From NCBI RefSeq assembly GCF_002874775.1, contig NZ_CP020991.1, positions 2,332,451-2,396,450 on the forward strand: a DNA stretch of 64,000 nt. The letters run 5' to 3'. The position numbers were made by a program, and so were the translations under genes. A model generated the notes under the pieces. That model worked only from the letters and a program-made list of their open reading frames with translations. It was not told where the DNA came from and did not search any database. Below are positions 1-64,000 of the stretch, piece by piece. Position 1 is the stretch's first letter. Each line of letters begins with the position of its first letter. This DNA is from Monoglobus pectinilyticus (lineage in GTDB: Bacteria; Bacillota; Clostridia; Monoglobales; Monoglobaceae).

Positions 1-203
1 TTCATATGTCTAAGAACGGGCATCCTATTGTTGGAGATAAGACTTATGGGGTAAAAAAGGAAGAATTTAATTTAACAGGACAGCTGCTCCATGCTTATAA
101 GGTTGGTTTTATACATCCTGTGTCAGGCGAATATATGGAGTTTGTGTCAGAATTGCCGGATTACTATATGAACGTGCTTGATAGATTGAGAAATTTTATT
201 TAA
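1..203 (+). CDS. RluA-family 23S rRNA pseudouridine synthase, C-terminal fragment
   Basis: Only the last ~66 codons are inside the window; the frame is open to the left edge. The visible part reads VHMSKNGHPIVGDKTYG, then QLLHAYKVGFIHP, the conserved C-terminal strand region of RluA/RluD enzymes (usually RVHMAxxGHPIVGDxxYG, then LHAxxLxFxHP). These enzymes isomerise uridine to pseudouridine in rRNA; the catalytic Asp lies outside the window. In many Firmicutes rluD lies directly upstream of pyrR, as here. Which paralogue it is cannot be decided from the tail. Confidence 0.85.
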   Translation, partial: HMSKNGHPIVGDKTYGVKKEEFNLTGQLLHAYKVGFIHPVSGEYMEFVSELPDYYMNVLDRLRNFI

Positions 204-219
204 AAGCTGTAAAAATTTG

Positions 220-248
220 TAGACAAAGTGAGTTTGTTAGGATATAAT
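220..248 (+). promoter_or_regulatory. sigma-A promoter before pyrR
   Basis: TAGACA (220-225), 17-bp spacer, perfect TATAAT (243-248). It would start the pyr transcript near 255, about 60 nt before the pyrR start codon. Confidence 0.6.
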
Positions 249-250
249 AG

Positions 251-295
251 TAGCAAGGGTGTCTGGGCTCAGGGCGTGGATGGTCTTGCTATTTT
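251..295 (+). promoter_or_regulatory. Leader hairpin between rluA-type gene and pyrR
   Basis: TAGCAAG (251-257) can pair with CTTGCTA (285-291) and is followed by TTTT. It could be a weak terminator or attenuator for transcripts coming from upstream. A transcript from the promoter at 220-248 would begin inside the left arm, so the hairpin would mainly affect read-through RNA. I do not see the canonical PyrR-binding loop here, so PyrR attenuation is only a possibility. Confidence 0.3.
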
Positions 296-315
296 GTCTG
301 TAAGGTGGGATTGAT

Positions 316-870
316 ATGAGAACAGTAATTCTTGAAAAAGAAGAGATTGATAAAAAACTTAAAAGAATGGCCAGCCAGATTGTTGAACGAAACGTAGGTG
401 AAAAAAGCATCTGCCTGATTGGTATAGTAAGGCGAGGTGTTAACGTTGCCGAAAGTTTGGCGGAACACATCATAGCAAGCGGTGAAATGAACGTTGAAGT
501 TGGAAGCCTTGATATAACTCTATATGGGGCGGACCATAATCTTATAGCCAAATACCCTGTATTAAACGATACGGATATACGGTTTTCTATAGATAATAAA
601 ATTGTAGTTTTGGTAGATGATATTTTATATACCGGAAAGACAATTCATACGGCTATTGACGCTCTTTTGGATATTGGCTCTCCATCAGAAGTTCAGCTAG
701 CCTGCTTTGTGGATAGGGGAAGAAGAACTTTCCCTATAAGCGCGGATTATGTTGGAGTTAGAGTTCCGAGTTCAGGTCTTGAGCGTGTGGTTCTGCATGT
801 TGAGGAAGTAGACGGCGAAAGCTGCGTAATGATAGAGAAGCGTGATAGTTCAGCAGCGTTTAAAATATAA
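316..870 (+). CDS. pyrR: PyrR, pyrimidine operon regulator / uracil phosphoribosyltransferase
   Basis: 184 aa, the usual PyrR length. It carries the PRPP-binding motif VLVDDILYTGKT at about residues 97-108 and the PyrR-typical RGRRTFPISADYVG and VPSS segments near 139-160. PyrR binds pyr mRNA in response to UMP and in many species also converts uracil plus PRPP to UMP. It heads a pyrR-B-C-F-K-D-E operon, its normal place. AAGGTGGG stands 6-7 nt before the ATG. The RNA target of PyrR is not evident in either leader gap (204-315, 871-969). Confidence 0.95.
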   Translation: MRTVILEKEEIDKKLKRMASQIVERNVGEKSICLIGIVRRGVNVAESLAEHIIASGEMNVEVGSLDITLYGADHNLIAKYPVLNDTDIRFSIDNKIVVLVDDILYTGKTIHTAIDALLDIGSPSEVQLACFVDRGRRTFPISADYVGVRVPSSGLERVVLHVEEVDGESCVMIEKRDSSAAFKI

Positions 871-969
871 AAGAATAGGCAAAGATGAAATAGAGGGTTA
901 GTCCCTTTATGTAATATACAGCGGATCAAAATTCCGCGTAAATCTAATATTATAAATAGAGGAATTACG

Positions 970-1902
970 ATGATTGATAACTTATTAGGTTTAAAAGAAA
1001 CATCAAGAGATGATATTACAGCAATATTGGATGATGCTGTGAAATTAAAAAACGACGTTTTGGAGCAGGACATTAAAAAATCAAATATCCTTTCTGGAAA
1101 GAGTATAATAACTCTGTTTTTTGAAAACAGCACCAGAACAAGGGTCTCTTTTGAGTTAGCTTCTAAATATCTTGGAGCTACTGCCGCAAATATTTCAGCG
1201 GGAGGAAGCAGTATTGCCAAGGGTGAAACTTTGATAGATACTGCAAAAACTTTGGAGGCCATGGGTACTGATGTCATAATTATAAGACACAGCATGTCAG
1301 GTTCACCTCATCTTATTTCCAAGTACATAGGTTCTAAGGTTATTAATGCCGGCGACGGAATGAATGAGCACCCAACGCAGGCACTGCTTGATATTATGAC
1401 TATCAGAGAGAAGAAGGGAAAAGTTGAAGGGCTCAAGGTTGCTATAGTCGGAGACGTTAAACACAGCCGCGTTGCCAGGAGTAATATTTACGGTTTGAAT
1501 AAGCTGGGAGCCGAAGTTGTTTTAGCCGGACCGTCTACTTTGCTTCCTTCCAATTTGCAAGATATGGGCGTTAAGGTATACACCGATGTTGAAAAAGCCG
1601 TTGAGGGCGCTGATGTTGTAATGGGTCTGCGTATCCAGCTTGAAAGGCAGAAGAAAGGACTGTTTCCATCAATCAGGGAATACAATAAGTATTTTGGAAT
1701 AGATGAGAGGCGTCTGTCAATGGCAAAACCTGACGCTATATTGATGCATCCGGGCCCTGTGAACCGTGGCGTTGAACTGAACCCACAGGTTGCTGACGGA
1801 AGTCAGAGCGTTATTAATCAGCAGGTCACCAATGGTGTTTGTGTTCGTATGGCTGTTTTAAATATGCTGGCAAACGGTAAAAGATATGATAATTTAGTAT
1901 AA
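970..1902 (+). CDS. pyrB: Aspartate carbamoyltransferase, catalytic subunit
   Basis: 310 aa. It has the carbamoyl-phosphate motif STRTR at about residues 54-58, HPTQALLD near 134 and the HPGPVNRG motif in the C-terminal half. It transfers carbamoyl from carbamoyl phosphate to L-aspartate, the committed step of UMP synthesis. No pyrI regulatory subunit follows, so this is the unregulated trimeric type seen in many Firmicutes. A 100-bp gap separates it from pyrR and contains a small hairpin (GCGGA 921-925 with TCCGC 933-937). AGAGGA precedes the ATG. Confidence 0.96.
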   Translation: MIDNLLGLKETSRDDITAILDDAVKLKNDVLEQDIKKSNILSGKSIITLFFENSTRTRVSFELASKYLGATAANISAGGSSIAKGETLIDTAKTLEAMGTDVIIIRHSMSGSPHLISKYIGSKVINAGDGMNEHPTQALLDIMTIREKKGKVEGLKVAIVGDVKHSRVARSNIYGLNKLGAEVVLAGPSTLLPSNLQDMGVKVYTDVEKAVEGADVVMGLRIQLERQKKGLFPSIREYNKYFGIDERRLSMAKPDAILMHPGPVNRGVELNPQVADGSQSVINQQVTNGVCVRMAVLNMLANGKRYDNLV

Positions 1903-1965
1903 ATAATCTTATATTAGGTTGATAAGGCAAAGTGTTATAATTGTACAAGTAAGGGGAAATGCAGA

Positions 1966-3252
1966 TTGAAATCAAATTGGATTTTAATAAAAAACGGTCA
2001 TGTTGTTGACCCGGCAAATAATATAGATGAAAAGCTTGATATTTTAATCAAGGACGGAATAATTTCGGAAGTAGGCAAGGATATACAAACAAATCCTTTT
2101 GTGACAGTGATTGACGCGGAAGGTAAGATTGTTGCTCCGGGGCTTATAGACCTTCATGTTCATTTCAGAGAACCGGGATATGAGTATAAAGAGGATATTG
2201 AAAGCGGAAGCGCCGCTGCCGCAAGAGGCGGAGTTACGACTGTTGTGTGTATGCCGAATACTAACCCAACTATTGATAATCCGGCTCTTGTTAAATATGT
2301 GACCGATAGGGGAAAAGAGGTCGGACTGACGCATGTTCTGACTACCGGATGTATAACCAAAGGACAAAAAAGCGAAGAGCTTGCGGAAATTGGAGAGCTT
2401 AAAAACGCCGGAGCTGTTGCTGTTTCGGATGACGGCAGACCTGTGCTTTCTCCATCGCTTATGAGAAAAGCGCTTGAGTATACCAAAATGTTTGATATTC
2501 CTATAATGTCTCACAGTGAAGATTTGGATTTGGTTGACGGCGGAAGTATGAATGAAGGATACATGTCAACTTATTTAGGGCTTAGAGGAATACCGAAATG
2601 CGCTGAAAGCGTTGCTATTTCCAGAGATGTGCTGATAGCGGAGGACGTGGGAGGAAGACTGCATGTCTGTCATGTGAGCACACGCAATTCTATAGACGCT
2701 ATACGTCAGGCTAAAAAACGTGGTGCAAATATAACTTGTGAAACTGCTCCGCACTATTTTTCTTTGACTGATAAAGCAGTTGATGGTTTTAATACAAATG
2801 CTAAGATGAATCCTCCGCTAAGAGAGCAGGACGATGTCGACGCGGTAATCGAGGGCTTGATTGACGGCACAATAGACGCGATAGCGACTGACCATGCGCC
2901 GCATGATAAGGATGAAAAGGAAATAGAATTTGCATTGGCAATGAACGGTATTGTCGGTCTTGAAACTTCTTTGGGGCTGGGTGTTACAAACCTTGTCAAG
3001 ACAGGAAAATTAACAATGACGCAGCTGATAGAAAAGATGTCGGTCAACCCGGCGAAAATTATAAATCTCGACAAGGGCTCTTTATCTGTTGGAAAAGCGG
3101 CTGATATTGTGGTTTTTGACGCTGATAATGAATATACTGTTGATATAAATGAATTTGCTTCAAAAAATAATAATTGTCCTTATGATGGAATGAAACTGTA
3201 TGGACGGGTTGATTTTACCATATTGGATGGAAATGTTGTGTTTGAAAGATAG
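1966..3252 (+). CDS. pyrC: Dihydroorotase (class I)
   Basis: 428 aa with a TTG start chosen because AAGGGG (1951-1956) lies at proper distance and the protein begins KSNWILIKNGHVVDP, the usual opening of class I dihydroorotases. Zinc ligands are visible in HVHFREP (about residues 64-70) and in DHAPHDKDE (about 308-316). It cyclises N-carbamoyl-aspartate to dihydroorotate. It lies 63 bp after pyrB and 15 bp before pyrF in the same operon. Confidence 0.95.
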   Translation: MKSNWILIKNGHVVDPANNIDEKLDILIKDGIISEVGKDIQTNPFVTVIDAEGKIVAPGLIDLHVHFREPGYEYKEDIESGSAAAARGGVTTVVCMPNTNPTIDNPALVKYVTDRGKEVGLTHVLTTGCITKGQKSEELAEIGELKNAGAVAVSDDGRPVLSPSLMRKALEYTKMFDIPIMSHSEDLDLVDGGSMNEGYMSTYLGLRGIPKCAESVAISRDVLIAEDVGGRLHVCHVSTRNSIDAIRQAKKRGANITCETAPHYFSLTDKAVDGFNTNAKMNPPLREQDDVDAVIEGLIDGTIDAIATDHAPHDKDEKEIEFALAMNGIVGLETSLGLGVTNLVKTGKLTMTQLIEKMSVNPAKIINLDKGSLSVGKAADIVVFDADNEYTVDINEFASKNNNCPYDGMKLYGRVDFTILDGNVVFER

Positions 3253-3267
3253 AGAGGAGTTTTTAAT

Positions 3268-4179
3268 ATGATAGACTCATTAATCGAAAAGATACAGGAG
3301 AAGAAAAATCCGACTGTTGCCGGCCTTGACCCAAAACTGGATTATCTTCCTGAAGAAATGGTAAAGAAAGCGTTTGATGAATATGGAGAAACTTTTAAAG
3401 GAGCCGCTGAGGCAATTTTTGAGTTTAACAAGACGCTGATTGACGCTTTATATGATATAGTTCCGGCAGTGAAACCTCAGTCGGCTTATTATGAAATGTA
3501 TGGTATAGATGGTATTGAGTGCTTGAAAAAAACTATTAATTACGCAAAAGAAAAGGGCTTGTATGTTATCTTGGACGCAAAACGCGGAGATATTGGTGCA
3601 ACCAGTGAAGCATACGCAAAAGCTTATTTGGGAAAAACCGATATAGGCGAAAAACAGGAGCCTGCTTTTGATGCTGACAGTTTAACAGTTAACCCATATT
3701 TAGGAACAGACGGCGTTCAGCCGTTTGTAGAACAGTGTTTGAAATTTGGAAAGAGTATTTTTGCACTTGTAAAAACGTCCAATAAGTCTTCCGGTGAGAT
3801 TCAGGACTTAATCAGCGGCGGCAAGCCGATATATGAACATATGGCTGAGCTCGTTAAAGGCTGGGGTATGGATAATTTCGGAAAGTATGGTTATACGCAG
3901 GTTGGAGCTGTTGTTGGAGCTACTTATCCTGAGCAGGCAGAAGTTTTGAGAAGGGTTATGCCTCATACTTATTTCTTGGTTCCGGGGTATGGAGCTCAGG
4001 GCGGTAAGGCGGAAGATGTTGCAAAGAGCTTTAACGGAGACGGACTTGGGGCAATAGTAAACGCTTCACGTTCTATAATGTGCGCATATAAGAAAAACGG
4101 CGGCGAGGTCGGTCAGGCGGCGAGAGATGAAGCTATAAGAATGCGTGATGATATAATGTCAGCCGTTGGCGCTGTTTGA
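3268..4179 (+). CDS. pyrF: Orotidine 5'-phosphate decarboxylase (long type)
   Basis: 303 aa, the longer OMP decarboxylase subfamily. It opens with VAGLDPKLDYLP and has the catalytic LDAKRGDIG segment at about residue 103, with the Lys and Asp of the active site, followed by SLTVNPYLGTDGVQPF. It decarboxylates OMP to UMP, the last step of the pathway. GAGAGGAG precedes the ATG. It sits in the middle of the operon rather than at its end. Confidence 0.95.
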   Translation: MIDSLIEKIQEKKNPTVAGLDPKLDYLPEEMVKKAFDEYGETFKGAAEAIFEFNKTLIDALYDIVPAVKPQSAYYEMYGIDGIECLKKTINYAKEKGLYVILDAKRGDIGATSEAYAKAYLGKTDIGEKQEPAFDADSLTVNPYLGTDGVQPFVEQCLKFGKSIFALVKTSNKSSGEIQDLISGGKPIYEHMAELVKGWGMDNFGKYGYTQVGAVVGATYPEQAEVLRRVMPHTYFLVPGYGAQGGKAEDVAKSFNGDGLGAIVNASRSIMCAYKKNGGEVGQAARDEAIRMRDDIMSAVGAV

Positions 4180-4207
4180 TTAACTATAGAGGATTGGAGA
4201 GGTTAAG

Positions 4208-4996
4208 ATGCTGTGTGAACTTGTAGCAAAAGGTCAGATAAGACGCGGTCTTTTTGACTATATTGTAGACTGTCCGGATATGGCGATGAAGGCAAAGCCC
4301 GGGCAGTTTCTCCATGTTTTATGCGGTGGGGATACATATTTAAGACGTCCTATAAGTATCTGTGATGTGATTGAAAACAGACTTGTAAGATTTATATTTG
4401 AAGTTCGTGGAAAGGGCACAAAAGAACTGGCAAGAGCTAAAGAAGGAGACAGGCTGGATATTTTAGGTCCTTTGGGAAATAGTTTTGATATATCTTTTTC
4501 AGATGAAACTGGTGAAAGCAGTTCGTCTGTTCCCGAGGGAGATATAGTTTTAATCGGAGGAGGAATTGGTATATTTCCTCTTTTATATCTTTCAAAAAGT
4601 CTTCCCAAAAAACCTAAAATATTATTGGGATTCAGAGATGCAGAAAGTATGGCGCTAGTCAGAGAGTTTTCTAAAAGCTGTGAGGATGTTTTTATAGCAA
4701 GCGACGATGGCAGCGTGGGGCATAAGGGCTTTGTAACTGACTTGCTTAAAAACTCTATAGAATCGGGAAATAAAATAGAAAGAATATATACTTGCGGCCC
4801 AAAACCTATGATGAAGATTGTGGCGGAAACCGCAGTCAGCAATGGAATAGACTGTCAGGTATCTATGGAAGAGAGAATGGGCTGCGGAGTTGGGGCCTGC
4901 GTTACTTGCACATGTACTTTAAAAGATGGTTCAAGAAAAAGAGTTTGCAAAGACGGACCTATATTTAACGCATCGGAGGTGGATTTCGATGGCTGA
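4208..4996 (+). CDS. pyrK: Dihydroorotate dehydrogenase electron-transfer subunit
   Basis: 262 aa. It has an FAD-binding ferredoxin-reductase fold: RRPISICD (about residue 46) for FAD, GGGIGIFPLL for the nucleotide, and a C-terminal 2Fe-2S cysteine cluster CGVGACVTCTC (about 226-236) plus a later RVCKDGP. It passes electrons from dihydroorotate via PyrD to NAD+. Its last 8 bases overlap the start of pyrD, indicating translational coupling of the two subunits. Confidence 0.95.
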   Translation: MLCELVAKGQIRRGLFDYIVDCPDMAMKAKPGQFLHVLCGGDTYLRRPISICDVIENRLVRFIFEVRGKGTKELARAKEGDRLDILGPLGNSFDISFSDETGESSSSVPEGDIVLIGGGIGIFPLLYLSKSLPKKPKILLGFRDAESMALVREFSKSCEDVFIASDDGSVGHKGFVTDLLKNSIESGNKIERIYTCGPKPMMKIVAETAVSNGIDCQVSMEERMGCGVGACVTCTCTLKDGSRKRVCKDGPIFNASEVDFDG

Positions 4997-5900
4997 TTTG
5001 AGTGTTAATATAGCAGGAGTAGAGTGGAAAAACCCGGTTACAACAGGGTCGGGCACTTTTGGATTCGGAAGAGAATATGCTGAATATTTTGACCTTTCGA
5101 ATATAGGCGCGATTTGTCTTAAAGCTATATCCGCCAAACCCCGGCTCGGCAATAAGTCGCCGAGAATCGCCGAAGTAACCAAAGGTATGCTGAACAGTGT
5201 TGGGCTTCAAAATCCGGGAGCTGAATATTTTCTTGAAAATGAACTGCCTTGGCTAAGACAATTTGATACAAAACTAATAGCTAATCTGTGCGGTTCAACT
5301 ATTGAAGATTATGTAGAAGTCGCAGAAATTTTAGGTAATAAGCTTGATATGTTTGAACTTAATATTTCATGTCCGAACGTAAAAGAGGGCGGAATGGCCT
5401 TTGGAACTGACGCGAAGATGATAGAAGAAATTACGTCAAAAGTTAAAGCTGTATCGAAAGTGCCGCTTATAGTAAAATTGTCACCTAATGTTACTGATAT
5501 TGCCGAGATGGCAAAAGCTGCCGAAGCAGGCGGCGCTGACGCAATTTCATTAATTAATACATTGCTAGGTATGAAAATTGATATAAATACCAGGAGACCT
5601 GTCCTGAATAATAATATGGGCGGAATGTCCGGACCTGCGGTTATGCCTGTTGCGGTCAGAATGGTGTATCAGGTGCGCCAGGCTGTAAAGCTTCCGATAA
5701 TCGGTATGGGCGGAATCACTACAGGAGAGGACGCTGTGGAATTTTTGCTTGCAGGGGCTGACGCGGTTTCAGTAGGAACAGCCGGTATTGTTGACCCATA
5801 TGCCTGGATAAAAGTGAGAAATGGAATAAATGACTATCTTGATAAAAACGGATATGAATCTGTAAATGATATAGTAGGAAAGCTTGAAATGAATAATTAA
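4989..5900 (+). CDS. pyrD: Dihydroorotate dehydrogenase, class 1B catalytic subunit
   Basis: 303 aa. The reading frame extends upstream to 4926, but ATG 4989 is chosen because GGAGG (4975-4979) sits at normal distance and MADLSVNIAGVEWKNP is the family's usual N-terminus. The catalytic cysteine of class 1 enzymes lies in ELNISCPNVK (about residue 132), and FMN-binding GMGGITTGEDA is near the C-terminus. With PyrK it oxidises dihydroorotate to orotate using NAD+. Confidence 0.95.
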   Translation: MADLSVNIAGVEWKNPVTTGSGTFGFGREYAEYFDLSNIGAICLKAISAKPRLGNKSPRIAEVTKGMLNSVGLQNPGAEYFLENELPWLRQFDTKLIANLCGSTIEDYVEVAEILGNKLDMFELNISCPNVKEGGMAFGTDAKMIEEITSKVKAVSKVPLIVKLSPNVTDIAEMAKAAEAGGADAISLINTLLGMKIDINTRRPVLNNNMGGMSGPAVMPVAVRMVYQVRQAVKLPIIGMGGITTGEDAVEFLLAGADAVSVGTAGIVDPYAWIKVRNGINDYLDKNGYESVNDIVGKLEMNN

Positions 5901-5918
5901 TAATTGGAGGTTTGACAA

Positions 5919-6494
5919 ATGACAAATGAACAAATAATTGATATGCTTAAAGAGGCGGAAGTTTTGCTGGAAGGACATTTTCTTTTAACATCGGGAAGGC
6001 ACAGCGATAAATATATGCAGTGCGCTAAGATTTTCCAATATGCAAAGTATAGCGAACCTCTCTGTGCCGAGCTTGCAAAACAATATAAAGAAGATAATGT
6101 TGAATTGGTTATAGGGCCGGCAATAGGCGCAATTCAAATGGCGTATGAAGTTGGAAAACAGCTTGGTGTTAAAAACATATTTGCTGAACGTGAGGATGGA
6201 AAAATGACGCTGAGACGCGGATTTACAATCGAAAAAGGTCAGCGTGTTCTAATCGTAGAGGATGTTGTTACAACTGGGGGAAGTGTTCGAGAGGTTATGG
6301 AGCTTGTCAATGAAGCCGGAGGAAAGATAGTGGGAATAGGTTCAATCGTTGACAGAACCGGCGGTAAAATTGATTTTGGAGTTCCTTATAAGAGTGCATT
6401 TTCTATGGATATAACATCTTATGAGCCTGATGACTGTCCGATTTGTAAGTCTGGAACACCATTGGTTAAACCGGGCAGCAGAAAGATAAAATAA
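5919..6494 (+). CDS. pyrE: Orotate phosphoribosyltransferase
   Basis: 191 aa with the PRPP motif VLIVEDVVTTGGSV at about residues 109-122 and the opening LLEGHFLLTSGRHSDKYMQ typical of PyrE. It joins orotate to PRPP to give OMP. A TTGGAGG site precedes the start. Its stop codon shares a base with the next start (TAATG), so the following radC-like gene is probably translated from the same mRNA. Confidence 0.95.
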   Translation: MTNEQIIDMLKEAEVLLEGHFLLTSGRHSDKYMQCAKIFQYAKYSEPLCAELAKQYKEDNVELVIGPAIGAIQMAYEVGKQLGVKNIFAEREDGKMTLRRGFTIEKGQRVLIVEDVVTTGGSVREVMELVNEAGGKIVGIGSIVDRTGGKIDFGVPYKSAFSMDITSYEPDDCPICKSGTPLVKPGSRKIK

Positions 6495-7186
6495 TGAAAT
6501 CGAATAATACACATGACGGTCACAGAATCAGAATGCGTGAAAAGCTTGAGAGCGGAAATTTAGCTGATTTGCCTGAACATGAACAGCTTGAAATTCTTTT
6601 ATTCTCTGTGATACCGAGAGGAAATACAAATGAAATCGCTCATGAGCTTCTGAGAAAATTCGGTTCAATCTATGGTGTATTGTCAGCAGATATCAGCAGT
6701 TTGCTGGAGGTTGACGGCATAGGAGCGCGCGTTGCGGATTTTCTGCATAATCTCCCGGCTGTTTTAGGAGTTGTTATGCGTTCTAAAATCTCGTATGAAA
6801 CAGATAATAAATTTTTACTGAATGATATTAACACTTTAAAAGATTATTTGTTTTCTCTATTTTCGGATACTGTTTCAGAGCGGGCGTATATATTATTTTT
6901 AAATAAGGGTTTTCGGCTTATCAAGTTTGAGAAGATAAGCGACGGCTCTTTAGAGCAGGTATACATAGATATATCAAAGGCTGTACGGCGCGCCATATTA
7001 AACAATGCCGCATATGTGGTGCTGACGCATAATCATCCCAGCGGCTCGGTTATGCCAAGCGACGCTGATATTTCATCAACCCGAGAGCTTGACGAGGCCT
7101 TGAACACTGTAGGAATAGGCCTTTTAGACCATATAATAATCGGCGGTGACAGCTATTATAGTTTCCGTGAAAGCAGACATTATTAA
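6494..7186 (+). CDS. radC: RadC-like JAB-domain protein (copy 1)
   Basis: 230 aa. The N-terminal part has a helix-hairpin-helix-like segment (LLEVDGIGARVADFL, about 75-89). The C-terminal JAMM/MPN metalloprotease-like fold has THNHPSGSVMPSDAD (about 176-190), with the metal-binding HxH, Ser and Asp intact. The function of RadC proteins is unsettled; despite the name a direct DNA-repair role is doubtful. It overlaps the pyrE stop by one base and ends the pyr operon before a strong terminator. A close paralogue lies 310 bp downstream. Confidence 0.85.
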   Translation: MKSNNTHDGHRIRMREKLESGNLADLPEHEQLEILLFSVIPRGNTNEIAHELLRKFGSIYGVLSADISSLLEVDGIGARVADFLHNLPAVLGVVMRSKISYETDNKFLLNDINTLKDYLFSLFSDTVSERAYILFLNKGFRLIKFEKISDGSLEQVYIDISKAVRRAILNNAAYVVLTHNHPSGSVMPSDADISSTRELDEALNTVGIGLLDHIIIGGDSYYSFRESRHY

Positions 7187-7190
7187 TAAA

Positions 7191-7239
7191 AGAATCCTTT
7201 AACCTGATGAATTTGGCGGGTTAGAGGATTCTTTATTTT
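7191..7239 (+). terminator. Terminator of the pyr-radC operon
   Basis: A 14-bp stem with one wobble pair (AGAATCCTTTAACC 7191-7204 with 7219-7232) is followed by TTATTTT. Confidence 0.85.
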
Positions 7240-7281
7240 AAAATATAAAACCAAATTTATTATAAAAAACGGTGAAAGTGC

Positions 7282-7310
7282 TTGTATAATATCATATAAT
7301 GTCGTATAAT
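7282..7310 (+). promoter_or_regulatory. Promoter for the second radC-like operon
   Basis: TTGTAT (7282-7287), 17-bp spacer, TATAAT (7305-7310). Two more TATAAT-like hexamers overlap the spacer, so the exact start is uncertain. Confidence 0.55.
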
Positions 7311-7377
7311 TACTATAAAGATATGTGAATTTAAAGAACATATTAAAAAGAACATATTTGTTGGGAGGAATTATAGT

Positions 7378-7500
7378 ATGCAAGATATGCAGAGAATATA
7401 TAAACTAAAAATAGATAATATATTTTCAAATAGTAATGATATTATACATGAAATGGATTGCCGATTTATAAAACAGTTGGCATATGGTAAAAAAATATGA
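7378..7500 (+). CDS. 40-aa ORF coupled to radC copy 2
   Basis: A 40-codon ORF starting MQDMQRIYKLKID, with a strong GGGAGGA (7363-7369) 8 nt before its ATG. Its stop overlaps the ATG of the following radC-like gene (ATGA at 7497-7500). The downstream gene lacks its own clear ribosome site, so translation of this ORF probably delivers ribosomes to radC copy 2. I do not recognise the peptide: it is mixed charged/polar with no membrane segment. It could be a genuine small protein or only a coupling leader. Confidence 0.55.
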   Translation: MQDMQRIYKLKIDNIFSNSNDIIHEMDCRFIKQLAYGKKI

Positions 7501-8189
7501 ATTCAAAAAGTTCACATCATGGTCATAGAGATAGAATGCGGGAGAAATTAGAGCATGGAAGTTTGGCAGATTTTCCTGAACATGAGCAGCTGGAAGTTCT
7601 CTTATTCTCTGTGATACCAAGAGGAAATACAAATGAAATAGCTCATGAACTTTTAAGAAGATTTGGTTCTATATACGGAGTTTTATCCGCCGACACCAAT
7701 AGCCTTATCCAGGTGGAAGGGGTAGGTGAACGAGTCGCAGACTTTTTACATAATTTACCTGCTGTTTTGGGCGTGGTAATGCGTTCTAAAGTTTTGTATG
7801 AAACGGATAACAGGTTTGTGCTTAAAGATACGGACAGATTAAAGGAATATTTGTTTTCATTATATGCGGACACTATAGCTGAACGCGCTTATATCTTATT
7901 TTTGAATAAAGGATTTCGATTAATAAAATATGAATTGATATGTGAGGGTTCAATAGATGAGGTTTATTTAGATATTAAAATGGCGGTTCGCAGAGCTTTA
8001 ATGAACCATGCGGCATATGTAGTGCTTACACATAATCATCCAAGCGGTCTTGTTTTTCCAAGCGATTCAGATATTATATCTACCAGAGAACTGAGCGAAG
8101 CTTTAAATACAGTTAAAATTGGGTTTTGGGATCATGTAATAGTTGGAGGTAATCAATACTACAGTTTTAGGGAGAGCAGGAATTATTAA
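7497..8189 (+). CDS. radC: RadC-like JAB-domain protein (copy 2)
   Basis: 230 aa, the same length as copy 1 and strongly similar along its whole length (shared ADFPEHEQLE/ADLPEHEQLE, PRGNTNEIAHELL, YILFLNKGFRLIK). The JAMM motif THNHPSGLVFPSDSD keeps HxH, Ser and the final Asp. A tandem duplication with substantial divergence. It overlaps the 40-aa ORF by four bases and is followed 21 bp later by a WYL regulator, so the three appear to form one transcription unit. Confidence 0.85.
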   Translation: MNSKSSHHGHRDRMREKLEHGSLADFPEHEQLEVLLFSVIPRGNTNEIAHELLRRFGSIYGVLSADTNSLIQVEGVGERVADFLHNLPAVLGVVMRSKVLYETDNRFVLKDTDRLKEYLFSLYADTIAERAYILFLNKGFRLIKYELICEGSIDEVYLDIKMAVRRALMNHAAYVVLTHNHPSGLVFPSDSDIISTRELSEALNTVKIGFWDHVIVGGNQYYSFRESRNY

Positions 8190-8210
8190 GAGAAAATCTG
8201 GGAGGAAGAC

Positions 8211-9179
8211 ATGCCAAAATCAGCAAATCAAAAGTTAAGATTATTATTTGAAAGAGAAATTTTACTAAGAGAAACGGATGAGGAGAATCCTATTTCTACA
8301 AAACAGCTTATATCACGTTTGGAGGATTGCGGCGTTCAGGCTGAAAGAAAAACTATTTATAGTGATATTGAGGCTCTTTCCCTATATGGTATGGATATAA
8401 TTAAGGTTAGCGGAAAAAATGGCGGATATTATGTAGGTGAGCGAGACTTTGAACTTCCTGAATTGAAACTGCTGGTTGACGCTGTCCAAACGTCCAAATT
8501 TATAACCAAAAAGAAATCTGCTGAGCTTATAGGAAAAATTGAAAGGTTAACCAGCAAGTATCAAGCTCAGGTATTGCATCGTCAGGTATATGTATCTGCC
8601 CGTATTAAAAATATGAACGAGAGTATATATTATAATGTCGACAAAATATATCAGGGTATAGATGAAAACAAACAGATAGAATTTTTCTATATGGAATATA
8701 ATCTTGATAAAAAGCGTGTTCCGAGAAGAAATGGAAAACGATATAAAATAAGTCCTTATGCTTTGACATGGAACGATGATAATTATTACCTTATTGGATA
8801 TGACGGACAGTCCGATACAATAAAGCATTATAGAGTTGATAAAATGGAGAATATAGTTGTTCTCAAAGAAAATCGCGAAGGAGAAACAAATATTGATATA
8901 GGAGAATATTCTAAAAAGGTGTTTTCAATGTTTGGCGGTAGTGAGGAGTCCGTTACTCTTAATTTTGACAATAGGTTTATTGGAGTTGTAATTGACAGGT
9001 TTGGTACCGATATTCCGGTAATAAAGACTGACAGTGAACATTTTGAGACCAGTGTAACAGTTAAGATAAGTCCTCAGTTTTTCGGCTGGTTGGCGTCATT
9101 AGGGAGAGGCGTTAAAATTATCTCGCCTATCAGTGTGAAAGATAGATATAAAGAGCATATACAGTCAATTTTAGAATGA
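8211..9179 (+). CDS. WYL-domain transcriptional regulator
   Basis: 322 aa. An N-terminal winged HTH (about residues 1-70, ISTKQLISRLEDCGVQAERKTIYSDI split across helix-turn-helix) is followed by a WYL domain (about 145-225: KISPYALTWNDDNYYLIGYD, then HYRVDKM) and a C-terminal WCX-type extension. WYL proteins sense nucleic acid or nucleotide ligands and often control DNA-damage or defence genes. GGGAGGA precedes the ATG. Its position behind radC copy 2 hints at a stress-response unit, which is inference. Confidence 0.88.
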   Translation: MPKSANQKLRLLFEREILLRETDEENPISTKQLISRLEDCGVQAERKTIYSDIEALSLYGMDIIKVSGKNGGYYVGERDFELPELKLLVDAVQTSKFITKKKSAELIGKIERLTSKYQAQVLHRQVYVSARIKNMNESIYYNVDKIYQGIDENKQIEFFYMEYNLDKKRVPRRNGKRYKISPYALTWNDDNYYLIGYDGQSDTIKHYRVDKMENIVVLKENREGETNIDIGEYSKKVFSMFGGSEESVTLNFDNRFIGVVIDRFGTDIPVIKTDSEHFETSVTVKISPQFFGWLASLGRGVKIISPISVKDRYKEHIQSILE

Positions 9180-9339
9180 GAAAGATAATTTAAACTTTTT
9201 TAATGGTTTTATATTTTATTTGGTTGAGATAATTGGATAGTAATCATATTATTAAACTGTAATTGATAATAAAGTTTTATTGAATTTATATAAGAAATTT
9301 ATATGAATAAAAATATAAGTGCTGCAAAATATATAAGTT

Positions 9340-9379
9340 AAAACACAGCTGCTTATATAATAAATAGCAGCTGTGTTTT
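9340..9379. terminator. Bidirectional terminator between WYL gene and tRNA-Arg
   Basis: A perfect 13-bp stem (AAAACACAGCTGC 9340-9352 with 9367-9379) gives a T run in both directions. It can end the WYL transcript and the leftward tRNA-Arg transcript. Confidence 0.8.
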
Positions 9380-9382
9380 AAT

Positions 9383-9459
9383 TGGTATGCCCGACGGGAT
9401 TCGAACCCGTGACCTTCAGAGTCGGAGTCTGACACTCTATCCAGCTGAGCTACGGACAC
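9383..9459 (-). tRNA. tRNA-Arg(CCG)
   Basis: Read on the minus strand: acceptor GTGTCCG pairs with CGGGCAT (two wobbles), D-arm GCTCAGCTGGATAGAG, anticodon loop CTCCGAC (anticodon CCG), T-loop TTCGAAT, and an encoded CCA end. It lies beside an IS element, a common insertion neighbourhood. Confidence 0.95.
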
Positions 9460-9530
9460 ATAATTTTTTTTATTATAACATAATTTAGCTTTATATTCAA
9501 TACCTTATTCTAATATTTCATGATTCGTTT

Positions 9531-10600
9531 TGTAGGTTTGTCAATGATGTGTTACAAAAAAGATTAAAAGAATTCGCCGAAATTGATAAAAGAGTTGATG
9601 TAGTCAATGGGAGCTTTCCAATTAAGCGGACGCATCGGGAATTTATTGTAGTTTTGGTTATGCACCTTTAATTGCTTTGCAAAATCATCAAACGCGTAGA
9701 ATTTATGTGTTGCATAAAAATACTCGTTATCCTTACGGTGTGAACGCTCTACCTTGCCGTTATGTCTAGGTGTGTACGGTCTTATGAGCTTATGTTGTAT
9801 TCCAAGTTCTTTAAGTCGCTTTTCAAACATAGTTAGGGTCGGCTTTTGAGAGCTGCCAAGCCTCTTGGTAAACTCTTGTCCGTTATCGGTCTGAACGCAC
9901 TCAATAGGGAATTTAAAGGCTTTTACAAGGTGTTCGAGAATAGCTGCTGTGCTCCACAAAAGCTTCTAAATACCGGAAACGTGAATATTCGTCAATAGCT
10001 GTATACTGATAGAACTTTTTACCATTAGCTTCACCGACAATGCAAGCTTCAGGAACGAACTTAACGTCTATCTGTACTCTCTGACCGGGATAGAGCATTT
10101 GCTCGTAAGGCTTTGGTATGTATTTGGGATTGGGTGGTTTAACAGGCATTTGTCCCTGTTTGCGGAGTATGCGGTAAAGACCTGTAACAGAACGAGTATA
10201 GCCTCTTTGACGAAGCTTAACCCAAAACACAACAAGTCCGGCATTGGGGCTACGGCGGCGCATATCAGTAATCAATTTTAACTCATCAGCGGTATGCTGA
10301 TTGGGATGATGGTGGGGTTTATGTGATTTATCGGCTAAGGAGGCGAGCGTACCGTCGTAGCGTTTTCGCCAGCGATAGACATACTGACGATTTACCTTAT
10401 AGCGAATGGCAGCCTTTGTCACGCCGTGTTTAAAAGAATATTCAATTAATACTTGCCTAAATCTCATAGTTTGTGTTATAGTGTTCATATACGGAAGGCT
10501 CCTTTGTGTATGTGATATTGTGGTGATATAACTATAACACAATTTATGAGTTTTCCGTATTCTTTTTTTCTCTTTGTAACACATCTATTGTAATCCTACA
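9531..10600 (-). mobile_element. IS481-type insertion sequence, ~1.07 kb
   Basis: Imperfect terminal inverted repeats start TGTAGG at both ends (9531 and, inverted, 10600) and share TGTGTTACAAA further in (9548-9558 and inverted 10573-10583). They enclose a broken DDE transposase. Size and TGT ends fit the IS481 family. No target-site duplication is apparent in the flanks, so the exact ends are provisional. Confidence 0.75.
9564..10488 (-). pseudogene. Frameshifted IS481-family transposase
   Basis: The start is ATG at 10488, with AAAGGAG upstream on the minus strand. The first frame has an N-terminal HTH (VTKAAIRYKVNRQYVYRWRK) and the first catalytic Asp in QIDVKFVP, then leaves frame after YLEAFVEHS near 9945-9965. 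The other frame resumes with STAAILEHLVKAFKFP and contains the second Asp (VQTDNGQEF) and the Glu (HNGKVERSH). The family is normally one ORF, and a few residues seem to be missing at the junction. A small deletion rather than programmed frameshifting is the likely cause, and the element is probably inactive on its own. Confidence 0.85.
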
Positions 10601-10629
10601 ATATAAATGAGAAAAATATAAAAAAGATA

Positions 10630-10658
10630 TTGACAAATTATTAAGAATAGTATAAAAT
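10630..10658 (+). promoter_or_regulatory. Promoter for tRNA-Leu
   Basis: TTGACA (10630-10635), 17-bp spacer, TAAAAT (10653-10658), 36 bp before the tRNA 5' end. Confidence 0.6.
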
Positions 10659-10693
10659 AAAATAGTTGTTGATTTCAACGACGTTTATTATTT

Positions 10694-10780
10694 GCGGCTA
10701 TGGCGGAATTGGCAGACGCGCATGGTTCAGGTCCATGTGAAAGCAATTTCATGGAGGTTCAAGTCCTCTTAGCCGCACCA
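10694..10780 (+). tRNA. tRNA-Leu(CAG)
   Basis: 87 nt with a long variable arm as expected for class II tRNA-Leu. Acceptor GCGGCTA/TAGCCGC is perfect, the anticodon loop is TTCAGGT (anticodon CAG), the T-loop TTCAAGT, and CCA is encoded. Confidence 0.95.
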
Positions 10781-10786
10781 AAATTT

Positions 10787-10831
10787 GAAAATCCGAACAT
10801 TATACCAATTGGTAATAAGTTCGGATTTTTG
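10787..10831 (+). terminator. Terminator after tRNA-Leu
   Basis: AAATCCGAAC pairs with GTTCGGATTT across a ~22-nt loop and is followed by TTG then CTTTATTTT. Confidence 0.8.
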
Positions 10832-11716
10832 CTTTATTTTAGTTAATTAAATTTAAATTTTATTATATAACTTATGGACAATTTGTGACAGCTTTTGTCA
10901 AGAGGTCTTTAACATTATTTGTTTTTATATAGATTATTTTTTAGCTTTGCGTTTTAATCTGCCAATTAAAATAATATCAGCACGAGAAAATTATCATACT
11001 TATATATCTGTGTATTGATTAGGGAGAGTTTACATATTCAAGATTGCAAATTTGCAAATTTGCTATTCGTTTGATATAATATAATCAGCTAATGGGGGCC
11101 TATATGTCCTTGTTAGAAATATCAGGCGATCTTATTGTGCATTGGCAGACAAACAGAAAGCGGATATAGTAATTGGCAGGACTGATAGGGACGCGGCATA
11201 ATAATTAAGTCAAATTGAAAACGGAAAAATGTAAAACACCAGCTTCGATATCCGGATAAGGCCGGAAAAAGGGTTTAGGACATAAACAAATTATATATTG
11301 TGGCTAACCATTATTGGCCGCCTTAAAAGTTTTGATATATATAAATTTGGTTTGTCTGAAAATGTGGTTCAAAATTTATGACATGGACGGTTGATGTACA
11401 TATCTTGAACCGTTTGCCGGAATACAAAAGTTTTCCACAGCAGTATAGCTGATAAGTGCTTAGTTCAAGTACATGACGGATCTGAGAAATATAGTGCGAA
11501 ACGAGGTCATGGAACTGACATTGCCTGCTTCTTGTTACTGTGAAAGACAGTATAGTGTAAAGCTGCTCTGAAATTGTTTTTTATGTAATATATAATACAC
11601 CAAATTTGTGATTTTGTATGGTCATAAGTTTTGGGCAGTAATTTTCATAAAGAACTGTAACTTTATTTTGGTATATTTGAAAAACAGCTGTGGAGCAACA
11701 TTACGGCCAATTGCTT
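10832..11716 (+). other. Long region without a recognisable gene
   Basis: About 0.9 kb with no ORF of credible length on either strand. Base composition between 11090 and 11580 is less AT-rich than usual intergenic DNA here, and short open stretches on the plus strand are cut by stops, which suggests decayed coding DNA. I could not identify an ancestor. Confidence 0.5.
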
Positions 11717-11732
11717 AAAAGGAGGATTCTAA

Positions 11733-12227
11733 ATGAACCAATTTATTGAAACGTTGACAAGTAAAGACAAATGTTTGGAGTTACCCGAAGAATATGATTA
11801 TTTCGGAAAACTTATCGGAAGCTGGAAACTCAATTATACCGACCGAAACATATCATGCTCAGTTAAAGGAGAATGGCATTTTTCATGGGTTCTTGAGGGT
11901 ATGGCAATACAAGATGTTATTGTTTTACCCTCGCGCGATACAAAAACTGAAATTCCGCATCCACTCACCGAATACGGCACAACGCTTCGTGTTTACAATC
12001 CAAATACACATGCTTGGGATATTGCCTATTGTTACACAGGAGAAATTATACGGCTGGAGGCAAGAAAACAAGACGATATGATAGTGCTCACAAACATTGA
12101 TGATAATAAGAAAAAATGGGTTTTTGTCAAGATTGAGGAGAATACTTTTCATTGGCAAAATATTACCATAAAAGAAGATGGCGAATGGCATATAAATGCG
12201 GATATATATGCTGAGCGAATAAAGTAA
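11733..12227 (+). CDS. Hypothetical lipocalin-like (DUF1579-type) protein
   Basis: 164 aa, predicted cytosolic, no signal peptide. AAAAGGAGGA (11717-11726) is a strong ribosome site. The pattern FGKLIGSWKLNYTD, then GEWHFSWVLEGMAIQDV, and a beta-rich remainder ending GEWHINADIYAER resemble small lipocalin-like proteins of the DUF1579 kind. No catalytic residues can be named. It stands alone in an accessory region between tRNA genes, so recent acquisition is possible. Function unknown. Confidence 0.65.
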   Translation: MNQFIETLTSKDKCLELPEEYDYFGKLIGSWKLNYTDRNISCSVKGEWHFSWVLEGMAIQDVIVLPSRDTKTEIPHPLTEYGTTLRVYNPNTHAWDIAYCYTGEIIRLEARKQDDMIVLTNIDDNKKKWVFVKIEENTFHWQNITIKEDGEWHINADIYAERIK

Positions 12228-12282
12228 ATACAATATAAAAGAAACTTTTAGACATAAAGATAAAGAATATCAGAAAAAACAT

Positions 12283-12320
12283 AGTCTGATACAAAATTGT
12301 ATCAGACTGTTTGTATTATT
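12283..12320 (+). terminator. Terminator after the 11733 gene
   Basis: A perfect 12-bp stem (AGTCTGATACAA 12283-12294 with 12297-12308) has a 2-nt loop and is followed by GTTTGTATTATTT. Confidence 0.7.
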
Positions 12321-12625
12321 TCTTATATACCGATTAATTTGACTGTATTACAGAGATATAAAGGTATTAAACATAAAATCTGTCCTAAGTAATAATTACA
12401 TATTAAACTTTCACGGGTTTTAGATTTATGAATTTCGATTTGCAAATTCTCAGGTTAGAGAAACACGTGTTTTTTTCAGCTTAAATATGACTTTAGACTT
12501 TAGATTTTATATTTTCAGAGACAATATTGACGAATGCAGTATGTTTTGATGCTGCTGCGCATGACAACTATTTTGTGTTTGGGAAATAAACTCATATTTA
12601 GCAGAAAAATAAGATTTAGATGATA

Positions 12626-12959
12626 TTACCATCGTTTATTGTAAAAATTCGGCTGCTGTTTTTTTGCGGATTCCAGCGAATGAGTAACCATAATAATTGT
12701 TTGTACGATTTCTTTATTAATATTATGCAGTAATTCAATTCTTGGCTTCTTTATTGTTGGATTGCTGTCTGCATAGATAATATATTTTTCAAAGTCCTGT
12801 GTGAAAGTTATAGCCCAATCACCGCGTATATTTTTACCATTTGGAGCTGACATTGTAATAAGTTATGCAAAAACAGAATACGGCAATGAGGGTTCCAAAA
12901 AGTATAAGATAAAATATTAAATATATATGAAAAATACTGCGGTAATCGGATTCTTTCAT
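12626..12959 (-). pseudogene. Remnant: sensor kinase N-terminus joined to ABC-ATPase C-terminus
   Basis: From ATG 12959 the minus strand reads MKESDYRSIF, then a hydrophobic segment (LIFYLILFGTLIAVFCFCIT) and YYNVS, typical of a BceS/VanS-type sensor N-terminus. After a one-base frame change near 12850 it continues APNGKNIRGDWAITFTQDF, the extracytoplasmic part of such kinases. It then jumps at about KPRIELLHNINK to EIVQTIIMVTHSLESA, which is the H-loop region of a bacitracin-type ABC ATPase. A large deletion must have fused the two genes. It lies directly downstream of a broken response regulator. Confidence 0.6.
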
Positions 12960-12977
12960 ATAATCAGCCCTTTTCTT

Positions 12978-13648
12978 TTATTTATACCTCAAACCTTTTA
13001 TTGTTACAAGCTGTTTCGGACTTGACGGAATATTCTTTTTTCCCGTGTAAGACGTATATGCACTATGATTGTATTGTCACAAATAATACTGTATTCTCCC
13101 CATACTTGTTCATATAGCCGTCCTTGCTAATAATTTTATCAGCGTTTTCCATTAAGTAGGATAGTAAAAAGAATTCTCTGCCGGTCAAGTTAACTTCTTT
13201 TCCTGATTTATAAATACGGCCGCTTTCTTTATCCAATGAAAGACAGCCAACAGTTAACTGTTTGAGGTTATCAAGCGTATTTACTGATTGATATTGTTGG
13301 CGGCGAATTTGTGATTTAATGCGGTAAATGGTTTCACACGGACTAAAAGGTTTAGTGATATAATTGTCTCCGCCGCAGGAGAGACCAAGTGTTTTGTCTA
13401 TATCATCATCTCTTACTGATAGGAACAGAATGGAACAAAAAGAAAATTCACGTATCTTTTTGCTTATCTCAATACCGTTTATATCTGGCAGCATAACGTC
13501 TAAGACAATAACATCGGGCTGATATTCTTTACATATTCTGATTGCGTCTGTGACTGTATATGTTTTTTATTTTTTTATAATTGTTTTAATACAGAGCTTC
13601 TTCAATTAAATCTACAATATCTTTTTCGTCATATATTAATAATATTTT
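12978..13648 (-). pseudogene. Decayed OmpR-family response regulator
   Basis: Pieces in three frames together make one response regulator. KILLIYDEKDIVDLIEEALY (13648 downward, then a stop) is the N-terminus. YTVTDAIRICKEYQPDVIVL continues into DVMLPDINGIEISKKIRE with the phospho-acceptor Asp, then FLSVRDDD and NYITKPFSP with the switch Lys. A winged HTH start (LTGREFFLLSYLMENADKI) follows, and after another shift SPKQLVTIKGLRYK ends at the stop at 12978. At least three frame disruptions make it non-functional. Confidence 0.75.
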
Positions 13649-14131
13649 ATAATGTCATTTTTTTTCGTTGAGAGGCCGATTATTAGAAAACTTTTCTGCT
13701 TTCTTTGGTATTAGCTGCATGTTACAAGTTTACAAAACGACAGATATGCGTTTGCTATTTATAGTATTTTATGTTCTTGTTGTTTTGCTGATTTGAGGTA
13801 ATATGTAACTTTTATAGTTTTTTAGTTTCGATTATATGCGGGCGCATAAATAAAGTCAATATAAAATATAAAAATTATTTATTTAGCTGGAATGTGATTG
13901 ACGGTTACAAAAAAATGTGGTATAATAATAAAAATAGCTATTAATTATGGTTTTTGATGTAAAGTTGAATTTAAAATAATAGCTTGATTTTCATTATTGC
14001 AGTGTTTATATATAGTTTTTGAGGTAGTTACTTTATATCAGCAGTCAATACTTTGATTTTGTTATATTATTGATTAAGTTCAGTGATAGCTGTTTTAATA
14101 ATAGCAGTTAAAATAGCATTTTATTTAATGT
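13649..14131 (+). other. AT-rich intergenic region
   Basis: No credible ORF. A consensus promoter (13898-13926) points toward tRNA-Gly; otherwise I see nothing structured. Confidence 0.5.
13898..13926 (+). promoter_or_regulatory. sigma-A promoter upstream of tRNA-Gly
   Basis: TTGACG (13898-13903), 17-bp spacer, TATAAT (13921-13926). The tRNA starts ~200 bp later, so the promoter either makes a long precursor or drives an unrecognised short RNA. Confidence 0.55.
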
Positions 14132-14205
14132 GCGGGTGTAGTTCAGTGGCAGAACACCAGCTTCCCAAGCTGGATATGAGGGTTCGATTCCCTTCACCCG
14201 CTCCA
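14132..14205 (+). tRNA. tRNA-Gly(CCC)
   Basis: 74 nt. Acceptor GCGGGTG/CACCCGC is perfect, anticodon stem CCAGC/GCTGG with loop TTCCCAA (anticodon CCC), T-loop TTCGATT, encoded CCA. Confidence 0.95.
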
Positions 14206-14207
14206 AA

Positions 14208-14240
14208 AAAGCGGCAAGCATTTAATGCTTGCCGCTTTTT
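14208..14240 (+). terminator. Terminator after tRNA-Gly
   Basis: GCGGCAAGCATT (14211-14222) pairs perfectly with 14224-14235 and is followed by TTTTT; A's on the other side make it symmetrical. Confidence 0.9.
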
Positions 14241-14529
14241 ATTATGAAATAAAACAGAGCTATTTGCCATTTTAAATCTCAAGAGATTATTATTTTTCTC
14301 ATACAAACCAAAGTTTTTGTCCTCTTTTCCGGCGAATGCTTGTTCTGACAGGTTGTTTTCAGCCGCTATACTCATCATAATTTTATCGTTAAAATTTAAT
14401 ATACAGTGCCGCAGGATCCCACTAAATGCCTTGTATATAAAAGTATCTGCAATATATTGTTTCACACTTTTCTAATTTTAAATAATAACTTTTCGAGTTC
14501 TTTTTCGACAAAGGTGTGGTCACGAAAAT

Positions 14530-14964
14530 CTAATTTTTTCCCGTTAAATGTATCATTGGATAATCAATATTGCAATTCTTATTTTTATACAAATCTTTCC
14601 TCATAGATTTTATCAATTCTGTCAAAAGCTTATCATGATCCATACTAGAAAAACCATGTTCTTCTTGTCCAGAGGGTTTTATGTAATCGTGAAACTTCAT
14701 AAGATTATTTACTACCTCTGAGCTTCCTGTTAATAAAAGTTGATTTTGAGCATCTGCCAAATTATTTCTTGCCGCTTTTTTATTATCTATAATTACCACA
14801 TCGCTTACAGCTTTAATATATGCTAAATAATACTTTTCTTTTAATTTTCTTTCATTTGCCTCTAATTGATTCCGCTTAGTAAAATAATATGAAAAAGTCG
14901 CTGATATAATCGCAGTTATTATACCAATTATTGGAATGATAACTTGTATTAAATTTTCAGGCAT
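14530..14964 (-). CDS. Hypothetical small membrane-anchored protein
   Basis: 144 aa. GAGGTG lies just upstream of the ATG on the minus strand. Residues ~5-27 (LIQVIIPIIGIITAIISATF) are a single transmembrane helix, followed by a charged, probably coiled region (RNQLEANERKLKEKYYLAYI) and a helical cytosolic part ending in a basic segment (LLTELIKSMRKDLYKNKN). Similar one-helix proteins are common in accessory regions of many bacteria, sometimes beside defence genes. I cannot assign a function. Confidence 0.65.
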   Translation of the reverse strand: MPENLIQVIIPIIGIITAIISATFSYYFTKRNQLEANERKLKEKYYLAYIKAVSDVVIIDNKKAARNNLADAQNQLLLTGSSEVVNNLMKFHDYIKPSGQEEHGFSSMDHDKLLTELIKSMRKDLYKNKNCNIDYPMIHLTGKN

Positions 14965-15363
14965 AATATTTCACCTCATAAATCTTTATATTTGGCAATC
15001 AAATAATGTAATGTTAATATCATTTTCAATATGTTCAACAACAAATGCCATCTGTTACTATCTCGCTATTATTACATTGCCCAAATCCTTTATAGTAAAC
15101 GCACCGTCAAAATTAAACAGTTTAATTATTTTACTCAATTGCTTATCCGAAAAGTTTTCATTTTACAGTTGATTACTTAAAGTGTTTTCTCTATATCATC
15201 GTGTTTCCGCAAGTCATTTATCTTTATATTTCTTTTAATCAAAGGGATTAATTTTAAAAGCCATAACAATATAATCACCCCATTTTGCTTTATACAAGGG
15301 GTGATTATATAGTAATATACATTAAAATCAAAGAAATATATAATTACTCGATTGTTTTAATGA
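14965..15363 (-). other. Intergenic region with a possible gene remnant
   Basis: On the minus strand a 33-codon stretch without a start (ENFSDKQLSKIIKLFNFDGA and on, ending at a stop near 15060) looks like the tail of a lost protein. A perfect 11-bp hairpin (ATAATCACCCC 15271-15281 with 15298-15308) lies downstream of the 15364 gene and may be its terminator, although its T run is poor. Confidence 0.4.
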
Positions 15364-15885
15364 TTATTTCTCTATAAGAGTAAATTTCCATTTACAGCAG
15401 CAGGATTCGTCTGTAATATCAGGATAACAGCTGATGCAGTCACAGACAATTCTTTTATCAATAATTTTAGCAAACTCTGAATATTCAATTATTCCTACAG
15501 ATTTACATGGATGATAAGGCATATTTTTTCTTAATCTTGCAGTTTGAACCCTGCATTCTAAAGTGCTGTATATCAAAGTATTGTCTTTTATTATAAGTTC
15601 ATCCCGGTTTATATTGGCATAAAATCTAAGCTTTAACGCTTTTTCTAAGCCTTGCAGACCAGGGTATTCTTCGAGATTAAGAAATTCTTTGACACGTTTT
15701 GCTTCAATTGCTGTAAAATGCGTCCACACTTCTTCATCACGGCACATGGCTTCCTGCATACCATATTTATTCTCAAGTGATTGAAACCATAATCCATCCA
15801 TAGCCAGCCAATTTTTTGAATAAGCTTCAATCAAAGTTATTAGTTCATTTTTTGATAATTTTTGCAGTGTTTCTTTATTTACCAT
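15364..15885 (-). CDS. DUF6125-like cytosolic protein
   Basis: 173 aa. AAAGGAG precedes the ATG. It contains NWLAMDGLWFQSLENKYG near the N-terminus, FTAIEAKRVKEFL in the middle and a cysteine-rich C-terminal half (YHPCKSVGIIEYSEFA, VCDCISCYPD, ESCCCKWKFTL). This matches clostridial proteins annotated as DUF6125, related to hydrolases of the L-2-amino-thiazoline-carboxylate type; the biochemical role is not established. It is 24 bp downstream of the YeiH-type transporter on the same strand, probably co-transcribed. Confidence 0.75.
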   Translation of the reverse strand: MVNKETLQKLSKNELITLIEAYSKNWLAMDGLWFQSLENKYGMQEAMCRDEEVWTHFTAIEAKRVKEFLNLEEYPGLQGLEKALKLRFYANINRDELIIKDNTLIYSTLECRVQTARLRKNMPYHPCKSVGIIEYSEFAKIIDKRIVCDCISCYPDITDESCCCKWKFTLIEK

Positions 15886-15909
15886 GAGCCGCTCCTTTAA
15901 TATCTTGTT

Positions 15910-16947
15910 TTAGAATATACCAAGCAAATGCTGCATTAACAAACTAACAGCACCAATTGCTATCCAGCAGCATAAACCAAGAAATATTGGCTTTCCTCCT
16001 GATTTTACAAGCTTGACTATATCCGTGTTAAGCCCTATAGCCGACATAGCCATAACAATAAAGAATTTGCTCAGAGTTTTTAAAAAGCAAAATACTGCTT
16101 GTCCTCCGTCATGAATCGTTCCGGATGGAAAGATTGCAAAGAAAATGGTGGTTATGACAGAAGCTAAGACAAAATAGAGGATGAAGAATGGGAAAATCTT
16201 TTTTATGCTGACCTTTGTTCCGTCGGCCGACTTTTCCTTTTCCGTTCTCCAAAAGGCAAGCACCAAAGTGATTGGTATTATAGCAAGAGTTCGGGTCAGT
16301 TTTACTATTGTTGCTGTGTCTAAGGTATTGCTGCCATGTATACCGTCCCAAGCTGTCGCTGCCGCAGTTACTGATGAGGTATCGTTAACTGCGGTTCCTG
16401 CAAACAATCCAAATCCTTCATTAGACAACCCAAGCATGGAACCCAGTGTTGGGAAAATCAATGCGGCTATGATATTAAATAAAAATATAACTGAAATTGA
16501 CTGCGCTATCTCCTCATCGTTTGCGCCGATAACAGGAGCAGTGGCGGCGATTGCAGAACCGCCGCATATTGATGAACCCACACCTATTAAGGTTGCAATT
16601 TTGGGATGTATTTTTAAAGCCTTATATAAAACAAAAGATACGATTAGCGATATTGAAATAGTTGATAAAATAATCGGCAATGACTGAGCTCCGGTTTTTG
16701 CTATACTTCCAAGGTTCATACCAAAACCCAATAAAATTACTGCGTATTGAAGTATGCTTTTTGATGTAAATGTGATTCCTGATTGGGACTTTGTTTTATT
16801 CTTATAAAATATAGTTATTACCATACCTGCTATTATTGCAAACACAGGTCCTCCCACAATCGGAAATATTAATCCAAGTATGTATGCAGGGATTGCAATT
16901 ACCAAACAAATCAAAATTCCAAGCCAGTTTTCTTTAACAAAATTCAA
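15910..16947 (-). CDS. YeiH/UPF0324-family putative sulfate exporter
   Basis: 345 aa, about ten hydrophobic segments. The start is TTG with GGGGGAG at good distance. Family signatures are [37 protein letters not shown] and the later [18 protein letters not shown]. The family is annotated as putative sulfate/sulfonate exporters, but substrates are poorly proven. It probably forms an operon with the DUF6125-like gene. Confidence 0.9.
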
Positions 16948-16971
16948 GTTTACTCCCCCTTAATTTAGTGT

Positions 16972-18405
16972 TTATTCTATTGCAGCAGATTTATCATATT
17001 CTTTAAATTGCCTTTGCTTTTCAAATACCTCAGGCAGTTTTTTGACCTTTATAAAATATGAAATCATAAACAGCGTGCAGGCGGACAGCCAAGCTATCGG
17101 CCCGGATGCGCAGACTCCCAAATATCCATAAAATTCTCCAAACATACCTGTTAGTGTGTTCGCCAGCACGAGTGAAAGAACAATTCGGGCAATAAGCTCA
17201 ACCGCGCTTCCGCACAGAACTATTCCGGAATTCCCCATTCCCTGAAGACTGTTGCGGTATACAAATAAGAGACCGAGAGCAAAATAAAACACACCTGCTA
17301 CATAAAAATAGTTTTGAGTATATAATGTCACGCTTTCACGCAAATCTCCGCTGGTTCCTGAATCAATGAATATTCCTGCGATTTGTCTTGAAAAGATTAA
17401 AACAAGAGCCACAATTATAACTGTGAATCCCAAAACAAGCAAAGCGCATTTATTGACTCCTTCGCGTATTCTTTTTTCACGCATAGCTCCGTAATTTTGT
17501 CCTACAAACGTTGCCATTGTAACCCCGAAAGAAATTTGGGGCTGACTGACGAGCTGCTCAATTTTATTAGCTGCTGTATAGCCGGCAATAACTGTTGAGC
17601 CGAATGAGTTTAAAACAGCTTGAACAATCATTACGCCGATAGCAGTAACGGACATTTGAAATGCCATTGGCACTGCAAGCCCTAGATGTCTGAGAGAAAA
17701 TTTTGAGTCCCACTTAAAATCGCTTTTTTTGAGGTGCAGCTCCGGGAACTTTTTGCCGACGTATAGAAGACAAAGAAGCCCGGAAATAGCTTGAGCTATA
17801 ATGGTTGCAAGACCGGCTCCGGCAACTCCCATATGAAAGTTTAATATAAATACCAAATCAAGAATTATATTAATAATCGAAGAGATTAAAAGAAAATACA
17901 GCGGCGTTCTGCTGTCTCCTAAAGCACGGATAACACAGGATATGTAGTTGTAAAAGACTTGAAATACGATTCCGGCGTATATTACAATAATATAATTATA
18001 CAAATCGTTTATAATATTATCCGGCGTGTGCATAAACTGCAGAAGCGACCTTGCCGAAAGCATACTGACTGCTGTTAAGACAACAGAAGCCATCGCTGCC
18101 AAAATGAGACCTGTGCCAACGCTTCGGCGTACTCCGTCCATGTCATTGGCTCCAAATCTTTGAGCTACTATGATAGAAAGACCATTTGTAAAACCAAGTG
18201 CAAAACCCACAATTAAGAATGTAATCGCACCGGCTGCGCCAACTGCCGCAAGGGCTTCAACACTGATAGTCCGCCCAACTATAATGGTGTCAACCATGTT
18301 GTAAAGAACTTGAAAGATGTTCCCGATAAGCAGCGGTATGGTAAATTTAATAATGTGTTTGATAGGACTTCCGACAGTCATATCGTTTGTTAAAGCATTT
18401 GCCAT
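16972..18405 (-). CDS. MATE-family efflux transporter
   Basis: 477 aa with twelve predicted membrane helices in two similar halves. The opening MTVGSPIKHIIKFTIPLLIG and FQVLYNMVDTIIVGR are characteristic of MATE proteins of the NorM/DinF class. These proteins export drugs or metabolites using Na+ or H+ gradients; the substrate cannot be read from sequence. GGGGGAATG precedes the start. A consensus promoter lies at 18456-18484. Confidence 0.93.
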   Translation of the reverse strand: MANALTNDMTVGSPIKHIIKFTIPLLIGNIFQVLYNMVDTIIVGRTISVEALAAVGAAGAITFLIVGFALGFTNGLSIIVAQRFGANDMDGVRRSVGTGLILAAMASVVLTAVSMLSARSLLQFMHTPDNIINDLYNYIIVIYAGIVFQVFYNYISCVIRALGDSRTPLYFLLISSIINIILDLVFILNFHMGVAGAGLATIIAQAISGLLCLLYVGKKFPELHLKKSDFKWDSKFSLRHLGLAVPMAFQMSVTAIGVMIVQAVLNSFGSTVIAGYTAANKIEQLVSQPQISFGVTMATFVGQNYGAMREKRIREGVNKCALLVLGFTVIIVALVLIFSRQIAGIFIDSGTSGDLRESVTLYTQNYFYVAGVFYFALGLLFVYRNSLQGMGNSGIVLCGSAVELIARIVLSLVLANTLTGMFGEFYGYLGVCASGPIAWLSACTLFMISYFIKVKKLPEVFEKQRQFKEYDKSAAIE

Positions 18406-18743
18406 TTATTTCATTCCCCCTCAATATAATATAATTTTCAAACATATGTCTTATTAATATAACGCTACGAATTTTGTATGTCAACTATAAAACTGTACAA
18501 AGTTTCTATAAGTACAAATTTAAAATATTATTGAATAAAAAGACCGTAATAAAAGAAAGAGAATATTTAATTTATCAAGTATTTTAAAGTGCAAAAATGT
18601 TGTTAATATCATTTCAAACAATTTAATTTTTTTGTAAATAATCGGATTATGAAGTTGTTGATATAGCTGCTTTTGTAATAAAAATTTTATGCGCTTGCAG
18701 GCATTTTAATCACTGCTGATGTATCCAATATAATTAAATATAA
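18406..18743 (-). other. AT-rich intergenic region
   Basis: Contains the MATE promoter at its left side; otherwise no ORF, repeat or clear structure is visible. Confidence 0.5.
18456..18484 (-). promoter_or_regulatory. Promoter of the MATE gene
   Basis: On the minus strand TTGACA (18484-18479), 17-bp spacer, TATATT (18461-18456). Confidence 0.65.
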
Positions 18744-18783
18744 ATATGCACCGCCAAAAGTAACTTGCTTTTGGGGTGCATAT
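18744..18783 (-). terminator. Terminator of the PP2C-FHA operon
   Basis: ATATGCACC and CCAAAAG (18744-18760) pair with CTTTTGG and GGTGCATAT (18768-18783) with a small bulge, 25 bp after the FHA gene stop and followed by a T-rich tract on the minus strand. Confidence 0.65.
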
Positions 18784-18808
18784 TAAAATATTATGTTTAA
18801 TTTTTAAT

Positions 18809-19483
18809 TTAAAAATTTATTCTTATAGGCCTGTCTCCGAGAGTGAGCACATCATTATTTTTGATTTCGACCTGATGTTTAAGAGGCTTGCCGTTTAAAA
18901 GAGTACCGTTGGTGGAGTTGTTGTCTTCAGCCATAATCTTCTTTCCGTCGCGAATCAGTATACAGTGTACCGAGGAAACCATAGGCTTATTAACTACTAC
19001 ATCACACTGAGGATTTCTGCCTACTAATATTTCATCTTCTATAGTCAGAGTTTTTGTTTTATTGTTTTCAATAATAGTTACGCTTACTTTTATTTCGCCT
19101 TTACTGTTATCAGCTTTATTTTTGTCAGTGTTTGAAGATTTATTGTCACTTTTTTCTATAGGCTTAGAAGCTTTGGGTTCAGAACCTTTTTCACTTTTAC
19201 TTTCTTCATTATCATTAATATCATCTTCTTCGTCAACAGCGTCTTCGCTTTCAATGTCAGAGTCGTTATCTTCTTCAGCGTCTTCAACATCTTCAACATC
19301 ATTTTCTTCAAGTTCAGGGGTGTTTAAGTGTCTGCTCGATTCCATATTTTTGTAATATAGAATTTCATCAAGTTCATCAGTTTGTTTTTTCTTAGGATTC
19401 ATAAATAATCCTAAGCAGATTAGAACCATAGCGATAACAAAAAGCGCGCCGGCGATGAGTAATATGTCATTAAGTATATTCAT
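18809..19483 (-). CDS. Membrane-anchored FHA-domain protein
   Basis: 224 aa. One N-terminal membrane helix (about residues 5-28, LIAGALFVIAMVLICLGLFM), then a long acidic, Ser/Lys-rich linker (about 45-125), then a C-terminal FHA domain with LVGRNPQCDVVV, VSSVHCILI and DNNSTNGTLLNG (about 155-215). FHA domains bind phosphothreonine peptides. It follows a PP2C phosphatase gene by 14 bp, so both likely act in one Ser/Thr phosphorylation circuit, although no kinase gene is in this window. Confidence 0.9.
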   Translation of the reverse strand: MNILNDILLIAGALFVIAMVLICLGLFMNPKKKQTDELDEILYYKNMESSRHLNTPELEENDVEDVEDAEEDNDSDIESEDAVDEEDDINDNEESKSEKGSEPKASKPIEKSDNKSSNTDKNKADNSKGEIKVSVTIIENNKTKTLTIEDEILVGRNPQCDVVVNKPMVSSVHCILIRDGKKIMAEDNNSTNGTLLNGKPLKHQVEIKNNDVLTLGDRPIRINF

Positions 19484-19497
19484 ATGGCAGTTCTCCT

Positions 19498-20217
19498 TTA
19501 AAATATTATCGTGATAGCGCTGTAGCTATCTTCCGGCTCATTTTTTTTCACAATTCTAATCATCTTTCTGAGCCATTCAGAGGAAGATTTCGAACGTTTT
19601 AAGGTTTTCTCAACCTGGCGCTCAGTAATCTTTTCCCAAAACCCATCGGTGCAAATCAAAACCGCGTCGCCGCTTCTGACGGCGATTGGGTCAATTGTTT
19701 CAGCCCCGCACATCGGGTCGGCACCCAAATAAGCGGTAAGCTTGCGCCTTTCAGAACTTTTACGAATTCCCGGAAAACGAAATTCACCTTTACTATGGGC
19801 TAAATAAGCTAAAGAATGATCCGGAGTTATATATTGAAGATAATTTTCACTGAGATAATACATTCGGCAGTTTCCGAGATGACCGCTTATCACACAATTC
19901 CCATCGGTTAGCACAACAGCGGCGGAAGCTTCATAAGTCTTTTCTTCGCCATTGTTTTTAGACGTGTGCGTAAGTTCCCAAAGTTTTTCATCTGCGTTTT
20001 TAAAATAACCGGAGATAGTATCCCGGGTTATATCGGAAGTATTTTTAAAATCAGATAAAACGGAATCAATTACAAGTTCAGAAACCTTGTCCCCGTTTAA
20101 ACCGCTTAAAGACCCGTCACATACAGCAAAACAACCGCAGCCCCTGTCTTCAAGCATTCCGATATAATCACAGTTTATTTCCATATCGCCCGAATATCGA
20201 GCGGATGAAATATCCAT
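19498..20217 (-). CDS. PP2C-family Ser/Thr protein phosphatase
   Basis: 239 aa, the usual length of a stand-alone PPM domain. Visible motifs: FAVCDGSLSG (metal-site DG, about residue 32-35), SAAVVLTDG, GHLGNCRMYYL (usual GDSR replaced by GNCR), DHSLAYLA, LTAYLGAD, LICTDGFWE (second metal Asp) and a terminal DSYSAITIIF where DN is usual. The last Asp-Asn variant and the altered GDSR make it somewhat divergent, so reduced or specialised activity is possible. It precedes the FHA gene in an operon driven from 20319-20347. Confidence 0.85.
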   Translation of the reverse strand: MDISSARYSGDMEINCDYIGMLEDRGCGCFAVCDGSLSGLNGDKVSELVIDSVLSDFKNTSDITRDTISGYFKNADEKLWELTHTSKNNGEEKTYEASAAVVLTDGNCVISGHLGNCRMYYLSENYLQYITPDHSLAYLAHSKGEFRFPGIRKSSERRKLTAYLGADPMCGAETIDPIAVRSGDAVLICTDGFWEKITERQVEKTLKRSKSSSEWLRKMIRIVKKNEPEDSYSAITIIF

Positions 20218-20318
20218 AAATCATTCTCCTATCTTTATAATGACTGTATAAACTAATATTTATTATTATAATATTTTATTAGCAAAATAAACCAGTCAAT
20301 CAAAAACAACATATTCTC

Positions 20319-20347
20319 ATTATACTTTATATTGGATATATTGTCAA
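20319..20347 (-). promoter_or_regulatory. Promoter of the PP2C-FHA operon
   Basis: Perfect sigma-A consensus on the minus strand: TTGACA (20347-20342), 17-bp spacer, TATAAT (20324-20319), giving a leader of ~95 nt. Confidence 0.8.
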
Positions 20348-20404
20348 CACAAAATGCGGTGGTCTAAGCCATATTATTGTTCAGATTGAATAACAAATTA
20401 AGAC

Positions 20405-20436
20405 AAAAAAAGACCGGCTGAAGTCCGGTCTTTTTT
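20405..20436. terminator. Bidirectional terminator after the stalk-domain gene
   Basis: AGACCGG (20411-20417) pairs with CCGGTCT (20425-20431) between an A run and a T run, so it can act on both strands. Confidence 0.85.
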
Positions 20437-20492
20437 ATATTCTAAATTAAGGCTCCGCGTATCATAGCAGTGAATTAATTTTTTTATAAGTT

Positions 20493-21560
20493 TTATTCTT
20501 CAACTAACTCAACAATTTCAACATTGTCAACGTTAGAAATCGGCGGGATACTTCTTGTTTCTATTGCACTTCTGTTGCCCTTTACCTTAGAGCCTACTGT
20601 TAAATCAGCAAGCTTGTAGATTCTTTTGTCATTGCCGCGGGTTATAACAGTGTCGTCATATACCATAAGGGCACGCTCGATTCCGTTGTCATCTATAATT
20701 ATGCGGTCTTCCTCAACAGCTGTTATAGTACCTTCATATGGTACAGAATCGATTACATTGGGAGCATCTTCACCGTCAGCCTCTCCAGATCTATCGGTTC
20801 CGACAGTTTCGATAGAAATAGCGGTTGTCTGAGGCGGAAGGCTAAGAGTCATTGCAGCGCCGTAGCCTATTTTGAGCTCCTGTCCGTCAACAAGTGTGTT
20901 AAGGTCAAGTTCCTTATCGCCGTCTTTTAAAATTGTATCTTCGCTTACTCTGACTATTACTTCACCCAATCTTGCATCCTGAACAGACAGAACGCTGTTT
21001 TCATCTTCGCCTTTTTCAATAGAGTTTAAGGTAACGTCAGCAGGTTCAACAACTATAACATAGTCGTCTCCGCCTTCGTATACGTCTACGCCTACGAGGT
21101 TGGTTAAGAATTCAACAGGTACATAAGTTGTTTCACCGTCAACCAATGAAGGAGCTATTCCGAAAGAAACAGGCATCATTTTTGAGAAATAATAAGAGTC
21201 AAGCCCTATATTCATTCCAAACTCCTGAGCGCCTCTTAAACACTGGATTTTCTGGTCTTCTTCATTCCAAACAACTTCAAAGTTTAAGAACTCCATGACA
21301 TATCTGAGCGGAACCATTTTGTGTCCGTCAACGTTTACAACAGGAACAGCAGGAATGGTAGCTCCGTTGTATGTAACTTCTGACTCAGAACCGTTGTTAA
21401 CCGCTTCACCGTCAGTTGCTGAAGTAGTTGTATAGTCAAGGTTAGGGTCGGCTGTTTTTTCAGGATAATATTCCGCAAACACAGCAGTGCCGCTTGCAAG
21501 AACTCCGGCAGCAACTAATGTAGAAATAATCTTTTTTGTATCTAACTTATAATTTTTCAT
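20493..21560 (-). CDS. Secreted stalk-domain (copper amine oxidase N-like) protein
   Basis: 355 aa. TTAGGAGG precedes the ATG. A signal peptide is clear (KKIISTLVAAGVLASGTAVFA, split after FA at about residue 29). Residues ~75-170 hold a stalk-domain repeat (VVNVDGHKMVPLRYVMEFLN, then VVWNEEDQKIQC; YVPVEFLTNLVGVDVYE). The C-terminal half is beta-rich with repeated TI/TVxxxRI patterns. Such domains occur in cell-surface proteins of Clostridia and are not enzymes. Likely a wall-associated protein; partner unknown. Confidence 0.8.
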   Translation of the reverse strand: MKNYKLDTKKIISTLVAAGVLASGTAVFAEYYPEKTADPNLDYTTTSATDGEAVNNGSESEVTYNGATIPAVPVVNVDGHKMVPLRYVMEFLNFEVVWNEEDQKIQCLRGAQEFGMNIGLDSYYFSKMMPVSFGIAPSLVDGETTYVPVEFLTNLVGVDVYEGGDDYVIVVEPADVTLNSIEKGEDENSVLSVQDARLGEVIVRVSEDTILKDGDKELDLNTLVDGQELKIGYGAAMTLSLPPQTTAISIETVGTDRSGEADGEDAPNVIDSVPYEGTITAVEEDRIIIDDNGIERALMVYDDTVITRGNDKRIYKLADLTVGSKVKGNRSAIETRSIPPISNVDNVEIVELVEE

Positions 21561-21714
21561 AATATCCTCCTAATCAATTTACTTAATGTTTTGTTTACAG
21601 TACCTTAGACGAAAGATTTTTATAAAAGTTACAGATTTTTATAAATTATTTGTAATTCGTAATATTTACCAAAAAATATATGTAAAATATAGGAAATAAG
21701 TATATTTTAAGCAT

Positions 21715-21747
21715 AAAAATACCTGTGCAAATTACAGCACAGGTATT
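21715..21747 (-). terminator. Terminator of the dpaA-dpaB operon
   Basis: AATACCTGTGC (21718-21728) pairs with 21737-21747; on the minus strand it is followed by TTTTT. Confidence 0.85.
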
Positions 21748-21769
21748 AAAAAGTAGGTTAAGTAGATTA

Positions 21770-22354
21770 TTATATTAATATTGGCTGAAGCTGAATTCCC
21801 TTTTGCGCTGCCTCAACCGATTTTGGTATCAGCTTAAAGTCGGAAACCAGCGAGTTTTCTTTTTCTGAGTAATTATCCTGTCCGAATGGGACTATATAAA
21901 TATTTTTTCTTGAAAGAAGTGTTCCTATGTTTCTTGCGCTGCCGCTGAGACCATCATTTGTGGAAACAGCCACAACTATCGGTTTGTTATTTCTAAGATG
22001 GGACTTTGCTGCTAAACACACTGCAGTGTCGGATATCCCGTTTGCTAATTTGGATATGGAATTCCCCGTGCATGGGGCAATCACAAGGACGTCTATAAGT
22101 TTTTTAGGTCCTATGGGTTCAACGTCTGTTAGTGCGGTCATAGGTTTTTTGCCGGAAATATCATGGACCGCGTCGTATATTTCCTTTGCTGTTCCAAACC
22201 TCGTGTCTGTATTTGCGACTGCCGGTGACAGGATCGGATAAATATCCGCGCCCATATCAGCAAGCTCAGCCATAACGGCAAGCACCTTTTTTATCGTGCA
22301 AAATGATCCGGTTAAACCAAACCCTATTTTGACGCCTTTTATCGTTTCGTCCAT
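21770..22354 (-). CDS. dpaB: Dipicolinate synthase subunit B (flavoprotein)
   Basis: About 194 aa. A longer frame starts with GTG at 22366, but ATG 22354 is preferred because AGGTG sits at good distance and MDETIKGVKIGFGLTGSFCT matches the SpoVFB N-terminus. It has a flavoprotein fold with GFGLTGSFCTIKKV and VLVIAPCTGNSISKLANGI. With DpaA it makes dipicolinic acid, the spore-core Ca2+ chelator, from dihydrodipicolinate in the mother cell. It overlaps or abuts the dpaA stop, so the subunits are coupled. Confidence 0.9.
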   Translation of the reverse strand: MDETIKGVKIGFGLTGSFCTIKKVLAVMAELADMGADIYPILSPAVANTDTRFGTAKEIYDAVHDISGKKPMTALTDVEPIGPKKLIDVLVIAPCTGNSISKLANGISDTAVCLAAKSHLRNNKPIVVAVSTNDGLSGSARNIGTLLSRKNIYIVPFGQDNYSEKENSLVSDFKLIPKSVEAAQKGIQLQPILI

Positions 22355-22362
22355 ATAATTCA

Positions 22363-23256
22363 TCACCTCGCTTGCTCATTTAAAATATTATTAATTGTGT
22401 CGCGGATTATGTTTCCTGCCGTGAGCGGAGCGGTTTTTCCCGGCAGCGATAACGCCCATATTACATTTCTGCCCAATCGTTTTGCTGACTCAAAGTCCAC
22501 ACCGCCGGGTTTGCTTGCCAAATCAATTATCAGACAGTCTTCACGGAGTTGTCTTAACATACTTCCGTTGATTATCATTTTAGGTACTGTATTAAAAACT
22601 ACATCGTATTTTCTTGGGTCAGTGAGAGGCTTAGTTATGTCCGCGCCGTTATATCCATAGGCTTTTATATATGCTAAATCACTCTGTTTTCTAACCGCCA
22701 CAGTAACATTTGTTCCCAGTCCGCTTAGGGTATGACATAAAATCTTTCCTACGCGGCCAAATCCTGTGCATAAACAGTTAGAACCATGCAGAGTGACAGG
22801 CAGTTCTTCCATTGCGATTTTAACAGCGCCTTCGGCTGTTGGTATGGCGTTTAAGACGGCAAGTTCCTCACGTTTCATATAGTCCACAACACCAGCGCCG
22901 TTTAGATGGGACAAAGCCGTAAGCCTCTCGTCAACTTTCCCAGCTAAAATCAGTTTCTTATCCAAAAGGATAGGGGGCTCGAATAGATCACTGATTTTTA
23001 TTTTTGTTTCTGATAAAGGAGTATTAATATTCTCGTTATCTAATATTGATGAATATGGAACCGGAAGTACAATAAAGTCAGCATTGTTTACGGCCTGTGC
23101 CAGGTCGTTGCAGACAGTAATATTCTTTTTGCCTAAAAGTTCATCACTGTCTATCCCGATAACATTTACTGAATATCCGTCTTTTGCAAATCCAAGTATA
23201 ACGTAAATCTGCCGTCTGTCGCCGCCGATAAATGCGAAAGTAGAATACTTGCTCAT
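22363..23256 (-). CDS. dpaA: Dipicolinate synthase subunit A
   Basis: About 297 aa from ATG 23256, chosen over the upstream GTG/TTG codons because GAGGTG lies 6 nt ahead. It opens MSKYSTFAFIGGDRRQIYV, the SpoVFA signature, and has a second Rossmann motif CTGFGRVGKILCHTL (about 163-177). It supplies the NAD(P)-type dehydrogenase part of dipicolinate synthase. Its presence is strong evidence that the organism forms endospores. A CATAATATA box (23281-23273) looks like a sigma-K -10 element, but its distance leaves the start point inside the ribosome site, so I do not call it. Confidence 0.92.
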   Translation of the reverse strand: MSKYSTFAFIGGDRRQIYVILGFAKDGYSVNVIGIDSDELLGKKNITVCNDLAQAVNNADFIVLPVPYSSILDNENINTPLSETKIKISDLFEPPILLDKKLILAGKVDERLTALSHLNGAGVVDYMKREELAVLNAIPTAEGAVKIAMEELPVTLHGSNCLCTGFGRVGKILCHTLSGLGTNVTVAVRKQSDLAYIKAYGYNGADITKPLTDPRKYDVVFNTVPKMIINGSMLRQLREDCLIIDLASKPGGVDFESAKRLGRNVIWALSLPGKTAPLTAGNIIRDTINNILNEQAR

Positions 23257-23265
23257 CTTCAACAC

Positions 23266-23661
23266 CTCAATGTATATTATGTTGGTATATGAATTTGGTG
23301 AAGATATTTATAATCAAAGTTTTATTTAAAAATTTTCAAATTTTTATATTTTAAATAAACACATAGTATAATATAATTAGGAAATAAAATAATAAGGAAT
23401 AAAAAATGAAATAAAAAAACGGCCGAGATGTGGTGGATCTCGGCCGGGAGTGTTTCTGCTTGAACTAACCTCAAGCAGAGGGAAATGAAAAAAAGATTGT
23501 TTAGTTGTGGTATGAGTATATATTACAGTATTTGTGTGATTTTTGCAATAGAGAAATTTGTTGATATTGCTTAAAAAGATAACTGTGTTTTTGTTAATAT
23601 TTAACAATTATATACTTTTATACATTGTTAAAACCAAAAGTATATGTAATTAAAATAAGTT
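23266..23661 (-). other. Intergenic region upstream of dpaA with tandem hairpins
   Basis: AT-rich apart from two GC-rich hairpins at 23419-23479. No ORF of interest. Confidence 0.5.
23419..23479 (-). terminator. Tandem hairpins ending in a strong terminator
   Basis: On the minus strand a 9-bp hairpin (TCTGCTTGA 23455-23463 with 23471-23479) precedes a 10-bp GC-rich one (CGGCCGAGAT 23420-23429 with 23437-23446) followed by TTTTTTTATTTC. The second is an excellent rho-independent terminator for the 23662 gene. The first may be part of a stable short RNA. Confidence 0.8.
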
Positions 23662-24081
23662 TTATACACAAAATACACTTATATATTTAATTTTTTCTAT
23701 ATTCATAATAGTTAAACGTCTGGTTTTGTGCTCTTTTATAGAAAGATAATCTGCTCCAACGTCTGAAAGCACTCCGCATTTTTCAAATTTGCTGCCGGTT
23801 TGGTTCCAAAATGCTACGCAAACATTTTTGCCGCAGAAGTTTTGAAGGTATTGTTTTAAAACGGTTGATGAGTTGTTAGAATTCTGAGGAACACTAAAGA
23901 TTTTCTCAGTGCCGCTCAGCCCGTTTGTTCTAATAATAGCGTCATAAACCGTCTTTTCTTCGCCCTCTGCGTCCGGCGGAAGTATCAGATCATCATAGTT
24001 GCACGAATCAATGTTTATATTTAAAGGTTCCATGTTATGTTTGTTTCTGCCTGAACGGCGGTTATTTATAGGTTGTTTCAA
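23662..24081 (-). CDS. Hypothetical protein, possible small beta-barrel
   Basis: 139 aa, no signal peptide. The first ~60 residues are polar and acidic (PPDAEGEEKTV). The C-terminal part reads YLQNFCGKNVCVAFWNQTGS, then CGVLSDVGADYLSIKEHKTRR and a terminal KIKYISVFCV. This strand pattern resembles small Sm-like or spore-coat-associated proteins of clostridia, but the match is only by eye. It lies between the dpa operon and spoIVB, so a sporulation role is plausible. AGGAGG precedes the ATG on the minus strand. Confidence 0.6.
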   Translation of the reverse strand: MKQPINNRRSGRNKHNMEPLNINIDSCNYDDLILPPDAEGEEKTVYDAIIRTNGLSGTEKIFSVPQNSNNSSTVLKQYLQNFCGKNVCVAFWNQTGSKFEKCGVLSDVGADYLSIKEHKTRRLTIMNIEKIKYISVFCV

Positions 24082-24215
24082 TTACCATTCCTCCTATCTT
24101 AGTAATAGTCTATTCAGAAAAAATAAAAAGTTTACAAAAATATGAATAACATTTATATTTTTGCAAAGAATAGATTTGCAAAACAAAATTTTAAAATTTT
24201 ATAGGAGGTTTGACA

Positions 24216-24368
24216 ATGTCAAGCAAAAGTAATAATCAAAATAATAACCAGAACAACAATCAGAACAACAATCAGAACAACAATCAGAAACAGAACCAAA
24301 ATAACAACCAGAACCAGCAGTCTAGCAGACAGAACAACAATCAGAACAATTCAAATTCTAATAACTAA
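24216..24368 (+). CDS. 50-aa Asn/Gln-rich low-complexity protein
   Basis: ATG 24216 is preceded by a perfect AGGAGG (24204-24209), and the ORF ends just before a strong terminator, so it is a real gene despite its composition. After MSSKS almost every residue is Asn or Gln in repeated NNNQ units (at least six), with a few Ser, Lys and one Arg. No hydrophobic core is possible. Gamma-type SASPs are also Gln/Asn-rich, and it lies among spore genes, so a spore storage or coat-associated role is a guess. Repeats in the DNA suggest growth by slippage. Confidence 0.7.
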   Translation: MSSKSNNQNNNQNNNQNNNQNNNQKQNQNNNQNQQSSRQNNNQNNSNSNN

Positions 24369-24386
24369 TTGCAGAAAAGCATATTT

Positions 24387-24417
24387 AGGGGCAACAGGTA
24401 TTGTTGCCCCATTTTTT
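24387..24417 (+). terminator. Terminator of the Asn/Gln-rich gene
   Basis: GGGGCAACA (24388-24396) pairs with TGTTGCCCC (24402-24410) and is followed by ATTTTTT. Confidence 0.9.
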
Positions 24418-24499
24418 CATTTATTACTTCTTGTATTTGTGTCCTGTTCCGAGAATAATAACTAAGGGAATTGGGTTAAAGACAAGGAGGTAGATAATA

Positions 24500-25546
24500 T
24501 TGCCTTTATTAAGCAGAAAAAGGGTTGGATTTATCATCACTGTTTTTTTTGTTTTTTTGGTATTTTTCGGGATTTCCGCAGAGGCGGAGGAAGACGGAAA
24601 TGCTGCGGCAGAAAAATTTGTTGTTCCGGGCGGACAAAGCGTTGGGGTTTCTTTGGACCTCAGCGGGGTCTATGTAGACGGGCTGGGTGATGTTGAGACC
24701 GAGGGCGGCGCCAGCGCCTCTCCGGCAAAGTCGGCCGGGATAGTGTCGGGGGATATAATCACAGCTATAAATGACGACCCTGTAAAAACTGTTGACGACT
24801 TCAGGAAAAAACTGAACACACTTGAAGATACTGAAGAGGTTAAGGTCACATTAAAAACAAGCCAGGGAACAGAAGAGACTAAAAGCGTTGTTCCTGTTAG
24901 AGCGTCAGAAGACGGTTCTATGAAAATAGGCGTTTGGGTTAAAGACGCGGCTTCAGGTGTAGGAACCATAACCTACTATGACCCGCAGACAAAGGAATTT
25001 GCCGCTGTCGGTCATAGCATTAGCAACGTTAACGCCGGTATTGCTTCAGGTGAAATAACAGGAGATATTTTTAAGTCCGAAATAGTAGGCGTGAGACGGG
25101 GAGAATCAGGAACCCCGGGCGAGCTTATTGGAGTTTATTCAGAAAATAAGCTTAAAATAGGAGCCATTAGCCAAAGCAACGAATTTGGAATCGTGGGAAC
25201 CGTTTCAAATCCCGAAAATCTGAACTCTATGCGCCAGCCTATTCCGATAGGCGGCAGGGACTCAGTTTCTTTGGGTGAAGCGATTATATGTTCTAACGTT
25301 GAAGGAACAAAAATCCAAGAATTTACTATTGAAATAGTAGAGATTAATCAGAACAGCGATTGCGGCAAAGATATTGTTTTTAAAGTTACAGACGAAAGCT
25401 TAATTCAAAAAACCGGAGGTATAGTTCGGGGAATGAGCGGAAGCCCGATAATACAAAACGACAAAATAATCGGTTCTGTGACACATGTCTTGGTCAACGA
25501 GCCGACAATGGGCTACGGAATTTTTATTGAAAATATGCAAAAATAA
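24500..25546 (+). CDS. spoIVB: SpoIVB peptidase (S55 family)
   Basis: 348 aa with a TTG start 9 nt after AAGGAGG. A membrane anchor (about residues 9-27) is followed by a PDZ domain (about 45-120; SAGIVSGDIITAINDDPV) and the S55 peptidase domain with AVGHSI (His, about 171) and the nucleophile in GMSGSPII (Ser, about 315). Made in the forespore, it cleaves SpoIVFA to trigger pro-sigma-K processing in the mother cell. It is followed by its terminator and spo0A, the order conserved across spore-forming Firmicutes. Confidence 0.95.
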   Translation: MPLLSRKRVGFIITVFFVFLVFFGISAEAEEDGNAAAEKFVVPGGQSVGVSLDLSGVYVDGLGDVETEGGASASPAKSAGIVSGDIITAINDDPVKTVDDFRKKLNTLEDTEEVKVTLKTSQGTEETKSVVPVRASEDGSMKIGVWVKDAASGVGTITYYDPQTKEFAAVGHSISNVNAGIASGEITGDIFKSEIVGVRRGESGTPGELIGVYSENKLKIGAISQSNEFGIVGTVSNPENLNSMRQPIPIGGRDSVSLGEAIICSNVEGTKIQEFTIEIVEINQNSDCGKDIVFKVTDESLIQKTGGIVRGMSGSPIIQNDKIIGSVTHVLVNEPTMGYGIFIENMQK

Positions 25547-25548
25547 TT

Positions 25549-25577
25549 TAAAAAGGGTGATTTTTTCACCCTTTTTT
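25549..25577 (+). terminator. Terminator of spoIVB
   Basis: AAAAAGGGTGA (25550-25560) pairs with TCACCCTTTTT (25566-25576) and runs into T's. Confidence 0.9.
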
Positions 25578-25605
25578 ACAGAATTGCCAATTTTTGGCGG
25601 TTATT

Positions 25606-25613
25606 TTGTCGAA
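25606..25613 (+). promoter_or_regulatory. Spo0A box upstream of the spo0A promoter
   Basis: TTGTCGAA, the Spo0A binding-box consensus, ends 4 bp before the -35 hexamer of the spo0A promoter. It suggests autoregulation. Confidence 0.65.
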
Positions 25614-25617
25614 TGGG

Positions 25618-25646
25618 TTGACAACAAAAGGGAAATTCACTATAAT
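25618..25646 (+). promoter_or_regulatory. Consensus sigma-A promoter of spo0A
   Basis: TTGACA (25618-25623), 17-bp spacer, TATAAT (25641-25646), both perfect. Transcription would begin near 25653, leaving a ~125-nt leader. I do not see a convincing sigma-H promoter in the same place, although GAAT at 25649-25652 is present. Confidence 0.8.
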
Positions 25647-25707
25647 TTGAATATCGAATGTTACCAAATTATGGCAAAAATGTTACAAAGAAATTACGAC
25701 AGCGTTT

Positions 25708-25714
25708 TTCGACA
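25708..25714 (-). promoter_or_regulatory. Second Spo0A box in the spo0A leader
   Basis: TTCGACA, the complement of TGTCGAA, lies ~55 bp downstream of the predicted start, a position suited to repression. Confidence 0.5.
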
Positions 25715-25777
25715 CTTTTGTCTATGGTAAATATTTATAAAAATTTATAAAAATTTAATCACATAGGGAGAAAAGAA

Positions 25778-26578
25778 ATGGAAATTAATCAAAAAATCAA
25801 AGTAGCAGTAGCAGATTTCGACAGGGAGTTCGCAGACGGATTGTGCGAGTATATGAGACAGACTACAAAAATTGACGTGGTGGGTTGTGCGTATGACGGG
25901 TTGGAAGTTCCGGGTTTGGTAAAGAATAATGACGTAGATGTTTTGGTAATGGATTTGGTGCTGCCGACCATAGACGGAATAGGAGTTCTTGAGAGAATCA
26001 ACAGAATGCAGCTGAATAAACGTCCTCATGTTCTGATAGTAAGCTCAGTCTTGAACGAGACTGTAACGTCATATTCCAATTCATACGGCGTTGAATATTG
26101 TATGTTGAAGCCTGTCAACTATGATGCGCTGATTGACAGAATCACAATGATGGCGGCTCCGATAACCACAGGCGAAGATGTAATGCAGAACTGGAAGGTG
26201 AACACAAAAAAGTTTGACTATGCACAGGTAGAAGCAATGGTGACAAACGTTATACATGAGATAGGCATACCGGCGCATATAAAGGGATACCAATACATAA
26301 GAAGGGCAATAATGATGGCGATATATGATTTGGATATAATGAACTCTGTAACCAAAGAATTATATCCAACCATAGCGGAGAACTTCAGCACAACGTCGAG
26401 CAGAGTTGAAAGAGCGATAAGACATGCGATAGAGCTGGCGTGGGACAGAGGTGACATGGACACCTTAAACAACGTGTTCGGTTACACGGTGTCACAAATA
26501 AAAGGAAAGCCGACAAATTCAGAATTTATAGCAATGATAGCAGACAAATTAAGACTTCAGCTTAAGAATGCTTCTTAA
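25778..26578 (+). CDS. spo0A: Spo0A, master regulator of sporulation
   Basis: 266 aa. The receiver domain (about 5-125) has the acidic pocket ADFDRE (D13, D15), phospho-acceptor Asp59 in VMDLVLP and the switch Lys in MLKPVN. The C-terminal effector domain (about 150-266) has the Spo0A-specific helices, including [15 protein letters not shown] and the recognition region [20 protein letters not shown]. Phosphorylated Spo0A binds TGTCGAA boxes to start sporulation. It lies downstream of spoIVB as in other spore formers and carries its own promoter and two nearby boxes. Confidence 0.98.
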
Positions 26579-26622
26579 GATTTTATAATTAATTTTTTAA
26601 TTTTACTAAGAATAATAGGTAC

Positions 26623-26680
26623 AAAAAATGACCGAAAAATAAAACACAAAAATTTTGTATTTTATTTCAGGTCATTTTTT
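26623..26680 (+). terminator. Terminator of spo0A
   Basis: AAAAAATGACC pairs with GGTCATTTTTT across an A/T-rich arm that itself pairs (TAAAA with TTTTA), ending in a T run. Confidence 0.8.
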
Positions 26681-26718
26681 ATTGCCATTTTTATTATGTA
26701 GTATTACAAATTTGATTT

Positions 26719-26892
26719 AATCGTCTTCCCCAAAGGGCAAGACGATCTCGCCCGGGCTCGGCGGGCGAAACAGGGCCTGGCGCAGCAAAGTAAGCAATTA
26801 TAAATTAATTAAGCGGATTAGAGATAAAATTAAATATACCCGCGACTGCGCGCCTAACGAGGAGGACTTTGTCCTCCCTACCGATGCTTGCT
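26719..26892 (-). repeat. Dispersed structured repeat, copy A
   Basis: On the minus strand it begins GCAAGCATCGGTAGGG, then a 7-bp hairpin with 3-nt loop (26861-26877), CTCGTTAGGCGCGCAGTCGC, an AT-rich centre, and a GC-rich end with CGCCCGCCGAGCCCGGGCG and a TCCCC/GGGGA hairpin. The copies at 29074 and 29467 share both ends; the centre varies. No ORF inside. Confidence 0.85.
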
Positions 26893-26956
26893 AAGCAGCT
26901 TCTAGTTTTGTGCTTTAAGCTAAAACTTTTTTGCCATACGTCAGATTTTAATATAT

Positions 26957-27418
26957 TTATACAATTTCCCCTTTTCTCAGCTTTGTATAAAATACTTTTA
27001 TATAAGTCGGCAAATTATTATACTCATTATTAATGTTTGTAAGCTGCTGATATGTAATATTATGGCTTTTAAGCAAATTTTCAAAATCCGCTTTATCCTG
27101 TTTTACTTTCTTTTCTATTTTTTTGTTTAACGCAGCATTATATCCTTTAAGCTCTGACATCAAATCATATACAGTTTTATCCTCATCAATCTTTATACAG
27201 AAATTTTCTGTATCTTCAAAAGTTTTAAACTGATATAACAGTATCGAATGCAGTTTTGTATGTCTGTATCTGTCCCGTATGTATATACTGAATGGATTCT
27301 CTGATACATCGTAGCCATACCAGCTATGGTCTTTTACAATGCAGATAGAATACTCCTTCCGTTTTATAAAGTCGTTTTTTGCCAAGTAGTCGTGGGCAAT
27401 CATGTTTACATAATCCAT
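26957..27418 (-). CDS. Hypothetical cytosolic protein
   Basis: 153 aa. GGAGAG precedes the ATG on the minus strand. It starts MDYVNMIAHDYLAKNDF, has many aromatic and charged residues (HSWYGYDVSENPF, IYIRDRYRHTKL) and a predicted helical, Lys-rich second half (NAALNKKIEKKVKQDKADFE) that could form a coiled coil. No signal peptide or membrane segment. I do not recognise the family. It lies beside structured repeat A, in an accessory stretch. Confidence 0.6.
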   Translation of the reverse strand: MDYVNMIAHDYLAKNDFIKRKEYSICIVKDHSWYGYDVSENPFSIYIRDRYRHTKLHSILLYQFKTFEDTENFCIKIDEDKTVYDLMSELKGYNAALNKKIEKKVKQDKADFENLLKSHNITYQQLTNINNEYNNLPTYIKVFYTKLRKGEIV

Positions 27419-27482
27419 TTTTTCTCTCCTTATATATTTGTTTCCGGTCTCCGCAGCTAAGATATAGTTTTGGAGCCGGTTT

Positions 27483-28391
27483 TTAATTTTTTTGCGTGGT
27501 TATTGAGATATTGGTTCCATCGCTTTCCATAATAATATCGCCGTTTAAATCTGTTCGAAAAACTTCTGAGCCCTCGTCTGACAGACGGCTCAGAACAGCT
27601 TCTGACGGGTGACCGTAACTGTTTTTCTTTCCCACTGATATAACCGAATATTTTGGCATTACCTCACGCAGGAATACATACGACGTTGAAGTTTCAGAAC
27701 CGTGGTGACCCACTTTCAGAACATCGGCTCTGAGATTACAGCCCTGTTCTATAATATTTTGCTCCTCTTCGCGCTCAGCGTCCCCGGTGAATAGAAATGA
27801 TGTGTTGCCGAAAGTGATTTTACAGATAATAGAAGTATTATTCATATTGCTTGAGCCTAAGCCGGCAGGGACAAAGAATTCTACTGTGCAGCCGCCGAAT
27901 GAAATTGTATCCCCGGATTGGGGATGAATTATTTCCAATCCCTGTTCGGCGGCCTTAGTTTTAAAGTTATTATATGCTTTGCTGGTGCTTTCTTTTTTGG
28001 GGGCAAAGACGTTTTTGACTTCCATAGTGGAGAGAGGGGCGGATAGACCGCCGACGTGGTCCTCATGGGCGTGGGAGCAAATCATATAATCTATTGAAGT
28101 TACGTTTAGCTTTTTAAGATAAGAGAATAACAGACTGCTGTCGGCGGCGTTACCGCCGTCAATAAGCATAGACTCTCCTCCGCAGAGGAGAAGTGCGCAG
28201 TCCGCCTGACCGACATCGATAAAATGCACGGATAATTTATCCGATGAATCAACAGACAAATTATCTGCATAAAAAGAAGCTGCAGGCGTTGGCTCAGATA
28301 ATTCAGGCCGGATAAATTCTGAGTTTTGGCAACAGCTGGTTATTAAGAATATAGATAATAAAATACTAATTAATAAAGAATATTTTTTCAT
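27483..28391 (-). CDS. Lipoprotein with ComEC-like metallo-beta-lactamase domain
   Basis: 302 aa. The N-terminus is a lipoprotein signal (SLLISILLSIFLITSC, Cys at about residue 20). The rest is an MBL fold of the ComEC/Rec2 C-terminal type: VHFIDVGQADCALL (about 55), SHAHEDHVGGL (HxHxDH, about 106-111), FLFTGDAE and VGHHGSETSTS. Such stand-alone secreted MBL proteins are related to the nuclease domain of the competence channel ComEC and may act as extracellular nucleases or phosphodiesterases. No ComEC channel helices are present, so it is not ComEC itself. Confidence 0.88.
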   Translation of the reverse strand: MKKYSLLISILLSIFLITSCCQNSEFIRPELSEPTPAASFYADNLSVDSSDKLSVHFIDVGQADCALLLCGGESMLIDGGNAADSSLLFSYLKKLNVTSIDYMICSHAHEDHVGGLSAPLSTMEVKNVFAPKKESTSKAYNNFKTKAAEQGLEIIHPQSGDTISFGGCTVEFFVPAGLGSSNMNNTSIICKITFGNTSFLFTGDAEREEEQNIIEQGCNLRADVLKVGHHGSETSTSYVFLREVMPKYSVISVGKKNSYGHPSEAVLSRLSDEGSEVFRTDLNGDIIMESDGTNISITTQKN

Positions 28392-28466
28392 AGATATATC
28401 CGCAAAAGTAAGTGAAAAATAAAAGTATTTATAAAATATAAATATATGGAATATTAGGATACAGAA

Positions 28467-28790
28467 CTATGTAATATTTCTTATAGACATATTTACTAAC
28501 GATTTTATAGTAAATGGAGTTGTCTCGCTTAGTTTTGCGAGACCTTTTACATTACTGACTGCTATATTAAAATTATGTGATGGATTTTTCATATTAGAGG
28601 AAGTATAAATTTTTAAATCATTTGTTCTAATTAATTCTGATATGCAAAAATTTAAAATATCAGAAACAGAAGCATCGTAAGTTAAAGAAGCTTCTTCTAA
28701 AAAGTTATATAAATCATCCTCAATTTCATAAGTTTTGCGTATTCTTTTTTCTCTTTTAGAGAATTTATTATTTAAAAATTTATTATTCAT
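28467..28790 (-). CDS. Hypothetical protein, possible ribbon-helix-helix domain
   Basis: 107 aa. A basic start (KFSKREKRIRK) leads to TYEIEDDLYNFLEEA and TYDASVSDILNFCISELI, a strand-helix-helix layout reminiscent of RHH (MetJ/Arc) DNA-binding proteins. The remaining half (SHNFNIAVSNVKGLAKLSE and on) is unassigned. GAGGGG is ~12 nt from the ATG, slightly far. RHH proteins are often antitoxins or plasmid regulators; no partner toxin of classical size is adjacent. Moderate confidence that the gene is real. Confidence 0.5.
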   Translation of the reverse strand: MNNKFLNNKFSKREKRIRKTYEIEDDLYNFLEEASLTYDASVSDILNFCISELIRTNDLKIYTSSNMKNPSHNFNIAVSNVKGLAKLSETTPFTIKSLVNMSIRNIT

Positions 28791-29073
28791 CTTTTGCTAC
28801 ACCCCTCATATGACCCAATATTACAATATTTTCAAAATTAATTTAACTACCGTCAATACAATAATATATAAGAAATATTTCTACATATCAGAATGTATAT
28901 TATGAATAATTTACTAGATAAATTTTACACAGTAGTTATGTAAATTTTGTTTACTAATGTTGTTATATAATGTCAATCTCATAATATTATTTGAAAATAT
29001 TAAGCAACATTAATATATAATAAAATTAAGTAATATGTTGACCACAATATTGGTCAAAATAAAAAAGTTATAT

Positions 29074-29261
29074 AGCAAGCATCGGTAGGGCAGACGTAGT
29101 CTGCCACGTAAGGCGCGCAGTCGTGGAAATAAATAATATAATAAATATCATTTCAGCAAAATACATTTAATTAATCTTATAATTACTTACTTTGTTGCGC
29201 CAGACCCAGTTTCGCCCGCCGAGCCCGGGCGAGATCGTCGTCCCCTACGGGGAAGCCGATT
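29074..29261 (+). repeat. Dispersed structured repeat, copy B
   Basis: Same organisation as copy A, in the opposite orientation. Its first hairpin is GGCAGAC-GTA-GTCTGCC (29089-29105), which differs from copy A in both arms yet pairs perfectly. It ends with a TCCCC/GGGGA hairpin and CCGATT. Confidence 0.85.
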
Positions 29262-29429
29262 GTTGAGCTACAACATTATAAATGTGACATTGGCAGGACA
29301 ACATATGAAAAATATGAAAGCGGAGAGTTAAATATTCGCATTAGTGTGTTAGTAGCATTGCGAGAGATATATGATTGCAAATATGATGATTTTTTTGAAG
29401 GATTAGTAGCAGAAAGAATAGATAGTTAG
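29259..29429 (+). pseudogene. C-terminal fragment of an XRE/Cro-type HTH regulator
   Basis: An open frame without a start codon reads IVELQHYKCDIGRTTYEKYE, then SGELNIRISVLVALREIYD and KYDDFFEGL to a stop at 29427. This is the second half of a small Cro/CI-like HTH protein. The N-terminal half is absent, replaced by the end of repeat B, so the repeat has probably inserted into or deleted part of the gene. Confidence 0.65.
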
Positions 29430-29466
29430 TTTTTTATATATTTCATAACAAAAAAACGGATTATAT

Positions 29467-29656
29467 AGCAAGCATCGGTAGGGCAGACGTAGTCTGCCAC
29501 GTAAGGCGCGCAGTCGCGGAAATATGTAATATAATAAATATCATTTCAGCAAAAAATTATTTAATTATTTTTATAATTACTTACTTTGTTGCGCCAGGCC
29601 CAGTTTCGCCCGCCGAGCCTGGGCGAGATCGTCGTCCCCTCCGGGGAAGCCGATTA
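29467..29656 (+). repeat. Dispersed structured repeat, copy C
   Basis: Nearly identical to copy B in the same orientation, including the GGCAGAC-GTA-GTCTGCC hairpin (29482-29498). It lies 206 bp after copy B, with the HTH fragment in between, and directly before the toxin-like array. Confidence 0.85.
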
Positions 29657-29721
29657 AAATAAAAACATAATAGATTAAAAAATGACCTTGACATTTAGAA
29701 AAAAAATGATATAATAAAAGC

Positions 29722-29806
29722 AGATAAAAGGTAACCGTTAAACGGTCAGCCAAAAATTGTGATTTTAAAGTAACCGCAATCCTTGGGGGAGGGCGGTTAC
29801 TTTTTT
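29722..29806 (+). ncRNA. Candidate antisense RNA, unit 1
   Basis: The promoter is TTGACA (29688-29693), 16-bp spacer, TATAAT (29710-29715). The RNA of ~85 nt has a 5' hairpin around AACCGTTAAACGGTT and ends at a terminator (AAGTAACCGC 29768-29777 with 29793-29802, then T6). No ORF. It overlaps the stop codon and 3' untranslated part of the peptide mRNA, as RatA does for txpA. Confidence 0.7.
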
Positions 29807-29865
29807 ATTGATTCAATGAGAGTAATGAAAACAATCATAAAAATAATTATGTAAACATACTCCAT
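29797..29865 (-). CDS. 22-aa hydrophobic peptide, unit 1 (candidate type I toxin)
   Basis: Starts MEYVY and ends ESIKK; residues ~4-17 are Ile/Phe/Val-rich and could span a membrane, with a basic C-terminus. GGGGGTGA lies 8 nt before the ATG but is in a hairpin (29873-29909). The promoter on the minus strand is TTGACT (29976-29971), 17-bp spacer, TATAAT (29953-29948). Units 3 and 4 encode the identical peptide. Size and layout resemble Ibs or Fst-type toxins; toxicity is inferred. Confidence 0.75.
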   Translation of the reverse strand: MEYVYIIIFMIVFITLIESIKK

Positions 29866-30054
29866 ATAAATCACCCCCTTTCTATCACTAAGTAAGTGAT
29901 AGAGGGAGGCTAACCGTCCTACAATTTCCTTTTACCTGCTGGATATAATTATATATGTAATATTGAATAAAGTCAAATTAAAAGTATTTTACATAAAAGC
30001 ATTAATAGACTAAAAAATGACCTTGACAATTAGAAAAAAAATGATATAATAAAA

Positions 30055-30134
30055 GCAATTTAAAGGAAGCTCTCTTCGACAGGCTCAGAGGCAGCTCTGA
30101 ACCCGCAAGCAAGCTTGCTGATTAAAGATAAAAG
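30055..30134 (+). repeat. 80-bp inverted-repeat arm (left) in unit 2
   Basis: 78 of 80 bases match the reverse complement of 30331-30410. It lies between the plus-strand promoter and the common 5' hairpin, so it extends the 5' end of the unit 2 short RNA. Confidence 0.9.
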
Positions 30135-30209
30135 GTAACCGTTAAACGGTTAGCCGAGTTTAGTTATTTTAATAACCGTGACCCAGGCAAAGGCGCGGTT
30201 ATTTTTTTT
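30056..30209 (+). ncRNA. Candidate antisense RNA, unit 2 (extended)
   Basis: Promoter TTGACA (30023-30028), 16-bp spacer, TATAAT (30045-30050). About 154 nt because of the 80-bp arm. The terminator pairs AATAACCG (30171-30178) with CGGTTATT (30196-30203), followed by T's. Confidence 0.65.
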
Positions 30210-30268
30210 ATTGATTCAATCATACATGTAAAAACAATCATAAAAATGATTATGTACATATAATCCAT
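30164..30268 (-). CDS. 34-aa hydrophobic peptide, unit 2
   Basis: Starts MDYMY and is homologous to the other units up to ESIKK. A one-base change in the A run removes the usual stop, and 12 more residues (ITAPLPGSRLLK) are read from the terminator region. The ribosome site GAGGTGA is again in a hairpin, with different base pairs from unit 1. Promoter on the minus strand: TTGACT (30449-30444), 17 bp, TATAAT (30426-30421). Confidence 0.65.
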   Translation of the reverse strand: MDYMYIIIFMIVFTCMIESIKKITAPLPGSRLLK

Positions 30269-30330
30269 GTGAATCACCTCTTTTCTGTCATTAAGTAAAT
30301 GACAATAGAGGTTAACCGTCCTTCAATTTT

Positions 30331-30410
30331 CTTTTATCTTCAATCAGCAAGCTTGCTTGCGGGTTCAAAGCTGCCTCTGAGCCTGTCGAAGAGAGCTTCC
30401 TTTAAATTGC
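30331..30410 (-). repeat. 80-bp inverted-repeat arm (right) in unit 2
   Basis: Partner of 30055-30134. It lies just after the minus-strand promoter and so lengthens the 5' leader of the peptide mRNA by the same sequence. A degraded version of its left part is seen at 31401-31460 in unit 5. Confidence 0.9.
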
Positions 30411-30527
30411 TAAATATAATATTATATTTGATTTATCGAATAAAGTCAAATTATAAGTTTTTTACATAAAACATATAATATATAAAAATGACCTTGACAA
30501 TTTATAAAAAAATGATATAATAAAAAC

Positions 30528-30612
30528 AGATAAAAGGTAACCGTTAAACGGTTAGCCAAGAGTAAAGTTAAAAAGTAACTGCTATCCTAGCTAAGAGGGC
30601 GGTTACTTTTTT
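30528..30612 (+). ncRNA. Candidate antisense RNA, unit 3
   Basis: Promoter TTGACA (30494-30499), 16 bp, TATAAT (30516-30521). The terminator pairs AAGTAACTGC with GCGGTTACTT (one wobble), followed by T6. Confidence 0.7.
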
Positions 30613-30671
30613 ATTGATTCAATGAGAGTAATGAAAACAATCATAAAAATAATTATGTAAACATACTCCAT
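30603..30671 (-). CDS. 22-aa hydrophobic peptide, unit 3
   Basis: The encoded peptide is identical to units 1 and 4. Promoter on the minus strand: TTGACT (30783-30778), 17 bp, TATAAT (30760-30755). The leader hairpin uses CCTCCC against GGGGG as in unit 1. Confidence 0.75.
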   Translation of the reverse strand: MEYVYIIIFMIVFITLIESIKK

Positions 30672-30863
30672 ACAAATCACCCCCTTTCTATCACTAAATA
30701 AGTGATATAGGGAGGCTAACCGTCCTACAATTTCCTTTTACCTGCTTCTATAATATTATATTTGATTTATCGAATAAAGTCAAATTAAAAGTATTTTATA
30801 TAAAAGCATATAAAAGACGAAAAATGACCTTGACATTTATGAAAAAAATGATATAATAAAAAC

Positions 30864-30947
30864 AGATAAAAGGTAACCGTTAAACGGTTAGCCCAAAGTT
30901 TTGGTTTTAGTAACCGCGTTCCTTGGAGTAAGGGCGGTTACTTTTTT
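30864..30947 (+). ncRNA. Candidate antisense RNA, unit 4
   Basis: Promoter TTGACA (30830-30835), 16 bp, TATAAT (30852-30857). Terminator AGTAACCGC with GCGGTTACT and T6. Confidence 0.7.
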
Positions 30948-31006
30948 ATTGATTCAATGAGAGTTATGAAAACAATCATAAAAATAATTATGTAAACATA
31001 CTCCAT
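30938..31006 (-). CDS. 22-aa hydrophobic peptide, unit 4
   Basis: Same peptide as units 1 and 3 with silent differences (for example ATA for ATT), so selection on the protein sequence is plausible. Promoter on the minus strand: TTGACT (31118-31113), 17 bp, TATAAT (31095-31090). Confidence 0.75.
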   Translation of the reverse strand: MEYVYIIIFMIVFITLIESIKK

Positions 31007-31197
31007 ACAAATCACCCCCTTTCTATCACTAAATAAGTGATATAGGGAGGCTAACCGTCCTACAATTTCCTTTTACCTGCTTCTATAATATTATATTTGA
31101 TTTATCGAATAAAGTCAAATTAAAAGTATTTTACATAAAGACATATAATAGATAAAAATGACCTTGACAACTTTAAAAAAAATGATATAATAAAAGT

Positions 31198-31283
31198 AGG
31201 TAAGAGGTAACCGCTAAACGGTTAGCCGAGAATTGGGGTTTTAAAGTAACCGCGTTCCTTGGGGTAAGGGCGGTTACTTTTTT
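31198..31283 (+). ncRNA. Candidate antisense RNA, unit 5
   Basis: Promoter TTGACA (31164-31169), 16 bp, TATAAT (31186-31191). Terminator AAGTAACCGC with GCGGTTACTT and T6. Confidence 0.7.
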
Positions 31284-31342
31284 ATTGACTCAATTAGAGT
31301 GATGAAAACAATCATAAAAATAATTATGTTCATATAATCCAT
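31274..31342 (-). CDS. 22-aa hydrophobic peptide, unit 5
   Basis: Starts MDYMN and ends ESIKK. The ribosome site AAAGGAG is paired with CCTTT in the leader, a third version of the sequestering stem. No minus-strand TTGACT/TATAAT is left upstream (31440-31500), so this copy may be silent or decaying. Confidence 0.6.
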   Translation of the reverse strand: MDYMNIIIFMIVFITLIESIKK

Positions 31343-31343
31343 G

Positions 31344-31740
31344 TGAATCATCTCCTTTCTGTCATTAAATAAATGACAACAAAGGCTAACCATTTTTAAT
31401 TTTCTTTTATCTTTATTCAGCAAGCTTGCTTGCAGTTTAAAGCTGTCTTTGAATAATATTAAATGAAATTTTAAAAATATATTTAACTATTTAAACTTCT
31501 CACCTCGCTGCTGTGCAGAATTCGGTTCCTATGTTTTGCCCGAACTTTGGGCGGCTTTCCATTTCGGAAAGCCGCTTTTTTATATGAAAATTAATGTTTT
31601 TTAAATTAATCAATTCTTTTACACTTTCGTCATAATTTTTTCATATCTTCCGTATATAATGTTAAACATAGCAAGGAGATAGAAAACTTGTTTATTTTCA
31701 AACAGTTAAATTTTTTATATATTATATAGGAGGTATCAGT
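31344..31740 (+). other. Intergenic region between the array and htrA
   Basis: Holds the degraded right flank of unit 5 and a GC-rich hairpin region (31500-31581). The htrA gene starts at its end with AGGAGG. Confidence 0.5.
31500..31581 (+). terminator. Strong terminator, perhaps of a short structured RNA
   Basis: GCGGCTTTCC (31551-31560) pairs with GGAAAGCCGC (31566-31575), then T6. The 50 nt before it (CCTCGCTGCTGTGCAG, TTCGG and CCGAA) are unusually GC-rich for this region and can form a second hairpin. No plus-strand gene ends here, so the terminator may belong to a small RNA I cannot name. Confidence 0.6.
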
Positions 31741-33405
31741 ATGGACGAGTTCAAAAAAGAGTTTGATATGACTTCAGGCGACGGAGCAGAAAATTCCGGA
31801 ACAGAAAAATCCGGAACAGAAAATTCTGTGACCGAAAATAATAATGATAATTCAAAGAGTGAGCAAACGGCGGCGTTTGAAATGAACGAAGCCTCAACTA
31901 CTCAGGAAAATATACCAAGTCAGGCGGAAGCTAAAATAGAAATCAGTGACAAGACAGAAAATACAGCTTCTTCAACTGAAACAGCTTCATATAGTTACAG
32001 CGGTTCGGCTTTGGGCGGCAACGCACGTGAATCTTTTAATCAAAACAGCCAGTATTCGGGAACAAATTACCAGAACCAAAACAGTCAGAGCCAATCGGCA
32101 AACACCTCATATAACACCCAGGGTTCAACTTCTTATCAAAGCGGACCTTACAGCAATCAGGCTTATAATAACGGATTTAATGCCGCATACAAGTCAAACG
32201 GGAACGGAAACCCCGGAGTTCCGTATAATGAACATATAAACAAGAAAAAAACCGATAAGAAATCAGTCAGATATGTTGCGGCACTTTTGGCGGCGGCGGT
32301 TCTCAATTTAGCGGTTTTGGGCGGCGCGTTTGCTCTCGGTCACTCGTTTGGTTCAAAGAGCGGAACGGCGACAAACAAAACCACTTTATCAGAACAGCTT
32401 AAAACCGACGACGGACAGTCTAGCGGAGGAAGCACAGGCGGAGCCACAAGCACCGCTTCAACCACAGGAAGCAAAGACACAACAGAGATAGCAAAGGAAG
32501 TCGGCCCGGCTGTTGTCGGAATAAAGAGCACGGTTCAGGGGCAGATGAGTTTGTTCGGCGGATACAGCACATCAGAAGCACAGGGGTCAGGCATAATTAT
32601 CAGCGCCGATGGATATATTGTAACAAACAACCATGTTGTTGCTGATTCAAGTTCTGTATCTGTTCAGCTCAACACCGGTTCTGAATATGCGGCAAAGGTT
32701 ATCGGCGCGGATGACCAAACCGACCTTGCAGTTATAAAAATAGAGCCGACAGAAGAACTCACAGTAGCGAACCTCGGCGATTCTACAAAAGTAGAGGTAG
32801 GAGAGACGGCTATCGCAATAGGTAACCCAATGGGTCTTGAGTTCTTTGGAAGCGTAACACAGGGAATAGTTAGTGCGGTTAACAGAACTGTTCAGGTTGA
32901 CAACAGAACAATGAATCTTATTCAGACCGACGCTGCTATTAATTCAGGAAATTCAGGCGGAGCGCTTGTTAATTCCAAAGGCGAGGTTATAGGCATCAAC
33001 GCGGTTAAAGTAACAACTACCGGTGTAGAGGGTATGGGATTTGCTATCCCGATTTCAGAGGCAAAGCCTATTATATCCGACCTTCTTGATTACGGTTATG
33101 TTAAGGGAAGACCGGTTATAGGATTGTCAACACGTGACGTATCGGCGTATATGGCTCAGCAGTATGGATGGCCTCAGGGCGCGCAGATTATGTCTGTAAC
33201 AACGGATAATGCAAGAAACGCAGGATTACAGCAGGGTGATATTATCACCAAGATAGATGATAAGACCATATCTAAAGGCTCAGACCTAACTGAGTATAAA
33301 GATACAAAGTCACCTGGAGATACGGTTAAGCTGGAAGTTTATAAGTATGCTACGGGCAAGACTGAGTCTGTTTCAGTAGTTTTGAGCGAGCAGATTCCTG
33401 AATAA
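31741..33405 (+). CDS. htrA: HtrA/DegP-like membrane-anchored serine protease
   Basis: 554 aa. A long N-terminal cytosolic region (about 1-175) is rich in Ser, Gln, Asn and Tyr. One membrane helix (about 181-200) follows, then a trypsin-like domain with His in TNNHVVAD (about 298), Asp in DQTDLAVIKI (about 327) and Ser in NSGNSGGALVN (about 404), and a C-terminal PDZ domain (about 470-545, NAGLQQGDIITKIDDK). It degrades misfolded proteins outside the membrane. The N-terminal extension is much longer than in Bacillus HtrA. AGGAGG precedes the ATG. Confidence 0.95.
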   Translation: MDEFKKEFDMTSGDGAENSGTEKSGTENSVTENNNDNSKSEQTAAFEMNEASTTQENIPSQAEAKIEISDKTENTASSTETASYSYSGSALGGNARESFNQNSQYSGTNYQNQNSQSQSANTSYNTQGSTSYQSGPYSNQAYNNGFNAAYKSNGNGNPGVPYNEHINKKKTDKKSVRYVAALLAAAVLNLAVLGGAFALGHSFGSKSGTATNKTTLSEQLKTDDGQSSGGSTGGATSTASTTGSKDTTEIAKEVGPAVVGIKSTVQGQMSLFGGYSTSEAQGSGIIISADGYIVTNNHVVADSSSVSVQLNTGSEYAAKVIGADDQTDLAVIKIEPTEELTVANLGDSTKVEVGETAIAIGNPMGLEFFGSVTQGIVSAVNRTVQVDNRTMNLIQTDAAINSGNSGGALVNSKGEVIGINAVKVTTTGVEGMGFAIPISEAKPIISDLLDYGYVKGRPVIGLSTRDVSAYMAQQYGWPQGAQIMSVTTDNARNAGLQQGDIITKIDDKTISKGSDLTEYKDTKSPGDTVKLEVYKYATGKTESVSVVLSEQIPE

Positions 33406-33577
33406 TATACTGTTATCAAATTCGGTTAACGGAGAAATCGTAATCCGATTATATATACGGCAGGATGGCGCGGCGGAAGCGGTGCCGTTTCTGCCGTATA
33501 CTTGTCTGTTAATTGAATTATGTAGTATTGTATATAAAAGATAGATTGTCAAATAGATTATTGGACATAATTGTTTA

Positions 33578-33606
33578 TTGATTTTAATGCAAACTGAGTG
33601 TATAAT
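33578..33606 (+). promoter_or_regulatory. Promoter for the HD-hydrolase/channel operon
   Basis: TTGATT (33578-33583), 17-bp spacer, TATAAT (33601-33606), ~45 bp before the HD gene. Confidence 0.6.
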
Positions 33607-33658
33607 GGTATTTGAATTGAATAAGAATAAAAAATTTTTTTGAAAGCAGGATGTTTAT

Positions 33659-34141
33659 ATGGTCAATGCTGATAACAATCTTTACAATGAGTTTTTGGAA
33701 ATTGTTGAGGATTTGATTTATACACCCGAGTTTAGAAAATTAGACGAGTGCAGTCATCATTACGGCGTTAGCAGGATGCAGCACTGTATAAATGTAGCAT
33801 ATTATAGTTTTGTTGTTTGCAAGAAGTTAAAGCTTGATTACGTTGCCGCTGCCAGGGCAGGATTGCTTCATGATTTGTTTTACTACGATTGGCAGGGGTC
33901 GGGGCTCGGAGTTGCAAAACATGCGTTTCTGCACTCCAGTATCGCTCTTGAAAATGCGGAGCAGTTAACAGAGTTATCACCGCTTGAACGCGATATAATT
34001 AAAAATCACATGTGGCTGTGCGGCAAGATGTGGCCCCGTCACAGAGAGAGTTATATTGTTTCGGTGGCTGACAAGGTTTGCGCGGTATGGGAAGCCGGAT
34101 ATGGAGTTAAGCGCAAGGTAGCCTGCGTTATGGCTGAGTAA
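33659..34141 (+). CDS. HD-domain phosphohydrolase
   Basis: 160 aa. Metal-binding residues are visible: His in SRMQHCINVAYY (about 42), the HD pair in GLLHDLFYYDW (about 70) and a later Asp in YIVSVADKVCAVWE (about 142). Such short HD proteins act on nucleotides or phosphate esters; the substrate is unknown. The stop is 5 bp before the channel gene, indicating an operon. Confidence 0.85.
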   Translation: MVNADNNLYNEFLEIVEDLIYTPEFRKLDECSHHYGVSRMQHCINVAYYSFVVCKKLKLDYVAAARAGLLHDLFYYDWQGSGLGVAKHAFLHSSIALENAEQLTELSPLERDIIKNHMWLCGKMWPRHRESYIVSVADKVCAVWEAGYGVKRKVACVMAE

Positions 34142-34146
34142 GAAAT

Positions 34147-34992
34147 ATGGTTAAGGAAGATTTAAATCAAAAGAGACATGAAATTCAGAAAGAAGAACTT
34201 GAGATTTATAACTTAAATGAAAAGATAGTAGATAAAATGTCGGGCTCGGATTCTGAAAATATTAAAAAGAAATTTTTGGTTTACCAGGTATTATTTTGTC
34301 TGATGGCAGTTTTCAGCTTTTTGATATTAATAAATCAGTTTCTTGGAAATATAAGTTACATAAAGCAGCCCGTGTGGCTGATAATTGAAGCGGCTTTATG
34401 GCTGATTTTTCTCGCTGATTATATTGTTCGGCTGGTGATTTCCGATGACAAAAAGCAGTTTTTTACACGGAATATATTAGATTTTTTGGCTGTTCTGCCT
34501 TTGCCCGGGTTTAGAGTTTTCAGGATTTTCACTCTGTTCAGGATGATGTTTGCCGTGAAAAGGGTGCTTAGAGCAGTACACATAGTTATGAATTCAAACG
34601 GATTTTTATATCTTTTAGGGGCAGTTGTGGTGTGGATGCTGATAGGCTCCGCATTTTTGTATCATTTTGAAAACGGTATAACGATGAATTCATACTTTGA
34701 CGCGTTATGGTGCAGTATTGTGACGGTATGTACTGTCGGATACGGCGACGTGGCGCCCATAACTGCAGGAGGAAGAGTTGTTGCAGTGCTGTTGATGATG
34801 ACAGGTATAGGAAGTATAGGAATGGTGACCAGCAACATTACAGCATATTTTGTTGTCAGGGCAAAGAAACGCCGTGTAGTGATTGACAAAAATCAAATTT
34901 TAGATTTAAGCATGGTATCAAAGGAAAAATATGAAAAGATTGCCGATTACGCAAAATATGTTCTGCAGCAGGATAATAAAGATATAGATTAG
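34147..34992 (+). CDS. Voltage-gated-type potassium channel protein
   Basis: 281 aa. After a charged N-terminus (~1-42) there are about six membrane segments, including a segment with spaced Arg residues (FRVFRIFTLFRMMFAVKRVL, a voltage-sensor-like S4) and the selectivity filter VCTVGYGDVAP (about 194-204). The C-terminus is a short cytosolic helix. The TVGYGD motif is diagnostic of K+ selectivity. It shares an operon with the HD hydrolase. Confidence 0.9.
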   Translation: MVKEDLNQKRHEIQKEELEIYNLNEKIVDKMSGSDSENIKKKFLVYQVLFCLMAVFSFLILINQFLGNISYIKQPVWLIIEAALWLIFLADYIVRLVISDDKKQFFTRNILDFLAVLPLPGFRVFRIFTLFRMMFAVKRVLRAVHIVMNSNGFLYLLGAVVVWMLIGSAFLYHFENGITMNSYFDALWCSIVTVCTVGYGDVAPITAGGRVVAVLLMMTGIGSIGMVTSNITAYFVVRAKKRRVVIDKNQILDLSMVSKEKYEKIADYAKYVLQQDNKDID

Positions 34993-35029
34993 AAAAATAT
35001 AAAATTAAGTTATGAGAGGAGAAAAACTT

Positions 35030-35524
35030 ATGAAAAAGTTAATGGCAATAGTGCTGACAGGAGTTTTAGCGGTGAGCGTTTTGGCTGCCTGTGGAAACAC
35101 GGATAAGGATAATGCTGAACCAACCAAAGCGCCTGTATCAAACTCTGTAAAATCTGAAGAGGATAAGGCAACTGCAAAGCCCGACACTGATAAGAAAACA
35201 GATTCAGACAAGGACAGCAGTTCGGAGGAAGGAAATACTTCCGGTGACAAAGATGATGTTAAGGCAAAAGCCGGAGACAAAGAAGATGCGGACGCAACAG
35301 CCCCCCCTAAACTTCAGACAGCAGATGAAGCCGCTAACGACACTACTACTATTGATAAAGAGATAGCGGATATTGAACAGCTGATTATTGACGGAAACTA
35401 TGACGATGCGTTAATGCAGATTAAGGCTCTTAACACAAAAAATCTAACTGACGCGGAAAAAGAGAAAGTTCAGGAGTATTACGAGAAAATAGAAGATTAT
35501 ATTTCAAACGGACTTACTGACTAG
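35030..35524 (+). CDS. Hypothetical lipoprotein with acidic low-complexity linker
   Basis: 164 aa from ATG 35030; an upstream in-frame ATG at 35012 is part of the ribosome site (GAGAGGAG) and is rejected. The lipobox is LAVSVLAAC with Cys at about residue 20. Residues ~22-100 are Asp/Lys/Ser/Glu-rich. A C-terminal helical pair (IDKEIADIEQLIIDGNYDDA, then LTDAEKEKVQEYYEKIEDYI) looks like a small TPR-like or coiled module. Function unknown; probably expressed with the channel gene. Confidence 0.75.
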   Translation: MKKLMAIVLTGVLAVSVLAACGNTDKDNAEPTKAPVSNSVKSEEDKATAKPDTDKKTDSDKDSSSEEGNTSGDKDDVKAKAGDKEDADATAPPKLQTADEAANDTTTIDKEIADIEQLIIDGNYDDALMQIKALNTKNLTDAEKEKVQEYYEKIEDYISNGLTD

Positions 35525-35587
35525 CAATAACCAATGAGGCTGTAAAAAATTATAATCCAGCCGTAATATAGAATAATAAATCATAAA

Positions 35588-35634
35588 AAGACCATTGTAT
35601 TAGACTATAACAAGCCTCTTACAATGGTTTTTTT
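35588..35634 (+). terminator. Terminator after the lipoprotein gene
   Basis: ACCATTGTA (35591-35599) pairs with TACAATGGT (35620-35628) and is followed by T7. Confidence 0.85.
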
Positions 35635-36487
35635 GTAAGGATTTTTATAGCGCCATTTTAATTATAAACACAATTGGATTTCTATAAAAAGAATAAAATA
35701 TTTAAAACATTAAGTTTAAGATTTAGGTAGAATTTTTTATTTAAATTTTAAAATAGTTTTTGGTTGTAACTTTTTATTACTAGAACTTTTTTAGGTTGTT
35801 TTTAATAAGAATATGTGAATGCTGCAATAAATTGGATAGAAATTTTAAAGTCATAATATGATAAAAAAATATTCATATTATAGAAAAATGCGGTTTTGCA
35901 AGCGTAGGTAGGTGCGACTGTACCCCCGCCTTACAGGAGTGTGTTATACAAACTGCCTTGTTTTCATTAACTGAAAAGTCAATAAAAGACTAGACAAAAA
36001 TTTATAGGTGTTTCTTGGTGAACATCGGCAGGGTATGCGTAAGCACACCTCGTTAGGTGAGCTGTCATCTCACGCGTAGCGTGAACATACTTATAACAAG
36101 TTTGTCGTAATCCTTTTTAATAATAAATTTTAAAATTTCTATTCAATTTATTGCAGACTATCCAAACATGATTGGATTTCTGAAAAAGGAAAGAAAATTT
36201 ATAACATTGGATTTCAGATTTAAGAAAGATATTTAGTTTATTATGTTTTAAATAGAAATTGTTGGGTATACTCTGATTGTTAATTGAATTATTATTAGTT
36301 ATATTTATTCTGTAAATAAAATAAATTCATAACAAAAATTCAGCTGAAATATTTCTATTTGGCTAATTAAGACTAAAGAAAGAATGTATATGTATAATAA
36401 GTATATCATACGTATGTATAATTAAAAAATAGTAACTAAATTTAGCGTAAAATAGAATATATTTAAATTATTAAGTGATAGTATTTT
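35635..36487 (+). other. Long AT-rich intergenic region with repeat remnants
   Basis: No credible ORF over ~850 bp. A structured repeat copy lies at 36018-36086 and a possible diverged one at 35896-35945 (GTAGGTAGGTGCGAC and CCGCCTTACAGG); the rest is featureless A/T-rich DNA. Confidence 0.5.
36018..36086 (+). repeat. Dispersed structured repeat, short copy D
   Basis: GTGAACATCGGCAGGG, then a hairpin GGTATGC-GTAA-GCACACC (36032-36049, one mismatch), CTCGTTAGGTGAGCTGTC and a terminal palindrome TCACGC-GTA-GCGTGA. It shares the CATCGG-AGGG and CTCGTTAGG blocks with copies A-C and is closest to copy E at 49164. Confidence 0.7.
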
Positions 36488-36495
36488 TTGTCGAA
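36488..36495 (+). promoter_or_regulatory. Possible Spo0A box upstream of the cold-shock gene
   Basis: TTGTCGAA, identical to the box before spo0A, lies 32 bp upstream of the -35 of the csp promoter. A chance match in A/T-rich DNA cannot be excluded. Confidence 0.35.
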
Positions 36496-36527
36496 ATTGA
36501 TTTTTTGGGAAATTTATAAAATTTTCC

Positions 36528-36556
36528 TTGACAAGTAACAATGGTTGTGATACAAT
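36528..36556 (+). promoter_or_regulatory. Promoter of the cold-shock gene
   Basis: TTGACA (36528-36533), 17-bp spacer, TACAAT (36551-36556). The leader carries a small hairpin (TGATTC 36571-36576 with GAATCA 36586-36591), possibly a temperature-responsive element. Confidence 0.75.
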
Positions 36557-36620
36557 CTGTACATAGGTCATGATTCTCATCCTGTGAATCAATGACAGAA
36601 ATTTTAGGAGGTATTGTAAT

Positions 36621-36818
36621 ATGACAGGAAAAGTTAAATGGTTTAATGCAGAAAAAGGATTCGGTTTCATCGAAGGCGAAGACGGAAAGGACGTATTCGT
36701 TCATTTCTCTGCTATAACTATGGATGGTTACAAAACACTTGATGAAGGTGTTGCAGTTGAGTTTGACGTTATCGAAGGTGCTAAAGGTCCGCAGGCTGTT
36801 GACGTAAAGCTTGCGTAG
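36621..36818 (+). CDS. Cold-shock protein (CspA/B family)
   Basis: 65 aa, a single cold-shock domain of normal length. It begins [19 protein letters not shown] with RNP1 (KGFGFI, about 12-17) and RNP2 (VFVHFS, about 26-31). It binds single-stranded RNA/DNA and melts mRNA structure. AGGAGG precedes the ATG; it is monocistronic with its own terminator. Which csp paralogue it is cannot be decided. Confidence 0.95.
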
Positions 36819-36862
36819 TCTTTTAATATATTTTGATTGACTGAAAGATTAACTAAGAAATT

Positions 36863-36893
36863 ATAGCTGCTCCTGCCGGGGCGGCTATTTTTT
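36863..36893 (+). terminator. Terminator of the cold-shock gene
   Basis: ATAGCTGCTCC (36863-36873) pairs with GGGGCGGCTAT (36878-36888), two wobbles, followed by T6. Confidence 0.85.
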
Positions 36894-36945
36894 AAGATTT
36901 AAAACAAATGATAAAGTAAAATAAATTATAGTTGGAGGAATACTT

Positions 36946-37821
36946 ATGGACAAGCTGATTAAAGCGATTACTAAAGATGGCTTTCTAAGAGTATACGCGG
37001 TAGAAACTACTGAAACTGTTAACGCAGCTCAAAAATTTCACACGCTTTCCCCGGTCTGCTGTGCCGCTCTTGGCAGGCTGATGACTGCCGGGCTGATGAT
37101 GGGCGCCATGCTTAAAGGAAAAGAACCGTCGCTGACCCTGCAGGTTAAAGGTGACGGCCCAATCGGAATGATGGCGTCTGTATCCGATTCTATGGGTAAT
37201 GTGAAAGGTTACTGTGCTAACCCGGTTGTTGATATTCCTTTGAGAGAGGATGGAAAGCTGGATGTTGGGACTGCTGTCGGTCAGGGGATGCTTGGGGTTA
37301 TAAAGGATCTCAAAATGAGAGAGCCGTATATTGGTCAGGTTCCTCTCCAAACCGGAGAAATTGGGGACGATATTGCTTTTTATTATATGCAGTCGGAGCA
37401 GACTCCGAGCGTTGTTGCTCTTGGGGTGCTTGTGGATCGTGATTATTCCGTAAAGTGCGCCGGAGGGTATATTATTCAGGTGATGCCGGAATGTGACGAC
37501 GCGACGCTTACAAAACTTGAAAATTCTATTCAGGGGCTTATGTCTGTAACCGAAATGCTGGATAAGGGTATGAGCGTCGAAGAAATGCTGAAATATGTTA
37601 TGCTTGGGTTTGATATTGAGATATTGGAAACCATGGATGTTGGGTATAAGTGCGACTGTTCAAAAGAGAGAATGGAAAGGGCGATTATTTCTTTGGGCAA
37701 AGGTCAGATTCAGAGTATAATTGATGAGACCGGCGAGGCTGAAATATGCTGTCATTTCTGCGATAGACGGTACACATTCGGAGAAGAGGATTTGAAAAAA
37801 TTTCTTGAAACGGCTAAATAA
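36946..37821 (+). CDS. hslO: Hsp33 redox-regulated chaperone
   Basis: 291 aa, full length. The N-terminal domain has KGKEPSLTLQVKGDGPIG (about 64-81) and GYCANP. The C-terminal zinc switch holds CDC (about 236-238) and CHFC (about 269-272), the four cysteines that bind Zn and oxidise to disulfides. It protects proteins against aggregation under oxidative unfolding stress. TTGGAGG precedes the ATG. Confidence 0.95.
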   Translation: MDKLIKAITKDGFLRVYAVETTETVNAAQKFHTLSPVCCAALGRLMTAGLMMGAMLKGKEPSLTLQVKGDGPIGMMASVSDSMGNVKGYCANPVVDIPLREDGKLDVGTAVGQGMLGVIKDLKMREPYIGQVPLQTGEIGDDIAFYYMQSEQTPSVVALGVLVDRDYSVKCAGGYIIQVMPECDDATLTKLENSIQGLMSVTEMLDKGMSVEEMLKYVMLGFDIEILETMDVGYKCDCSKERMERAIISLGKGQIQSIIDETGEAEICCHFCDRRYTFGEEDLKKFLETAK

Positions 37822-37837
37822 ATATACCTTAAATCAT

Positions 37838-37866
37838 TTGACAATGAAAAATCCTTGTGCTATAAT
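37838..37866 (+). promoter_or_regulatory. Promoter of the SDR gene
   Basis: Perfect TTGACA (37838-37843), 17-bp spacer, TATAAT (37861-37866), 56 bp before the ATG. Confidence 0.8.
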
Positions 37867-37922
37867 TTACCTATTAATATATGTGAATATATTTGCAAAT
37901 ATAATTTTAGGAGGTTTTTGAA

Positions 37923-38723
37923 ATGGGTATTTCAGAGAAGTTTACATTAAAAGATAAAGTTGCTCTGGTTACAGGCGCTTCTTATGGTATTGGCTATGCT
38001 ATTGCCAGCGGATTTGCCGATATGGGCGCTAAGATTGTTTTCTGTGATATTAAGCAGGAGTTCGTGGACAAGGGTCTCGCTGCATATAGTGCTGACGGGA
38101 TTGACGCTAAGGGTTACGTTTGCGACGTAACTGACGAAGCTGCTGTTCAGGAAATGGTAAAGAAAATTGAAGCAGAAGTTGGCGTTATTGATATTCTTGT
38201 TAATAATGCTGGTATAATCAAGCGTATACCTATGTGCGATATGACAGCTGAGGAGTTCAGACAGGTTATTGATGTTGACCTTAACGCTCCTTTCATTGTG
38301 TCAAAGGCTGTTATTCCAAGCATGATTAAAAAGGGTGCCGGTAAGATTATCAATATCTGTTCTATGATGAGTGAGCTCGGCCGTGAAACTGTATCAGCTT
38401 ATGCTGCTGCTAAGGGCGGACTTAAGATGCTTACCAGAAACATTTGTTCAGAGTACGGCGAGTACAATATCCAGTGTAATGGTATTGGGCCCGGATATAT
38501 TGCTACACCTCAGACTGCTCCGCTTAGAGAGAAGCAGCCGGACGGTTCAAGACATCCGTTTGACCAATTCATTATCTCTAAGACGCCTGCTGCTCGTTGG
38601 GGAAATCCTGAAGACCTTCAGGGACCTGCCGCTTTCTTGGCTAGTGAAGCTTCAGATTTTGTTAACGGACATATTCTTTATGTTGACGGCGGTATCTTGG
38701 CTTACATCGGCAAACAGCCGTAA
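37923..38723 (+). CDS. SDR oxidoreductase, gluconate 5-dehydrogenase-like
   Basis: 266 aa classical short-chain dehydrogenase. It has the NAD(P)-binding TGASYGIG (about 19-26), NNAG (about 96-99), the catalytic Ser near ICSMMSE (about 143) and the pair YAAAKGG (about 160-166), with VNGHILYVDGG at the end. Closest by eye to clostridial gluconate 5-dehydrogenases; KduD (2-dehydro-3-deoxygluconate 5-dehydrogenase) of the pectin pathway is a related alternative and would fit the nearby pectinases. It has its own consensus promoter and terminator. Enzyme class certain, substrate not. Confidence 0.85.
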   Translation: MGISEKFTLKDKVALVTGASYGIGYAIASGFADMGAKIVFCDIKQEFVDKGLAAYSADGIDAKGYVCDVTDEAAVQEMVKKIEAEVGVIDILVNNAGIIKRIPMCDMTAEEFRQVIDVDLNAPFIVSKAVIPSMIKKGAGKIINICSMMSELGRETVSAYAAAKGGLKMLTRNICSEYGEYNIQCNGIGPGYIATPQTAPLREKQPDGSRHPFDQFIISKTPAARWGNPEDLQGPAAFLASEASDFVNGHILYVDGGILAYIGKQP

Positions 38724-38744
38724 ACCGAAATTTGAATATTTTTT

Positions 38745-38772
38745 GAGAGACGTTTATCGTCTCTCTTTTTTT
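38745..38772 (+). terminator. Terminator of the SDR gene
   Basis: GAGAGACG (38745-38752) pairs with CGTCTCTC (38758-38765) and is followed by T7. Confidence 0.9.
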
Positions 38773-38927
38773 ATGTATGGTAATATTTCGTTTGAAAATA
38801 AAGATTGTTAAAAAAATATTTATTTATCTAATATAAAAATAAAAATTTGAACTCGACTGATATTATAAAATGCTGTATACTAAAACTCATAGTGTGTATT
38901 TTTGAAATTATGACGGAGGATTGTTTT

Positions 38928-41900
38928 ATGTTTGTGGGAAAATTAAAAAGACGTATTGTGAAATCAGTTCTTGGATTACTTGCCATTATCTGTGTGGTGT
39001 CAGTTATGGCAATGTCTGTTACTGTTTCAGCTGAGGAGAATTTATTGGCATTTCCCGGCGCCGTAGGCGGAGGAAAGTATACCACAGGAGCCAGAGGAGA
39101 CAGCAATATTTCAGTATACCATGTTACAAATTTGAATAAGAGCGGAGCAGGTTCATTTGCTGACGCTGTTTCACAGTCAGGCAGAATTATTGTTTTTGAT
39201 GTCAGCGGAACGATTGAAATCAGCGGAACGCTGAAAATTAAGAAAAGCAATCTAACTATTTTAGGTCAAACAGCGCCCGGAGACGGTGTGACTATTTCAG
39301 GCGGGGATTTACTTCTTGACAGTGGAGTTGAAAACGTAATTATAAGATATCTGCGCGTTCGCCCTACTGATAAAAACGGCGGCGAACCTGATGGTCTAGG
39401 CGGAAGATATAATAAAAATATAATCTTTGACCACTGCAGTCTTTCATGGTCGGTTGACGAGCTTATTACTTTATACGCCGGTTCGACCGAGGACACAAAG
39501 AATCAGACAGGAAGAAATATTACAGTTCAGAATATTATAGCTTCTGAAAGCCTGGCTATGTCAAGCCACGTTAAAGGCAAACATGGATACGGCGGTATCA
39601 TCGGCGGAACGAACTATACATTTTATAATAACTTAATGGCTCATCACGACAGCCGTTCACCAAGATTGGACAGAGAGCTGGGGTCTACTGATATTGCCAA
39701 TAATATAATTTATAACTGGGGACAGACAAATTCACTCTATGGAGCGGAATCATACTCAATACATAATAAAACGCAAACGCCTTCAAATGTAAATATAGTC
39801 AGCAATTATTATATGTATGGACCGAGTACTAAGAGCAATCTGAGAACACGAATTTTTGACGTTTCTAATGACGCAAAGGTTAAGCCGTACTCTAATTTTT
39901 ATGTTAACGGCAACTATGTTTTCGGAAGCCAGCTTGTGACAGCAGATAATAAAAAAGGTTTGAATAATAGTTCGCTTGCAACTGTATTAGAATCACCGGT
40001 TGATATGGGCGAATATTCTGTGCCTTACTCAACTCCTGAGGAAGCATATGATAAGATTTTATCTGACGCAGGAGCTTCTCTGCCAAAAAGAGACGCTATC
40101 GATGCAAGAATTGTTGACGATGTTAAGCATCAGACAGGAAGAATTATTAATAATGCGGATGAGATAGCCGGGTTGATACCGACAGAAGAAATTCACAGAA
40201 CTTTTGAGATACCTGAGGACTGGAAAGCTGAAAACAATATGGGCAGCGCTTCTGAAACCGATATAGTGGAAAATGGGAAATATAAGGGATATACCTGGAT
40301 AGAAGCATATGTAAATGACTGGACAGCCAAAGCTTCTAAGCCTGCTAATCCCGAGATTGTCGTTATGTCTCCGGCTATTGCGTCTGTAAATAAAACGGTT
40401 AATGGGCTTACTGTAAATAATGGAAATTGGACTGTTGTTGAGGATACTGAAACCGTTAATTATCATGCGGCAGCTACGCCGGTTCAGGGGACTGAAATAA
40501 CAAAATTTGAACTTTACGATAAAAATCAATTGCTGAAAACTTATAACTCGGCTGAAATTAATGATGATATATCTTTAGAGCCGGGAGTACATCACTTGAC
40601 CAGCCGTGCTTATAATTCTAATGGAGAAAAGACACAGAGCACAACAGCTATAGTATATGTTGTCGGAACAGCCGAACCCGGAAGCTTTTCATATACGCAG
40701 ATAGGAAAGAACTGTTCTTTCAATAATCTAGCCAGCGCAACTATGGATAATAACGGTGTTTATACTATTTCGGGTTCCGGGCAGATAACTACAAACAGCT
40801 CGGATAAGTGCGCATATATGTATAAAGAAGTCAAGGGAGATTTTGATATTATTGTCAAAGTAAAGGAGATACCTAAGTTTGAAAATAAACAGGTTTCGGG
40901 AATTATGCTTCGTGAGAGTTTGGAGCCAAACTCCAGGATGCTTATGCTGGCTGATGGCTGGGAAAAGTACGGAGAAAATGTAAGCGTATTTGTCAGAAAC
41001 AAAGCCGGAAGTTCATCAACCAGAAGTTATTTCAAAAATGCTTCCGGAAGCGAACTTGTAAACGGTGATAAGTACGATACCGGTGCAGCCGAGTATCACC
41101 TGCCTAAGTATTTGAGAATGAAACGAAGCGGCGATAAACTTACAATGTCGGTTTCGGACAGCGGAATAGACTTTACTGATAATCCGCGGCAGCCTATGAG
41201 TTTTACAATTGACGGTCTATCTGATACTGTTTATTTAGGAATTGCGAATGATTCAGCTCAAGGAACAAGTGTTAAGGAATATTACTCAATGGCAAAATAT
41301 AGTGATATTTCTATTAACGGCGTCAGCGATGTTCAGAGTCAGGAGTCTAAGGTTCCTTTCCTTGATGAGGAGTTTGACTTAAATAATTGGTATGGAGAAT
41401 ATGTTTTTAACGATGATAAAAGGTCAGAACCAATATCAGGAAACAGCGGTTACCTTTTGTCAACTTGGTCAAACGCCAACAGGAATTTTACTGCTCAGTC
41501 AAAAGGTATAGTAACCGCGTCATTTGACTTCTTAGAATATGGAGATAACAATAAAATAGGCAGCGCTGAATTTATTTTGAGAGGAACAAATGCGGATAAT
41601 GAACTTAAAGAGATGATAAAAGTTATAGCTGAGAGAGATCAAACGTTTAAAATAGGCGATAAATCTATCGGTGATTTAGTTCTTGATATGGATGTTTGGT
41701 ATAATGTCAGCATTGAATTGAATTTCTTTACCGGGAAGGCAAAGGTTTCTGTATATCCTTATACGGAGTATGACAGCGCAGAAGGAAAATATATTATATC
41801 TGAAAATGGAGCTGAGGCCGAGACTGATTTTGATAAATCTTATTTATTGAGAGGAATACGCTTTGTTAGAAACGGCGGAACAATGAAGTATTATGATAAT

Positions 41901-42167
41901 GTTTCCGTCAGCGCTGAAAGGAATGAATCGTACGTTAAAGAGAATAATGGCAAAATGGATGTATTTGCTATGGAAGATGCAAAAATATATGTTGCTTGGT
42001 ATGATAAGGATGGAGTTTTAATAAATGTTGAGACTTATGATATAACTCAGAATGAGGAAATGGAGTTTGACTTGCCAAAATTGACTAACGGTGTTTCAGA
42101 GAAAGCGGAAGTTTTCCTTTGGAATAATAATCAGGAGCCGTTATGTGAGCAGTTGACTGTAGAGTAA
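38928..42167 (+). CDS. Secreted multidomain pectate lyase (PL1-type)
   Basis: 1079 aa. The frame reaches back to 38847, but ATG 38928 is chosen because CGGAGGA (38914-38920) precedes it and a signal peptide follows at once (about residues 10-36, ending VTVSAEE). The beta-helix lyase domain spans about 40-430 with FPGAVGGGKYTTGARG, NVIIRYLRVRPTDKNGGEPD, HCSLSWSVDELITLY and the basic SPRLDRELGS, as in bacterial PL1 enzymes. Two beta-sandwich modules follow (about 600-780 and 790-1000), probably carbohydrate-binding. It cleaves polygalacturonate outside the cell by beta-elimination. Confidence 0.9.
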   Translation: MFVGKLKRRIVKSVLGLLAIICVVSVMAMSVTVSAEENLLAFPGAVGGGKYTTGARGDSNISVYHVTNLNKSGAGSFADAVSQSGRIIVFDVSGTIEISGTLKIKKSNLTILGQTAPGDGVTISGGDLLLDSGVENVIIRYLRVRPTDKNGGEPDGLGGRYNKNIIFDHCSLSWSVDELITLYAGSTEDTKNQTGRNITVQNIIASESLAMSSHVKGKHGYGGIIGGTNYTFYNNLMAHHDSRSPRLDRELGSTDIANNIIYNWGQTNSLYGAESYSIHNKTQTPSNVNIVSNYYMYGPSTKSNLRTRIFDVSNDAKVKPYSNFYVNGNYVFGSQLVTADNKKGLNNSSLATVLESPVDMGEYSVPYSTPEEAYDKILSDAGASLPKRDAIDARIVDDVKHQTGRIINNADEIAGLIPTEEIHRTFEIPEDWKAENNMGSASETDIVENGKYKGYTWIEAYVNDWTAKASKPANPEIVVMSPAIASVNKTVNGLTVNNGNWTVVEDTETVNYHAAATPVQGTEITKFELYDKNQLLKTYNSAEINDDISLEPGVHHLTSRAYNSNGEKTQSTTAIVYVVGTAEPGSFSYTQIGKNCSFNNLASATMDNNGVYTISGSGQITTNSSDKCAYMYKEVKGDFDIIVKVKEIPKFENKQVSGIMLRESLEPNSRMLMLADGWEKYGENVSVFVRNKAGSSSTRSYFKNASGSELVNGDKYDTGAAEYHLPKYLRMKRSGDKLTMSVSDSGIDFTDNPRQPMSFTIDGLSDTVYLGIANDSAQGTSVKEYYSMAKYSDISINGVSDVQSQESKVPFLDEEFDLNNWYGEYVFNDDKRSEPISGNSGYLLSTWSNANRNFTAQSKGIVTASFDFLEYGDNNKIGSAEFILRGTNADNELKEMIKVIAERDQTFKIGDKSIGDLVLDMDVWYNVSIELNFFTGKAKVSVYPYTEYDSAEGKYIISENGAEAETDFDKSYLLRGIRFVRNGGTMKYYDNVSVSAERNESYVKENNGKMDVFAMEDAKIYVAWYDKDGVLINVETYDITQNEEMEFDLPKLTNGVSEKAEVFLWNNNQEPLCEQLTVE

Positions 42168-42201
42168 GTAATATAATATTTATAGAATTGAAGTGCTGAT
42201 A

Positions 42202-42825
42202 ATGAAAACTAAGTTAAAAATTTGTGCTGCTGCACTGCTGGCGTCGGTTGCGATAGGCGCAACAGTATATGCCGCTAATTTGACAAAGAAAATAGACGTC
42301 CTTTATGATGATATAAGAATATCGTCAAATAATATTGAGTTTATGCCGGTTGATGAGCAGGGTAGTCAGGTGGAACCTTTTATTTATGAGGGAACCACAT
42401 ATCTGCCGGTTCGCGCTGTTTCGGAAGCTTTAGGTAAAAATGTTTCATGGGACAGTGAGACAAAAACTGTTATGGTAACTGATAATGAAGATATTGAATA
42501 TTCTAAAATAGCAATCAGAAACTTTTTTAAATTGTTTTCTGAAAAACGGTATGATGATATGAAAAATTTTACTTCAGGCTCAGTTGCCGGATATGAGTTT
42601 TCAGAAGGAGTTTTCGGAATGAAGGAAGCTTCTTTGGACGGTATAATTTATGCAGGAAATAAAGAACTTGAAAATGAAAATAAATTTGCTTTTATTTGTC
42701 ATTTTAATATGACGCCTGCTGAGAAATCAGTATATGGCAGCAGTGAAAGGGAAATCGGATTTTTTGTAGAGGTATTAAAAGACAGAGATGAATATAAAAT
42801 AAATGATTTTTATACCGGTCTGTAA
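42202..42825 (+). CDS. Secreted stalk-domain protein
   Basis: 207 aa from ATG 42202 (a GTG at 42193 is less likely). The signal peptide reads KICAAALLASVAIGATVYA (about 6-24). A stalk/copper-amine-oxidase N-like unit follows (about 38-95: IYEGTTYLPVRAVSEALGKN, then VSWDSETKTVMV). The remaining ~110 residues form an unassigned NTF2-like or DUF region (NFFKLFSEKRYDDMKNF). It follows the pectate lyase by 34 bp, so it may be co-expressed and help anchor or display secreted enzymes; that role is inference. Confidence 0.78.
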   Translation: MKTKLKICAAALLASVAIGATVYAANLTKKIDVLYDDIRISSNNIEFMPVDEQGSQVEPFIYEGTTYLPVRAVSEALGKNVSWDSETKTVMVTDNEDIEYSKIAIRNFFKLFSEKRYDDMKNFTSGSVAGYEFSEGVFGMKEASLDGIIYAGNKELENENKFAFICHFNMTPAEKSVYGSSEREIGFFVEVLKDRDEYKINDFYTGL

Positions 42826-42847
42826 TTTAGAAAGATATAATAAACAA

Positions 42848-42879
42848 AGCCGCGCGGATAAGTTTCGTGCGGTTTTTTT
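42848..42879 (+). terminator. Terminator after the pectate lyase operon
   Basis: CCGCGCG (42850-42856) pairs with CGTGCGG (42866-42872), one wobble, followed by T7. Confidence 0.85.
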
Positions 42880-43307
42880 AATATTTTTTGTTTAAATTAT
42901 TGAGTATTATAAGAAAAGCGTACGTTTAACAAATTTAATACAGGCGATGATAATTTATTATTGTTATCGTGTCCGTACTGCAGTTTAGTTAATATATAGT
43001 TGGTAATCAAAATTTATTCGAACCGATTAATATGCTGCAGTCTGTATCACAGAATAACATATTTTATTATATTGAATATTAATGTTTCTTAAATCGTTAC
43101 AAATGAATCAGACCATTATTTAAAATTGCATAGTATAATCAAGATAAAACACTAATATCTTGATTTATTAATATTTTAATACCAAACTTAATTATTAATT
43201 TATATTTTGAATTTAAGTAAGATTGTTCAATAATAAATGAATCGAATTTTATATAATACAGGGAGCCATTTCTTGTAAATATTCTTGTTATATTTTCTTT
43301 TGCTTGC
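42880..43307 (+). other. AT-rich intergenic region
   Basis: About 430 bp without an ORF, repeat or convincing hairpin; the bioY operator begins at its right end. Confidence 0.5.
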
Positions 43308-43341
43308 ATTGTCAACTAATAGCAAATTTATGGTTGACAAT
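43308..43341 (+). promoter_or_regulatory. BirA-type operator over the bioY promoter
   Basis: A perfect inverted repeat ATTGTCAAC (43308-43316) and GTTGACAAT (43333-43341) is separated by 16 bp. Arm sequence and spacing fit the BirA operator (GTTAAC-type half sites 14-16 bp apart). The right arm covers the -35 hexamer, so binding would block transcription when biotin is plentiful. Confidence 0.8.
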
Positions 43342-43362
43342 AATTCTTGAGTATGTTATAAT
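43334..43362 (+). promoter_or_regulatory. Promoter of bioY
   Basis: Perfect TTGACA (43334-43339), 17-bp spacer, TATAAT (43357-43362). Confidence 0.85.
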
Positions 43363-43389
43363 TTGGAAAACATTTAAGGAGGAAGTAAT

Positions 43390-43962
43390 ATGAAAAGTAA
43401 CACATTAACTATTAGAAAAATGACGTTTTGCGCAATATTTACAGCGCTGATTGCGGTAGGAGCTTTTATAAAAATTCCGGTGCCGCCAATACCGTTTACA
43501 CTTCAAACAATGTTCGTAGTTCTTGCCGGACTAATGCTTGGCGGGAATATGGGCGGCATCAGTGCTTTGTTATATATGATTTTAGGTCTTATAGGAATCC
43601 CGATTTTTACCGGTGGCGGTGGAATAGGTTATGTTCTTAAACCTACGTTTGGCTACATAATTGGATTTTGTGTTGGCGCATATGCAATTGGAAAAATCAG
43701 TTATAAAAATGGTAAGCTGGGCGGATATGCCAGAATGTTCTGCGGAGTTTTAGCCGGATTGGGAATTATATATGGCTTTGGTATAATCTACTATTACTTT
43801 ATAACAAATTTTGTTACTTCAAGTTATCCGGGCTTTTGGTTTATGATACTGCATTGTTTCCTTATGACAATTCCCGGTGATTTAATTACTTGTGCTTTAG
43901 CTTGTTTGCTGGCAAAGAGAGTGCATCCGGTTACCGGCAGATACATATATAAAAATGCTTAA
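43390..43962 (+). CDS. bioY: BioY biotin transporter substrate-binding subunit
   Basis: 190 aa with about six membrane segments. Characteristic features are FIKIPVPPIPFTLQTMFVVL (about 26-45), LGGNMGGISALLYMILGLIG, and GGGGIGYVLKPTFGYIIGF (about 76-94). BioY is the S component of ECF-type biotin importers; the shared EcfA/T module is not in this window. The AAGGAGG site and the BirA-type operator support biotin-controlled expression and suggest that the organism scavenges biotin. Confidence 0.95.
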   Translation: MKSNTLTIRKMTFCAIFTALIAVGAFIKIPVPPIPFTLQTMFVVLAGLMLGGNMGGISALLYMILGLIGIPIFTGGGGIGYVLKPTFGYIIGFCVGAYAIGKISYKNGKLGGYARMFCGVLAGLGIIYGFGIIYYYFITNFVTSSYPGFWFMILHCFLMTIPGDLITCALACLLAKRVHPVTGRYIYKNA

Positions 43963-43993
43963 CTTAAAAATTATCACAATTAAATAAAACTAA

Positions 43994-44026
43994 GGCTTGT
44001 GGAATATAACCCATGAGCCATTTTTT
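43994..44026 (+). terminator. Terminator of bioY
   Basis: GGCTTGTGG (43994-44002) pairs with CCATGAGCC (44011-44019), two wobbles, followed by ATTTTTT. Confidence 0.75.
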
Positions 44027-44391
44027 AATAATTAAAAAGCATATAAAAATTTATTTATTAGACCGATAAAATATACGTTTTTTCGGAAGTTTTACAAGTA
44101 AAAAAATGGTAGCTATAAATTTTTTCTTTAATTTTTTTATTGTGATTTTACACAGAAAATTTGTCAATTTTTTGGTTATTTTAACATAAGTTAAAAAATT
44201 ATGTAGAATGTTAAAATTTTATCAGTCTGACTCTTGACATTAAAAAATATCATGATATTATTATATTTGGATTTCACTGGTTGTTTGAAATATATTATTA
44301 AATTATATTTTTGATACAAACTGTGAATGTAAAACATAGAAAATAACTGAAAAACAATTACTTATTATAAAGACATTTTAGGAGGTATAAT
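44027..44391 (+). other. Upstream region of phosphoketolase
   Basis: A/T-rich, no ORF. It holds one promoter and a leader of about 125 nt; no clear hairpin is visible in the leader. Confidence 0.5.
44234..44261 (+). promoter_or_regulatory. Promoter of phosphoketolase
   Basis: TTGACA (44234-44239), 16-bp spacer, TATTAT (44256-44261). Confidence 0.65.
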
Positions 44392-46764
44392 ATGTCTAAC
44401 ACAAAAGAGTGCGATAAGTTCCTTTCACAAGAGTATTTGGAAAAGATGGACGCTTATTGGCGCGCAACAAACTATTTGGCCGCAGGTCAGCTTTATCTTC
44501 TTGATAACCCTCTTCTCCGCGAGCCGCTTACAATGGAACACATAAAGAAAAAAATAGTAGGTCACTGGGGTACTGTTCCGGGTCAAAACTTTGTTTATAC
44601 TCATTTAAACCGAGTTATTAAAAAGTATGATCTTGATATGATTTATATTTCAGGACCTGGACACGGCGGTAACTTTATGGTTGCCAATACATATCTTGAA
44701 GGTTCTTACAGCGAAATTTATCCAAATATCAGCCGTGATACTGAAGGAATGCAGAAATTGTTTAAACAGTTCTCTTTCCCGGGCGGTATATCCAGCCATG
44801 TTGCTCCTGAAACTCCTGGATCAATCAATGAGGGCGGAGAGCTTGGATATTCACTGGCTCATAGCTTTGGAGCTGTTTTTGATAATCCTGATTTAATTAC
44901 CGCTTGTGTAGTTGGAGACGGTGAGGCCGAAACAGGACCTTTGGCAACTGCATGGCAGTCAAATAAGTTCTTGAATCCTGTTACAGACGGTGCAGTTCTG
45001 CCTATTATGCACCTTAACGGATATAAGATCAGCAACCCGACTATTTTCTCACGTATTTCACATGAGGAAATACAAAAGTTCTTCGAAGGCTGCGGTTGGA
45101 AACCGATTTTTGTTGAGGGCGACGACCCGATGACAATGCACAAGCTTATGGCTGAGGCTCTTGATTCTGCAATTGAAGAGATAAAAGAAATACAAAAGAA
45201 TGCAAGAGAAAATAATGACAGCACGCGTCCGATTTGGCCTATGATAGTTCTTAGAACTCCTAAGGGCTGGACTGGACCGAAAGAGGTTGACGGACAGAAG
45301 ATTGAAGGTTCGTTCCGTGCGCATCAGGTTCCAATCACTATGGAGAAACCTGAACATCTTGATCTTCTTAAAGAATGGCTTCTCAGCTATAAGCCGGAAG
45401 AACTCTTTGATGAAAACGGACGTCTTATACCCGAACTAGAGGAACTTACTCCGGACGGTGACAGACGTATGGGAGCAAACCCGCATGCTAACGGCGGTTT
45501 ATTGCTGCGTGACCTTCGTATGCCTGATTTCAGAGAATATGCTTTTGATGTTCCAAAACCGGGCGCTGTAGAAGCTCAGGATATGATAGAACTCGGAAAG
45601 TTTGTTCGTGATATATTTAAACTCAATGAAGACAGTAAAAACTTCCGTATTTTTGGCCCTGATGAAACAATGTCAAACCGTCTTGGCGCTGTGTTTGAGG
45701 AGACGAACCGTGACTGGAATGCTGAAAAGCTGGAATCTGACGAGTTCCTGGCAAGCAACGGAAGAGTTATGGACTCAATGCTCAGCGAGCACATGTGTGA
45801 AGGCTGGCTTGAAGGATATTTGCTCACCGGACGTCATGGATTCTTTGCAAGCTATGAAGCGTTTATAAGAATAGTTGATTCGATGTTCTCACAGCACGCT
45901 AAATGGCTGAAGGTTACATCTGAGCTTCCGTGGAGACAGAAGATTGCGTCTCTTAACTATATCTTGTCATCAAACGTTTGGCAGCAGGATCACAATGGAT
46001 TTACTCATCAGGATCCGGGATTTTTGGACCATGTTACGAATAAAAAGGCTGACGTTGTACGCATGTATCTCCCGCCGGATACAAACTGCCTGCTTTCATG
46101 TTTTGACCACTGTATCAGAAGCCGTAATTATGTAAACGTTATGGTAACGTCAAAGCATCCTCGTCCGCAGTGGCTCACTATGGACCAGGCTGTTAAGCAT
46201 TGTACACAGGGTATCGGCATTTGGGACTGGGCAAGCAACGAGCAGGGGGACGAACCTGACGTTGTTATCGCATGCTGTGGTGATACACCGACTTTGGAAG
46301 CTTTAGCCGCAGTGACAATACTCCGTGAGAATATGCCGGAAATAAAGATTAGATTTATTAATGTTGTTGACTTGATGAAGCTTCAGTCACATGATAAACA
46401 TCCTCATGGATTGACAGATACAGAGTTTGATACATTGTTTACAAAGGATAAGCCGATAATATTCGCTTTCCATGGATATCCGACTCTTATCCATGAGCTG
46501 CTTTATCATCGCCGCAACCGTGACTTATATGTTTGCGGATATCAGGAGGAAGGAACAATCACAACTCCGTTTGATATGCGCGTTCAAAATGAAATCGACA
46601 GATTCCATTTGGTTCAGCAGGTAATTTATCATCTGCCTCAGCTTGGCAACAGAGGAGCTTACTTGGTTCAGAAGATGAATGATAAAATTGTTGAACACAA
46701 GCAGTACATTGCAGAATACGGTGAAGATTTACCGGAAATCAGAGACTGGAAATGGTCTGAATAA
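44392..46764 (+). CDS. xfp: Xylulose-5-P/fructose-6-P phosphoketolase
   Basis: 790 aa, normal for the family. The family opening [20 protein letters not shown] (about 24-43), SGPGHGG, the TPP-binding GDGEAETGP (about 181-189) and [11 protein letters not shown] (about 204-214) are all present. It splits xylulose-5-P (and often fructose-6-P) with phosphate into acetyl-P and a shorter sugar phosphate, giving a low-cost route to ATP/acetate from pentoses. This suits an organism that releases arabinose from pectin, and a GH51 arabinofuranosidase gene lies next to it. AGGAGG precedes the ATG; monocistronic. Confidence 0.97.
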
Positions 46765-46777
46765 AATTTATAAGTTG

Positions 46778-46812
46778 AAATAAAGGCTGGATATTCCGGC
46801 CTTTATTTTTTT
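46778..46812 (+). terminator. Terminator of phosphoketolase
   Basis: AAATAAAGGC (46778-46787) pairs with GCCTTTATTT (46799-46808) and is followed by T's. Confidence 0.85.
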
Positions 46813-46991
46813 GTAATCGGAAATAACTCTGGCAGCATATTTGAAGCTTAATGAGCTTTACAATTATAAGAAGATAAGTTACTTGTAAGTATAAAATATT
46901 AAGATTATTTTGATGTTTAAAAATATTTTGTTTTAAGTTATTGAATTTATAGTATAAATCAAGTATACTCATATCAAGGGAGGAAAAATAG

Positions 46992-48962
46992 ATGACGGAC
47001 AATAATTTTAAGATAAATATTACTTCTGAAAAAGGCGTTAATATTCAACCCAACATGTATGGATTATTTTTTGAAGATATTAACTATGCGGCAGACGGCG
47101 GAATATATGCCGAAATGATAGAAAACCGTTCTTTTGAACAGATAATGCACAACGACTGTGATGGAGGTACAAAGGAAACTTATAGAAGCCCAGGATATGC
47201 CTGGAGCGCTGTCGACGGCGTTATGCATTACAAGACAGAGAATGGGTTAAATGAAATAAACCCTCATTACCTTGAGTTTTCCGGACGCAAGTTTAAGAAT
47301 AAGGCCTATGAAGGTATGTATGTTGAAGCCGGAAAAAGTTATAAAGTATCATTCTACGCCAAAGCAGACACATATAATGGAACGGTATCTGCTTCGGCGG
47401 TAAATAATGGAATTGTTGCTTTCAGTGGAATAATAGCAGAGAGCGTCACAGGTGAATGGAAGAAGTACGAATCAATATTGACTGCGGAAGTCAGTATACG
47501 ATATGGTGACTTTGTGATTTCTTTAGAAGATGTCGGAACGGTTTGCTTTGACATGATTTCTGTAATCCCTTGTGACGCTGTGTGCGGAGTGTTCAGGCGT
47601 GACCTGGCGGAAATGCTTAAAGAGATGAAGCCGGGGTTTCTCAGGTTTCCAGGAGGCTGTGTTATAGAGGGATGGGATATTGAAAATCGGTATCAATGGA
47701 AACATACAGTAGGTCCTGCTCAGGAGCGAACTCAAAATTGGAATAGGTGGGCTGTATCTAAACGGCCAAAATATTTAGATTATAATCAAACATATGGTCT
47801 TGGATTTTATGAATATTTTCTGATGTGTGAGTATCTTGAGTGCGACCCTTTGCCTGTTTTAAATGTTGGGCTTTCGTGTCAATATCAGGGAAAAGAAACG
47901 GTTCCGGTTTATGCTGAGGATTCTGAGAAAGATATAGGTGTGGAGATAAACGGTGTTACGTATTCAACGGAATTTTATCAATATATACAAGACGCTCTTG
48001 ACCTTATTGAGTTCTGCAACGGCGATGAAAGCACGCTATGGGGCGGATTGCGAAGTTCAATGGGACACATTAAACCGTTTAACCTTACATTGCTGGGTGT
48101 GGGAAATGAACAGTGGGAAGCTGACGGGAATCAGTGGTATGAGAGATATGAGGAGTTTGAGAAAGTTATACATTCCGTGTATCCGGATATAAAAATTATA
48201 TCAAGTGCAGGACCAAGCCCGGATGGAGATAATTTTGACAGCGCATGGAAACGTATAAAAATGAATATGGCTGAAAATACCGGATTCACATATGCGGTTG
48301 ACGAACACTTTTACAAACCCGGGGAATGGTTTTTAAATAATGATTTAAGATACGATGGTTATGATAGGTCAATAAAAGTTTTTGCCGGAGAGTATGCGGC
48401 AAAGCAAGATGGGAACACACTATATTCTGCTGTGACGGAAGCGGCGTTTATGACAGGTCTGGAGAGAAATGCAGACGTTGTATATATGGCAAGCTATGCG
48501 CCGCTGTTTTGCCGCATAAATTATATGCAGTGGGAAACAAATATGATTTGGTTTAATGACATGACTTGTTATGGAACCCCCAATTATTATGTTCAAAGCA
48601 TGTATATGAACAACAGCGGAGATTATACTTTGAAATACAGTATAACCGGCAGTAATGATAAAAATTATTTATCTGTATGTTATGATAAAAATAGTAATGA
48701 TATAATAGTAAAAATTGCAAATCCGGCTGAAAGGGATATTAGTGTGGTTTTGGATTTAAGTTCTTTCACCGAAACTACAGAATTTGAAAACTACGCTCAT
48801 ATTGAAATTCTCACCGGAGAAAGCGTCGGTTCCGAAAACTCAATTGATAATCCCCAAAATATAGCTCCAAAGCGTTCAGAAATAATATTGAATGATAATA
48901 TAAAAATTCCATCTTTGTCATTTGCAGTAATACGAATACATATTTTAAATCAATATTTATAA
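46992..48962 (+). CDS. Alpha-L-arabinofuranosidase, GH51 family
   Basis: 656 aa, intracellular (no signal peptide). A start segment MYGLFFEDINYAADGGIYAE (about 23-42) is typical of GH51. A beta-sandwich insert (about 85-195) precedes the (beta/alpha)8 domain with FLRFPGGCVIEGWD, the acid/base Glu in GVGNEQW (about 373) and the nucleophile Glu in VFAGEYAAK (about 468). It removes terminal arabinofuranose from imported arabinan or RG-I side-chain oligosaccharides. GGGAGG precedes the ATG. Confidence 0.93.
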   Translation: MTDNNFKINITSEKGVNIQPNMYGLFFEDINYAADGGIYAEMIENRSFEQIMHNDCDGGTKETYRSPGYAWSAVDGVMHYKTENGLNEINPHYLEFSGRKFKNKAYEGMYVEAGKSYKVSFYAKADTYNGTVSASAVNNGIVAFSGIIAESVTGEWKKYESILTAEVSIRYGDFVISLEDVGTVCFDMISVIPCDAVCGVFRRDLAEMLKEMKPGFLRFPGGCVIEGWDIENRYQWKHTVGPAQERTQNWNRWAVSKRPKYLDYNQTYGLGFYEYFLMCEYLECDPLPVLNVGLSCQYQGKETVPVYAEDSEKDIGVEINGVTYSTEFYQYIQDALDLIEFCNGDESTLWGGLRSSMGHIKPFNLTLLGVGNEQWEADGNQWYERYEEFEKVIHSVYPDIKIISSAGPSPDGDNFDSAWKRIKMNMAENTGFTYAVDEHFYKPGEWFLNNDLRYDGYDRSIKVFAGEYAAKQDGNTLYSAVTEAAFMTGLERNADVVYMASYAPLFCRINYMQWETNMIWFNDMTCYGTPNYYVQSMYMNNSGDYTLKYSITGSNDKNYLSVCYDKNSNDIIVKIANPAERDISVVLDLSSFTETTEFENYAHIEILTGESVGSENSIDNPQNIAPKRSEIILNDNIKIPSLSFAVIRIHILNQYL

Positions 48963-49640
48963 TAAAAAGTTTTTTAACTGTTTCGTTTTATGCTGAAAAG
49001 ATAATAAAAATTTTAGACTGAAAAAATATGGATGTTTTAAGATTAAAATATTCTACAGGTGTTTTATCAACGTATAGAGAATTGGATTATGAAAAATCTG
49101 AATATTCTATAACTTTTAATAAAATAATTTATTTGATTTCTGATTAATATGTATATTAGATTTAATCAGTGCGTGTTCAGACGAGAGCTCACCTAACGCG
49201 GCGCGTTTTACGCGCCCTGCCGAAGTTCACTGATGCAATATTTAAATAGTAAATAAAGTCACAGGTTTATAATTAAAAATATTTTTTATACTAATTTAAA
49301 TTTGTTGTACAAATAATGATTTGATTCTGTGACTTTTAACTGAAATATGTACCGGTTATGTATATTGCATTATATATAACTAGTATAAAATTGTAATATG
49401 TATTTATAAAGTTTGACCGCATTATGAGCATCCCAAATAATGACATTATTAGTAATGATAAAATGAGCTGATCTGTATAATACCCATCTTATAGGTTGGA
49501 GAATAGTTACAGCTTAGTCAAAGTTTCTAAAATAATGACATTAATTAATTCAATCATAAAGTTATAGCAATTTAATTTGAAAGCCATATATAATAGGTTT
49601 AATAAATTATTGAGTATATATAAAATAAGGAGAAAATAAA
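48963..49640 (+). other. Intergenic region containing repeat copy E
   Basis: No ORF of interest. Apart from the structured repeat at 49164-49240 it is A/T-rich, and I see no convincing terminator after the GH51 gene. Confidence 0.5.
49164..49240 (-). repeat. Dispersed structured repeat, short copy E
   Basis: On the minus strand: GTGAACTTCGGCAGGG, a perfect hairpin GGCGCGT-AAA-ACGCGCC (49216-49200), then GCGTTAGGTGAGCTCTCGTC. Same block order as copy D (36018) and the left end of copies A-C, but a different stem sequence. Confidence 0.75.
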
Positions 49641-50684
49641 ATGTTTAAAGTTAAAAAAGCTGTTAGAGAAGAGATTTTCGGTGATGACCGTGAGTTTGAC
49701 AGCCCGCATGCGCCGACGGTACTGCCGCTTAAAAATAACGACGTGCTTGCGGCATGGTTTGGAGGCAGGTTTGAAAAGGACCCGGATACTGCTATTTGGA
49801 CTGCAAAGAGATTAAACGGCGTGTGGCAGAAACCTAAAAAGACTGTGGATGTTATGAATATTGCTGCTTGGAATCCTGTGCTTTTTAGACTCAATAATGA
49901 TAGAATTATTTTATATTTTAAATTAGGTCCTGAAATCCCAAAATGGCACACTGAATACGTATATTCAGATGATGAGGGCAAGACTTGGAGCAGCCCGAAA
50001 GAACTCGTAAAAGGAGATATAGGCGGACGAGGTCCTGTTAAAAATAAGCCTATATATTTGTCAGATAACAAGACTATTCTTGCGCCTGCTTCGCTTGAGG
50101 GGGATTCTTGGAACTCGTTTGCAGACATTTCGGATGATAATGGTGAAACATGGGAAATGAGCGAGTTTGTTCCTATCCGCAGAATAAATCCAAATGAGCG
50201 GAGAATTCGTGACAGGGTATATAACAAGACTTTTTGTTTTGGAAAAGGTATTATTCAGCCAACCATTTGGGAAGATGACGAAAATATTGTACATATGCTC
50301 TTTAGGAGCACAAGTTCAAGGATTTTTAAAAGCGATTCGTATGATATGGGGAGAACATGGAACTTAGCTTATGACACGGGGCTTCCTAACAACAATAGCG
50401 GTATTGACGCTGTTAAACTTCCGAATGGAACTTTAGTTCTTGCATATAACCCTAGGGAAAATATACCGGGAATGACAAAAGGCGCAAGAACGCCTATTAT
50501 ATTATCATATTCAGACGATAACGGAAGCAGCTGGAAAGAACTTTATATTCTTGAAAATTGCGACGGTGCATTTGCGTATCCGTCAATTGTTTGCGATGGA
50601 AATGATAAAATCTATGTTGTATATAGTGAAAACCGGGAGAAGATTATTTTTTGGAATATTGAATACGAAGAGACAGTCAACTAA
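49641..50684 (+). CDS. Sialidase-fold (BNR/Asp-box) glycoside hydrolase-like protein
   Basis: 347 aa, no signal peptide. A six-bladed propeller is suggested by Asp-box repeats SDDEGKTWSS (about 114), SDDNGETWEM (about 166), SYDMGRTWNL (about 233) and SDDNGSSWKE (about 291). The start DSPHAPTVLPLKNNDVLAAW is typical of BNR_2-type exo-enzymes. True sialidase Arg-triad positions cannot be confirmed by eye. It is 12 bp from a GH106 gene, so a role on rhamnose- or uronate-containing pectin oligosaccharides is more likely than on sialic acid. Confidence 0.75.
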   Translation: MFKVKKAVREEIFGDDREFDSPHAPTVLPLKNNDVLAAWFGGRFEKDPDTAIWTAKRLNGVWQKPKKTVDVMNIAAWNPVLFRLNNDRIILYFKLGPEIPKWHTEYVYSDDEGKTWSSPKELVKGDIGGRGPVKNKPIYLSDNKTILAPASLEGDSWNSFADISDDNGETWEMSEFVPIRRINPNERRIRDRVYNKTFCFGKGIIQPTIWEDDENIVHMLFRSTSSRIFKSDSYDMGRTWNLAYDTGLPNNNSGIDAVKLPNGTLVLAYNPRENIPGMTKGARTPIILSYSDDNGSSWKELYILENCDGAFAYPSIVCDGNDKIYVVYSENREKIIFWNIEYEETVN

Positions 50685-50696
50685 TCGGAGGCAGCT

Positions 50697-53600
50697 ATGA
50701 AAAAGGTTGATTTTGATAATGAATTTAAAAATCCCGGTTCAGAGTATCGTTCAATTCCATTCTGGGCTTGGAATGATGAGCTTGATACTGATGAAATCAG
50801 AAGACAGATACGTGAAATGAAGTCCTGCGGTATAGGCGGATTTTTTATTCATTCGCGGGACGGTTTGGAGACTGAATATTTAAGTGATAAGTGGTTTGAA
50901 TGTGTGTCTGCGGCTGTTGATGAGGCAAAAAAGAATGGTATGTTTTCATGGCTTTATGATGAAGACAGATGGCCGTCAGGAACCTGCGGCGGAAGTATAA
51001 CTGCAACTGATAAAAACAGCTGTAAGGGGCTTACTCTTGAAGTATATTTTTCTGTTCCTGAGAAAATAGAAGGAAATGTACTTGCATTATATAAAACAAA
51101 AGTTTATGAAATGGAAATTTACAGTCTTGAAAGAATACGTTATGCTGAAGGTTTAATACTTAGTGATGAAGAGGCTTTGCTGATTGCGAGACTTGAAGTC
51201 AGCGGAAAGTCTGAATGGTTCAACAACTCCGCTCCTCCTGATAACTTGAGTTTTGATACAGTAAGTGATTTTATAAACAATACACATAAGAAATATAAAA
51301 AGGCGGTAGGCAGTGAGTTTGGCGTTACGATTCCCGGAATATTTACAGATGAGCCCAGCCTTGCGGACAGGCACGCATCGTTTAATCCAAATCGAAGCTG
51401 GATACCGTGGACTGAGGAATTTGAGAAATACTTTTTTGAAAAACGCGGTTATGATGTTTTAGATATGATACCATATTTTTATTTTAATGGTGAAAAGAGT
51501 GAAAAAATAAGACATGATTACTGGCGAACGGTCTCGGAACGGTTTAAGGAAGCCTATTCGGTTCAGATTGGAGATTGGTGCAGAGAAAATAATCTATTAT
51601 TCACCGGTCATTTTTTGCAGGAAGATAAGCTGGGTTTGTCCTGCCGTGTGAACGGTTCTGTCATGCCCCATTATGCCGCTGAGGATATTCAGGCGATTGA
51701 TATGCTCACTGAACGTGCAGAGGAATATATAACGGTTAAGCAGTGTTCGAGCGTCTCTAATCAGTTGGGACATGGGATAGTGTTATCGGAAATGTATGGC
51801 TGTACCGGCTGGGACTTTAGTTTTGAGGGACAGAAATGGGTAGGAGACTGGCAGTATGCGCTTGGAGTTAATCAGAGGTGTCAGCACTTGGCGCTTTATT
51901 CGCTTAGAGGCTGCCGCAAGCGGGATTATCCGCCGAGTATAAACTGTAACACCAGCTGGTGGAAGGAATATAAAACGGTAGAGGATTATTTTGCTCGTCT
52001 GTCATATATGTTAAGATGCGGAGAGCCGATAAGAACGGTTCTGGTTGTTCATCCAATGACAACGGTGTGGAGCCGGCTGGGATGCAGTCCTTATGGCAAT
52101 CCAAAGAGGAATCAGGAGCGTGATATACCTAAGCTTAATGAACTCGGAGATACCTTTAATTCACTCGTAAAAAATCTTTGTAATAAGCATTATGACTGTG
52201 ACCTCGGTGATGAGGTTATAATAAGCGAATACGGAAGCTGCAGCGATGATAAATTTGTTATTGGGAAATGTGAGTACAATACTGTGATAATGCCGTTTTG
52301 TGAAAACTTGCTTTCAGAAACTTACACAAAAGTTATGGAGTTTATGGAAAACGGCGGAACTGTGCTTGGACTTGCTCCGTTTCCGAGATTAATTGAGGGA
52401 GAAGTATCTGAAAAATTATCTTTGCTTATAAATCATCATAATTTTGTGAAACTGTTTTCAGAAAATGAGCTTATTAATTATTTGGATAAAAATGTTAAAC
52501 GCGAAGTTTCAATAATTTATGAGAATGATAAAGAGGAAGAAAATATTTTATATCAGCTGAGATATGACGGAAACGGATATATCCTCTTTTTATCTAATAA
52601 TGACAGGGAAAGCGCTCATGAGGTCAATATAAAGTTAGATGTTTTAGAGAACTTGGAACAGAATAATTTATATGTATATTCTTTAAATCTTTTAACAGGA
52701 ACTTTAACGTCCTGTGATTTCAAATATGCAAAAGGCAGGGTATGTTTTGATGAATATATGCAAGGCTGCCAAAGCTCAATGTTTTATATTACCAATAAAT
52801 ATGTTGAATGCGGCAGCAGAGATGTTCAGATATGGAATGCAGAAGACAACCGGATTAAAACTGAAGAAATTCCAGTCGAATATATCGCATATGAAGCCGA
52901 TACAAAAAATATTTTAGCTCTTGATATGTGCAGATATTGTATGGATGAAAAGTGGTCGGAAAACATAGATGTTTGGAAAGCACAAAAAGAAATCAGAGAG
53001 AATCTTGAAATGCGCCAAATTTATCATAATGGACTTGAACAAAGATACCGCTGGGTAAACACGCGTCATAAAAACGATGGAAAAGATGTTTGGCTGGAAT
53101 TTGAGTTTAAATCTTTAACCGGCGTGGATGATGCAGAGTTGGTTATTGAAAGATCGGAATGCTTTAAAATTGAACTGGACGGAAAAATAATTGATAATAA
53201 TTCGGTCGGCTGTTTTTTGGATAAATCTTTTAAATGTATTCAGCTTCCGAAAATAACTGAAGGCGTTCATAAACTGAGACTGCAATGTAATTACACAAAC
53301 GATATGGAGCTTGAATGCTGTTATATATTAGGTGATTTTGGGGTATGCGCAAATCGTGAAATCATTAAAAAACCGGAATCTATTAGTTTGGGCGATATAA
53401 CGGGGCAGGGATATTTTCATTATTGCGGAGGTATAGCGTATAAGTTTAAATGCTGTTTGCCCGAATTGCCCAATAAAGAAATATATTTAATCTCAAAGGA
53501 TTTTGACGGAGTATCTTCGTCAGCTGTGATAAACGGCAGGGAGATTAAAATTCCGTGGAAAGAAGCCGGGATTGTGGCTGTCGGAAAGTTTTTACATGAG

Positions 53601-53792
53601 GGAGAAAATGAGATAGTTATAAACGTGTACGGAAGTCCTAGGAATATGCTGGGACCATTGCATATAACAAATAAACCGCTGGTTACAAAGGACAGCTGTT
53701 TCTGTCCTATGGGTGATAACTATTCACAAGATTATAATGTGGTAAGCGTAGGATTAATGAAACCGCCGAGATTGATTTATTTTAAAGATTAG
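50697..53792 (+). CDS. GH106-type alpha-L-rhamnosidase
   Basis: 1031 aa, no signal peptide. It starts with FKNPGSEYRSIPFWAWNDEL, then EIRRQIREMKSCGIGGFFIH and LYDEDRWPSGTCGG (about 84-97), the hallmark region of GH106 enzymes. The C-terminal ~200 residues are beta-sandwich-like, as in the family. GH106 enzymes cleave alpha-L-rhamnose from rhamnogalacturonan and similar glycans. Coupled to the sialidase-fold gene upstream; the assignment to GH106 rests on recalled motifs. Confidence 0.8.
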   Translation: MKKVDFDNEFKNPGSEYRSIPFWAWNDELDTDEIRRQIREMKSCGIGGFFIHSRDGLETEYLSDKWFECVSAAVDEAKKNGMFSWLYDEDRWPSGTCGGSITATDKNSCKGLTLEVYFSVPEKIEGNVLALYKTKVYEMEIYSLERIRYAEGLILSDEEALLIARLEVSGKSEWFNNSAPPDNLSFDTVSDFINNTHKKYKKAVGSEFGVTIPGIFTDEPSLADRHASFNPNRSWIPWTEEFEKYFFEKRGYDVLDMIPYFYFNGEKSEKIRHDYWRTVSERFKEAYSVQIGDWCRENNLLFTGHFLQEDKLGLSCRVNGSVMPHYAAEDIQAIDMLTERAEEYITVKQCSSVSNQLGHGIVLSEMYGCTGWDFSFEGQKWVGDWQYALGVNQRCQHLALYSLRGCRKRDYPPSINCNTSWWKEYKTVEDYFARLSYMLRCGEPIRTVLVVHPMTTVWSRLGCSPYGNPKRNQERDIPKLNELGDTFNSLVKNLCNKHYDCDLGDEVIISEYGSCSDDKFVIGKCEYNTVIMPFCENLLSETYTKVMEFMENGGTVLGLAPFPRLIEGEVSEKLSLLINHHNFVKLFSENELINYLDKNVKREVSIIYENDKEEENILYQLRYDGNGYILFLSNNDRESAHEVNIKLDVLENLEQNNLYVYSLNLLTGTLTSCDFKYAKGRVCFDEYMQGCQSSMFYITNKYVECGSRDVQIWNAEDNRIKTEEIPVEYIAYEADTKNILALDMCRYCMDEKWSENIDVWKAQKEIRENLEMRQIYHNGLEQRYRWVNTRHKNDGKDVWLEFEFKSLTGVDDAELVIERSECFKIELDGKIIDNNSVGCFLDKSFKCIQLPKITEGVHKLRLQCNYTNDMELECCYILGDFGVCANREIIKKPESISLGDITGQGYFHYCGGIAYKFKCCLPELPNKEIYLISKDFDGVSSSAVINGREIKIPWKEAGIVAVGKFLHEGENEIVINVYGSPRNMLGPLHITNKPLVTKDSCFCPMGDNYSQDYNVVSVGLMKPPRLIYFKD

Positions 53793-53828
53793 TTTCTTTG
53801 ATGTGATCCCAAAAAGTTAGACTATATA

Positions 53829-53859
53829 GCGCAGCAGTTTGATGACTGCTGCGTTTTTT
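53829..53859 (+). terminator. Terminator of the GH106 operon
   Basis: CGCAGCAGT (53830-53838) pairs with ACTGCTGCG (53845-53853), followed by T6. Confidence 0.9.
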
Positions 53860-53867
53860 ATGCTGCT

Positions 53868-55232
53868 TTAGCTTAGTGCCTGTGCAATTCTTTGACAGGC
53901 TTCCTTTATTTGAGCTGTGGATAATCTTCCGGTACCAAGTAAAAATGTGCGTTTTGGAATCAGAGGCGACGGCAGAATGCTGTATTCTTTAATAGACATG
54001 ATTTTTACTCCGGCCGCACTGATTTTGCTTTTTATTTCAGAGGATGACATGTCAAGATTAAAGGTTACGATTACGTTTGTGCTGTCTGATTTTGGGGATA
54101 TTGTTATTTTTTTGCCTAACGATTCGATAAGTTCACGTTTTAATAGTTCGCGCTTGTCTCGGTATACCCGTCGCATGGTTTTATAATGCTTAGTATAGTA
54201 TCCCTTTTCAATAAATTCAGCCAAAGCGTATTGGTCTGTTTTTGACGCAAAAGAAGAATAAAACTTGTGTTTTTTTCTCCATTTTGAAAGCAGTTCGTCC
54301 GGCAGTATCATATATGCGGTTTTCAAACCGGGACACAGCGCTCTGGAAAATGTGTTTAAAAAAATCACCTTTCCGTTTTTATCCATGCTGTAGAGAGTGT
54401 CAGATGAATCCCACGTGAGTTCGGAATCATAGCTATCCTCTATTATATATCTGCCGGGAGATTCAGACGCCCATTTAAGCAAATCCATTTTAAGCTCTTC
54501 GCTCATTTTATAACAGGTCGGATAATGGCAGTGGGGCATACAATAAAATATACTGCAATTTGATTTATATAAATCGTCTATATTTAATCCTGACATAGAT
54601 ATAGGTATATTAATAACGTCCGTGCCGCTGTCAGTGAAGGCGCAGTACGAGCGTGAAAATCCCGGGACCTCCATTCCAATTTTCCCAAAATCTATCAGAA
54701 CATCGGCAAGCTGCGTCAACAGATACTCCGAGCCTGCACCTATGATTATCTGACGCGGAGAACATTTAATATCGCGGAAGGAATATAAGTATTTTGCGAC
54801 AGCGGCGCGCAGAGAATGTTCGCCGTTCTTTTCGGGATGATTAAAAATGTCAATTCCGTCATTATAGACAATATTGCGGACAATTTTAGCATAACTGCTG
54901 CGTTTGAAATAAGTAATATCAACAGCGTTAGGCGTAAAAACATAGGTTTCGCCTGCGTCAATATCCCATGGAATATCCTCAAACTCACCGGAGTTAAATG
55001 AGACAAAATGCCCTTTTTTTGGTATTGAAATTATATATCCTGTGTCTGCCAGCATATTATATGCTTCATTGACGGTGTTTTGTGATACAGAGAGCTGCTT
55101 GGCTAATATACGTCTTGCCGGAAGTTTAAATTTGTCAGGCAGAAAACCATCGGAAATATCTCTTACTATAGCGTCATAAAGCTGGATATACAGGGGCTTT
55201 GACAATGATTTGTCCAAAGAAATATTTTTCAT
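53868..55232 (-). CDS. MocR-type GntR regulator with aminotransferase-like domain
   Basis: 454 aa. The N-terminal GntR winged helix (about 10-75) contains LPARRILAKQLSVSQNTVNE and YIISIPKKGHFV. The large C-terminal part is an aminotransferase class I fold (GAGSEYLLTQLADVL, MEVPGFSRSYCAF, IIEDSYDSELTW). The lysine that normally binds PLP in the motif TFSK is Arg297 here (TFSR, codon AGA), and EDDYD is EDSYD, so covalent PLP binding is probably lost. It is divergent from the GH95 gene, with direct repeats in between, and likely controls it. Confidence 0.9.
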   Translation of the reverse strand: MKNISLDKSLSKPLYIQLYDAIVRDISDGFLPDKFKLPARRILAKQLSVSQNTVNEAYNMLADTGYIISIPKKGHFVSFNSGEFEDIPWDIDAGETYVFTPNAVDITYFKRSSYAKIVRNIVYNDGIDIFNHPEKNGEHSLRAAVAKYLYSFRDIKCSPRQIIIGAGSEYLLTQLADVLIDFGKIGMEVPGFSRSYCAFTDSGTDVINIPISMSGLNIDDLYKSNCSIFYCMPHCHYPTCYKMSEELKMDLLKWASESPGRYIIEDSYDSELTWDSSDTLYSMDKNGKVIFLNTFSRALCPGLKTAYMILPDELLSKWRKKHKFYSSFASKTDQYALAEFIEKGYYTKHYKTMRRVYRDKRELLKRELIESLGKKITISPKSDSTNVIVTFNLDMSSSEIKSKISAAGVKIMSIKEYSILPSPLIPKRTFLLGTGRLSTAQIKEACQRIAQALS

Positions 55233-55305
55233 TCAGAATCCCCCAATAAAATATATTTATACTTAAATTTATTATATCATTACAATTGATTTTTGACAAT
55301 ACTTT

Positions 55306-55339
55306 GGTACTGTAAAAAATATAAACTCTGGTACTGTAA
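55306..55339 (+). promoter_or_regulatory. Direct repeats, probable MocR binding sites
   Basis: GGTACTGTAA occurs at 55306-55315 and again at 55330-55339, 24 bp apart, in the divergent gap between the MocR gene and the GH95 gene. TTGACA at 55293-55298 lies just before the first copy. MocR proteins usually bind paired direct repeats near the promoters they control. Confidence 0.55.
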
Positions 55340-55401
55340 TTTGTTATTGTTTTTTGTTATATTTAAACAAAGAGAAAAAACAACTTTAAGGAGGGTTAAT
55401 T

Positions 55402-58400
55402 ATGATGAAAAAACAGTTTAAAAGACTGGCAAGTCTTGCTGCGGCTGTGACTGTTTTTGCCGGGATGTTTACCGGTATTACAGTAAACGCAAAATCGGAA
55501 ACCGTCAGCACAGCGGAGACAAGCAATCTGTTTGATTCAGAAAACGTTATGTGGACAGACCAAAAAATAATTGATGGATTTTGGGAAATGGATCCAGATG
55601 TAAGTAACAAAACTAAAACAGATATTCAAAATCCGTATGGTAACATCGGCGACATGTATGACGCACATGCGTATTATGAATTTTTGTGGACGCACGGTTA
55701 TCCAATAGGAAACGGACGTATGGCGGCTATGGTTATGGGTGCGATTGACAAAGAGGTTATCCAGATTAATGAGGATACCATTTGGAATGGTTCGCCATAT
55801 GTTGGCGAGGACGGCAAATCAACCGCCGGAAGTGTAAAGGATACATGGAAGTATTACAGAGGCGCCAAAGCGGACGGCACGCCTGCCGCCTTCGGTGAGG
55901 AGGGCGACCAGGTTCTCACGGGCGATGAGGAGTTCCGTCAGAAATTCCCTGCATTTGCACATAAGACTATTACAAATATGGCGCTTAATATAGATAACAG
56001 CGATACACAGGAAGCTGTTTCAAACAGACTTGACCTTGCAAATCTTACAAATGACAACTTCCTCGGAAATCCAATAAAACAGAGAGCATATTCAGAATTT
56101 GTTGAGCTTTTCTTGGACTTTAATCAGGAGAGCGGAAAAGCGTCAAATTATACTAAACGTCTTGATATGAGCAATGCGGTTGCGACTGTTGAGTATGATT
56201 ATGAGGGAACTCACTACACGAGAGAGAGTTTTGCGAGTTATCCGGATCAGGCAATTGTGACAAAAGTGAAGTCGGAAGGCGGAATTTTAGACTTTTCCGC
56301 ACAGCTTCACACTTGGCTGAAAGGAGGACAGCAATTTGAGAAAATTTCCGATAATGAGATTAAGATAATTGCCAGACCTGCAAACTTATCAGAGAGTAAT
56401 GGTTTGGGGAATATGTCGAAAATTGTGGGCGAGGCAAGAATGTATATTGACGCAGGAAACGGGGCGAAACTCAGCGTTTCTGATGATTGTTCAACCATAA
56501 ACATCAGCGGCGGCAATGAGGCCGTTATCTACATAGTAAGCGCTTCTAACTATGTTGATTACTTAACTCTTGATGACAGTAAGCCTGCTCGTGACTGTGA
56601 TAAATATATTTCAAAGATAAAAAACAAGTCATATGAGGAAATTAAAGAGGCGCATATTGCTGATTACAAAGAACTTTACGAGCGTTCTGAGCTTACTCTT
56701 GGAAACAATGACGGCACGGACGAAAGCGGCACTCCGACAGAGAAACGTGTGCGTAAGGATGTTAAAGGCAAATCCGGTTATGAAATCGGGGCAGGTAATA
56801 AGCTTGAAGCTAAAACCCCTGTTGATTCAACTTATAATGACGGTGATAATAAGCTGGTTACAATGATGTTTAACTACGGAAAGTATCTTATGATTTCCGG
56901 CTCACGTCCCGGAGATACTGAGAACGATATTCCTATAAGCCAGCCGCTTAATCTGACCGGTAAGTGGAATGGAACAAACAATCCGTCATGGGCAGGAAAA
57001 TATACAATTAATATTAATACTGAAATGAATTATTGGCCGTCACAGCCTCTTAACCTTTCTGAATGCGTATTTCCGCTTACAGAAATGCTGCAGCAGTTGG
57101 CTGAAAATGGAAGCATAACAGCAGATTATCAGTATGGTATAAAGAATCACAGAAATGACGATAAATATATTCCGGGCGATCCGTGGGTAATGCACAATAA
57201 TACAGACCTTTGGCGCGGCACACAGTTTGTTGATAATTCTGACGTGCTTTGGCCTATGGGCGGAGCATGGCTTATGGACTGCGTTTGGAAGTATTATCAG
57301 TATAATCTTGATGAGCAGTATCTTGCGGAATTATTCCCGATTATGCGCGGCCTTGCAGATTTTTATACTCAGTTCCTGGTTGTTGACCCCAAGACCGGTT
57401 ATCTTATAACTGCTGCTTCATCATCACCTGAGCAGGGAAGTGTTCAGCCGGGTTCAGCAATAGATACACAGCTTATAAGAAACCTATATGATATGGTTCT
57501 GAAATCCGCACAGATACTTGGCAAGGAGACCGAGGAAGCTGAGCTTATTGCAAAAATCAAAGAGCAAATGCCTGAAAACGGTTATTTCTCATATGAGCAG
57601 GGTAAACTTGCACCGGATATTATCGAAACCGATAAGAGCCATAGCGGCTATGGGCTTATCAGAGAATGGGCCAGAGGAGACGTTAAATTTGACTTCTCAA
57701 CAGCAGATTCAAGCAATAAGTTATGGACTTATACATACCCATTTGTAACGGGCAACGCTGCTGAAGACACGGCAAAGGAGAGCAGGGCTAAATATAAGTC
57801 CGGTATGTATAGAAAGCATACTGCTGCGAATGGCTCAGAGTGCGGGCACAGGCACACATCTCATCTTTGGGAACTGTTCCCGGGAACACATATAAACGCT
57901 TACAGCACCGACAAGCATGAACAGGAAATTTACAAAGCGTTCCGTCAGAGCGTTCTTGCAAGAGGCGCCGGCAGCGGACAGGGCTGGGGAGTTGCGTGGA
58001 GAGTTGCGCTGAGCGCAAGAGCGCATGACCCGGCGACAGCTGATACGCGTATTGAACAGCTTATCAGAACAAGAGTTTCGCCAAATCTATTTGACCAGCA
58101 TCCTAACTTCCAAATTGACGGAAACTATGGTCTTACAGCAGGCATAACCGAAATGCTTGTACAGAAGCAGGGAGATTCGGTTGAGTTCCTGCCGGCAATT
58201 TCTGACAAATGGCAGAGCGGAAGCTTCAGCGGATTTAAAATAATTGGTAATATTGAAGCCGGAGCAGACTGGAAAGAAGGAAGCCTTACTAAGGCAACAT
58301 TAAAGGCCGCAAACAGCGGAATATTAAAAGCACGCAACAGCTCGCTTGATAAAAATGCGGTTGTTGTTGACAGCAAGTATAACAAGGTGCCGTTCACAAC

Positions 58401-59559
58401 TGAAGAGGACGGAACTGTTATAGCATTTGACGCTGCGGCAGGAGAGACATATTCAATTTATCCTGCTGATTATGTACAGACCACAGGCGAGAGCACATGG
58501 GAAAAGTATGGTGCGGAAATTTCATCAAATTCCAGCTGGGCAATTAAAAACAAGTCCGGCAGCGCTCCGAAATATTATTCAGACAACTTGTATATTGGAA
58601 ATTTGGCCAATGATAATTCTTATATCGGTTTTGCTGTTAAAGACTGTGATGTGCAAAATTTAAAAACATTAGGTGTTAAGATAGCGCTTTATTCCTCAAT
58701 GATTGACAATTCAGAGGTTTCAGTTAGAGTTGGCTCTTCAAGCGGTACTGAAATTGCGCACAAGGTTTTTGACACTGCGACCGGAGGAAATAAGAGCTTT
58801 GCATGGATAGACATACCGCTCAATGAGGATGTTGACCGTTCTCTGCTTGAAGGCAAAAAAACGTTGTGCTTCTTATTTAAGACTGATTTAAAAAATGATG
58901 GTACAAATAATAAGTATATTGCCAATGTTGAGGGTGTTTCGGGTACCGTATTGGTAGAGACCGGAGAGAAGCAGTATATAAACTTAAAGCATAATGGAGA
59001 CGATTATTATACAACTCTTCTTCTCAACGGAACCTATACGGCTACTATTTCAAACGATGCACCGGACGGCACTTTGATTATTGCAAAATATCGCGGTGAC
59101 GAACTTATAGACACAGTAACACAAGAGATAAATTCCGAAAACAGAAGCGCTGAAATGAATATTTCAGATGTAGAAAGCGGAATAACGATGAAAGTAATGT
59201 ATTGGGACAGCACGGACGGTATGCAGCCGCTGTCAATGATGCGTATATTAGAAACGTCCGGCACTTCGGTGCCGGACGTTCCAACACCTGAACCAACTGA
59301 CCCTCCTGCTCCCACAAAGGATCCTGAGCCTTCTGTAACCCCTATTGTTACCGTAACTCCGTCGCCTACAGCAACGCCTGCATTGCCGGAAGTGACAACT
59401 GAGCCTACATCTACTCCTGCTCAAGAGAGCGGAACAGTATTTACTGTTGACAAAAGCGGTGAGACGGATATTTCAAAGAATCAATACAAGACTATTCGCG
59501 AGGCGCTTGCCTCAGCGGCAGAAAAAAGTCTGCCAAAGGAATGTCTGATAATGAGATAA
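55402..59559 (+). CDS. Secreted GH95-family glycosidase with truncated C-terminal pectinesterase start
   Basis: 1385 aa. AAGGAGGG precedes the ATG; a signal peptide follows (about 6-31, ending TVNAKS). The GH95 body (about 85-1010) shows YPIGNGRMAAMVMGAIDKEV, INEDTIWNGSP, INTEMNYWPSQPLNLSE, LWPMGGAWLMD, CGHRHTSHLWELFPG and QIDGNYGLTAGITEM. GH95 enzymes release alpha-L-fucose or alpha-L-galactose from plant glycans. A CBM-like module and a Pro/Thr linker (about 1295-1340) follow. The last residues (FTVDKSGETDIS, YKTIREALASAAEK) are the start of a pectin methylesterase that breaks off in another frame. Confidence 0.9.
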   Translation: MMKKQFKRLASLAAAVTVFAGMFTGITVNAKSETVSTAETSNLFDSENVMWTDQKIIDGFWEMDPDVSNKTKTDIQNPYGNIGDMYDAHAYYEFLWTHGYPIGNGRMAAMVMGAIDKEVIQINEDTIWNGSPYVGEDGKSTAGSVKDTWKYYRGAKADGTPAAFGEEGDQVLTGDEEFRQKFPAFAHKTITNMALNIDNSDTQEAVSNRLDLANLTNDNFLGNPIKQRAYSEFVELFLDFNQESGKASNYTKRLDMSNAVATVEYDYEGTHYTRESFASYPDQAIVTKVKSEGGILDFSAQLHTWLKGGQQFEKISDNEIKIIARPANLSESNGLGNMSKIVGEARMYIDAGNGAKLSVSDDCSTINISGGNEAVIYIVSASNYVDYLTLDDSKPARDCDKYISKIKNKSYEEIKEAHIADYKELYERSELTLGNNDGTDESGTPTEKRVRKDVKGKSGYEIGAGNKLEAKTPVDSTYNDGDNKLVTMMFNYGKYLMISGSRPGDTENDIPISQPLNLTGKWNGTNNPSWAGKYTININTEMNYWPSQPLNLSECVFPLTEMLQQLAENGSITADYQYGIKNHRNDDKYIPGDPWVMHNNTDLWRGTQFVDNSDVLWPMGGAWLMDCVWKYYQYNLDEQYLAELFPIMRGLADFYTQFLVVDPKTGYLITAASSSPEQGSVQPGSAIDTQLIRNLYDMVLKSAQILGKETEEAELIAKIKEQMPENGYFSYEQGKLAPDIIETDKSHSGYGLIREWARGDVKFDFSTADSSNKLWTYTYPFVTGNAAEDTAKESRAKYKSGMYRKHTAANGSECGHRHTSHLWELFPGTHINAYSTDKHEQEIYKAFRQSVLARGAGSGQGWGVAWRVALSARAHDPATADTRIEQLIRTRVSPNLFDQHPNFQIDGNYGLTAGITEMLVQKQGDSVEFLPAISDKWQSGSFSGFKIIGNIEAGADWKEGSLTKATLKAANSGILKARNSSLDKNAVVVDSKYNKVPFTTEEDGTVIAFDAAAGETYSIYPADYVQTTGESTWEKYGAEISSNSSWAIKNKSGSAPKYYSDNLYIGNLANDNSYIGFAVKDCDVQNLKTLGVKIALYSSMIDNSEVSVRVGSSSGTEIAHKVFDTATGGNKSFAWIDIPLNEDVDRSLLEGKKTLCFLFKTDLKNDGTNNKYIANVEGVSGTVLVETGEKQYINLKHNGDDYYTTLLLNGTYTATISNDAPDGTLIIAKYRGDELIDTVTQEINSENRSAEMNISDVESGITMKVMYWDSTDGMQPLSMMRILETSGTSVPDVPTPEPTDPPAPTKDPEPSVTPIVTVTPSPTATPALPEVTTEPTSTPAQESGTVFTVDKSGETDISKNQYKTIREALASAAEKSLPKECLIMR

Positions 59560-61475
59560 ATAGCTGGCTTCAGTCTAGAACGTATATAGGAAATGAATAT
59601 AACCTCGACCCGGAGAAGAATGGGAGAAAAGATTCACCAAGAGAGCGTGCCTGCGCATTGTATACCGCTTCTGACAGAGTTATAATACGCGATTGCAGAG
59701 TGGTTTCAAAGCAGGACACAATTGGAATAAATAAAAACCGTATATATTTTGAAAATTGCTTCTTAGAAGGAACAACCGATTATATTTGCGGAGGTGCAGT
59801 AGCCGTTATGAACAACTGCACCCTCAATGTCGGTTCGGCCAAGCCTATGGATTCAAATACAGGCGCAACCGATTCTGCCTGCATAACAGCGGCAGGGCAG
59901 TCGTCAGGCAATGGATATTTATTCTATAACTGCGAGGTTACCGGAACAGATTGGGCCACACCGAGCGAGTTAGGAAGACCATGGAATGCAAATGCGGAGG
60001 TCACATATATAAATACAAAAATTAATAAATGTAAGCGCAGCGGATATACGAATAAGTATTTGATTTCAGATAAGGGCTGGACAGATATGGGCGATAATAA
60101 AGCGGAAGACGCCCGCTTTGGTGAATATGGTTCTGTGGACGCTGAAACCGGTAAGGCCATTACAAGCAGTGTGTCAATACGTAAAAAGTTTATGCTGAAC
60201 GAATGGTCAATGCTTGAGTATAACCCATATAATTATCTCAGAGGCAGCGATAACTGGGATCCATCCGGTATGAACCGGTATTATTCGGAGTTTGATGAGA
60301 ATGCCTCTTCAATTAACATTGACACTTCAGGTGAAGGCGATATTATTCTACCTGAAGCGGCAGATGGTTATGGTTATCAGTGGGAATCAGACAGCACATA
60401 CGCAAGTGTTGACAAAGATAAGAACACAATTTCTATTATTCGGCCATTATATGGAGACGAGCCGGTAGAAACCAATATTTCGGTATATATACGCAAAAAC
60501 GGAACGCAGTATGGCGCGAAAAAAGTTATTCCGCTTACAATTCAGCCGCACAGCAGTGCGGAAAATACATTCAGTGTAAACGGAACCGTGAGCTTGTCTT
60601 CTGCTTCCAAGGAGGAAGTGAAGGTTACAGTTACACTTATGCAGGGCGGCTGCCCAGTTAAAACTCTGGATGTAACAGTTCCTGCCGGTCAGGAGAGTGC
60701 AGACTATGCGATAAATAATCTTCCCGAGGGCAGTTATACAGCTCAAATATCGACCGATACGCGTGAATATACTTTGATGACAGATTCAAGCGTTGAGCTT
60801 TCAGGTAGATCTGGCGAGACAAAGGAATTAAATATCTCACTGAGCGAGTCAATGGCTACGCCTTACCCTGCAAAATTCACTGTTGACGATTTAATCAAAA
60901 CAGAAGATATGATGCGCTGGAGCAACGGCGTAGATGTCACAACTTCGTCTGACAGCACAAAGCCTCTTAAAACGGCTTCAAGCGCAAGCGCAACCAACCT
61001 TTTGGTAAAAACTCCTGAAAACTATACAGCGGAGTATGAAAAAGCGTTTGGCCCTGCAGATAGTTTGCGTACGAATTTCACCAAGAAGCTGGGCTATATA
61101 AACTTCTGCGCCGAAAGTGAGGAAAGCACCCCTTCAATTGATACATATATTTCGGTTTACTTCTCAGTATCAGAGGAGCAGGCTGCAAAGGGACCGTACA
61201 AGGTTTATGTGCTTACCAACAGAAAGCGTAATGATTCACGCATATCTATTGAGACGCCGAAAGTTGGATTTGTTGAAAATCTTTCGGCTGATTTTGTAAA
61301 TATGTCAACAGATACCGACGGCACAGGAGTACATGTAATTGAGCTTCCTGAGTTTAAAGCGGGCACATATGAATTCAAGTGGTATCCGGTGAGAACGGCA
61401 GACGGAGGCACAAAAGTCGCTTCAGATTTCTTTGCTTTGAGATTCCTTCCGGTTTCCGAGACAGACGGAAAGTAG
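59541..61475 (+). CDS. Pectin methylesterase (CE8) portion of a broken fusion gene
   Basis: The frame is 644 codons long from an ATG at 59541, without signal peptide and with a poor ribosome site. It carries the catalytic CE8 motifs ALYTASDRVIIRDCRVVSKQ followed by DT, EGTTDYICG and LGRPWNA (about 30-155), but lacks roughly 70 residues normally found between the pectinesterase N-terminus (encoded at the end of the preceding frame) and this part. The C-terminal half holds beta-sandwich/Ig-like modules. It looks like the 3' part of one GH95-CE8 fusion disrupted by a deletion that changed the frame. Activity is doubtful. Confidence 0.75.
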   Translation: MSDNEINSWLQSRTYIGNEYNLDPEKNGRKDSPRERACALYTASDRVIIRDCRVVSKQDTIGINKNRIYFENCFLEGTTDYICGGAVAVMNNCTLNVGSAKPMDSNTGATDSACITAAGQSSGNGYLFYNCEVTGTDWATPSELGRPWNANAEVTYINTKINKCKRSGYTNKYLISDKGWTDMGDNKAEDARFGEYGSVDAETGKAITSSVSIRKKFMLNEWSMLEYNPYNYLRGSDNWDPSGMNRYYSEFDENASSINIDTSGEGDIILPEAADGYGYQWESDSTYASVDKDKNTISIIRPLYGDEPVETNISVYIRKNGTQYGAKKVIPLTIQPHSSAENTFSVNGTVSLSSASKEEVKVTVTLMQGGCPVKTLDVTVPAGQESADYAINNLPEGSYTAQISTDTREYTLMTDSSVELSGRSGETKELNISLSESMATPYPAKFTVDDLIKTEDMMRWSNGVDVTTSSDSTKPLKTASSASATNLLVKTPENYTAEYEKAFGPADSLRTNFTKKLGYINFCAESEESTPSIDTYISVYFSVSEEQAAKGPYKVYVLTNRKRNDSRISIETPKVGFVENLSADFVNMSTDTDGTGVHVIELPEFKAGTYEFKWYPVRTADGGTKVASDFFALRFLPVSETDGK

Positions 61476-61625
61476 AAAATAATAAATTGAAAAAACAATA
61501 ATTTCTTCCCAATTAATATTAAGATCTTAATCTATCAAAAAGATGATTCTTTTTTAAGATTAAGGTCTTTCTTATGTGTTTATTTTAAATTCTATAAAAT
61601 AGTATTATTATTTGGAATACCTATA

Positions 61626-61769
61626 ATGAATATAAAATTTAATAAGAAAGAAAAGCAGATATTCATTAACCGTTATTTATCAGGCGTATTGATTGAATCT
61701 ATAACTGCGGACATAGGCATAGTTCACAGCACACTGTATTCTTTGATTAACAATTTAAAGAAAAAATAA
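61626..61769 (+). CDS. 47-aa helix-turn-helix-like ORF
   Basis: Starts MNIKFNKKEKQIFINRYLSG and ends INNLKKK. The layout (KEKQIFINRYLSG, then SITADIGIVHSTLYSLI) resembles the HTH part of resolvases and transposase OrfA proteins. No good ribosome site is visible and the stop lies in a terminator, so it could be a remnant rather than a gene. Upstream (61519-61571) an imperfect inverted repeat of 13 bp surrounds a 24-nt loop. Confidence 0.35.
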   Translation: MNIKFNKKEKQIFINRYLSGVLIESITADIGIVHSTLYSLINNLKKK

Positions 61770-61810
61770 AAGCGGACAAATCCTTTAGAAAAAAGAATTT
61801 GACCACTTTT
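61761..61810 (-). terminator. Terminator of tRNA-Met
   Basis: On the minus strand, AAAAGTGGTCAAAT (61810-61797) pairs with ATTTGTCCGCTTTT (61781-61768), with one wobble and one mismatch, followed by TATTTTTT. Confidence 0.7.
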
Positions 61811-61821
61811 GTAAAAATGCT

Positions 61822-61898
61822 TGGTGGATCTTCAGGGACTCGAACCCCGGACCTACCGGTTATGAGCCGGTTGCTCTAACCAACTGAGCTAAAGATCC
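61822..61898 (-). tRNA. tRNA-Met(CAT)
   Basis: Minus strand: acceptor GGATCTT/AAGATCC, anticodon stem ACCGG/CCGGT with loop CTCATAA (anticodon CAT), T-loop TTCGAGT, encoded CCA. The body resembles elongator tRNA-Met of Firmicutes; a CAT anticodon could also be tRNA-Ile2, which needs the tilS identity elements checked. Confidence 0.92.
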
Positions 61899-61942
61899 TC
61901 ATTTGTTCTGACTAATTTATAGTCTCGAACAAGAACTTTTAT

Positions 61943-61971
61943 ATTATAATCCATATTATTCTATTTGTCAA
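61943..61971 (-). promoter_or_regulatory. Promoter of tRNA-Met
   Basis: Minus strand TTGACA (61971-61966), 17-bp spacer, TATAAT (61948-61943), 45 bp before the tRNA. Confidence 0.8.
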
Positions 61972-62045
61972 TACTATTTTTATAAAAAATTTTTAAACTT
62001 ATAAGAAAAAATTCTCTAAAAAATTGTTAAAATTGCAAAAAGTAC

Positions 62046-62074
62046 TTGCAAAATATAGAGTTTTAGTATAGAAT
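62046..62074 (+). promoter_or_regulatory. Promoter of efp
   Basis: TTGCAA (62046-62051), 17-bp spacer, TAGAAT (62069-62074). Confidence 0.5.
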
Positions 62075-62113
62075 GTAAAAAAACTGATATTATTTTTTAG
62101 GAGGTACACACCA

Positions 62114-62671
62114 ATGATAACTGCTGGTGATTTTAGAAATGGAATGACATTTGAATATGACGGAAGCGTATGTCAGGTTGTTGAATTCCAACATGTTAAA
62201 CCTGGAAAAGGCGCTGCTTTTGTCAGAACTAAATTTAAAAATGTAATAACTGGCGCGGTTGTTGAAAAATCTTTTAACCCGACTGAGAAGTTTGAAAAGG
62301 CTATGGTTGAAAGAAAAGATATGGAATATCTTTATCAGGATGGAGATTTATATTATTTTATGGATCCTGAAACATATGAACAGGCTCCTCTCAGCGCTGA
62401 CCAGTTAGGCGACGCTCTTAAATTTGTTAAAGAGAATATGCAGGTTAAGTTTTGTTCTTTCAAAGGGAAAGTTTTTTCAGTTGAGCCTCCGACATTTGTT
62501 GAGCTTGCTGTTACGCATACTGAACCCGGAGTTAAAGGCAATACCGCTACAAACGTAACAAAGCCGGCTACTCTTGAAACAGGTGCTACTGTGACTGTCC
62601 CGATGTTTATTAATGACGGGGATATGATAAGAGTGGATACGCGTACCGGAGAGTATATGGAAAGAGTATAA
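62114..62671 (+). CDS. efp: Translation elongation factor P
   Basis: 185 aa, full-length three-domain EF-P. It starts [17 protein letters not shown], and the tip loop is KPGKGAAF with Lys32, the residue that is modified (5-aminopentanol in Bacillus) or left bare in some lineages. The C-terminal signature [16 protein letters not shown] is intact. It relieves ribosome stalling at polyproline. AGGAGG precedes the ATG; a zinc-ribbon gene follows 25 bp later in the same operon. Confidence 0.98.
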
Positions 62672-62696
62672 TTATAATATAATAGGAGGCATTATT

Positions 62697-63119
62697 ATGT
62701 CTGATTTGACAAAAGAAGCGGCATATATCAAAGGTTTGTTCGATGGTATGAAGCTGGATTCACAGAAGGATGAAACGAAAATTTTATCATCTATAATTAG
62801 TTTTTTAGAGAAAACTGCTGATGAGATAGATATGCTTGACCAAGAGCAGGGATTTCTTGCAGACCAAATTGACGATGTTGAAGAAGTTATTGATGTTTTA
62901 GCAGAGGAAATCAGCGATGAGTATGACGATGACGCTGATGAATATCAAATTAAGTGTGACAATTGTGGAAACAATGTTCATTTTACCGGCGACGACATTG
63001 ATGATTTGGTTGAAGGTAATTTCGACTGTCCATATTGCGGTGAAACTGTACAGTTGGACTTGAGCGGTATGGAAGACGGATGTGACTGCGGATGCAGTCA
63101 TGACCACAGCGAAGAATAG
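62697..63119 (+). CDS. CD1247-type protein with C-terminal zinc ribbon
   Basis: 140 aa. The N-terminal ~80 residues are helical and acidic (AAYIKGLFDGMKLDSQKDET, then EQGFLADQIDDVEEVIDVLA), matching the domain called CD1247 N-terminal in clostridia. The C-terminal part has a zinc ribbon (CDNCGN about 93, CPYCGE about 115) and a final CDCGCSHDH that could bind more metal. It directly follows efp, a frequent clostridial arrangement. Function unknown, possibly linked to translation. GGAGG precedes the ATG. Confidence 0.85.
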   Translation: MSDLTKEAAYIKGLFDGMKLDSQKDETKILSSIISFLEKTADEIDMLDQEQGFLADQIDDVEEVIDVLAEEISDEYDDDADEYQIKCDNCGNNVHFTGDDIDDLVEGNFDCPYCGETVQLDLSGMEDGCDCGCSHDHSEE

Positions 63120-63138
63120 TATTTTTGAATAATATTTA

Positions 63139-63169
63139 AAACAGACTGAAATTTCAGTCTGTTTTTTTG
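63139..63169 (+). terminator. Terminator of the efp operon
   Basis: Palindrome ACAGACTGAAA/TTTCAGTCTGT (63141-63162) followed by T7. Confidence 0.9.
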
Positions 63170-63322
63170 TTATGTTTAATTTGATATGAAATTTATTTCT
63201 ATAATTTTGTTTTCTCTCGGTTATAGTTTTAGCTTATTGGTAAAGTGGCACGCGCTGTCATTCTAAATAACCTAAAATGAAATAGGATACCACAGAAAAT
63301 ATTATAGAAAGAAGGTTAGTTA

Positions 63323-64000
63323 ATGGCTTTATGGTATGATTCTAAGAATAATGAGTATGCTTCAGATGGCAAAAAAGGCTGGATAAAATCGTATTGTGAT
63401 AAAGCTTTGTCTGAATTTAATAATTTAATGTCAGCACATTTTAAGGGGCAGTCTAATCGCCATATGGCATGTGATTTGGATTTTGACAGCAATATGACAG
63501 TTGAAGACAAGCTGAAAATAATTGAAGATGAAAGCAATGCGGCAGATAACAGATTAAAGACTGAGCTTGAGAGCAAAATTAATAAAAAAGCTGACAGTAT
63601 AACAAACGGCGGTTTTGTGGCAGGCGGAGGAGTAGTAAGCGAAGAAGAAGGAGCGGTTGTTATTGGAAACAAGGCCGAGTCGTCCAATGGTATATCTATA
63701 GGCGGCGGAGCCTTAAGCAAAGGTGGTATAGCTATTGGAAGAGATGCTAAAGTGTCTTCAAGTAATGGCGTACAGCTTGGCGCAGGAGAAAATATAAAAG
63801 AAAAAACATTAAAAGTATATGACTATCAGATAACAGATATTGATTCTGAAACCGGACAATCATATATAAAAGATATTGGAAGACTGGCAGATATTAATTT
63901 AAATATAGTTAATGTTGCTGACGCTATCAATACTTTAATTGATACAGATGAAGATACTGTAAATTTAATAACCAATGAAGTCAGCGCCCGAATTGAGGCG
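63323..64000 (+). CDS. Fibre-like protein, N-terminal part (runs off the window)
   Basis: 226 codons are open to the window end. GAAAGAAGG precedes the ATG. It starts MALWYDSKNNEYASDGKKGW, has a helical coil-like segment (about 55-95, MTVEDKLKIIEDESNAADNR) and then short Gly-rich repeats of YadA-head type (GAVVIGNKAESSNGISIGGG, GGIAIGRDAKVSSSNGVQLG, about 110-155). Such repeats form trimeric beta-rolls in phage tail fibres and surface adhesins. No signal peptide is visible, which favours a phage-tail-like or other non-Sec origin. Confidence 0.6.
   Translation, partial: MALWYDSKNNEYASDGKKGWIKSYCDKALSEFNNLMSAHFKGQSNRHMACDLDFDSNMTVEDKLKIIEDESNAADNRLKTELESKINKKADSITNGGFVAGGGVVSEEEGAVVIGNKAESSNGISIGGGALSKGGIAIGRDAKVSSSNGVQLGAGENIKEKTLKVYDYQITDIDSETGQSYIKDIGRLADINLNIVNVADAINTLIDTDEDTVNLITNEVSARIEA

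Follow-up and report, generated by a model that had tools for sequence, protein, structure and literature searches.

A tandem array in Monoglobus pectinilyticus looks like a divergent branch of BsrG/TxpA-type toxin-antitoxin systems

The window analyzed here, the whole 64,000-nucleotide stretch of the Monoglobus pectinilyticus genome under study, contains a five-unit array at 29688-31342 (repeat and promoter scan) in which short RNA genes on the plus strand converge on genes for small hydrophobic peptides on the minus strand, raising the question of whether each unit is a self-toxin system and, if so, of what kind. The original prediction was a type I toxin array. At the level of sequence, a type I toxin-antitoxin system is a well-supported reading because the RNA forms a family, the peptide appears to be selected, sequestration of the toxin Shine-Dalgarno (SD) sequence is predicted, the layout is convergent, and there are links to both Hol_Tox and BsrG. 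It is very likely that the intact units are type I modules of the BsrG/SR4-TxpA/RatA kind, and the array looks like a divergent, unannotated branch of such self-toxin systems. A nonexhaustive literature search found no paper, by title or abstract start, on this family in Monoglobus or its relatives.

Architecture of the array

The features are listed below, with promoters scored out of 12 and R1 denoting a covariance model of the antitoxin RNA built from 41 antitoxins (alignment A1). Antitoxin RNA ends were placed from the -10 box and the terminator T-run.

29688..29715, plus strand: unit 1 antitoxin promoter, TTGACA-16-TATAAT (12/12)
29722..29806, plus strand: unit 1 antitoxin RNA, putative ends (R1 match; alignment A1)
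29797..29865, minus strand: unit 1 toxin CDS, 22 aa, MEYVYIIIFMIVFITLIESIKK
29948..29976, minus strand: unit 1 toxin promoter, TTGACT-17-TATAAT (11/12)
30023..30050, plus strand: unit 2 antitoxin promoter (12/12)
30057..30209, plus strand: unit 2 antitoxin RNA with 5′ insertion of ~70 nt, putative ends (R1 match; inverted arms)
30164..30268, minus strand: unit 2 toxin CDS, 34 aa, usual stop out of frame
30421..30449, minus strand: unit 2 toxin promoter (11/12)
30494..30521, plus strand: unit 3 antitoxin promoter (12/12)
30528..30612, plus strand: unit 3 antitoxin RNA, two hairpins, putative ends (fold; R1 match)
30603..30671, minus strand: unit 3 toxin CDS, 22 aa, stop codon within the antitoxin terminator stem
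30680..30716 (approximate), minus strand: unit 3 predicted hairpin pairing the toxin SD (folds)
30717..30748, minus strand: unit 3 leader of the toxin mRNA, similar in sequence to the antitoxin 5′ end, with predicted pairing to the mRNA 3′ end
30755..30783, minus strand: unit 3 toxin promoter (11/12)
30830..30857, plus strand: unit 4 antitoxin promoter (12/12)
30864..30947, plus strand: unit 4 antitoxin RNA, putative ends (R1 match)
30938..31006, minus strand: unit 4 toxin CDS, 22 aa, one silent base different from units 1 and 3
31090..31118, minus strand: unit 4 toxin promoter (11/12)
31164..31191, plus strand: unit 5 antitoxin promoter (12/12)
31198..31283, plus strand: unit 5 antitoxin RNA, putative ends (R1 match)
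31274..31342, minus strand: unit 5 toxin CDS, 22 aa, MDYMNIIIFMIVFITLIESIKK, lacking a consensus minus-strand promoter

A 132-nt core occurs five times, at spacings of 403, 403, 335, and 336, and the promoter block repeats at 335, 471, 336, and 334. The predicted five units are therefore present, and the predicted ~335-bp period breaks around unit 2, because that unit carries ~70 nt extra at both ends, affecting both RNA 5′ ends. Unit 2 also has inverted arms of 102 nt that are 89% complementary (30054-30155 and 30310-30411). As anticipated, all five units have a consensus plus-strand promoter (TTGACA-16-TATAAT, 12/12) and four (units 1 to 4) a consensus minus-strand promoter (TTGACT-17-TATAAT, 11/12); no comparable minus-strand promoter was found for unit 5, where the best candidate scores 9/12. 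Promoter-like sites in the array region number 26, compared to 12.2 ± 3.5 in shuffles.

The antitoxin RNA would be ~85 nt long in each unit (153 nt in unit 2) and, as had been proposed, overlaps the 3′ end of the peptide mRNA (e.g., 29722..29806 and 29797..29865 in unit 1). That each RNA ends in a terminator was borne out by the predicted fold of unit 3, which shows one hairpin at the 5′ end and a clear terminator hairpin at the 3′ end (z = -3.68 over 30522-30612), and not by a simple scan of the array, which found no plus-strand terminator at the RNA ends. Units 1, 3, and 4 look intact, and the other two seem to have been altered or to be decaying; predicted leader pairing in unit 5 is poor (-22.1 compared to -47.6 to -48.7 in units 1, 3, and 4). 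The array flank matches a Monoglobus pectinilyticus assembly at 97.8% over 2255 bases. In strain TSDC17.2-1.2, the orthologous array has four strong R1 matches and four peptide frames, three encoding MEYVYIIIFMIVFITLIESIKK and one resembling unit 5; the unit finder alone recovered three units there.

A small hydrophobic peptide under selection

Translation confirmed the convergent hydrophobic peptides of the original prediction: a 22-aa peptide, MEYVYIIIFMIVFITLIESIKK, common to units 1, 3, and 4; a 22-aa peptide beginning MDYMNIII in unit 5; and a 34-aa peptide in unit 2, in which the usual stop is out of frame. One of the defining parts of a type I toxin-antitoxin system, a gene for a small hydrophobic peptide with its ribosome site, is thus present. 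The array peptides matched none of the Pfam or NCBIfam models searched, in keeping with the original prediction, in which the peptide was not recognized as one of a named family.

The identity of the three peptides had been put forward, together with silent differences in their genes, as a sign of selection. The identity holds, and the silent differences come down to a single substitution (the CDS of unit 1 equals that of unit 3, and unit 4 is off by one silent base), so the case for selection rests on relatives instead. The suggested dN/dS check, run on those relatives, gave pooled values of 0.16 for 69-nt CDSs (154 pairs), 0.35 for 75-nt CDSs (70 pairs), and 0.38 for 72-nt CDSs (14 pairs), using pairs with at least 55% amino acid identity and differing DNA that are not independent of one another. 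Purifying selection on the peptide is supported by these ratios.

The peptide stop codon sits within the antitoxin terminator stem. In IKK-type toxins, the lysine codons before the stop (AAA AAG or AAA AAA) are the reverse complement of the terminator T-run; the reverse complement of the terminator thus encodes the last residues, and two genes share one DNA stretch.

The antitoxin RNA as a family

The unit finder returned 53 rows, of which 51 were kept; L037, with its antitoxin at a distance of 278 nt, and the second of two starts in L051 were removed before the pairing tests and dN/dS. Alignment A1 leaves out L042, the identical antitoxins L047 and L066, and the long-antitoxin or TxpA-like L033, L055, L057, L060, L061, L065, and window unit 2. 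Among 391 genomes sampled from the class, R1 matched 79 (about one-fifth), in 47 of 222 genera, and it matched 22 of 398 genomes of the phylum, including M. pectinilyticus itself and three others of the class. Within the genome that holds the array, R1 found 11 places at E values up to 0.1, one of them weak.

The original prediction called for a search of Clostridia genomes; here, a convergent hydrophobic open reading frame (ORF) with an SD sequence was found at 42 of 50 R1 loci examined (40 from ATG). The same rule succeeded at 127 of 4,000 random positions (105 from ATG), which were drawn from the fetched loci with real units included. Nine of the 50 R1 loci were places already known; a partial count (35/42) leaves out eight already-known places, among them L150, a miss. 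Three of the eight misses (L148, L167, L168) do have a hydrophobic ORF that fails the SD rule, and no hydrophobic ORF was found at the R1 loci L150, L151, L161, L162, and L163. A pattern based on the antitoxin only gave 50 matches in named-genome and viral contigs, 29 with an ORF from ATG and 31 with any start, with several misses near the end of a fetched stretch. A DNA search with the array matched 40 of 100 genomes, its own included, many of the matches being short promoter or leader fragments.

Spacing from toxin stop to antitoxin -10 box is 77 to 92 nt in 43 of 51 units, and 31 of 51 units have a terminator-like site where the antitoxin ends. An antisense RNA gene that overlaps the toxin mRNA and has a promoter and a terminator of its own is therefore recognizable, at the sequence level only. 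Judged by these matches, the RNA half is a real family. Rfam scans of the loci returned no family at cut-off, and loci H1 to H3 have no annotated feature in a gene table that is incomplete. A double pattern match in Latescibacteria, where the convergent hydrophobic ORF is absent, was taken as chance.

Predicted closure of the toxin mRNA

At most loci the toxin leader echoes the antitoxin 5′ sequence (GCAGATAAAAGG..CGGTTAGCC in the window) and varies with it by locus. Since the antitoxin is itself complementary to the 3′ end of the mRNA, the two mRNA ends are complementary to each other. In 75 nonredundant units (reduced from 117), the predicted duplex between each leader and its own 3′ end averaged -40.0 kcal/mol compared to -30.1 ± 0.56 when permuted, with none of 20,000 permutations as good, the permutations leaving some relatedness between units in place. 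Own-pair energy was also superior in each of three subsets (0/20,000 each), and shuffling within genomes likewise gave 0/20,000 as good (27 units, 7 genomes); a nonredundant set of 40 units, reduced from 51, was used for the within-genome and stop-proximal tests. Stop-proximal leader pairing was rejected as generic (-11.99 own compared to -12.23 permuted; 15,273/20,000 as good; 40 units).

Full-length unit 3 mRNA is predicted to fold as a closed panhandle (z = -9.45; -2.19 without the 3′ end). In predicted folds of 50 units, with L042 left out, at least 10 leader-tail pairs are expected in 42 and fewer than 10 in 8, window unit 2 among them, and the SD is paired at a probability above 0.7 in 47. 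Differences between leader and antitoxin lean toward those that permit G-U pairs (114:28 for own pairs, 968:429 across loci), an asymmetry that is partly a fixed pattern (ratios of 4.07 and 2.26, respectively). Per-column covariation in the CGGTTAGCC element was set aside as evidence: both-side changes occur at columns +5, +6, and +8 in 17, 14, and 16 units, many of them following two lineages, under an anchoring rule that placed only 47 of 75 units. To judge from the 102-nt arms of unit 2, the sequence shared by both RNA 5′ ends could stem partly from inverted-repeat recombination.

An alternative hypothesis is that the units are par/Fst-like modules, in which pairing of the antitoxin 5′ arm with the leader, as at DRa/DRb, directly blocks translation and the two genes share a bidirectional terminator. 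Like par/Fst of pAD1, the array has convergent promoters, an SD-sequestering stem, and a short hydrophobic toxin, and the first two of these, with a shared terminator, are among the par traits given in PMC7472228. Moreover, the near-palindromic form of the antitoxin 5′ hairpin gives its 5′ arm rough complementarity to the toxin leader. Yet the repeats at the 5′ ends are inverted rather than direct, and par/Fst-type leader-antitoxin complementarity at direct repeats was nowhere clearly locus specific: leader and own antitoxin scored -23.36 compared to -22.92 in 51 units (3,082/20,000 as good) and -24.19 compared to -23.47 in 75 units (458/20,000 as good). Toxin-strand terminator-like sites favor the antitoxin 5′ hairpin (24/51 units) over the shared terminator (5/51), with 23/51 at neither hairpin, and the window peptides lack the PXXXG motif of Fst as named in PMC7472228. 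We therefore consider a par/Fst-like module unlikely. Toxin-strand termination at the far hairpin, the antitoxin 5′ hairpin, would keep the closing 3′ end in place, and that such a site was seen in only 24 of 51 units counts against the closed-mRNA model.

Relationship to BsrG, TxpA, and Hol_Tox

Of the parallels originally drawn, BsrG/SR4 and TxpA/RatA fit best, and Ldr and Ibs/Sib gave no match at cut-off in the Rfam scans. We used the RF01412 (BsrG) model and Hol_Tox loci as comparators for known systems. RF01412 matched the toxin strand in the right place, at E values up to 1, in 8 of 38 scanned loci (6/20 and 2/18 in two sets), and those 8 make up most of the 10 non-tRNA matches that Rfam scans of the 38 loci returned. 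Taken alone, only the L053 match is strong (43.2 bits, E = 3.7e-7). The window's own match is to unit 2 (18.8 bits, E = 0.095), within a weak Rfam list of 18 entries at E values up to 10, and no RF01412 match at E up to 1 was found in L006, L007, and L011 of its own genome or L184 of the second strain. No unit reaches the gathering score of 55 bits (best relative, 43.2; window, 18.8). The RF01412 consensus has outer 5′-3′ helices, and a 5′-3′ closing helix and SD-sequestering stem, as in the BsrG mRNA family, are predicted here.

RF01412 also finds many Hol_Tox loci. Among 10 diverse toxins encoded opposite R1-type RNA, two pass the Pfam Hol_Tox cut-off of 23.3 bits (25.9 and 32.4) and a third, at 16.1 bits, falls below it. 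R1 matches also lie adjacent and convergent to independently found Hol_Tox genes in genomes G481, G519 (its gene below the Hol_Tox cut-off), and G540, and of 30 Hol_Tox loci, R1 recovers 10 at E < 0.05. After removal of L212, L219, L223, and L225 as doubtful ORF calls and reduction by similarity from 26 to 23, the Hol_Tox loci had end-to-end complementarity of -49.2 compared to -36.4 ± 1.3 (0/20,000 permutations). The txpA/RatA and Hol_Tox loci resemble the array in layout and in locus-specific 5′-3′ complementarity, the latter seen at Hol_Tox loci. The window peptides have no detectable similarity to the Hol_Tox model PF16935, and RatA (RF01776) has no match in the window, with a model that was also silent in a control search. 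Because the cut-offs of RF01412 and PF16935 are not reached, we do not place the array in either family.

Short single-helix peptides can have nontoxic functions. The product might accordingly be a regulated small membrane peptide, a signal or a membrane-protein modulator, under antisense control, and identical tandem copies could increase its dosage. We regard this as distinctly unlikely, since Hol_Tox-family peptides above cut-off occur at two loci with the same RNA chassis and the predicted multilayer repression suits toxins.

Other known systems share parts of the plan. In hok/Sok and aapA/IsoA, as proposed for the array mRNA, the full-length mRNA is inert through 5′-3′ long-distance pairing, a closure reported for aapA3 mRNA in PMC6733600; these systems are Gram negative and have other toxins, and aapA3 mRNA is activated by 3′ truncation. 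The OhsC antitoxin model of shoB/OhsC (RF02495) gives weak matches, on the correct strand, to two antitoxins of the array, in unit 3 (28.4 bits, E = 0.11) and unit 5 (24.4 bits, E = 0.73); both are far under the 50-bit gathering score, and 38 other scanned loci had no OhsC match at E up to 1. The CD2517.1/RCd8 group of Clostridioides difficile likewise consists of convergent type I modules from Clostridia, several of them carried by prophages, and differs in its toxins, which are 34 to 59 aa long and form their own sequence family (PMC6563280).

Proposed mechanism

Under the type I reading, the minus strand would yield a ~220-nt message encoding a hydrophobic membrane peptide of 22 aa, probably a single helix. 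Fresh toxin mRNA would be closed, its first ~32 nt pairing with the final ~32 nt, and the SD would be covered by a hairpin beside the closing helix. The plus strand would yield a short antitoxin RNA complementary to the 3′ end of this message, from shortly ahead of the stop codon onward. Most likely, the antitoxin would open the closing helix by pairing at the mRNA 3′ end, and RNase III could then cut the duplex, so that no peptide would be made while antitoxin is produced. We speculate that when antitoxin supply drops, processing or refolding might expose the ribosome site and the released peptide might attack the membrane of its own cell.

The array probably acts like BsrG/SR4 and is probably related to it. 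As in BsrG/SR4 and bsrE/SR5 of Bacillus subtilis, the RNAs converge and overlap at their 3′ ends, and the SD is predicted to be sequestered; in bsrG mRNA, the antitoxin contacts the 3′ part of a helix P1, four or five GC pairs sequester the SD, and decay is by RNase III, according to PMC6562991. Because these features are already described, the proposed mechanism would be a known one on a new branch. The array differs from BsrG/SR4 in having no BsrG peptide, a toxin of 19 to 27 aa in most units of the family, a shorter antitoxin, and a tandem arrangement.

Distribution and mobility

The loci of this family extend BsrG/TxpA-type systems to many Clostridia and form a large natural set for studying the joint action of toxin-mRNA 5′-3′ closure and antitoxin pairing. 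Toxin-gene exchange between the bsrG and bsrE/H loci is considered possible in PMC6562991. For the present family, the chances seem about even that the RNA chassis, not the toxin, is the conserved traveling part, with the toxin leader a cis copy of the antitoxin 5′ domain, several unrelated mini-toxin families (IKK-end, KAI-end, MTERE, and MLDVF types and Hol_Tox) fitted to it across Bacillota, and the Monoglobus array a local expansion. One type, AAGGCAAGAC..CGGTTATGCC, was found in genomes of several families, which suggests that it has moved horizontally.

Units also occur in four IMG/VR viral contigs. Together with the inverted 5′ ends, tandem and dispersed copies (the 11 R1 matches in the genome), and a copy number that varies between strains (four in TSDC17.2-1.2, five here), this would fit a small mobile or MITE-like repeat, whose terminal inverted repeats would be the inward promoters and leaders and whose peptide would be incidental. 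Such a repeat is highly unlikely given the apparent purifying selection on the peptide, an SD hairpin and layout mostly kept despite DNA divergence, leader-antitoxin differences biased to those permitting G-U pairs, and clearly distinct toxin proteins on one RNA type. A search of the array against a phage database gave no match to known phage DNA, and three plasmid matches were set aside as pieces of another M. pectinilyticus assembly labeled plasmid. In two of the loci on viral contigs (L120 and L183), the neighboring frames look phage-like by inspection.

Insertion in unit 2 and leaders of other units

The 5' ends of both RNAs of unit 2, the array unit with a 34-residue toxin, share one insertion of ~70 nt (inverted arms at 30054-30155 and 30310-30411). 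A decayed form of this insertion is found in the toxin leader of unit 5, the last unit of the array (31395-31441), and the unit 5 antitoxin lacks it. Similar inserts occur at two other loci of the same genome (L006 and L007). Among the other units compared with the array, the toxin leaders of L044 and L045 each contain two successive Shine-Dalgarno hairpins. L044 also has a short ATG frame that apparently overlaps the start of the toxin gene and may represent a mok-like leader frame.

Matches to the antitoxin pattern in Latescibacteria

Searching with a pattern based on the antitoxin alone yielded two identical matches in one Latescibacteria genome (L094 and L117), neither of which has a convergent hydrophobic ORF; these matches are probably a repeat of that genome's own.

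Surroundings of the array

Upstream of the array, at 29000-29660, lies a repeat with a spacing of ~394 bp and a 62-nt core at 29200 and 29594, accompanied by a fragment that looks like a helix-turn-helix regulator. In strain TSDC17.2-1.2, which carries the orthologous array, this repeat measures 393 bp and occurs roughly 2.5 times in tandem. The toxin-antitoxin unit at L185 likewise has a helix-turn-helix gene close by. Elsewhere in the window, two tandem ORFs of 230 aa (6494-8189) are close copies of one another and look RadC-like, and two overlapping minus-strand ORFs (9564-10584) together look like a broken transposase.
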